Virus record (IMG/VR): IMGVR_UViG_3300007346_000184
Coordinates: 1-26,641 of that record
Reading direction: 5' to 3' (one strand)
From: a virus
Length of the DNA: 26,641 bases
Under the pieces are notes generated by a model. The model did not search any database and was not told where the DNA came from. It worked only from the letters and a program-made list of their open reading frames with translations. The position numbers and the translations under genes are program-made. Of the stretch, positions 1-26,641 are shown in pieces; the first letter of the stretch is position 1; each line of letters opens with the position of its first letter.

Positions 1-338
1 TAGACGCTGTACATAAATACTTTTTCCCATATTTGATACGACAGCAGTCGATCGGCGGCTTCTTTCCATGAAAACAAATGCGCCATCATCGATAGCAAAC
101 CCATGAACAACCAAAGAACCGCGATGCCTACCCCTAGTTTCGTGGACGGCAACCGAACCAACCATTCAAACAGATCGGCGAGAAGCGAGCCCAGACCATT
201 AAATAGCCTAGTGCTCAGCGACGCTTTAGGTTTTGGGTTTTTTGATAACTCCGCGTGCTGCGTGTAGTCTCTGCGGGCTGACGCCTTGATTTCCGCTTCC
301 CGATGACTGGCGGGGTTTTTCTGGTCGTCTTCACTCAT
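1..338 (-). CDS. Partial single-pass membrane protein, reverse strand, cut by window edge
   Basis: A reading frame of 112 complete codons starts at the ATG complementary to 336-338 and runs to the window edge, where the last two bases (TA) could begin a stop or a Tyr codon. A GGAG ribosome site lies 8 bases before the ATG. The N-terminal 40 residues are charged and polar (starts MSEDDQKNPA), followed by an amphipathic stretch (about 45-63) and one hydrophobic segment (about 68-88), so it is probably a membrane-anchored protein. I recognise no family. It diverges from the plus-strand late genes across a palindrome-rich gap and belongs with the other reverse-strand accessory genes of this window. 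Its end and function cannot be decided here. Confidence 0.7.
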   Translation of the reverse strand, partial: MSEDDQKNPASHREAEIKASARRDYTQHAELSKNPKPKASLSTRLFNGLGSLLADLFEWLVRLPSTKLGVGIAVLWLFMGLLSMMAHLFSWKEAADRLLSYQIWEKVFMYSV

Positions 339-365
339 AAACGGCTCCAGCGGTCATTTTTCAGG

Positions 366-386
366 CCAATCTTATTGGAAACCAAT
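366..386. promoter_or_regulatory. Three alternating CCAAT/ATTGG half-sites, 8-bp period
   Basis: CCAAT (366-370), ATTGG (374-378) and CCAAT (382-386) are separated by three-base spacers, so the centre arm can pair with either flank; the right-hand pair extends to TATTGG-AAA-CCAATA. The site lies 28-48 bases upstream of the reverse-strand gene that starts at 338, in the gap between divergent genes. It could be a dimer-binding operator or alternative RNA hairpins. The regulator is unknown. Confidence 0.4.
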
Positions 387-412
387 AGAACATAGTTCAA
401 AAGCCATTGCTT

Positions 413-422
413 TGGGCGCCCA
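413..422. promoter_or_regulatory. 10-bp perfect palindrome TGGGCGCCCA
   Basis: A perfect 10-base palindrome lies between the CCAAT/ATTGG cluster and the 448-468 hairpin in the divergent gap. It may bind a regulator. No known operator is recognised. Confidence 0.25.
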
Positions 423-447
423 GATAACGAAAATTGATGGCGCAGAA

Positions 448-468
448 GTGCGTCCTACGCTGACGCAC
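448..468 (+). promoter_or_regulatory. Hairpin with 7-bp stem in divergent leader
   Basis: GTGCGTC (448-454) pairs perfectly with GACGCAC (462-468) around a 7-base loop. No U-tract follows directly, so it is not a standard intrinsic terminator. It lies in the presumed leader of the plus-strand operon. The rest of the 339-559 gap shows no gene and no sigma70-like promoter I would defend. Confidence 0.3.
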
Positions 469-503
469 CCCTGCCTTTAGTCTCCTCTTGGATTTACTCC
501 TTA

Positions 504-546
504 GCCGCGGCGCCTCACCACCCCTGGGTGCCGCGGCATTTTTTTT
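504..546 (+). terminator. Intrinsic-terminator-like hairpin just before the 560 gene
   Basis: GCCGCGGC at 504-511 can pair with GCCGCGGC at 530-537, with CACC/GGTG as an inner stem option, and a run of eight T (539-546) follows. Only 13 bases separate the T-run from the ATG at 560, and they contain the GGAG ribosome site. There is therefore no room for a conventional promoter between this signal and the gene. Confidence 0.65.
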
Positions 547-559
547 GCCTGGAGCACAA

Positions 560-799
560 ATGGAAACCTTCACGATCACTGTGGCCGACGATGGCCAAGT
601 AACCGTCACTGCTGAGTCACCGGGCGAAGAAATGGAGACCATGCAGTTCGACGACGTCCGCGACGCAGCCGACGCGCTGTACGACCTCCTGACGGACGAC
701 GACTCAGCCCAAGCCGCTGACGACCGACAAATGCGCCTTTGGGACGAAGAGTCTGAGCGCCGCATGGATGAGCGGTCGAAACAACGAATTTATGAGTGA
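560..799 (+). CDS. Small acidic phage protein, unknown function
   Basis: A 79-residue protein. I chose the ATG at 560 over an upstream in-frame start at 488 because GGAG (551-554) sits 5 bases before it and the longer version would read through the terminator hairpin. The protein is strongly acidic, with a beta-like N-terminus (METFTITVADDGQVTVTAES) followed by Asp-rich helical segments and a mixed-charge C-terminal helix. It has no signal peptide, membrane segment or cysteine. It is the first plus-strand gene of the late block, 93 bases before the next gene. I recognise no family; the gene itself looks real from codon use and ribosome site. Confidence 0.65.
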   Translation: METFTITVADDGQVTVTAESPGEEMETMQFDDVRDAADALYDLLTDDDSAQAADDRQMRLWDEESERRMDERSKQRIYE

Positions 800-867
800 T
801 TGCAACTTTTTTGTGATTAATTGCCCTTCTGATCCGCTGTCTGTAGAGGGAAAACTACCCTCAATTC

Positions 868-886
868 GGGTCCTCAGGAAGGACTC
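868..886 (+). promoter_or_regulatory. Hairpin holding the ribosome site of the 893 gene
   Basis: GGGTCCT (868-874) pairs with AGGACTC (880-886), with one G-U pair, around the loop CAGGA. The purine-rich ribosome site AGGAAGGA (876-883) lies half in the loop and half in the 3' arm, 9 bases before the ATG at 893. A second short hairpin, GAGGG (846-850)/CCCTC (858-862), stands just upstream. Translation of the 893 gene may depend on opening this structure. Confidence 0.35.
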
Positions 887-892
887 AAACTC

Positions 893-1048
893 ATGAAAAA
901 AGCGTTTTGGGACAAACCAAACCCCTCGAAAAAGCCGTCGAAGCTGTCTGCTGCGCAGCGGCTGGCAGCGAGGCGCCGTGCCCGTGAAGCGGGCCGGCCT
1001 TACCCCAACCTAGTCGACAACTCCGCGGTCGCACGTAAGCGCGGATAA
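893..1048 (+). CDS. Small basic phage protein (RPYPNLVDN type)
   Basis: A 51-residue, strongly basic protein with AGGAAGGA 9 bases before its ATG. It opens with Lys-rich sequence (MKKAFWDKPNPSKKPSK), then has an Ala/Arg-rich helix (about 20-33) and the segment AGRPYPNLVDN (about 33-43). From memory, short proteins with a similar RPYPNLVDN ending are common just upstream of terminase genes in environmental phages; their function is unknown. Its charge suggests nucleic-acid or head binding, which is inference only. It has no cysteine or membrane segment. Confidence 0.7.
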   Translation: MKKAFWDKPNPSKKPSKLSAAQRLAARRRAREAGRPYPNLVDNSAVARKRG

Positions 1049-1063
1049 ACGGGAGCCCTCTCA

Positions 1064-1264
1064 ATGCAGAACTACAAAACCGACCCCAGCCGCAACGTCA
1101 GCATCGCTGCTGGCCGCGTAGGCGGTAACCAAAGCCAAGGCGCCGGCATCATCCCCGGCAAAGTGGCAGTCAACTTTCCCCAAGCCAAGCCCGCGGCCAA
1201 TGTGGGCGGCAAGAAAGGCAGCGTCCCCGGCTTCAGCGGTGGCGTGATCCCTGGAAAAATCTAA
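1064..1264 (+). CDS. Small Gly-rich phage protein, unknown function
   Basis: A 66-residue basic protein with GGGAG (1051-1055) 8 bases before its ATG. It is rich in Gly, Asn, Ala and Lys and carries a near repeat: GIIPGKVAV in the middle and GVIPGKI at the C-terminus. It has no predicted helix of note, membrane segment or cysteine, so it may be disordered or a small virion component. Its stop overlaps the start of the next gene in a TAATG junction, which couples it to the probable small terminase. I do not recognise a named family. Confidence 0.6.
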   Translation: MQNYKTDPSRNVSIAAGRVGGNQSQGAGIIPGKVAVNFPQAKPAANVGGKKGSVPGFSGGVIPGKI

Positions 1265-1707
1265 TGCCCACTCCTGCGCGTCACGCTGATCTGGCCGGTG
1301 CTCCACCCCAGATGGCGTCGATCACCGACCTCACCACTACGCCAGAGATGCACAGCGGCCGCCCTGCGCTCAAGCGCAAGGCTAAGCGCCCGAACCGCAT
1401 CAACCTGACCTATGTGGCCGAGGCGTGCGCTGAAGCCGGCCTGGACCCCAGCAAAGAGATCGTTCGCATCCTCCAAGCCAAGCGTGTCGTGACCGACCGC
1501 AGCGGCGCAGTGGTGGTGAACCCTGACGGCACGCCGGTTACCGAGGACATGATTGACCCCGATACCAAGCTGCGCACCCTCAACGAGCTGCTGGGCTACG
1601 TGCAGCCCAAGCTCAAGGCGGTCGACGTGAAGGTCTCAGGCGCCCTAGACCTATCCACCGAACAGCTCGATAAGCGGCTGTCTGAATTGCTCGCAAAGGC
1701 AGCCTGA
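1264..1707 (+). CDS. terS: Probable terminase small subunit
   Basis: A 147-residue protein in the place expected for the small terminase, the DNA-recognition subunit that brings genome ends to the packaging motor. The N-terminal 45 residues are basic and probably disordered. The middle is helical (LTYVAEACAEAGLDPSKEIVRIL) and is followed by the segment TKLRTLNELLGYVQPKLKAVDVK (about 105-127) and a C-terminal LSTEQLDKRLSELL helix. Similar segments occur in small terminase or packaging proteins of other phages. The start forms a TAATG overlap with the preceding gene. The assignment rests on position and segment resemblance, not on a clear helix-turn-helix. Confidence 0.65.
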   Translation: MPTPARHADLAGAPPQMASITDLTTTPEMHSGRPALKRKAKRPNRINLTYVAEACAEAGLDPSKEIVRILQAKRVVTDRSGAVVVNPDGTPVTEDMIDPDTKLRTLNELLGYVQPKLKAVDVKVSGALDLSTEQLDKRLSELLAKAA

Positions 1708-1708
1708 C

Positions 1709-2887
1709 ATGGCCACGATGGACTACAAGGGTTATGAGCTGTATCAGACCCCCACCAAAGAGTTTGACCTCCAAAAGCCCAGCACGTACAACTTCGCGCA
1801 GTCGCTGAATCAAGGCTTCGCCGCCCGCAACTCTGGCGGCGGCCTGATCAACGACATCATCACTGGCGCCATGAACTACTCGCCGCTGGGTGTTATCCCC
1901 GCGGTCATTACCGCCCCATACGACCGGCAGTCCGACTTCCTGACCACAATGAACGACGCCGGAATGAACCCCAGTGGGCCGCAAGGCCAGCCCACCACCG
2001 ACGCCACGGTCGACACGGGCACCCTCGCTGGCGCAGTCAACATGGGCAACGGCCTGATTGGTCTGCCAAACGGCAACATCATGGACCACACGGGCTCAGT
2101 TGTCGGTGGGGTGGTAGTCGACGGCAATGGCAAACCCGTGACCACCGGTAACGGTAGCGCTCTGGGCTGGGGCATGGGTGTAGCACCCAACTACGGCAGC
2201 ACAGCCCCCACCGGTACCGTTGAGACCCTTAGCGCCGGCGACCCAATGGGGTATGGATACGGCAACCCGACAGGCGCCGACTTGGACACAGGGGTCATCT
2301 CTAACAGCGACCCCAACGCACCCGGCAACTTTGGCTACGGCACAACAGCCACGACTACCGCCCCTGCCCCGGTATCGACGGCACCCGCCACCCGTGGGAT
2401 CTCAACGGAAACCACACCCAGCACATCGAGCAATGACTCTGGGGGGTATGGCAGCGATGGTGGGTTTGGTGGGGGCGTAGATAGCGTCGGTGGTGTATCG
2501 CTGGGCGGTACAGACTCCAGCGGCGGCTTTGACGGCAACACCAGTGCAGACAGTGGCGGCGATGGCGGTGGCGACGGAGGTGGTGATGGCTGCGTGATCG
2601 CCACCCATGCCGTGGCCAGTGGCGCTTTCTCAATCCCCGAAAAGCGTCGGGCGGTCAGATGGTGTGTGCGCAACCTCCACGGAAACTGGTGGGGCGAGAC
2701 CATCCGCAAGGGCTACCGGTACCACGGCAAACGGCGTATCGCCTCCGGCCATGCCCATGAGCATTATTCAGAATTCCGCGACTACATCGCCTTTGCCACT
2801 GGCGGCCGTCGCACCCTACGTACCGCCTGGACCTTCACTTGGCGCAACGTGCAGTTTTTCCTAACGGGGATATTCCTCGACCAATGA
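1709..2887 (+). CDS. Gly-rich linker protein with C-terminal CxIAT domain
   Basis: A 392-residue protein. Residues 1-130 hold a mixed region with a hydrophobic stretch (GGLINDIITGAMNYSPLGVI, about 44-63). Residues 130-294 are Gly, Ser and Thr rich and end in repeated GGDGGG units. The C-terminal 98 residues form a compact basic domain that begins CVIATHAV at Cys295 and has Trp, His and Cys in WCVRNLHGNWWGE and a final aromatic helix. The C-x-I-A-T opening after a Gly linker recalls the CFI-box domain seen in other proteins, but this is a distant likeness. It starts one base after the preceding stop and its own stop overlaps the terminase start (ATGA). The role is unknown; a virion or packaging accessory is possible. 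Confidence 0.6.
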   Translation: MATMDYKGYELYQTPTKEFDLQKPSTYNFAQSLNQGFAARNSGGGLINDIITGAMNYSPLGVIPAVITAPYDRQSDFLTTMNDAGMNPSGPQGQPTTDATVDTGTLAGAVNMGNGLIGLPNGNIMDHTGSVVGGVVVDGNGKPVTTGNGSALGWGMGVAPNYGSTAPTGTVETLSAGDPMGYGYGNPTGADLDTGVISNSDPNAPGNFGYGTTATTTAPAPVSTAPATRGISTETTPSTSSNDSGGYGSDGGFGGGVDSVGGVSLGGTDSSGGFDGNTSADSGGDGGGDGGGDGCVIATHAVASGAFSIPEKRRAVRWCVRNLHGNWWGETIRKGYRYHGKRRIASGHAHEHYSEFRDYIAFATGGRRTLRTAWTFTWRNVQFFLTGIFLDQ

Positions 2888-4332
2888 ACCTCGACGCCCT
2901 GTCGGACGAAGAAAAGGTTGAGCTGTTTGACCTGCTGCGGGCCAAAGAGACCCGTGCCAAGCGAAACCGGCTGGAGGCGTACAGCCCCTACGCCAAGCAA
3001 ATAGATTTTCATAACGCCGGTGCAGACCACCGTGAGCGACTGTTCATGGCCGGCAACCAGCTCGGCAAGACATGGGCGGGTGCATACGAGGTGGCAATGC
3101 ACGCCACTGGCCTGTACCCCGACTGGTGGCAAGGGCGTCGGTTTCCCCGACCCGTGCGCGTACTGGTAGGCTCTGAGTCAGCAGAGCTAACCCGCAAAGG
3201 CGTACAGCGCCTTTTGCTCGGACCGCCTGAGATACGCGATGAGTGGGGTACCGGCGCCCTACCCTACGACACCGTCAAAGACACATCCATGAAAGCCGGT
3301 GTCCCAGATGCGGTCAGCAGCGTGGTGGTCCGCCACGTCGGGGGTGACAACTCCGTCATCCAGTTCAACAGCTACGACCAAGGTCGCAGCAAGTGGCAGG
3401 CCGATACCGTCGATTTGGTCTGGTTTGACGAAGAGCCCCCCATGGGCATTTACTCCGAGGGCTTGACCAGGACTCAGGCTACGGGCGGTCAGGTCTTTGT
3501 GACCTTCACCCCACTGCTGGGCATGTCCGACGTGGTGAAGCGGTTCCTGCTTGATAAGCCCGATAGCGCCGACGTCACCACCATGACGATTGACGATGCC
3601 GAGCACTACACGCAGGAAGAGCGCGACACCATCATCGCAAGCTACCCCGAGCATGAGCGCGAGGCTCGTGCCAAGGGCATACCGATCATGGGAAGCGGTC
3701 GCGTGTTCCCGGTGGCTGAAGAGGCCATCAGCGTGCGGCCCTTCCCTATCCCACCGCACTGGCCCCGCGTCTGTGGCTTGGACTTCGGTTGGGGTCACCC
3801 CACCGCAGCGGTTTGGCTGGCGTGGGACCGAGACACCGACACCATGTACGTGACCGACGCCTACCGCCAAAAAGAGGCAAGCGTCGCTGTGCACGCCGCA
3901 GCCATTCGCGCCCGGGGTGAGTGGATTCCGGTCGCATGGCCCCACGACGGCTTACAGCACGACAAAGGCTCCGGCGAGCAGTTAGCCGCCCAGTACAAGT
4001 CGGCTGGGGTGACCATGCTGGCAAAACGCGCCACTTTCGAGGACGGCAGCAACGGTGTTGAGGCTGGCATCAGCGACATGCTGACCCGCTTCCAGACGAT
4101 GCGGCTCAAGGTGTTTGACCACCTAGAGCAGTGGTTTGAAGAGTTTCGGCTTTACCACCGCAAGAACGGACTGCTGGTCAAGGTCGGCGACGACTTGATG
4201 GCCGCCACCCGTTACGCGGTCATGATGCGCCGCCATGCCAAGACCCATGCTGAGGCCAACGAGCGGGCAGCCATTGCGGCCGCACCGCCCACCGTCGATT
4301 TCGGTGTGTTGGACCCAGTGGTTGGCTGGTAA
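2884..4332 (+). CDS. terL: Terminase large subunit (ATPase and nuclease)
   Basis: A 482-residue packaging motor that uses ATP to pump DNA through the portal and cuts the concatemer. Walker A is AGNQLGKT (56-63). Walker B is VDLVWFDE (176-183), with Asp182 and Glu183 as the likely Mg-binding and catalytic pair. The RuvC-like nuclease follows, with GLDFGWG (Asp300), PHDG (Asp354) and GDDLMAATRYA (Asp436/Asp437) as candidate metal ligands. The length is normal. I chose the ATG at 2884, in an ATGA overlap with the upstream stop, over an in-frame ATG at 2839 that would lie inside the preceding gene. It ends two bases from a convergent reverse-strand gene. Confidence 0.95.
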   Translation: MNLDALSDEEKVELFDLLRAKETRAKRNRLEAYSPYAKQIDFHNAGADHRERLFMAGNQLGKTWAGAYEVAMHATGLYPDWWQGRRFPRPVRVLVGSESAELTRKGVQRLLLGPPEIRDEWGTGALPYDTVKDTSMKAGVPDAVSSVVVRHVGGDNSVIQFNSYDQGRSKWQADTVDLVWFDEEPPMGIYSEGLTRTQATGGQVFVTFTPLLGMSDVVKRFLLDKPDSADVTTMTIDDAEHYTQEERDTIIASYPEHEREARAKGIPIMGSGRVFPVAEEAISVRPFPIPPHWPRVCGLDFGWGHPTAAVWLAWDRDTDTMYVTDAYRQKEASVAVHAAAIRARGEWIPVAWPHDGLQHDKGSGEQLAAQYKSAGVTMLAKRATFEDGSNGVEAGISDMLTRFQTMRLKVFDHLEQWFEEFRLYHRKNGLLVKVGDDLMAATRYAVMMRRHAKTHAEANERAAIAAAPPTVDFGVLDPVVGW

Positions 4333-4333
4333 G

Positions 4334-4609
4334 TTAATCCATCCTCGGCTCAAAGCCCCCGGATGGCAGAGGCGCCCGCTCCAGGTGCTTGCGGATCGCC
4401 TCGAGGTTCTCGTTGATCCTGACAACCGTAATCAGCGTCCCAACCGTCAGAAGATAGGCGATGATGACGGCGACGTAGTAAGCCCAAAACTCTGATGAGT
4501 TTACGCCGTGCTTTTGATAGTTAAATGCTGCATAAACCATCAACGCGAGGAAAATAAAGTGCATCGCGGTCATCAGGTACGAATACAGCCGCGCAACTAT
4601 GTCGTTCAT
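4334..4609 (-). CDS. Small two-pass membrane protein, reverse strand
   Basis: A 91-residue protein with GGAGG six bases before its ATG. Two hydrophobic segments (about 11-29 and 43-64) are followed by a charged helix (RINENLEAIRKHLERAP) and a Pro/Gly tail. It probably sits in the inner membrane with the charged tail in the cytoplasm. The coding DNA is AT-rich for this window (23 G+C of 60 in 4501-4560). It lies downstream of the 4624-4836 gene in a two-gene reverse-strand unit placed between terminase and portal. No family is recognised; holin-like, superinfection-exclusion or other membrane roles are all open. A stem CCATCC/GGATGG (4339-4344/4361-4366) lies in its 3' end without a U-tract. 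Confidence 0.7.
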   Translation of the reverse strand: MNDIVARLYSYLMTAMHFIFLALMVYAAFNYQKHGVNSSEFWAYYVAVIIAYLLTVGTLITVVRINENLEAIRKHLERAPLPSGGFEPRMD

Positions 4610-4623
4610 ATCAAACCTCCGGG

Positions 4624-4836
4624 TTACGAAATAAGGGTGCCCAGCAAAACGGCACCAACAAACACAAGTGCCAGCGTCAGGTAGTTGACCTTGCGGTCTA
4701 GCGCCTGAATACGCTGCTGAATGTCTACCAGCAATTCCTTCTGCACTGCATGTGCGGTACCACCCCCACCCATTGGCGGCGGGGCTCCGTTTTCGAGCAG
4801 TGCCTTTTCAAGTTTGTCGAGTGGGTCTTCTGACAT
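4624..4836 (-). CDS. Small tail-anchored membrane protein, reverse strand
   Basis: A 70-residue protein with a strong GGAGGTGA ribosome site directly before its ATG. It has an acidic start (MSEDPLDKLEKALLENG), a short Pro/Gly stretch (PPPMGGGG), a coiled-coil-like helix (about 31-50, KELLVDIQQRIQALDRKV) and one C-terminal hydrophobic segment (about 51-69). The layout, coiled coil then membrane anchor, resembles XhlA-like small phage membrane proteins and the 66-residue protein at 9079. It is the first gene of a two-gene reverse unit with the 4334-4609 gene. Function unknown. Confidence 0.7.
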   Translation of the reverse strand: MSEDPLDKLEKALLENGAPPPMGGGGTAHAVQKELLVDIQQRIQALDRKVNYLTLALVFVGAVLLGTLIS

Positions 4837-4865
4837 GGCTCACCTCCACCCCGAAGTTTATGCCC

Positions 4866-7055
4866 ATGAATGAAACCATCGAAGTCGAGGTCGTTGACCC
4901 CGAAGCTGAGCAACGCAAGTTAGAGGAGCGCCTGCAAGCCTTTGGCGCTGGCCTCGCTGCTCAGCGCGATGAGTGGGTGCGTATGCGTTCGAGCTACGGT
5001 GCTGATAAGCGCTGGCGTGACGATTTGGACCAGTACGAGTCCAAAGACGCCGCCAACCGTTCAGCTAGCCAGATGATGGAGTCAGTCGAGCAAGGTTTCC
5101 CCATCACCAGCAACGGCGCCACCCCACATCGCTCGACGGTGTTTATCGGCATGACTAGGCAGAAGACCAACTCCGCCGAGGCGCGGCTGGCTGACATCCT
5201 GCTGCCAACCGACGACCGCAACTGGGGCATCGAGCCCACGCCCCAGCCCACGCTCTCCAGCATGGCCATGTCCAACGCCCAGGTGATGGACGTGAACACT
5301 GGCCAGCCAGTGCCAGCCAAACAGGTGGCTAAGGTCACGATGGACATCGCCCGCCAAGCTTCCAAGGCGATGGAGATCACCATCGAGGACCAGCTCACTG
5401 AGTGCGACTACAACGGCGAGGTGCGCAAAGTAATTCATGATGCTGCGGTGCTGGGCACTGGGGTACTCAAGGGATGCGTGGTCACAAACCGCGTGCGTAA
5501 GGCGTGGACCACCATGACCGACGCCTTTGGCGAAACCGTCCATAGCCTTGAGCTGGTGCAAGAGCTAAACCCGGCCAGCTACCGTGTTGACCCCCGTAAC
5601 GTGTGGCCCGACCCGGCGTGCGGCGAGAACATCCACAACGGCCGGGGTATCTACGAGCGCTCCCAGATGACGGCCAAGCAGGTGCGGGAGCTAGCCAAAC
5701 AACCCGGCTACATGCCCGAGCAACTGCGTAAGGTGCTCGAAGAAGGTCCCAAGCGCAGCGCCGTGCTGCAAGACATCGGCGAGGAAACGGAGCAAGACGC
5801 CTCGCGCGCCACCTTCGAGGTCTGGGAATACTGGGGCGAGGTGGATACCGAAGACCTCCGCGCCGCTGGCGTTGAGTGCGAAGACGATGAGCTGCGCGCC
5901 ATCAGCGCGTGCGTGGTGGTGATCAACTCGACGGTGGTCAAGGCTTTCCTGAACCCCATTGACGACGGCGATATCCCGTTTGACTTCTTTAACTGGGAGC
6001 GCGTGGCTGACTCGGTCTGGGGCTACGGCATCCCTTACCTGATGCGCAGCCAGCAGCGGGTGCTCAACGCTGCGTGGCGCCAGCTCATGGACAACGCCGC
6101 GATCAGCTCAGCACCCCAGATCGTGGTCAAGCCCGGGACGATATCCCCGGCAGACAAAAACTGGCAGCTCACCAGCCGCAAGATTTGGTTTGCCACCGAG
6201 GACGCCGACGACGTCCGTAAGTCGTTCACGACCTTTGAGTTCAACAGCCATCAGGCTGAGTTGGCAAACATCATTCGTATGGCTGCCGAGCTGGCCGACC
6301 AGGAAACCGGCGTACCCATGCTGATGCAGGGTGAGAAAGGCAGCGCCCCTGACACCGTGGGTGGCATGCAACTGCTGATGAACAACGCCAACGTGGTGCT
6401 GCGCCGCCTGGTCAAACAGTTCGATGACCAGGTCACCCGGCCGCAGATACGCCGGTACTACTACTTCAACATGATGCACAGCGACGACGCCAACATCAAA
6501 GGCGACTTCACTGTGGACGCCCGTGGCTCAAGCGCCCTGCTGATCAGAGACATTCAGAACCAAAGCTTCCTGAACCTACTGGCCGCTGGGGCCAACCCCG
6601 TCTACGGCATGTACCTCGATACCCAGAAGCTGTTTGAAAAAGCCCTGCAAGCCCAGCACATCGATCCGGCCGAGGTCTTTAAGCCCGAGGAAGAGATCGA
6701 GCAGATCAAGCAGCAGCAAGCCCAAGCCGCCCAACAAGGCCAGCAAGCTGACCCGAGGCTTCAGGCTGCACAGATACGTGCCCAGTCGGAGATGCAGCGC
6801 ACCCAGTTCCAAGCTCAGTCCGACATGGCTGAGCTGCAGACGCGCCAGCAGATCGCAGCGACCAACGCTCAACTGCGGATGCAGGAGCTGGCTATGCAGC
6901 GCGAGATCGAGATGCTGAAGATGGCCAACGAGCAGAATCTAACGCTTGAGCAGATCAAAGCCAAGTTGGCCGATACAGCGATGCGCGAACGCAGCCGCAA
7001 GGAGTTGTTTGCTGCCGAACAGCGCTTGAAGCTCGTTGCGGGATCGGGGATATAG
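4866..7055 (+). CDS. Portal protein (head-tail connector)
   Basis: A 729-residue portal, the dodecameric ring at the packaging vertex. Its place after the large terminase and before the scaffold, its length, and its central sequence (GMTRQKTNSAEARLADILLP, about 96-115) fit large podovirus portals. From about 610 to 720 it is a Gln- and Ala-rich helical region, suited to a portal barrel extending into the head. Start choice is uncertain: ATG codons at 4860 and 4866 are both possible, and I prefer 4866 because GAAG (4853-4856) is 9 bases away; the in-frame ATG at 4752 lies within the divergent gene and is unlikely. The stop TAG (7053-7055) is one base from the end of the convergent reverse-strand gene. 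Confidence 0.88.
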   Translation: MNETIEVEVVDPEAEQRKLEERLQAFGAGLAAQRDEWVRMRSSYGADKRWRDDLDQYESKDAANRSASQMMESVEQGFPITSNGATPHRSTVFIGMTRQKTNSAEARLADILLPTDDRNWGIEPTPQPTLSSMAMSNAQVMDVNTGQPVPAKQVAKVTMDIARQASKAMEITIEDQLTECDYNGEVRKVIHDAAVLGTGVLKGCVVTNRVRKAWTTMTDAFGETVHSLELVQELNPASYRVDPRNVWPDPACGENIHNGRGIYERSQMTAKQVRELAKQPGYMPEQLRKVLEEGPKRSAVLQDIGEETEQDASRATFEVWEYWGEVDTEDLRAAGVECEDDELRAISACVVVINSTVVKAFLNPIDDGDIPFDFFNWERVADSVWGYGIPYLMRSQQRVLNAAWRQLMDNAAISSAPQIVVKPGTISPADKNWQLTSRKIWFATEDADDVRKSFTTFEFNSHQAELANIIRMAAELADQETGVPMLMQGEKGSAPDTVGGMQLLMNNANVVLRRLVKQFDDQVTRPQIRRYYYFNMMHSDDANIKGDFTVDARGSSALLIRDIQNQSFLNLLAAGANPVYGMYLDTQKLFEKALQAQHIDPAEVFKPEEEIEQIKQQQAQAAQQGQQADPRLQAAQIRAQSEMQRTQFQAQSDMAELQTRQQIAATNAQLRMQELAMQREIEMLKMANEQNLTLEQIKAKLADTAMRERSRKELFAAEQRLKLVAGSGI

Positions 7056-7056
7056 G

Positions 7057-7845
7057 TTAGAAGTCGTCGGTTTTGATACTTACTTCCGGTTCAGGTGGAA
7101 CGGCTTTAACTTCTAGCGTCAACCCACCAGGGTAAAACTCAACGAGAGCATTCCTGAATTTCCAATTTGATTTCAGCCAATCAATATTGCGTGGCTTATC
7201 AGTCACGACAACGCTGTTGCTGTGGGGCAACCCCCATTTATTAATTAAAAAATCTATTGTCTGACGAGCGAGCTGCTGACGAACTTTTTCGTTCGCATCT
7301 TTCTCCCGCTGAGATCCGGTCGCCAAAAGGGGGATTATCGTTGAGGCGCTCGCTTCACACATGGAGATCGTGAACTTGTGCACCTTGTATTTTTCAAAAG
7401 TAACTTTATAGATCGCCTTTTGACCGAGCAGGGTTCCCGCCAACCCCACATCGCCGTCTGGCTTATAAACGAGTGCCGAACGTCTCATACCTCCTTTTGC
7501 AAATAGCCTCCCTTTGCAATCAGCACGGACGTCCTCAACCCACCGCGATTGCTCGCGCAACTCTTTTTCTTTTGGTTTCTCGTAGAAGGTCGAATTAAAC
7601 TTTGAGTGGAAATCGGAGCACCAGAACGGATGTCCCGGCCACAGACCTTTTATACCTGGGCTACGCCTTACCTGATCCCCCTCGTCAGTGAAAGGCTCGG
7701 GCAAAGGCGGGCGCGTTGGGTCGGTCTCTGGCATCACCCATTCACGCCCACGCACTGGGATCAAGAAGCCAGTGTCGCAATAAGCTAATACAACGCTCGA
7801 AGGGGCAAGCGCCAACAGGAAACCGACTAATGAAGCTCTTTTCAT
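7057..7845 (-). CDS. Exported four-cysteine protein, copy 1
   Basis: A 262-residue protein starting MKRASLVGFLLALAPSSVVL. I chose this ATG because it gives a textbook Sec signal peptide with likely cleavage after Ala21 (VLA before YCD); LAYC is not a proper lipobox. Four cysteines (23, 76, 110, 163) are kept in copy 2 and could form two disulfides in the periplasm. Shared motifs include DPTRPPLP, PGIKGLWPG, GDVGLAGTLLGQK, MCEASAS, GSQREKDAN and FYPGGLTLEV. The pattern TIDFLINKWGLPH followed by a beta-rich end resembles many small exported proteins of unknown role. It is expressed against the late genes, so it is probably a moron. Function unknown; host-envelope modification or exclusion of other phages is inference. 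Confidence 0.8.
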   Translation of the reverse strand: MKRASLVGFLLALAPSSVVLAYCDTGFLIPVRGREWVMPETDPTRPPLPEPFTDEGDQVRRSPGIKGLWPGHPFWCSDFHSKFNSTFYEKPKEKELREQSRWVEDVRADCKGRLFAKGGMRRSALVYKPDGDVGLAGTLLGQKAIYKVTFEKYKVHKFTISMCEASASTIIPLLATGSQREKDANEKVRQQLARQTIDFLINKWGLPHSNSVVVTDKPRNIDWLKSNWKFRNALVEFYPGGLTLEVKAVPPEPEVSIKTDDF

Positions 7846-7881
7846 ACCGCATTTATACCGCAGCCCCATGAGCGCAGCCAA
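7845..7881 (-). promoter_or_regulatory. Candidate promoter of exported protein copy 1
   Basis: On the reverse strand TTGGCT (complement of 7876-7881) and TATAAA (complement of 7852-7857) are 18 bases apart, matching 4 of 6 and 5 of 6 positions of the sigma70 consensus. A start 7 bases below the -10 box falls on the A of the ATG at 7845, and no clear ribosome site precedes that ATG, so the mRNA may be leaderless. The same arrangement is present in copy 2. Confidence 0.45.
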
Positions 7882-7909
7882 TAATTACGTCGCCCAGCTA
7901 TTAGGTTAG
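7868..7909 (+). pseudogene. Truncated 5' end of the 8717 gene left by the duplication
   Basis: The reading frame MSAANNYVAQLLG then TAG copies the first 11 residues of the gene at 8717 (MSAANNYVAQL) and then runs off the duplication junction. It marks the right edge of the first unit. It is probably not functional as a protein. Its DNA is kept perhaps because it holds the promoter of the reverse-strand gene. Confidence 0.75.
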
Positions 7910-8694
7910 AAGTCTTTGGCTTTGATATTTACTTTCGGCGCGACGGCTTCAACTTCCAGCGTCAACCCCCCGGGGTAAAACGTAACGACAGATTTCTTGA
8001 ACTTCCATGTGGACGACTTCCAACTATCGTTTAGTCGGGAACTTAAAGTCACTTGAAGGTCAACTTCACTGGTGTGAGGTGGACCCCATTTGTCAGTTAA
8101 AAAATCTATTGTTTGAGCAGCAAGCGTCTGACGGGCTTTGCGGTTTGCATCTTTCTCGCGCTGGGACCCCTTGGTGAGTAGGTTAATCACCTTTGAAGCG
8201 CTCGCTTCACACATGGTGATCGTGAATTTTTTCACCTTAGCTCGTTCAAAAGTAACATTGAAAAACGACTTTTGACCGAGCAGAGTCCCCGCCAACCCCA
8301 CATCGCCGTTTGGCGCATGCGTGAGCGCCGAAAGCTTCCAAGCACTCTCTCCGTCTGGCGTGTGGCTGCAATCAGCACGGACGCCGTTAAAGACCCCTAA
8401 TCGCTCACGCCGTGCGTGTTCTTCTTTTGACCCCCAGAAGCCATCAAAGTTTTTTTTGAAATCGACACACATGAGCTTCTGTCCCGGCCACAGACCTTTG
8501 ATGCCCGGGTGATGAAATACCTGACCCGGCTCATCAGTGAAATGGTCGGGCAAAGGCGGGCGCGTTGGGTCAGCCACCGGCATCCCCCATTCAGCTGGAT
8601 CCACTGCAACCGTGAGGCCGTAGTCGCAATAAGCTAATACAACGCTCGAAGGGGCAAGCGCTAATAGGAAACCGACCAATGAAGCTCTTTTCAT
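7906..8694 (-). CDS. Exported four-cysteine protein, copy 2
   Basis: A 262-residue paralogue of the 7057-7845 protein, of the same length, with an identical 24-residue N-terminus (signal peptide through YCD, except the next residue). Cysteines 23, 76, 109 and 162 match those of copy 1. The mature part is roughly half identical by eye: motifs DPTRPPLP, PGIKGLWPG, GDVGLAGTLLGQK, KKFTITMCEASAS, GSQREKDAN, TIDFLTDKWGPPH and FYPGGLTLEV are kept, while residues about 27-35, 80-120 and 195-225 vary. This is the copy whose upstream neighbour is intact, so it keeps the ancestral right-hand junction. Exported to the periplasm by inference; function unknown. Confidence 0.8.
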   Translation of the reverse strand: MKRASLVGFLLALAPSSVVLAYCDYGLTVAVDPAEWGMPVADPTRPPLPDHFTDEPGQVFHHPGIKGLWPGQKLMCVDFKKNFDGFWGSKEEHARRERLGVFNGVRADCSHTPDGESAWKLSALTHAPNGDVGLAGTLLGQKSFFNVTFERAKVKKFTITMCEASASKVINLLTKGSQREKDANRKARQTLAAQTIDFLTDKWGPPHTSEVDLQVTLSSRLNDSWKSSTWKFKKSVVTFYPGGLTLEVEAVAPKVNIKAKDF

Positions 8695-8730
8695 CCCGCA
8701 TTTATACCGCAGCCCCATGAGCGCAGCCAA
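8694..8730 (-). promoter_or_regulatory. Candidate promoter of exported protein copy 2, inside the 8717 gene
   Basis: TTGGCT (complement of 8725-8730) and TATAAA (complement of 8701-8706) are 18 bases apart on the reverse strand. The predicted start falls on the ATG at 8694. The -35 box lies within codons 3-5 of the plus-strand gene at 8717, so this promoter overlaps a divergent coding region. Confidence 0.45.
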
Positions 8731-9082
8731 CAATTACGTCGCCCAGCTATTTCTAGCCCGCGACCTCGCCCATCGTGCGCATCTGGGGACGTCGAGCTAC
8801 GCCCAGCACGTGGCGCTGAACGAGTTTTATCTGGGCATCGTCGACCATGCCGATGCCTTTGCCGAAGCCTACCAAGGCCAGTACAACGAACTATTGGATA
8901 TCCCGCTGCTGGATTCCGAGTACGAGGGCGAGATAGCCGACGTGCTCGAGCAGGTCATGGCGTGGATTGAAGACAACCGGGAACAGATATGCCCACGCGA
9001 ACTAAGCAGCCTGCACAACCTAATCGACGCAGCGGTCGAGCTGTTTCAACGAACACTGTACAAGTTAAGGTTTCTAAATTGA
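8717..9082 (+). CDS. DUF5856-like helical phage protein
   Basis: A 121-residue, all-helical protein. The layout AELFLARD-like start, AHRAHLGTSSYAQHVALNEFY (about 18-38), DHADAFAEAYQGQY and the C-terminal AVELFQRTLYKLRFLN matches, from memory, the phage family DUF5856, whose His and Glu positions recall ferritin or Dps-like bundles; its function is unknown. The ATG at 8717 has no good ribosome site. Its 5' end overlaps the candidate promoter of the reverse-strand exported protein and was partly copied to 7868-7909. Its stop TGA overlaps the TTG start of the next gene. Confidence 0.8.
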   Translation: MSAANNYVAQLFLARDLAHRAHLGTSSYAQHVALNEFYLGIVDHADAFAEAYQGQYNELLDIPLLDSEYEGEIADVLEQVMAWIEDNREQICPRELSSLHNLIDAAVELFQRTLYKLRFLN

Positions 9083-9279
9083 CCGAATTTGAGGCGCGAC
9101 TCTTGGCCCATGAGCAGGTATGCGAACAGCGCTACGCAAACATCCAGCTCAAGTTTGACAACATCGATGATCGCCTTGACGGGGTCAACGCCCGCCTCAA
9201 ACGGATCGAGCAAGGTTTGGTCGCCAGCGCCGCTTTCATCATCACGTTGCTTTTAGCCGTTGTGCTAAAGATTCAATAA
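9079..9279 (+). CDS. Small coiled-coil membrane protein, TTG start
   Basis: A 66-residue protein if read from the TTG at 9079, which overlaps the upstream stop (TTGA) and has TTAAGG 8 bases before it. A longer frame from 8989 would lie inside the preceding gene and lacks support. The sequence begins MTEFEARLLAHEQVCEQRY, continues with a coiled-coil helix (IQLKFDNIDDRLDGVNARLK) and ends in a single hydrophobic segment (about 46-65). It resembles XhlA or DUF7201-like small phage proteins with an N-terminal coiled coil and C-terminal anchor. A lysis-related or membrane role is possible but unproven. Confidence 0.65.
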   Translation: MTEFEARLLAHEQVCEQRYANIQLKFDNIDDRLDGVNARLKRIEQGLVASAAFIITLLLAVVLKIQ

Positions 9280-9304
9280 AGTTATAAACCGAGCCATAGC
9301 AACT

Positions 9305-9505
9305 GTGATTGATTTCTCCTCTCCTGCTTGGCACCAAATAAAAAAATATGCCCAGCAGGAGTTGGAGAGAGCCCGTATCGCTAACGACGCCCAGTTATCT
9401 GAGGCGCACACCGCCGCCCTGCGCGGCGAGATCAAAGCTTTAAAAAAATTGCTTGACCTGCCTAACCAGGCACGTCGAGCTGTGGTGGTCGAGTCGGACC
9501 TCTAG
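9305..9505 (+). CDS. Small helical phage protein upstream of scaffold
   Basis: A 66-residue protein starting with GTG. The N-terminal part, MIDFSSPAWHQIKKYAQQEL, and the later segment TAALRGEIKALKKLLDLP form two helices. Proteins with this layout, a short DFxSPxW start and an RGxIxxLKxLL helix, are common just upstream of scaffold or capsid genes in podoviruses, to my recollection, with no known function. The ribosome site is weak (GAG about 11 bases before). The stop codon lies inside the loop region of the hairpin at 9488-9516. Confidence 0.7.
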   Translation: MIDFSSPAWHQIKKYAQQELERARIANDAQLSEAHTAALRGEIKALKKLLDLPNQARRAVVVESDL

Positions 9506-9516
9506 TCCCGCTCGAC
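9488..9516 (+). promoter_or_regulatory. Long hairpin across the stop codon of the 9305 gene
   Basis: GTCGAG (9488-9493) pairs with CTCGAC (9511-9516), and an inner C-GGAC/GTCC-G stem closes a 5-base loop with one bulged base on each side. It stands 11 bases before the terminator hairpin at 9528. The pair could be an RNA-processing site followed by a terminator. Confidence 0.4.
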
Positions 9517-9527
9517 TAAATACGTGA

Positions 9528-9550
9528 GCCGCCTTCGGGTGGCTTTTTTT
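9528..9550 (+). terminator. Intrinsic terminator before the scaffold gene
   Basis: GCCGCC (9528-9533) pairs with GGTGGC (9538-9543), with one G-U pair, around a TTCG loop, and seven T (9544-9550) follow. The GTG start of the scaffold gene is 14 bases after the last T, with the GGAG ribosome site between. Confidence 0.8.
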
Positions 9551-9564
9551 ATGGAGCAACCCTA

Positions 9565-10467
9565 GTGAGTGAAGAAAACACCCAGCAAAGTGCCGAGGAA
9601 ATTTGGCAACAGGAAGCAGCCAAGCTTGAGGCCGGCGACACGCCCGCCCCAGAGGTTGTGCCTGAGGTAGCTGCCCCTTCTGAAGAGGAGGTGCCGCAAG
9701 CCGAGCCGCAGCCAGAGCCGCAGCCGGAGGTTAGCGACCCACTGGATGGCTTACCCGACGCCGTCAAGGTCAAACTGGCCGAGATTGACGAGCTGAAGAA
9801 AGCCAATGCTCAATTACTGCACCACGTCAAATCGACTGAGGGTCGAGTGGCTGCCATGCAGCGAGAAGCGCAGATAGCCCGTCAAGCGGCCAAAACCGCA
9901 GATGACGCGCCCACGTCTGGTCAGATAGCTGCCGCATCCAAGAACCCCGAGAAGTGGGAAGCTCTCAAGCAAGATTTCCCCGAGTGGTCAGAGGCCATGG
10001 AGGAGTACGTCTCCGCCAAATTAGCCACCCAGCCCAAGACACAGCCCGCCGTCAGCGCACAGCAGATCGCCGGTTATGTCCAACAGCAAGTGGCGCAAAC
10101 CCGTGCAGAGATGCAAAAAGCGTTTGAGGAATCGCGCGTCGAGGATCGACACGGCGACTGGAAACAGACGGTGCAAACCCAAGACTTTGTGTCCTGGTTC
10201 CAGATGCAGTCCCCCGAAGTGCGTGCGCTGGCTCAGTCCACCGCAGCCAAAGACGCCATCCGCATGCTCGACATGTACGAACAGGCCAAGACCAAACCCG
10301 CTAAGGAAGTCAAGCAAGAGCGCAGTGCACGACTCGCGGCAGCCGCGACAACCCCCCGAGGCCAGACCACACCCCCAGCCAAATCGCTGGACGACATGTC
10401 GGCCGAGGAACTCTGGAACTACGAAGCCAAGCAACGTGCCCGTACCGCGGCCGAGCGCGGCTTTTAA
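9565..10467 (+). CDS. Capsid scaffolding protein
   Basis: A 300-residue, acidic and helical protein directly upstream of the major capsid gene, as usual for scaffolds, which template procapsid assembly and then leave. GGAG (9553-9556) sits 8 bases before the GTG start. The N-terminus has a Pro/Glu-rich segment (about 25-55), then a coiled-coil helix (about 68-105), a Gln-rich middle, and a basic C-terminal helix. The motif SAEEIWxxEA at residues 9-18 recurs as SAEELWxxEA at 279-288, close to the two ends. Basic C-terminal helices bind capsid subunits in other scaffolds. Assignment by position and composition. Confidence 0.85.
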   Translation: MSEENTQQSAEEIWQQEAAKLEAGDTPAPEVVPEVAAPSEEEVPQAEPQPEPQPEVSDPLDGLPDAVKVKLAEIDELKKANAQLLHHVKSTEGRVAAMQREAQIARQAAKTADDAPTSGQIAAASKNPEKWEALKQDFPEWSEAMEEYVSAKLATQPKTQPAVSAQQIAGYVQQQVAQTRAEMQKAFEESRVEDRHGDWKQTVQTQDFVSWFQMQSPEVRALAQSTAAKDAIRMLDMYEQAKTKPAKEVKQERSARLAAAATTPRGQTTPPAKSLDDMSAEELWNYEAKQRARTAAERGF

Positions 10468-10486
10468 CTTTTAAGGAACTTTCACC

Positions 10487-11545
10487 ATGGCTATTCAAAA
10501 CTATGGCACCGTTGCGTCACGGAACCTAATCCGTGCCGCACAGGGCATGCTTGAGCATGCTCAACCCATCACCGTACTCGGTGATTTCGGCACCCAGCGG
10601 GAAATGCCCAAGAACTCCACCGACACGTTGGTGTTCCGCCGCACCCTTCCCTTTGGCGCGTCGACCTCCGGCACCACGATCGAAGGCAGCAGCCGCTACG
10701 TTGGCACCCCCAGCGTCACGGCCAGCGACTTCGTATTGGCCGAAGGCGTGACCCCGTCCAGCAACACCATCAGCTTCCAAGACGTCACCGTCCAGCTTCA
10801 ACAATACGGAGTATTATTTAAATATTCTAGTAAAGCTGAAAATCTGTACGAAGATAGTATTCCTTCAGAGATGGTCAAGCTAACGGGCGAGACCATGGCC
10901 GAAGTGATGGAGCAGGTGCGCTACGGCGTGTTGAAGGCTGGCTCGACGGTTCTGTACAGCAACGGCTCCAGCCGTGCCGCTGTCAACACCGCGATCACCT
11001 TGAACGCCCTGCGTAAGGCTGCCCGCACGCTGGAGTCCAACCGTGCACGCCGCGTGACCTCGCGTCTCGCCCCAGGCGTTGACTTTGGGACCCGTGCTGT
11101 GCAGCCGGCCTACATCGTGTTCTGCCACACCGACGCCGTGGCCGACGTGCGCAACCTCGCAGGTTTCACCCGCGTGGAAGAGTACGGCAGCTACAAGCCC
11201 ATCCACGACCGCGAGATCGGCGCCTGTGAAGACTTCCGCTTCATCAGCTCGCCGCTGCTCAAGTCGTTCGAGGCTGCTGGCTCGGGCACCCTAAACGGCA
11301 TGTTGTCTGTTGGCGCTGCCAACGTCGACGTGTACCCCTTCATCATCATTGGTGAGGACGCTTGGGGTCAGGTCGCTTTGAAGGGCATGAGCGCCGTCAA
11401 GCCGATCGTGTTGAGCGCCAACGACACCAACCATGCGAACCCCTTGGGTCAGTTTGGTTATGTCGGTGCCTCGACCTACTTCGCGACCGTGCGCCTGAAC
11501 GACGCCTTTATGGCTCGTATCGAGGCCGGTGTAACCGCTCTGTAA
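10487..11545 (+). CDS. Major capsid protein, N4-gp56 family
   Basis: A 352-residue HK97-fold capsid subunit. The opening (MAIQNYGTVASRNLIRAAQG), the segments FGTQREMPKNSTDTLVFRR and QYGVLFKYSSKAENLYED, and the later PAYIVFCHTDAVADVR and ECR-like CEDFRFISSP agree with my recollection of the N4-gp56 capsid family. AAGGA lies 9 bases before the ATG. It follows the scaffold by 19 bases and is followed by a weak hairpin. Codon use is GC-rich and strongly biased, as for an abundant protein, except for an AT-rich patch at codons 105-128. No protease is visible nearby, so maturation by cleavage is not indicated. Confidence 0.93.
   Translation: MAIQNYGTVASRNLIRAAQGMLEHAQPITVLGDFGTQREMPKNSTDTLVFRRTLPFGASTSGTTIEGSSRYVGTPSVTASDFVLAEGVTPSSNTISFQDVTVQLQQYGVLFKYSSKAENLYEDSIPSEMVKLTGETMAEVMEQVRYGVLKAGSTVLYSNGSSRAAVNTAITLNALRKAARTLESNRARRVTSRLAPGVDFGTRAVQPAYIVFCHTDAVADVRNLAGFTRVEEYGSYKPIHDREIGACEDFRFISSPLLKSFEAAGSGTLNGMLSVGAANVDVYPFIIIGEDAWGQVALKGMSAVKPIVLSANDTNHANPLGQFGYVGASTYFATVRLNDAFMARIEAGVTAL
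10799..10870 (+). other. AT-rich patch inside the capsid gene
   Basis: Codons 105-128 of the capsid gene switch to A/T-ending codons (GGA GTA TTA TTT AAA TAT among them). Bases 10801-10870 have 21 G+C of 70, against mostly GC-rich codons on both sides. The protein sequence here is conserved-looking, not foreign. Possible causes are a regulatory or RNA element, a translation-pausing segment, or a recombination patch. Confidence 0.6.
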
Positions 11546-11550
11546 ACCAC

Positions 11551-11575
11551 GCCGGGGCTAGTCCCCGGCTTTACT
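11551..11575 (+). terminator. Weak terminator-like hairpin after the capsid gene
   Basis: GCCGGGG (11551-11557) pairs perfectly with CCCCGGC (11563-11569) around a 5-base loop, followed by TTTACTT. The U-tract is short, so it may only reduce transcription or protect the 3' end of capsid mRNA. Confidence 0.5.
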
Positions 11576-11587
11576 TAAGGAAACACC

Positions 11588-11770
11588 ATGGCTGAATCAG
11601 TCGCACAGCGCGTAAGCGCGATCCCCGACGGCTTGACCGAGCAAGAGCTGCGCCAGCTACTGGCCGCCCTCGTGAATGGTCTGCAAGCCGTCATGGCAAA
11701 ACTTGATGCGGATGCTGGCGTAACGGATACCGACTACGCCACCACTCTCGCGACCTACGTAACCGATTAA
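11588..11770 (+). CDS. Small protein after the capsid gene, unknown function
   Basis: A 60-residue acidic protein with AAGGA 6-7 bases before its ATG. It has a helix (LTEQELRQLLAALVNGLQAVMAKLDAD, about 16-42) and a short end (VTDTDYATTLATYVTD). Small genes with this kind of LLxALxxxLxAxxAKLDADxxVTDTDYA segment are often found beside capsid genes in environmental phages, in my recollection; none has a known role. It lies between the capsid and the probable head-decoration gene, so a virion role is likely but not shown. Confidence 0.7.
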   Translation: MAESVAQRVSAIPDGLTEQELRQLLAALVNGLQAVMAKLDADAGVTDTDYATTLATYVTD

Positions 11771-11781
11771 GGAGCCTCGCA

Positions 11782-12222
11782 ATGAGCTACAACCTTGAGC
11801 AAGCAAACAGCGGCTACATGTCGCTGACCGCCGCCGGCCTAGCCGAAGGCACCAACTCGGCCACTTTCAAGACGGCCAACACCCTGACCTACACCAGCGA
11901 CGGCGTGTTTAAGTCCAAGTCGGCCACCGATAACCTCACCTTCAGCAGCGGCCACACCGCCCTGGCAGCCTCCCAGGCTTGCTTGTTCGGCGTTTGGGCT
12001 GATGCCTCGGGCAACATCACGACGACCCAAGGTCCGATTGGTGTGGCCGGTGAGGTCTGCCCGGTCCCGGGAACGAACGCGACTGGCACGACGCTGGTTG
12101 GCCTGATTAAGGTCACCACCGACGCCAGCACCACGTTCACTGCCGGCACAACCGACCTAGGCGCCAGCGGGATCACCGATGCGTATTACGACTGCATGGT
12201 GATGCCGGGTAACGCCCTGTAA
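11782..12222 (+). CDS. Probable head decoration or minor head protein
   Basis: A 146-residue Thr-, Ser- and Ala-rich protein, predicted beta-rich, with AGGAG before its ATG. It has two cysteines in the middle (about residues 71 and 93) and one near the end. The composition, small size and place directly after capsid fit a decoration or head-fibre protein, but no family motif is seen. It is the last gene of the head block and ends in a strong bidirectional hairpin shared with the convergent reverse-strand gene. Confidence 0.6.
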   Translation: MSYNLEQANSGYMSLTAAGLAEGTNSATFKTANTLTYTSDGVFKSKSATDNLTFSSGHTALAASQACLFGVWADASGNITTTQGPIGVAGEVCPVPGTNATGTTLVGLIKVTTDASTTFTAGTTDLGASGITDAYYDCMVMPGNAL

Positions 12223-12250
12223 GAAAAAGAGCGCCCTTCGGGGCGCTCAC
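12220..12250. terminator. Bidirectional terminator between convergent genes
   Basis: GAGCGCCC (12229-12236) and GGGCGCTC (12241-12248) form a perfect 8-bp stem with a TTCG loop. On the reverse strand a TCTTTTTCTT tract follows, making a good intrinsic terminator for the gene ending at 12247, whose stop codon (12247-12249) touches the stem. On the plus strand the following tract (ACTTCTTT) is weaker. Confidence 0.85.
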
Positions 12251-13164
12251 TTCTTTGGCTCAAACGGTTGACTCGGGTCTCGCCCTGACGACCAGACTTT
12301 GGGCTTTTGTTCTTCAGTGGGTTCTTCCAACGGCTCCGCAGCTTCATCCTCAACCTCTGTAACGGGAGCCTCTGTAGCTTCATCCCCAGCTTCCGCAGGC
12401 GGCGGTTCAAGCGGTTGATCTAATTCGGGGATACCAAAATAATCAGGATCACCTGGCTCGATCGGCGATAGTAACGATTCGGGGTCTGAGGGGTCAGAGT
12501 CATCTCCGTCCGTTTTGGGGAACAAGTCGCTCAGGCGAATATCGAGGGGGTAATCATCAATATTTGCGGTCAACTTCGCAATTGACTTGATGTCACTCGC
12601 TGCCATCCCAAGCCGACCATCATGGGGCCACCCATTAAGAAACATCTTCCCCTTGAAACCGTGCGCTCTAGCGTAGTCCCCAAGGTATTTGCCTAATCTA
12701 TATCCAGGTCCAATCTGCACATGATCAAACGTTGTCTCAAACAATACTTCAACAAATTTAACCCTCTCAGGTCGACCGTAGGCGCCCGTTTTTCTGAATA
12801 TTGTTTTTTCTGACGAAATAGTGACAAGGCTCGCTAAGTTGCTATTTAAGACCTTGTCGATCAAGTCCTCGATACTAAATTTAGTCAGCTCTGCTGTGGC
12901 CAACCACCAAACCAGGTGCACGACGATCTCAGCTTCGTCTTTAGCCTGCTGCGCATCCAGGAGTTGCCGGTTCTTCTTTTCCAGCTCCTCACGCTCAGCA
13001 TCGAATGTTTTGTCTACCGACTCCCGAAGAGCCTTGTATTGCTCGTAGGACAAACCGGACCCGATTTTGGAGGGGGATGTGGCGTCGCGCGCGCGCTGTT
13101 CAAGCGCCTGCCATTCTTCGTCAGCTACCTTTTTTAGAGCCCACCACTCAGGACTTTTTTTCAT
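12247..13164 (-). CDS. Reverse-strand accessory protein, unknown function
   Basis: A 305-residue protein with GGGGA 6 bases before its ATG. Residues about 1-75 are charged and helical, with a coiled-coil-like part (KTFDAEREELEKKNRQLLDAQQ). A hydrophobic WW-containing helix (EIVVHLVWWLATAEL, about 79-93) and a mixed alpha/beta region (about 94-195) follow. From about 195 it is an acidic, Pro- and Glu-rich tail ending in FEPKK, probably disordered. No signal peptide or clear membrane segment is present, so it is likely cytoplasmic. It interrupts the virion operon on the opposite strand and is probably moron-type cargo. I recognise no family. Confidence 0.7.
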   Translation of the reverse strand: MKKSPEWWALKKVADEEWQALEQRARDATSPSKIGSGLSYEQYKALRESVDKTFDAEREELEKKNRQLLDAQQAKDEAEIVVHLVWWLATAELTKFSIEDLIDKVLNSNLASLVTISSEKTIFRKTGAYGRPERVKFVEVLFETTFDHVQIGPGYRLGKYLGDYARAHGFKGKMFLNGWPHDGRLGMAASDIKSIAKLTANIDDYPLDIRLSDLFPKTDGDDSDPSDPESLLSPIEPGDPDYFGIPELDQPLEPPPAEAGDEATEAPVTEVEDEAAEPLEEPTEEQKPKVWSSGRDPSQPFEPKK

Positions 13165-13187
13165 AACGGTCCCCGCAACAGGTAGAT

Positions 13188-13212
13188 AAGCCGGCCACGG
13201 CTTGCTGAAGCC
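13188..13212. promoter_or_regulatory. Alternating AAGCC/GGCTT arms upstream of the reverse-strand gene
   Basis: AAGCC (13188-13192), GGCTT (13199-13203) and AAGCC (13208-13212) allow two exclusive short hairpins. They lie 24-48 bases upstream of the reverse-strand start at 13164 and before the 13253 terminator on the plus strand. A control role is possible; evidence is weak. Confidence 0.2.
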
Positions 13213-13252
13213 GACTGCACCTACTGACCCGCTTTTTCCAATTCAACCAGCC

Positions 13253-13287
13253 CCGCCAGTGAACCCTGCTGGCGGTTTCTTTTTTTA
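13253..13287 (+). terminator. Intrinsic terminator before the 13303 gene
   Basis: CCGCCAG (13253-13259) pairs with CTGGCGG (13269-13275) around a 9-base loop, and a T-rich tract (TTTCTTTTTTT) follows. The ATG at 13303 is only 15 bases after the tract, with AGAGG between. Confidence 0.8.
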
Positions 13288-13302
13288 AACCGAGAGGTGA
13301 TT

Positions 13303-13725
13303 ATGCCGAAACGACCTGCAATTGAAGGTGTTGAATTTTCTGACGACCAACCTGTGGTCGAGACCGTGGCCGAGTCCACTGACTTTCGTTCCATGGCAGC
13401 CAACGAAGCTTTCATGAACGAGTTGGTCACGATACTGATTCACAGCTCCACCGACGAAAACCAGCCCCCTCAGGTCTTGGTTAACGTAAACGGCACCAAC
13501 CAGCCAATCATCCGTGGCTACCCGACCAAGATCAAACGCAAGTACGTCGAGGTGCTGGCTCGGATGAAAGAGACCCGCTACAACCAAGTCACCCGTAACC
13601 CTAGCGCCCCTGACCAAGTCGACATGGTGGCGCGCCATGGATTGGTGTACCCCTTTGACTTGGTCGAAGACCCCAATCCCAAAGGGCGGGGGTGGCTGAA
13701 CAACGTGCTGGCTGAGGCTGCATGA
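13303..13725 (+). CDS. Conserved-looking phage virion-block protein, unknown function
   Basis: A 140-residue protein. I chose ATG 13303, 5 bases after AGAGG, over a GTG two codons upstream that overlaps the ribosome site. The segments QVLVNVNGTNQPIIRGYPTKIKR (about 57-79), KYVEVLARMKETRY and the end YPFDLVEDPNPKGRGWLNNVL recall a family often seen between capsid and adaptor genes in environmental podoviruses, with no assigned function. It has no membrane segment or cysteine. Its stop overlaps the adaptor start (ATGA), so the two are translationally coupled. Confidence 0.75.
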   Translation: MPKRPAIEGVEFSDDQPVVETVAESTDFRSMAANEAFMNELVTILIHSSTDENQPPQVLVNVNGTNQPIIRGYPTKIKRKYVEVLARMKETRYNQVTRNPSAPDQVDMVARHGLVYPFDLVEDPNPKGRGWLNNVLAEAA

Positions 13726-14402
13726 CCTTCATTGAACTGGTCAACCGGCTACGCGTGGAATGCGGCGTATCCGGCCCTGCGCTATCGACCGCTCAAAACC
13801 TAACGGGTGAGAGCGCTCGCATGGCCAACTGGATTAACGCGGCCTGGACTGATATTCAGACCAGCCGCGACGATTGGCAGTGGCTGCGCGCGGAGTCGAC
13901 GTTTAACACCACGGCGCAGCAGCAGTTCTACACGGCCACTGAGGCGGGTATCGGCTCGACCTTTGCCAACTGGAAGCGCGATAGCTTTCGCTGCAGCACG
14001 GTCGGCGAGAACTACGCCGATGAGCAAATCATTAATTTCCTTGACTACGCCGAATTTAGAAACCTGTACATGTACGGCAATCAGCGCACGACCTACACCC
14101 GCCCGGTGATCGTGACGGTTGCCCCCGACAAAAAGGTCGGGCTCGGCAGCACCCCTGACAAAGCCTACGTAATCGGCTTTGAGTACTACCAAAAGCCAGT
14201 GACCCTATCTGCCGATGCCGATGAGCCGGCGCTACCGACTAACTTCCACCTAATCATCGTCTACCGAGCGATGATGTACTACGGGGGTTACGAGGCGGCC
14301 AGCGAGGTTTACCAGCGCGGCGAGGCCGAGTACCAACGCCTGTACCAGCGGCTGTTGGTTGATCAAATGCCGCCCATCACCACTGGGCCGCCGCTAGCAT
14401 GA
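13722..14402 (+). CDS. Tail adaptor protein (SU10 adaptor-like)
   Basis: A 226-residue protein, probably the ring joining portal and tail nozzle. The opening, FIELVNRLRVECGVSG, then ARMANWINAAWTDIQTSRDDWQWLR (about 33-57), fits the phage adaptor family typified by phage SU10. The C-terminal half has VIVYRAMMYYGGYEAASEVYQRGEAEYQRLYQRLL, a helical hairpin typical of such adaptors. Both ends overlap neighbours in ATGA junctions (with the 13303 gene and with the nozzle gene), matching their adjacent places in the virion. Confidence 0.8.
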   Translation: MTFIELVNRLRVECGVSGPALSTAQNLTGESARMANWINAAWTDIQTSRDDWQWLRAESTFNTTAQQQFYTATEAGIGSTFANWKRDSFRCSTVGENYADEQIINFLDYAEFRNLYMYGNQRTTYTRPVIVTVAPDKKVGLGSTPDKAYVIGFEYYQKPVTLSADADEPALPTNFHLIIVYRAMMYYGGYEAASEVYQRGEAEYQRLYQRLLVDQMPPITTGPPLA

Positions 14403-16441
14403 GAGCCGTGCCTCCGGTCCGCTACGACCTTATTCGTTTAGGCGGCGGGCTGGATCAAGTCACTCCGGCGCTCTCACTCCCCTCGGGGATTGCTCGACGA
14501 GCTGCTAATTTTGAGTGCTCGGTCAATGGCGGCTACACCCGTATCAGTGGCTACGAGCGCTTTGATGGGCGCCCTCGCCCAAGCGATGCGATCTACACCC
14601 TGCTGGCGGTGACCTTCTCGGGCACTGTCGCGGTGGGTGATACGTTGGTCGGTGCCACCAGTGCCGCCTCGGGGTACGTGATTGCTGTGACCGACAGCAC
14701 GATTGCGGTCACGGCGACGGTGGGTACCTATTTAGAGGGCGAAGACCTCAATGTCTCGGCTACTGCGCAAGCCAACTTGGTCCAGGTGACCGGTATTAGC
14801 TCCGACGGTCTGCTGGATGCGTCCTACAAAAACTTGGCGGCCGACTACTACCGCGCTTCCATAACGGCAATCCCCGGCTCGGGGTCGATTCTTGGGGTTT
14901 GCTACTACAACGATGTGGTATTCGCATTTCGGAACAACTCTGGGGGCACCGCGGCTGATCTTTACAAAAGCACAGCCACCGGGTGGACTCAAGTCACACT
15001 GCCGAAAGAAATATCTTTTGGAACAGGTACGGCGGAAATAAGCGACGGCGACACGGTCGACGGCGCGACAAGTGGTGCCAGCGCTACCGTTGCCCGGGTC
15101 GTATTAGAGACCGGGACGTGGGGCGCAGGTACAGCGACTGGCAGGTTAATTCTCACCGGAGTCACCGGTACTTTTCAATCTGGGGAAAACCTTCAGGTCG
15201 GCGCAGCCGTAAAAGCGGTAAGCACCAGCACCGTTACCCAAATATCATTTCTACCGAACGGTCGGTTTGAAACCGTCATTGCCAACTTTGGCGGCGGCAC
15301 AACCAACTACAAGGTCTATGGCTGCGATGGGGTAAACCGGGCGTTTGAATTCGACGGCACCACGCTGGTACCTATTAGCAGCGGGATGGCCACAGACACC
15401 CCTGAGCACATCTCGTTTCACAAGCAGCATCTGTTTTTGAGCTTTGGCGCCAGCCTGCAGTTCAGTGCCTTGGGCGACCCCTACCAGTGGACGCCCCTGC
15501 TGGGCGCCGGTGAACTGGCGATGAACGCCCCCATTACCAATCTGCTCACCCTACCCGGTGATCAGACCTCGGGCGCTCTGGCTGTTTACACCAGGCGTGA
15601 CACAAACGTGCTTTATGGCACCAGCTCGGCAGACTTCAGCCTAGCCACCCTGAACTCAGGGACTGGCGGTCTGGCCTACACGGCGCAAAACATGGACGTG
15701 GCTTACGTGCTGGACGATCGAGGCGTGATCTCCCTTGGCACGGCGCTGAGCTTCGGAAACTTTTTACCGGCGTCGCTGACCATGAACATCAACCCGTTCG
15801 TGGCCAGCAAGCGTGCCCTGGCCTGTGCCTCATCGGTCCAACGTGAAAAGGGTCAGTACCGGGTTTATTTCAATGACGGTACCGCCCTTTACGTGACGAT
15901 CGTCAACGGCAAAGTGCTTGGCTCGATGCCGATGCAATTTGTCAGCCCGGTGCTGTGCTTTGCCGAGGGCGACTCAAGTACAGGTCAGGCGCGGCAATTC
16001 TTTGGCTCGACCGAGGGCTTCGTCTACGAGATGGATGTCGGCTCCAGTTTTGACGGCTCGCCTATCGCTGCCAACTTGAACCTTATCTACAACGCCGTGA
16101 ACTCACCCCGCGTACTCAAGCGCTTCAGGCGCGCCAGCGTCGAGATGACTGGCGACAGCTACGCCGAGATTCAGTTTGCCTATGAACTGGCGTACTCAAG
16201 CGCCTACATGGAGCAGCCCAGCGAATCGGTTTACACGACCGATTTGCGTTCAAGTTTCTGGGACGACACCACGTGGGACAACTTTGTCTTTGACGCGCAG
16301 GAGGTCAGCCCCACCGAAGTCGAGGTTGTCGGCACGGGCGAGAACATCGGCATCCGAATCTCTAGCGAATCTGACCTGTTCCGGCCATTTACGGTCAACA
16401 GCGTCATCCTCCACTACACACCCCGTAGGGGCATTCGATGA
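14399..16441 (+). CDS. Tail nozzle protein with two inserted beta modules
   Basis: A 680-residue beta-rich protein that follows the adaptor and precedes the fibre, as nozzle or tail-tubular B proteins do. The start (RYDLIRLGGGLDQVTPALSLPSG) and the recurring G-x-DG-x-x-Y strands fit a propeller-like nozzle. Two similar modules interrupt it, at about 73-130 (TFSGTVAVGDTLVGATSAAS) and about 206-283 (GTAEISDGDTVDGATSGASA), each with a later GTFQSGENL-like strand (YLEGEDLNV in the first). The C-terminus (RRASVEMTGDSYAEIQFAYEL, then FTVNSVILHYTPRRGIR) looks conserved. It starts in an ATGA overlap and ends in one with the fibre gene. Confidence 0.8.
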   Translation: MRAVPPVRYDLIRLGGGLDQVTPALSLPSGIARRAANFECSVNGGYTRISGYERFDGRPRPSDAIYTLLAVTFSGTVAVGDTLVGATSAASGYVIAVTDSTIAVTATVGTYLEGEDLNVSATAQANLVQVTGISSDGLLDASYKNLAADYYRASITAIPGSGSILGVCYYNDVVFAFRNNSGGTAADLYKSTATGWTQVTLPKEISFGTGTAEISDGDTVDGATSGASATVARVVLETGTWGAGTATGRLILTGVTGTFQSGENLQVGAAVKAVSTSTVTQISFLPNGRFETVIANFGGGTTNYKVYGCDGVNRAFEFDGTTLVPISSGMATDTPEHISFHKQHLFLSFGASLQFSALGDPYQWTPLLGAGELAMNAPITNLLTLPGDQTSGALAVYTRRDTNVLYGTSSADFSLATLNSGTGGLAYTAQNMDVAYVLDDRGVISLGTALSFGNFLPASLTMNINPFVASKRALACASSVQREKGQYRVYFNDGTALYVTIVNGKVLGSMPMQFVSPVLCFAEGDSSTGQARQFFGSTEGFVYEMDVGSSFDGSPIAANLNLIYNAVNSPRVLKRFRRASVEMTGDSYAEIQFAYELAYSSAYMEQPSESVYTTDLRSSFWDDTTWDNFVFDAQEVSPTEVEVVGTGENIGIRISSESDLFRPFTVNSVILHYTPRRGIR

Positions 16442-18906
16442 GCAACAGCTACTACGTCCACGCCACTTTCCCAGCACCCAACAGCCCAGGCTCCTCGGCC
16501 TCAATGCGCAACGAGCTGGAGCTGATTACCGACGGATTTGACAAACTCCCTACCCTATCGGGTAACGGCTACAAGGTCGCCATCGTTAACGCAGGCGGCA
16601 CGGCTCTGATCGCAAGCAACGCGCTGCAGGGTCTGACCATCACCACCAGCACCCTTACCTCCAACACGCTCACTGGCAACACCATCACAGGTGGCTCAAT
16701 CAACAACACCCCAATTGGGGCGAGCACAGCGTCCTCGGGTGCGTTTACGACGCTGACCGCCAGCTCCACGGTCAACTTGGGGTCCTCGGTCACACTGGGT
16801 GGTGGCGCGATCAACAACACCACAATCGGCGCCACTACCCCTTCCACCGGCGCGTTCACAACGCTGAGCGCAACTTCGGGCATAACCGGCGGTCTGACGG
16901 GCAACGTCACAGGCAATGTCACGGGCAATCTGACCGGCAACGTCACAGGCAATGTCACGGGCGACGTGACTGGTAATGTCACCTCCAGCGGAAGCTCGAC
17001 TTTTAACAACGTCACCATTACGGGTGGCTTGGACATGGACGCCGGAACCACGGCCACCATTACCAACTTAAGCGCCCCTGTGAATAACGGGGATGCTGCC
17101 ACCAAGCTATACGTCGACACGGCTGACGCGACGAAGCTACCCCTAGCCGGCGGCACCATGTCGGGCGACCTGAACATGGGCAGCAATACGGTGACCGGGC
17201 TAAAAGCCCCGTCTGCCACCGACGACGCCGCTACCAAAACCTACGTCGACACGGCGGACGGCACCAAACTTTCCTTAGGTGGCGGCACCATGACCGGCGC
17301 CATCGCTATGGGCAGCAACAAGATCACCGGCCTCGGCGACCCCAATGACGCCGGTGATGCTGCCAACAAAGGCTACGTGGACACCGCGGTGCAGGGGCTG
17401 GACGCCAAAGCATCGGTTCGCGTTGCCACAACAGCCAATATCACCCTGTCGACTGAGCAAACCATTGACGGCGTCGCGGTCGTTGCGGGTGACCGAGTCC
17501 TGGTTAAAAACCAAACAGATGCAGAGGAAAACGGTATCTATGTTGCCTCGGCCACTGCCTGGTCGCGCGCTTCGGACGCCAATACGTGGGCCGAGTTGGT
17601 ATCGGCGTTCGTATTCGTCGAGTCCGGCACCGCCGGCGGCGACAACGGCTTTGTCTGCACGGTCGATGCTGGGGGGACGCTAGGCACCACCGACGTCACT
17701 TGGGTGCAGTTCTCCGGCGCTGGGCAAATTACCGCTGGCGCTGGGATGACCAAGTCGGGGAACACGCTGAACGTGGCAACTGCCGACACTGGCCGGATTG
17801 TGGTGAATGCTGATTCCATCGACCTAGCTGGCAGCATTGTCACGGCCGGTACCTACCGATCGGTCACGGTTGACGAATACGGCCGAGTCACTGCAGGGAC
17901 CACCCCAACAACGATCTCCGGCTACGGCATCTCGGACGCGTACACCAAATCCGAAGTGGATACGGCGGTCGCGACGCGGCTGGCCTTAGCCGGCGGCACC
18001 ATGACCGGTGCTATCGCCATGGGCAGCAACAAAATCACCGGACTGGGAGCGCCCGCCGCAACCGACGACGCAGCGACGAAGGGTTATGCCGACAGCTTGG
18101 TCGGCGGCTTCTTGAGCACCAGCGGTGGCACCATGAGCGGTGCAATCGCCATGGGTAGCAACGCCATCACCGGTTTGCCCACCCCAACGGCAGCCGACGA
18201 AGCAGTGCGCAAGGATTACGTTGACGCTGTCGCTGGTAGCGCCACCGCCGCTGCGGCATCAGCAACCGCAGCCGCCACATCGGCAACCAATGCTGCAGCC
18301 TCTGCGACAAACGCGGCAACCTCGGAAACCAACGCCGCGTCGTCGGAGACCAATGCCGCCACCTCGGCAACCAACGCATCGAACTCGGCGTCTGCCGCGG
18401 CTACGTCGGCCTCAAACGCTTCGACCTCAGCCTCTTCGGCCAGCACCAGCGCGTCCAACGCTTCCACGTACGCATCCAACGCGTCAACGTATGCGTCCAA
18501 CGCCTCGACCTCAGCAGGCAACGCGGCCACATCAGCGACCAATGCCGCAACTTCTGAGACCAACGCTGCCTCTTCTGCGACAGCCGCTGCTAACTACCCC
18601 CGCGTCACGTCCTACACCACCAGCACCATCATTAACCCAAACTTCGCGACGACGGACATGTACATCCTCACCGCACTGGCGAGCAACATCACGATCAATG
18701 CGGCCACAGGGATGAGCGATGGCGACAAGCTGCTGTTTCGCTTTCTCGACAACGGGACTGCTCGCACCATCACATGGAACTCGGTGTACGTCGACGCCAA
18801 CGCCTCAAAACCGACTTCAACGGTAGCAACAAAAACGACCTACGTAGGAATGGTTTACAACGCCGGGCTTTCACGTTGGGACGTGATTGCCGTTATTCAG
18901 GAGTAA
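16438..18906 (+). CDS. Tail fibre with heptad stalk
   Basis: An 822-residue, Gly/Ser/Thr/Ala/Asn-rich fibre. Order: an N-terminal attachment part (about 1-60); Thr-rich beta repeats with TGNV units (about 154-182); four copies of the GGTMxGxIxMGSNxITGL...ATDDAATKxYVD module; a middle domain with VRVATTANITLSTEQTIDG and GDRVLVKNQTDAEENGIY (about 325-380); 17 perfect seven-residue SATNAAT-type repeats (601-719); and a C-terminal beta domain (about 720-822). The heptads are like those of lambda Stf and should form a trimeric stalk. It starts in ATGA overlap with the nozzle, and its AGGGG ribosome site lies in a small CCCC/GGGG hairpin (16421-16431). Confidence 0.9.
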   Translation: MSNSYYVHATFPAPNSPGSSASMRNELELITDGFDKLPTLSGNGYKVAIVNAGGTALIASNALQGLTITTSTLTSNTLTGNTITGGSINNTPIGASTASSGAFTTLTASSTVNLGSSVTLGGGAINNTTIGATTPSTGAFTTLSATSGITGGLTGNVTGNVTGNLTGNVTGNVTGDVTGNVTSSGSSTFNNVTITGGLDMDAGTTATITNLSAPVNNGDAATKLYVDTADATKLPLAGGTMSGDLNMGSNTVTGLKAPSATDDAATKTYVDTADGTKLSLGGGTMTGAIAMGSNKITGLGDPNDAGDAANKGYVDTAVQGLDAKASVRVATTANITLSTEQTIDGVAVVAGDRVLVKNQTDAEENGIYVASATAWSRASDANTWAELVSAFVFVESGTAGGDNGFVCTVDAGGTLGTTDVTWVQFSGAGQITAGAGMTKSGNTLNVATADTGRIVVNADSIDLAGSIVTAGTYRSVTVDEYGRVTAGTTPTTISGYGISDAYTKSEVDTAVATRLALAGGTMTGAIAMGSNKITGLGAPAATDDAATKGYADSLVGGFLSTSGGTMSGAIAMGSNAITGLPTPTAADEAVRKDYVDAVAGSATAAAASATAAATSATNAAASATNAATSETNAASSETNAATSATNASNSASAAATSASNASTSASSASTSASNASTYASNASTYASNASTSAGNAATSATNAATSETNAASSATAAANYPRVTSYTTSTIINPNFATTDMYILTALASNITINAATGMSDGDKLLFRFLDNGTARTITWNSVYVDANASKPTSTVATKTTYVGMVYNAGLSRWDVIAVIQE
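16900..16986 (+). repeat. 12/36-bp repeats coding TGNV units in the fibre
   Basis: A 27-base sequence at 16900-16926 recurs exactly at 16936-16962, giving a 36-bp unit made of three 12-bp TGNV/TGNL codon blocks. The tract encodes seven TGxV-type repeats. It is coding repeat DNA, not a CRISPR array. Confidence 0.85.
17149..18234 (+). repeat. Four GGTM...KxYVD modules in the fibre
   Basis: The codons for GGTM begin at 17149, 17281, 17992 and 18124. Each leads into MGSNxITGL and a (D/E)A(A/V)xKxYxD end, about 40 residues per module. The first two and last two are adjacent (132 bases apart in each case), and a domain of unrelated sequence separates the pairs. Such modules in other fibres mark trimeric beta segments and are hot spots for exchange. 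Confidence 0.8.
18238..18594 (+). repeat. Seventeen 21-bp heptad repeats in the fibre stalk
   Basis: Residues 601-719 are seventeen consecutive seven-residue units of the type S-A-x-N-A-x-x without phase break (for example SATNAAT, SETNAAS, YASNAST). At DNA level the unit is 21 bp with variable third positions. The number of units can change by slippage or recombination without breaking the frame. Confidence 0.88.
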
Positions 18907-18909
18907 TTT

Positions 18910-19161
18910 GTGCCCAGCATTAAATATTCAGTCGAAACCGAAGTCGGGCTATTCAACAGCACCCTCACCCTGCCCGAGGACCACACCTACACCGACGAAG
19001 AGATCGAGCAGCTCAAGCAAGCTTACGCCGACGCCTACGTTATTGAAACGCAAATCGCCGAAAAGACCTCCGCGATCAGAAATCTGAAGCAAATCGAAGT
19101 CATGCGTCGCAACGGCGGCGAGCTTGTTGAGCCGCCAGCGCCGGAGCCTGAGGCCGAGTAA
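18910..19161 (+). CDS. Small helical protein between fibre and receptor-binding genes
   Basis: An 83-residue acidic protein starting with GTG; AGGAG (18899-18903) is 6 bases before. It has a short beta start (IKYSVETEVGLFNSTLTLPE) and a long helix (about 28-66, DEEIEQLKQAYADAYVIETQ and on), ending in a Pro/Glu tail. Its stop overlaps the next start (TAATG). The place between two tail genes could suit a tail assembly chaperone or small tail component, but I recognise no family. Confidence 0.65.
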   Translation: MPSIKYSVETEVGLFNSTLTLPEDHTYTDEEIEQLKQAYADAYVIETQIAEKTSAIRNLKQIEVMRRNGGELVEPPAPEPEAE

Positions 19162-21665
19162 TGGCAACGCTTTACTGGGTTCCCGGCGGCAGCGGGACAT
19201 GGAGTGACTCGAATAACTGGGCATCGAGTTCAGGTGGCACAGCTGGAGTCACACCCAACGACGACGCCGACGCCTATGTGTTTGACGCAAATAGCGGCAC
19301 AGGCACGGCTCAGCTCGGCCAGGATGAGTGGATTGGGTCAATTGACTGCCGCGGTTTTACGGGGACGATAGATTTCCAGTCCTACAAATTGATTCTTTCC
19401 AACCGCATCGCTTCGGCAAATATGGTTTTCTTTCCAGCCACCATGGCTTTTGCCGGGACTCCCGTGCTGGAAACCTCGGGCCGGCGCAGTACTGGGGGTG
19501 GTAGTAGCAGCACCATCGCCATCAACCAGGTATTGGTCGAATCAAGCCCGCGGCTTTCGCTTCACATTGGCGAGGTAATCACGACATCCTCCAGCCGGAC
19601 CTCCATATACATGTACGACTTGCGTCTAGAGGATTTGCTCATCTACGCCCCGTACAGCGCCACCGTGGATGGGTCTGTTTACCTTCGCGCCTACAGCAGT
19701 TTGATGCAGCAGCACATTTATGGCGACTACATCAACTACAACACGAACATTTACACCTACGCAACCACACGAGCGCGCTTCAAGACGCCCAGCGGCACAA
19801 CGTCGGTGGTGAATCTTCCGTTAATGGGCAGTGGAAAATTTTCCATTCTGGAAATGGATTGCCCTGGCGGAACAGTCCAACTGCAAAGTTACGTCTCCAT
19901 AACAAAGGAACTCAGTGTTTCGCCTTGCCTGCAGTGGCGCACCGGCGGGACACTCGATCTCAACGACAACGATTTGTTGTGCTACGGACTAATCAATGGC
20001 CCGGTGAACACTGCCTCGAACACAATCGCTATGAACACGACCTCAGGATCGATCAACTGGGGCACGAGCGGGACCAACACCATAACGGTCATGGCTGATT
20101 CTATTTACGAAAATCAGGTCGAGTACTACGACGGCAGCGGCTTTAGCTTTTCGTACGCCGACTACCCTTCAGTTGTTTGCACTAACCCTAATTTTTCGAT
20201 CACTGGAACAGACCCGCGAATTATCCTAAGGACCAGTCAGGGCTTGCTTTCGGGTTCTGGCTATTACTACGTTGGAAAAGGAATCTGTCCGATCTTTGGC
20301 AACTGGCCGACCGTCACCATCGATGTTCAAGGCGGCAATGGCTTCACGTATCAGCATAAGTTCAATTGGCCGCATGGCCCACAAAGCACTTCCTCCAACA
20401 CCCGGTGGTCCGCCCTCTACCCATTAGACACATCGATAAATCACATCAAAAAGCTAAAAATCTGGTCCTACACCACCTACTCGACCGGCCCGGATTACCG
20501 GAATTTGGTCTGGGGTGGCAATTACCAAAATCAATTCATCACGGATGCCTACGGCACGATCGATGAGGGCATCGAGGTTTACGACCCCAGTAACACCTTG
20601 TACACCCTGCAAAGCCCCAATTCAAACTACGAAACCGGTCACGAACACAAATTGGTGACCCTTGGGACTACCAGCGGGACGTGCACGCTAACCAACCCGG
20701 TGCCGACTTACTTCCCCCTTGAGAGCCCCGCTTTTGGTGTCAGCTTCATCGTCGATAACCCCAACAACGGGACGATTCTTTTAGAAAACGATATCTCTTG
20801 CCCCTTGCACTCGGGAGCTGGCCGAACGTGGGCATATTTGAACCGCGGAATAATCAACTTCAACGGCAAAACCTTCAGGGTCGGGAACTGCAAAACCGAC
20901 ACCACCGCCGTATCAGGCTACCCCACCGGCGACAAAATCACTTTACTTTGGAATGGCGGCGAACTCCAAATCACTGGCAAAACCAATTTCCCGTATGTGT
21001 CGTTTACTTCCTGGCACGAGTTTGGGACTGTCACCAATCACCTTATGGTGGATGACCCAGTCAACTCCACCGCACCAGGCCGAATCACGCTGTACTCAAA
21101 CACCAACTTTTCTTACTCCAACAGCGGCAACATTCTCACTGCCAACCCAAACAGTGTTGGCGTCAAAGTTGGAAACGCCAATAGTCTGACGGACACCATA
21201 TTTAAATTTGCAAGCAACATTGGCTCGATTAGTTGTGGCGGCACGTCGCTGACCTGCTACGCCTTTGAAATTGGCTACACCCCGACCGGTCATATCCCCT
21301 ACAAGATATTTACCGACGACGGGATCGGCGCAACCACCAATGGCTCAAAGAAGATCACCTGGATCGACTGCGATCTTGAGGCGCCAGCAGGAACGAATTG
21401 GTCGACCGGAACCTCCCAAACAAGACTAGAGGCCGACTGGTCGTCGCTGCCCAGCCAATACCTAGTCGTAGAGCAAGCCAGCGGAGAGGTACTGCGGCGC
21501 AACACCTACAACGTCAACTGGAAAGCGAGTGGGTCTGGTGCATCGTACAGAGCCCCGTCCAACTTTAACAACACTGAAAATTACGGGTACGTCACACTTT
21601 GGGACACCTCGATCGCGCCAATCTACTACGGAGACTTCATGCCTTGGTTCATGAGGCAGCGGTGA
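19161..21665 (+). CDS. Probable receptor-binding tail protein, beta-helix type
   Basis: An 834-residue beta-rich protein. It opens with YWVPGGSGTWSDSNNWAS and DADAYVFDANSGTGTAQL, a start seen in phage tail and surface proteins that present glycan-like or cell-surface binding domains. The strand pattern (CRGFTGTIDFQSYKLILSN, CPGGTVQLQSYVSI, ILEMDCPGG) suggests stacked beta-helix turns with Cys and aromatic residues. No enzyme motif is clear, so depolymerase activity is not claimed. It ends FMPWFMRQR. Codon use is less GC-biased than that of the fibre, in keeping with a fast-changing gene. It starts in a TAATG overlap with the 18910 gene. Confidence 0.7.
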   Translation: MATLYWVPGGSGTWSDSNNWASSSGGTAGVTPNDDADAYVFDANSGTGTAQLGQDEWIGSIDCRGFTGTIDFQSYKLILSNRIASANMVFFPATMAFAGTPVLETSGRRSTGGGSSSTIAINQVLVESSPRLSLHIGEVITTSSSRTSIYMYDLRLEDLLIYAPYSATVDGSVYLRAYSSLMQQHIYGDYINYNTNIYTYATTRARFKTPSGTTSVVNLPLMGSGKFSILEMDCPGGTVQLQSYVSITKELSVSPCLQWRTGGTLDLNDNDLLCYGLINGPVNTASNTIAMNTTSGSINWGTSGTNTITVMADSIYENQVEYYDGSGFSFSYADYPSVVCTNPNFSITGTDPRIILRTSQGLLSGSGYYYVGKGICPIFGNWPTVTIDVQGGNGFTYQHKFNWPHGPQSTSSNTRWSALYPLDTSINHIKKLKIWSYTTYSTGPDYRNLVWGGNYQNQFITDAYGTIDEGIEVYDPSNTLYTLQSPNSNYETGHEHKLVTLGTTSGTCTLTNPVPTYFPLESPAFGVSFIVDNPNNGTILLENDISCPLHSGAGRTWAYLNRGIINFNGKTFRVGNCKTDTTAVSGYPTGDKITLLWNGGELQITGKTNFPYVSFTSWHEFGTVTNHLMVDDPVNSTAPGRITLYSNTNFSYSNSGNILTANPNSVGVKVGNANSLTDTIFKFASNIGSISCGGTSLTCYAFEIGYTPTGHIPYKIFTDDGIGATTNGSKKITWIDCDLEAPAGTNWSTGTSQTRLEADWSSLPSQYLVVEQASGEVLRRNTYNVNWKASGSGASYRAPSNFNNTENYGYVTLWDTSIAPIYYGDFMPWFMRQR

Positions 21666-21666
21666 G

Positions 21667-22152
21667 ATGGACCCAGTCACTGCTTTCGCCGCGTGCCAGA
21701 GCGCCTATGCGGCGATTAAGGCTGGCATCTCGGTAGGGAAAGAGCTGGTCGAAATTGGTGGGCACCTCGGCAAATTCTTTGACGGCGTAGCAGCCATTCG
21801 GGGTGCGGAGTCAAAGGCCAAGAACCCACCGCTTTTCAAGAAGCTGGTCGCCGGTGGCTCCGTTGAGAAAGAAGCCCTTGAGCTCACGCTGCAGAGGCAA
21901 AAGCTGCTGGAGCAGGAAAAAGAGCTGCGCTCGATGCTGGTGTTGCGGTTTGGTAAAGAGGTGTATCTCGACATGATGCGCATGCGCGAGAAGCTGGCGA
22001 CCGAGAGGCGCCGAGCCGAGCACCTGCAACAAGAGCGCCGCAAGGCGCTTTTTTTGAATCTGGCGTTTGCCGTCCTGATCGGCGGGATGCTTTACAGCAT
22101 TTGGCTACTGATCTGGCTTGCTGTGGAGATGGCTGGTGGAACCCCTGCCTGA
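21667..22152 (+). CDS. Coiled-coil protein with C-terminal membrane anchor
   Basis: A 161-residue protein starting one base after the preceding stop. It begins MDPVTAFAACQSAYAAIKAG with SVGKELVEIGGHLGKFFDGV (helical, about 22-41), then has a Lys-rich region (ESKAKNPPLFKKLV), a long charged coiled coil (about 66-123) and one hydrophobic segment (about 128-152). I have seen similar proteins beside lysis genes of environmental phages, but no function is known to me. An N-terminal virion or lysis role and anchoring in the inner membrane are inferences. No signal peptide. Confidence 0.75.
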   Translation: MDPVTAFAACQSAYAAIKAGISVGKELVEIGGHLGKFFDGVAAIRGAESKAKNPPLFKKLVAGGSVEKEALELTLQRQKLLEQEKELRSMLVLRFGKEVYLDMMRMREKLATERRRAEHLQQERRKALFLNLAFAVLIGGMLYSIWLLIWLAVEMAGGTPA

Positions 22153-22342
22153 CGCTGGCGCCTACCAGGTCAACCGTCGCCGCATGTGCTGGGTCGCCCT
22201 GCTTTGCATGGTGGCCATGGTCGCGGCAATCATCGTCGACCCCGAGCGGTACGGCAAGGTCCCAGCCTTTGACATGGCCTTTTTGTCGCTGGCCGGGTTG
22301 GTCGCTGCGTACTTTGGCGCCACCGCACTGCAACGTAAATAG
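22136..22342 (+). CDS. Two-pass holin-like protein, GTG start
   Basis: A 68-residue protein from the GTG at 22136, which has GGAG 7 bases before it; an in-frame TTG at 22118 gives six more residues with less support. The start (EPLPDAGAYQVNRRRM, polar and basic) is followed by a hydrophobic segment (about 17-36), a short loop (DPERYGKVPAFDM) and a second segment (about 48-65), ending LQRK. Two membrane passes, small size, and place just before the endolysin fit a holin. It overlaps the preceding gene by 17 bases and ends 7 bases before the endolysin ATG. Confidence 0.65.
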   Translation: MEPLPDAGAYQVNRRRMCWVALLCMVAMVAAIIVDPERYGKVPAFDMAFLSLAGLVAAYFGATALQRK

Positions 22343-22349
22343 GACCGCC

Positions 22350-22856
22350 ATGGCAATTTTTGAACCAGCCTTTGACCAAATGCTCAAAAACGAGGGTGGC
22401 TACGTGCTGCACGACGTGGCGGGCGACCGGGGCGGGATGACCTACGCGGGGATCGCCCGCAATATGAACGCGGACTGGGCTGGCTGGGAATTGATCGACC
22501 GCAAGGAGTTCAGCTCGGAGTTGACGGCCATGGTGCGCGACTTTTACCGAGACGCCTATTGGCGACCGATCCGGGGGGATGACCTACCCCAAGAAATCGC
22601 CGAGTCGATCTTTGACTTCGGCGTGAACTCAGGCACCCGCACCGCAGTGAAGCTGGCCCAGTTGGTAGTAGGTTCCCAGCCCGACGGCGTGCTCGGCCCC
22701 AAAACCGTTGAAGCGCTAGCGGCCATGGACGGCGATTCGTTCAAAAAGTCCTATGCCCTTGCCAAGGTCGCCCGCTATGCGGCCATTTGCAACAGAAACC
22801 GCACCCAGTCGAAATTTCTGCTGGGCTGGATCAACCGGACCCTGAAGTCACTATGA
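22350..22856 (+). CDS. Endolysin, GH108 lysozyme family
   Basis: A 168-residue muramidase-type endolysin that would cut peptidoglycan at lysis. AGGA is 5 bases before the ATG; a longer in-frame extension to 22101 lies inside two other genes and is rejected. The GH108 catalytic motif is MLKNEGGYV with Glu15 as likely acid, followed by DRGGMTYAGI (26-35). The middle has FYRDAYWRPI and ESIFDFGVNSG, and the C-terminal part has the PG_binding_3 signature QPDGVLGPKTVEAL (about 110-125). No signal peptide is present, so release should depend on a holin. Its stop overlaps the next start (ATGA). Confidence 0.93.
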   Translation: MAIFEPAFDQMLKNEGGYVLHDVAGDRGGMTYAGIARNMNADWAGWELIDRKEFSSELTAMVRDFYRDAYWRPIRGDDLPQEIAESIFDFGVNSGTRTAVKLAQLVVGSQPDGVLGPKTVEALAAMDGDSFKKSYALAKVARYAAICNRNRTQSKFLLGWINRTLKSL

Positions 22857-23269
22857 ACCTACTTGGCATTGGATCAATCGTTGAGTCCGTCGGCAAAGTA
22901 GCCGGTGACCTCATCACCACGGACAAGGAACGGCTGCAGCTTGCCATTGAAAACCGCAAGCTCGACCAGGCGATGGACCTCGCGCAAATCGAGGTCAACA
23001 AAGCTGAGGCGCAGCACAAGTCGGTGTTCGTCTCCGGCTGGCGCCCAGCTATCGGGTGGATTGGCGCTGCTGCCCTCGCCTATCAATTCTTGATCTATCC
23101 AATGCTTGGCTGGGTTTGGTCCCTGCTGCAAGCCAAGGGCTGGGTGCCGGCAACCCTGACACCGCCGCCGCTGGTCGATGCCGACCAACTGTGGGTGATC
23201 CTGTCGGGGATTTTGGGCATCGCTGGTATGCGCAGCTTTGAGAAGTCCAAAGGGGTGGCAGCCAAATGA
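22853..23269 (+). CDS. 3TM-type holin (Holin_3TMs family)
   Basis: A 138-residue protein with an ATGA overlap to the endolysin, so the two are coupled. The N-terminal half is amphipathic and helical (DKERLQLAIENRKLDQAMDL, about 24-43); the conserved stretch NKAEAQHKSVFVSGWRPAIGWIG leads into membrane segments at about 66-92, and another is at about 112-126, with LRSFEKSKG-like MRSFEKSKGV at the end. This is the layout of Holin_3TMs proteins, also found in gene transfer agents. A likely role is pore formation that frees the endolysin. A longer frame from 22787 lies inside the endolysin gene. Confidence 0.85.
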   Translation: MNLLGIGSIVESVGKVAGDLITTDKERLQLAIENRKLDQAMDLAQIEVNKAEAQHKSVFVSGWRPAIGWIGAAALAYQFLIYPMLGWVWSLLQAKGWVPATLTPPPLVDADQLWVILSGILGIAGMRSFEKSKGVAAK

Positions 23270-23511
23270 GCGCGGCATGGAAGCGCAAAGAGGGCAAAGA
23301 CCCCAAGGGCGGCCTCAACGAAAAGGGACGCCGAAGCTACGAACGCGAGAACCCGGGCTCTGACTTAAAGCGCCCACAGCCCGAGGGTGGCAAACGCCGC
23401 GACTCGTTCTGCGCCCGGATGCGCGGTATGAAAAACAAGCTGACCTCAAAGAAGGTCGCTAACGACCCCAACAGCCGAATCAATAAAGCTCTCAGAGCTT
23501 GGAGGTGTTAA
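23266..23511 (+). CDS. DUF6321-like small basic protein
   Basis: An 81-residue, very basic protein. The opening MSAAWKRKEGKDPKGGLNEKGRRSY and the later RRDSFCARMRGM fit DUF6321, a small phage family of unknown function that often lies near tail or lysis genes. It starts in an ATGA overlap with the holin. It has no membrane segment; two cysteines occur (RDSFCAR and the final residue). Nucleic-acid binding is possible from charge but not shown. Confidence 0.8.
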   Translation: MSAAWKRKEGKDPKGGLNEKGRRSYERENPGSDLKRPQPEGGKRRDSFCARMRGMKNKLTSKKVANDPNSRINKALRAWRC

Positions 23512-23514
23512 ACA

Positions 23515-24516
23515 ATGGCCGTCGACAACAACCCATTCGACATCACGACCCCAACGGTCAGAAACCCGACCCTTGACGAGTCATACAAAACCAACGCCAC
23601 AACCGCAACGCCCACGGTCCCTGCGGCATCCGGCACCTTCGCGAAGGCGAGCACGCCTGATACGGTCACTTCCACCGGGTACGACGCAACGACCTACAGC
23701 ACCACAGACTGGAGTGACACCACAGACCAATCGGTCGCCAACCAGCTTCAGGGGCTAATTGCGCAAAACAGCCCGCTGATGCAACAGTCAAAGACCAATG
23801 CCCTGCAGGACATGAACAAGCGGGGCTTGCTCAACAGCTCGATGGCAATCGGCGCTGGTCAAAACGCCGTTATTGCCAACGCGCTCCCGATTGCGCAAGC
23901 CGACGCCAAAACCCGAGCGGCGCAAGCTGAATTCAACGCCACTGCAGCAAATACTGCATCAGCGAACAACGCCTTAGCCCAAAATACCGCCGCCCAGTTC
24001 AGCGCCTCCCAGCAAAACGAGGCTGATCAGTTCAACGCTCGTCTGGCAGCCGAGACCGACCAGTTCAACGTGGGTCAGGAGAACACGGGGATTGAAGCCA
24101 ATACGCGGCGCGAGCAAGAAGCGGCGTTAGCGGAGTTCAACACCCAGAGCGACTTGGTGAAACAGCAGCTCGTTAACTCGTTCGATGCAGCCAAAACCAA
24201 CGCGGATGCCGAGACTCGGATCGCCCTACAAAACATCGATGCCCTGACCCGAGTGGAACTGGGCCAGATCGAGTCTGACTTCAAGCAACTTATGCAGACG
24301 TCAGCCTCCGCGTCAGAGCTCTTCGCCCAGGCGCTCAAAAACATCAACGACCTTGTCATGAATCCTGACCTGAGTACCGAAGCACTCAACAACGGCATCA
24401 CCACCCAAATCCAAAACTTGCAAGGTGGTATGGCGATCCTTGACGCGCTCAACGAAAACGTCGAAGGGCTCAAAGACATCATCGCCCCCGCCGAAGAGGA
24501 AGAGGCAACAGCCTAA
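23515..24516 (+). CDS. Probable internal virion or ejection protein with 11-residue repeats
   Basis: A 333-residue protein with a strong GGAGGTG site before its ATG. The first 70 residues are Thr-rich and probably disordered. A helical segment (SVANQLQGLIAQNSPLMQQS) and NKRGLLNSSMAIGAGQNAVI follow, a motif I recall from phage virion proteins. Residues 138-203 form six 11-residue units with [A/D]-[E/Q]-F-[N/S] at 138, 160, 171 and 182, a hendecad coiled coil. A second coiled coil occupies about 206-275, and the end is acidic (PAEEEEATA). No membrane segment. Position after lysis genes and before the hydrophobic proteins fits the ejectosome block of podoviruses. Confidence 0.7.
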   Translation: MAVDNNPFDITTPTVRNPTLDESYKTNATTATPTVPAASGTFAKASTPDTVTSTGYDATTYSTTDWSDTTDQSVANQLQGLIAQNSPLMQQSKTNALQDMNKRGLLNSSMAIGAGQNAVIANALPIAQADAKTRAAQAEFNATAANTASANNALAQNTAAQFSASQQNEADQFNARLAAETDQFNVGQENTGIEANTRREQEAALAEFNTQSDLVKQQLVNSFDAAKTNADAETRIALQNIDALTRVELGQIESDFKQLMQTSASASELFAQALKNINDLVMNPDLSTEALNNGITTQIQNLQGGMAILDALNENVEGLKDIIAPAEEEEATA

Positions 24517-24519
24517 GCG

Positions 24520-24897
24520 ATGCGTGAGCAGTGGCTACAGCCGGTCATCGATGCGGTGCCCGGGGCCACGGCCGTGGACTTTGCTGACTGGGAGGTCATC
24601 CCGGGTTTCTTGGATGGCAAACACGTTTGCAGCGCGGTAATGCGCGGCAGCGAAATTCACTTTGCCGTTGTCTCCGGCTGCCGCCCGATCCTTAAGGGCC
24701 GCACACAGGATTTCTTGCAGCCCCTTTTTGACCGCAAGGGGTTTCTTACCACCCGGGTTCCTTTGAGTGCTCGCGCCGAACGCCGCTTTGTTGAGCGGCT
24801 GGGCTTTGAGCGCACATGGAGCGACCACCTGTTTGACTACTTTTTCTTGGGCGACCTGCCCTTTTCGAGGACTAAACATGCGACCAGCTTTATCTAA
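24520..24897 (+). CDS. GNAT-like phage protein in the ejection block
   Basis: A 125-residue protein starting three bases after the preceding stop. The core, HFAVVSGCRPILKG then FLTTRVPLSARAERRFVERLGFERTW (about 76-101), has the helix-then-ERLGF pattern of GNAT acyltransferases and of the T7 gp13-like phage family. The N-terminal acceptor part is short and the acetyl-CoA loop is not evident, so enzyme activity is doubtful and a structural or assembly role is as likely. It overlaps the next gene by 20 bases. Ribosome site weak. Confidence 0.6.
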   Translation: MREQWLQPVIDAVPGATAVDFADWEVIPGFLDGKHVCSAVMRGSEIHFAVVSGCRPILKGRTQDFLQPLFDRKGFLTTRVPLSARAERRFVERLGFERTWSDHLFDYFFLGDLPFSRTKHATSFI

Positions 24898-25765
24898 CCG
24901 CGCTGTACACAAGCACTACCTGTCGCTGGCGGATACCCGAACGCTGGCCACCATGGGACCAATCGGTGATCCGACTGGCGGGCCAGCCTATGGAGAGCGA
25001 AACGCCCCAGCCGCTGCCGTGATTCTGGGCGGCGCCCAGATGTACGGTGCGTATGCCGCCGCCGGGTCATTCGCTGCAATGTCCGTAGCACAAGGGTTGG
25101 TCTTTGCCGGTGGCGCCATGCAAGCCGTCGGCGGTCTGACCGGCAACTCAGATTTGATGAAGCTTGGCGCGGTCAGCTCGCTGGCGGGCGGAATCGGTGG
25201 CTATCTGTCTGACCCAGGCAGTGGCTTTAACACCAAGGTTGCTGAGGTGTTCAGTGACGCGCCAGCCGCCCCCGCGACAACCACACCATTTGCTCAGGGC
25301 ACAAACGCTTCAATGACCACACCACCGGCGAACCTGTCCCAGTCTCAACTCTCGCCCTTGGCGACCGGGTCGGTGAACCCAGCACAACCGGTTGTGCCGG
25401 TCACCGCTCCGCCACCACCAGCAGTGGCACCGGCCGCAGCGCCCGCAGCGGCTGGGGCGCAAAGCCCCGGGCTGATCGGCCAGTTCACCAGCTACGCCAA
25501 AGAAAACCCGATGGCGGCCATGATGATGTCTCAGGCCGCAGCCGGTGGCCTAGAGGCCGCTGGGAATATTTTGAGCGGTAAATCTGCGGCTGAGGCCGAC
25601 GCACTCGAAGCCGACACGGACTACAAGCGCGCACTGGCGGAGAAGGCGCGGGCCGACGCACAGCTTGAAGTGCAGCGGCGTGCCAACCTCAACAACAACC
25701 TGAGCAGGTACACGCAGCCGTACAAGCTCAACCCGAACGCCGTCTTAATCCAAAACCAAGCCTGA
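24878..25765 (+). CDS. Hydrophobic Ala/Gly-rich internal virion protein
   Basis: A 295-residue protein from ATG 24878, with GAGG 7 bases before it. Residues about 45-110 are rich in Gly and Ala with small-residue spacing (ILGGAQMYGAYAAAGSFAAM, then MSVAQGLVFAGGAMQAVGGL and MKLGAVSSLAGGIGGYL), able to cross or enter a membrane. A Pro/Ala-rich linker (about 160-215, ending PPPPAVAPAAAPAA) leads to a helical end (about 215-285, EADALEADTDYKRALAEKAR). It is a likely ejection protein that could help form a trans-envelope channel; this is by analogy of position and composition. It overlaps the 24520 gene by 20 bases. Confidence 0.65.
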   Translation: MRPALSNRAVHKHYLSLADTRTLATMGPIGDPTGGPAYGERNAPAAAVILGGAQMYGAYAAAGSFAAMSVAQGLVFAGGAMQAVGGLTGNSDLMKLGAVSSLAGGIGGYLSDPGSGFNTKVAEVFSDAPAAPATTTPFAQGTNASMTTPPANLSQSQLSPLATGSVNPAQPVVPVTAPPPPAVAPAAAPAAAGAQSPGLIGQFTSYAKENPMAAMMMSQAAAGGLEAAGNILSGKSAAEADALEADTDYKRALAEKARADAQLEVQRRANLNNNLSRYTQPYKLNPNAVLIQNQA

Positions 25766-25772
25766 GGTCCAC

Positions 25773-26225
25773 ATGGCACTACTTAATGACCAAATGCCCA
25801 TCACCCCCGAGTCAGTCGCCGAGGGGATTGAAGTACCCGCAGATGTGAAAGAAGCCTACGACCGGGTCGTGCTCGCTGGCATGAAACTCATGTTTGGCGA
25901 TAAGACCCACCAAATGGCTCTGAGCCAACTCAAGGGCGAAGGACCGCTGTCCGTTCGACTAGGCCGCGCCATTGCCAACATGGTCGTGACCTTTTTTAAC
26001 GAGTCAAACAACACCATCCCGCCCAGCGTGTTGATCCCCGCCGGCACCTACCTGATTGCGCAAGCCGCTGACTTCCTGCGCCAAGCGCAAATGGATGAGG
26101 TCAGCAACAAAGCCATTGCCGATGCGATGCAGGTGATGGTGGAAGAAGTGGTGCGCAAATTCGGCGGCAACACCCAAAAGATGTACCAACTGCTAAACCA
26201 GTACGGAGCACCCCGCAATGGCTAA
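25773..26225 (+). CDS. Small helical protein of the ejection block, unknown function
   Basis: A 150-residue protein with GAGG 5 bases before its ATG. It is predicted mostly helical, with segments about 27-42, 47-55, 63-78 (RAIANMVVTFFNESNN), 85-103 (LIPAGTYLIAQAADFLRQAQ) and 106-138 (VSNKAIADAMQVMVEEVVRK). It has no cysteine and no strong membrane segment. It overlaps the final gene by 8 bases. A virion or assembly role is inferred from position only; no family is recognised. Confidence 0.7.
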   Translation: MALLNDQMPITPESVAEGIEVPADVKEAYDRVVLAGMKLMFGDKTHQMALSQLKGEGPLSVRLGRAIANMVVTFFNESNNTIPPSVLIPAGTYLIAQAADFLRQAQMDEVSNKAIADAMQVMVEEVVRKFGGNTQKMYQLLNQYGAPRNG

Positions 26226-26641
26226 CTCGCTCGGACTCATTGGCGCTGCAATAGCCAAAACCCTACAGGGTGGCGCTCAGGCAGCGTCCGAAGCAAGCAA
26301 AGGGCTTTATGAAAAAAAGCTCAAAGTGGACTTGGCTGCTGAGCTGGCCAAGATCGACGAGGCAAAACAAAACCGCTTAGCCGACGCTGCGGTCGACCGC
26401 GACATAAACGCGGTTCCACGGAGAGCACTAGCGCGCCTTGGTGCAGCCCCCACGGTCGGTGCGGCTGTTGCAGCAGAAGAAGAGCCAGCAGCTTTGGCGA
26501 GAGCGGCGCGCGAGAAGACGGGATACCAAGAACGCGCCGCGTTTGACCTAACGCAAATCCCACTCAAGGAAGCCGCCACCACACAGGCCACGATCACCCG
26601 GATCAATACGCCGGGGTATTTGGAAGGGCTTGAGCGGGAAA
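26218..26641 (+). CDS. Partial protein with coiled-coil start, cut by window edge
   Basis: A reading frame of 141 codons from ATG 26218 is open to the right edge. GGAG lies 9 bases before the ATG. The start is MANSLGLIGAAIAKTLQGGA, followed by an Ala-, Lys- and Glu-rich helix (about 23-58, with KLKVDLAAELAKIDEAKQNR) and a region with EEEPAALARAAREKTGYQER. The small-residue N-terminus and charged helix fit an ejection or internal virion protein, perhaps the large one that usually ends this block. Its length and any enzyme domain cannot be judged here. Confidence 0.75.
   Translation, partial: MANSLGLIGAAIAKTLQGGAQAASEASKGLYEKKLKVDLAAELAKIDEAKQNRLADAAVDRDINAVPRRALARLGAAPTVGAAVAAEEEPAALARAAREKTGYQERAAFDLTQIPLKEAATTQATITRINTPGYLEGLERE

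Follow-up and report, generated by a model that had tools for sequence, protein, structure and literature searches.

An accessory insert in a phage virion operon holds a tandem antisense pair of genes for putatively exported four-cysteine proteins

A podovirus-like virion operon from a metagenome is interrupted by two tandem reverse-strand genes, A and B, which are probably an exported antisense moron pair, a horizontally gained accessory cassette duplicated in tandem. The window, meaning the whole stretch analysed, is a linear fragment of 26.6 kb (26,641 nt; IMG/VR virus record IMGVR_UViG_3300007346_000184) whose plus strand encodes the terminase large subunit, an SU10-type portal, a DUF5856 gene, a scaffold-like gene (so labelled from position and composition only), the major head protein and tail genes. 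The initial annotation had placed the pair inside the virion operon between portal and scaffold genes; the operon setting stands, and the flanks can be refined to the portal stop (7055) and the DUF5856 ATG (8717), with the scaffold-like gene lying beyond (Table 1).

Table 1. Coordinates of the insert and its neighbours in the window, and state of the same junction in more distant relatives
Feature	Position or contigs	Strand	Basis or remark
Portal gene (SU10_portal, phrog_332)	4752..7055	+	Family match; left neighbour of insert
Tandem unit 1 (gene A and upstream region)	7053..7902	-	BLAST against unit 2
Gene A (P0001), predicted 262-aa exported four-cysteine protein	7057..7845	-	ORF and alignment with B
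Upstream region of A, promoter-like TTGGCT-N18-TATAAA	7846..7902	-	Approximate sigma-70 matrix, rank 12
Relic of DUF5856 gene start, ATGAGCGCAGCCAATAATTACGTCGCCCAGCTATTAGGTTAG, read as MSAANNYVAQLLG and a stop	7868..7909	+	Compare 8717-8751; upstream of A
Tandem unit 2 (gene B and upstream region)	7902..8751	-	BLAST against unit 1
Gene B (P0002), predicted 262-aa exported four-cysteine protein	7906..8694	-	ORF and alignment with A
Upstream region of B, same promoter-like sequence	8695..8751	-	Matrix rank 13; overlaps first DUF5856 codons
DUF5856 / phrog_858 gene	8717..9082	+	Family match; small gene right of insert
Junction empty	L022, L032		More distant relatives
Junction with quite different genes	L009, L012-L014, L018-L021, L023-L029, L034	+	

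The two units align by BLAST at 73% over 860 columns, with a unit size of about 849 bp and ungapped repeat blocks 843–852 bp apart, and gene A is convergent with the portal gene, their stop codons lying 1 nt apart. Proteins A and B are 60% identical, with residues 1–24 the same and Cys 23, 76, 110 and 163 aligned, and the DNA of the two copies differs by about 27% of bases. BLAST, open reading frames and alignment thus bear out the original description of two 849-bp units, each with a reverse-strand gene for a 262-residue protein with a signal peptide and four aligned cysteines.

The way the copies differ shows that A and B are real genes, because every gap in their codon alignment is a multiple of 3, the C-terminal half carries the mark of purifying selection, and a frame would rarely stay open by chance (0.065% of trials when 219 substitutions were placed at random). 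Over the whole gene dN is 0.32 and dS 0.48. From codon 129 onward, 39/90 synonymous vs 69/306 non-synonymous sites have changed (Fisher p = 2e-4), as purifying selection on this half would produce, whereas in codons 25–128 the counts are 21/69 and 87/240, with dN/dS near 1 (dN > dS is not significant, p = 0.39). The halves differ in dN/dS at p = 0.009, a contrast between boundaries picked post hoc from the data and based on a single sequence pair, and uneven evolution of the two halves is therefore best regarded as suggestive.

By reading, the shared N-terminus, MKRASLVGFLLALAPSSVVLA-YC, is a signal peptidase I-type signal, and the call of export is this reading. A lipobox with Cys at +1 is absent from SVVLA-YC, which lacks L-[AS]-[GA]-C because a Tyr, not Gly, Ala or Ser, precedes Cys23; on this ground we rejected A and B as phage surface lipoproteins of the Ltp, Llp or Bor type. 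The products are likely exported and periplasmic, since isolated phages with related portals mostly have Gram-negative hosts (Pseudoalteromonas, Pasteurella, Stenotrophomonas, Roseobacter-group), and they are probably disulfide-bonded.

Upstream of each gene lies the same promoter-like sequence. With an approximate sigma-70 matrix applied to 53,182 positions, the two sites rank 12 (A) and 13 (B); a strict consensus promoter scan listed neither. In both copies the candidate -10 ends 6 nt upstream of the ATG and a Shine-Dalgarno sequence is absent there, so the mRNA may be leaderless or have a very short leader. The upstream DNA differs at 2/57 nt vs 63/177 synonymous sites (p = 3e-7), which, from this comparison of two copies, indicates constraint or local gene conversion. 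In a crude consensus scan, neither A nor B had a terminator-like site on the minus strand at its 3′ end; an own terminator is not part of every moron description.

The copy search in related phages that the initial annotation had proposed found both copies on two IMG/VR contigs from other metagenome data sets, L002 (100%) and L003 (99.98%), and an empty site in three more, L006, L007 and L008, whose flanks on both sides are 97–99% identical to the window. There the junction reads ...GGGTATATAG-C-ATGGCCGCTGCAGGAAACTACGTC..., the portal stop and the ATG of the following gene being 1 bp apart. Because near-identical phages have this empty site, the A/B cassette is a presence/absence accessory insert; its GC content is 0.508 vs 0.603 for the portal gene, 0.555 for DUF5856 and 0.601 for the scaffold-like gene. 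The portal–DUF5856 junction of about 20 relatives at greater distance is either empty or occupied by varied plus-strand genes, and among the relatives compared only this phage carries genes there on the reverse strand. In this phage group the junction is a site of variable cargo. One relative carries at the same site an unrelated tandem paralogue pair with a DUF4214 domain, 42% identical (L028:629-1681 and 1697-2707).

Further genes of the window were observed in passing. Another reverse-strand gene in the virion region, 12247-13164 (305 aa, GC 0.51, without family match), marks a second accessory site; L008 has only its last 20 residues in common and then diverges, the contig ending soon afterwards, and the site in L010 spans only about 130 bp. 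Between terminase and portal, 4334-4609 and 4624-4836 on the minus strand encode two small membrane proteins of 91 and 70 aa, each gene preceded by a clear GGAGG site, 96 and 99% identical in the relative L006, and with a sub-cutoff Pfam match only. The tail-fibre-like gene 16438-18906 contains short tandem repeats (12/36-bp and 21/42-bp) at 16893-16982 and 18271-18581.

The edges of the insert bear on how it formed. Its left edge falls exactly at the portal stop. On the right, positions that mismatch the empty-site phages are clustered in 8720-8734 and thin out after that, and here the first six DUF5856 codons read MSAANN in the window vs MAAAGN in the empty-site phages. The empty-site form looks ancestral, because its Gly is common to every other relative compared, and the DUF5856 start of the window looks to have arrived with the cassette. 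The relic of a DUF5856 start upstream of A is, by its sequence, the scar of the tandem duplication, which would therefore have occurred at a portal/DUF5856 junction. A puzzle of timing arises in that the copies differ by about 27%, whereas the flanks differ by only about 2% from the insert-less L006–L008. Most simply, duplication and divergence of the pair would have taken place in another lineage, from which recombination brought it into this one as a unit; alternatively, part of one copy may have been replaced by a diverged homologue.

As the initial annotation had stated, the family is not a recognised one: searches of Pfam, PHROGs, NCBIfam and PADLOC, known exclusion or defence families included, matched neither A nor B. 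The profile search and structure prediction it had suggested yielded no family match and, with AlphaFold2, pLDDT values of 37 and 36 and no usable fold, Foldseek returning no significant match. A weak PDB profile match to COMMD1 (E = 0.004) was rejected, as it came from a two-sequence profile, concerns a eukaryotic cytosolic protein and has no common cysteines in the aligned stretch. Among isolated phages, A had no match at E up to 10 and B only mycobacteriophage stretches at E > 1; plasmids, searched with A only, gave none. Two pattern scans of bacterial genomes, which required near-exact short peptides and could let distant relatives escape, found nothing, and protein, alignment and two degenerate-motif scans of viral contigs returned the same two contigs only, plus L062, a chance motif match with unrelated ORFs at the site. 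A pattern of exported phage proteins with a K-[YWF]-G-x-P motif, tested on all retrieved loci, picked out only A and B and one spurious reverse frame in L013. The kind of locus is already known; the novelty lies in its protein family and in a tandem pair that has been retained while diverging unevenly.

A PF00589 tyrosine integrase is present in three of six relatives searched (G001, G002, G004), with no match in the other three, and none was recognised in the window, itself a fragment. The phage group is likely temperate, because relatives carry integrases, and for the same reason A and B would probably be expressed in the prophage state. We propose that each gene has a sigma-70-type promoter of its own and does not depend on the late operon for its transcription, and that its product would leave the cytoplasm by the Sec pathway, with signal peptidase I-type cleavage after SVVLA, and would be held stable in the periplasm by at most two disulfides. 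The mature proteins would then bind a host-envelope component and alter it to the prophage's benefit, the conserved C-terminal half serving as a common scaffold and the fast-changing N-terminal half recognising different targets; two such specificities, we suggest, would explain why both copies were kept.

The superinfection-exclusion protein gp15 of HK97 is membrane-bound. P22 SieA is likewise described as an inner-membrane superinfection-exclusion protein (HK97 gp15/P22 SieA: PMC11436027, PMC10883804). Both resemble A and B in that moron- or prophage-expressed exclusion is one function proposed for the pair, but A and B look periplasmic and have no family match in common with them. Ltp of Streptococcus phage TP-J34 is an exported superinfection-exclusion lipoprotein in whose mature form changes at eight positions accompanied a changed phage spectrum (PMC3952083). 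Ltp resembles the pair in being an exported protein encoded by a phage of a temperate group, and the spectrum shift is what the idea of a variable N-terminal half needs; it differs as a lipoprotein of the lysogeny module in a phage of a Gram-positive host, whereas A and B lack a lipobox and matched no family. Similar in arrangement are moron loci such as STMMW_20121 of ST64B, a prophage accessory locus antisense to the lytic genes with its own promoter (PMC7067206): A and B are likewise antisense to late genes, preceded by a promoter-like site, dispensable, odd in base composition and exchangeable. Unlike such loci they are two tandem paralogues of an orphan, putatively exported family. The earlier interpretation as exported accessory cargo of an unrecognised family, with two related products kept, holds, and its suggestion of exclusion or envelope-modifying proteins is plausible, but "undescribed system" was too strong, since antisense, low-GC, presence/absence genes in the virion region are a textbook moron arrangement (PMC7067206).

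Our confidence in an exported antisense moron pair does not extend to an exclusion function. Exclusion of related phages is the role we would put first, and otherwise another conversion trait, yet this assignment is tentative and open to real doubt. A lysogenic-conversion trait other than exclusion, such as surface adhesion, resistance to envelope stress or the inhibition of an enzyme of the host or of a competitor, is quite possible, since the same anatomy fits, although nothing specific favours any one of these and no family match points to them. It is unlikely that A and B are infection-cycle factors (for lysis, envelope remodelling or blocking secondary infection in the lytic cycle) and not prophage genes: the window is without lysogeny genes and three of the six relatives searched are without an integrase match, but the pair is antisense to late genes with its own promoter-like sites, a holin-type gene lies away from it at 22787-23269, and near-identical phages lack it, so it is dispensable. 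More unlikely still is the boldest form of the proposal, in which A and B act as a pair, by heterodimer or by two specificities, and represent a new class of secreted exclusion or envelope proteins, each with one conserved half as scaffold and one diversifying half for recognition, that moves from phage to phage into the post-portal cargo site as a tandem unit already assembled.

Neutral carriage of the pair, as a recently inserted passenger with drifting copies, is improbable and already weakened; dN about equal to dS in the N-terminal half and confinement to a few nearly identical contigs would fit drift, whereas the lack of any stop or frameshift despite about 27% divergence, the apparent purifying selection on the C-terminal half (p = 2e-4) and the held upstream and signal sequences argue against it. 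There is next to no likelihood that A and B are an assembly artefact or virion proteins, to which only their location among virion genes points. The artefact, a concern of the initial annotation, is excluded because L002 and L003 independently hold both copies and these differ by ~27%; virion proteins were rejected on the reverse-strand orientation relative to the late operon and the N-terminal signal-like sequence, both contrary to expectation.

A and B form a two-member orphan family of apparently exported proteins that is diverging unevenly, and near-identical phages with and without this one cassette offer a clean natural experiment. In this phage group the portal–DUF5856 junction deserves mining as a cargo site. 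If A and B do exclude phages, exclusion proteins, most of which are lipoproteins or bound to membranes, would gain a soluble periplasmic type.
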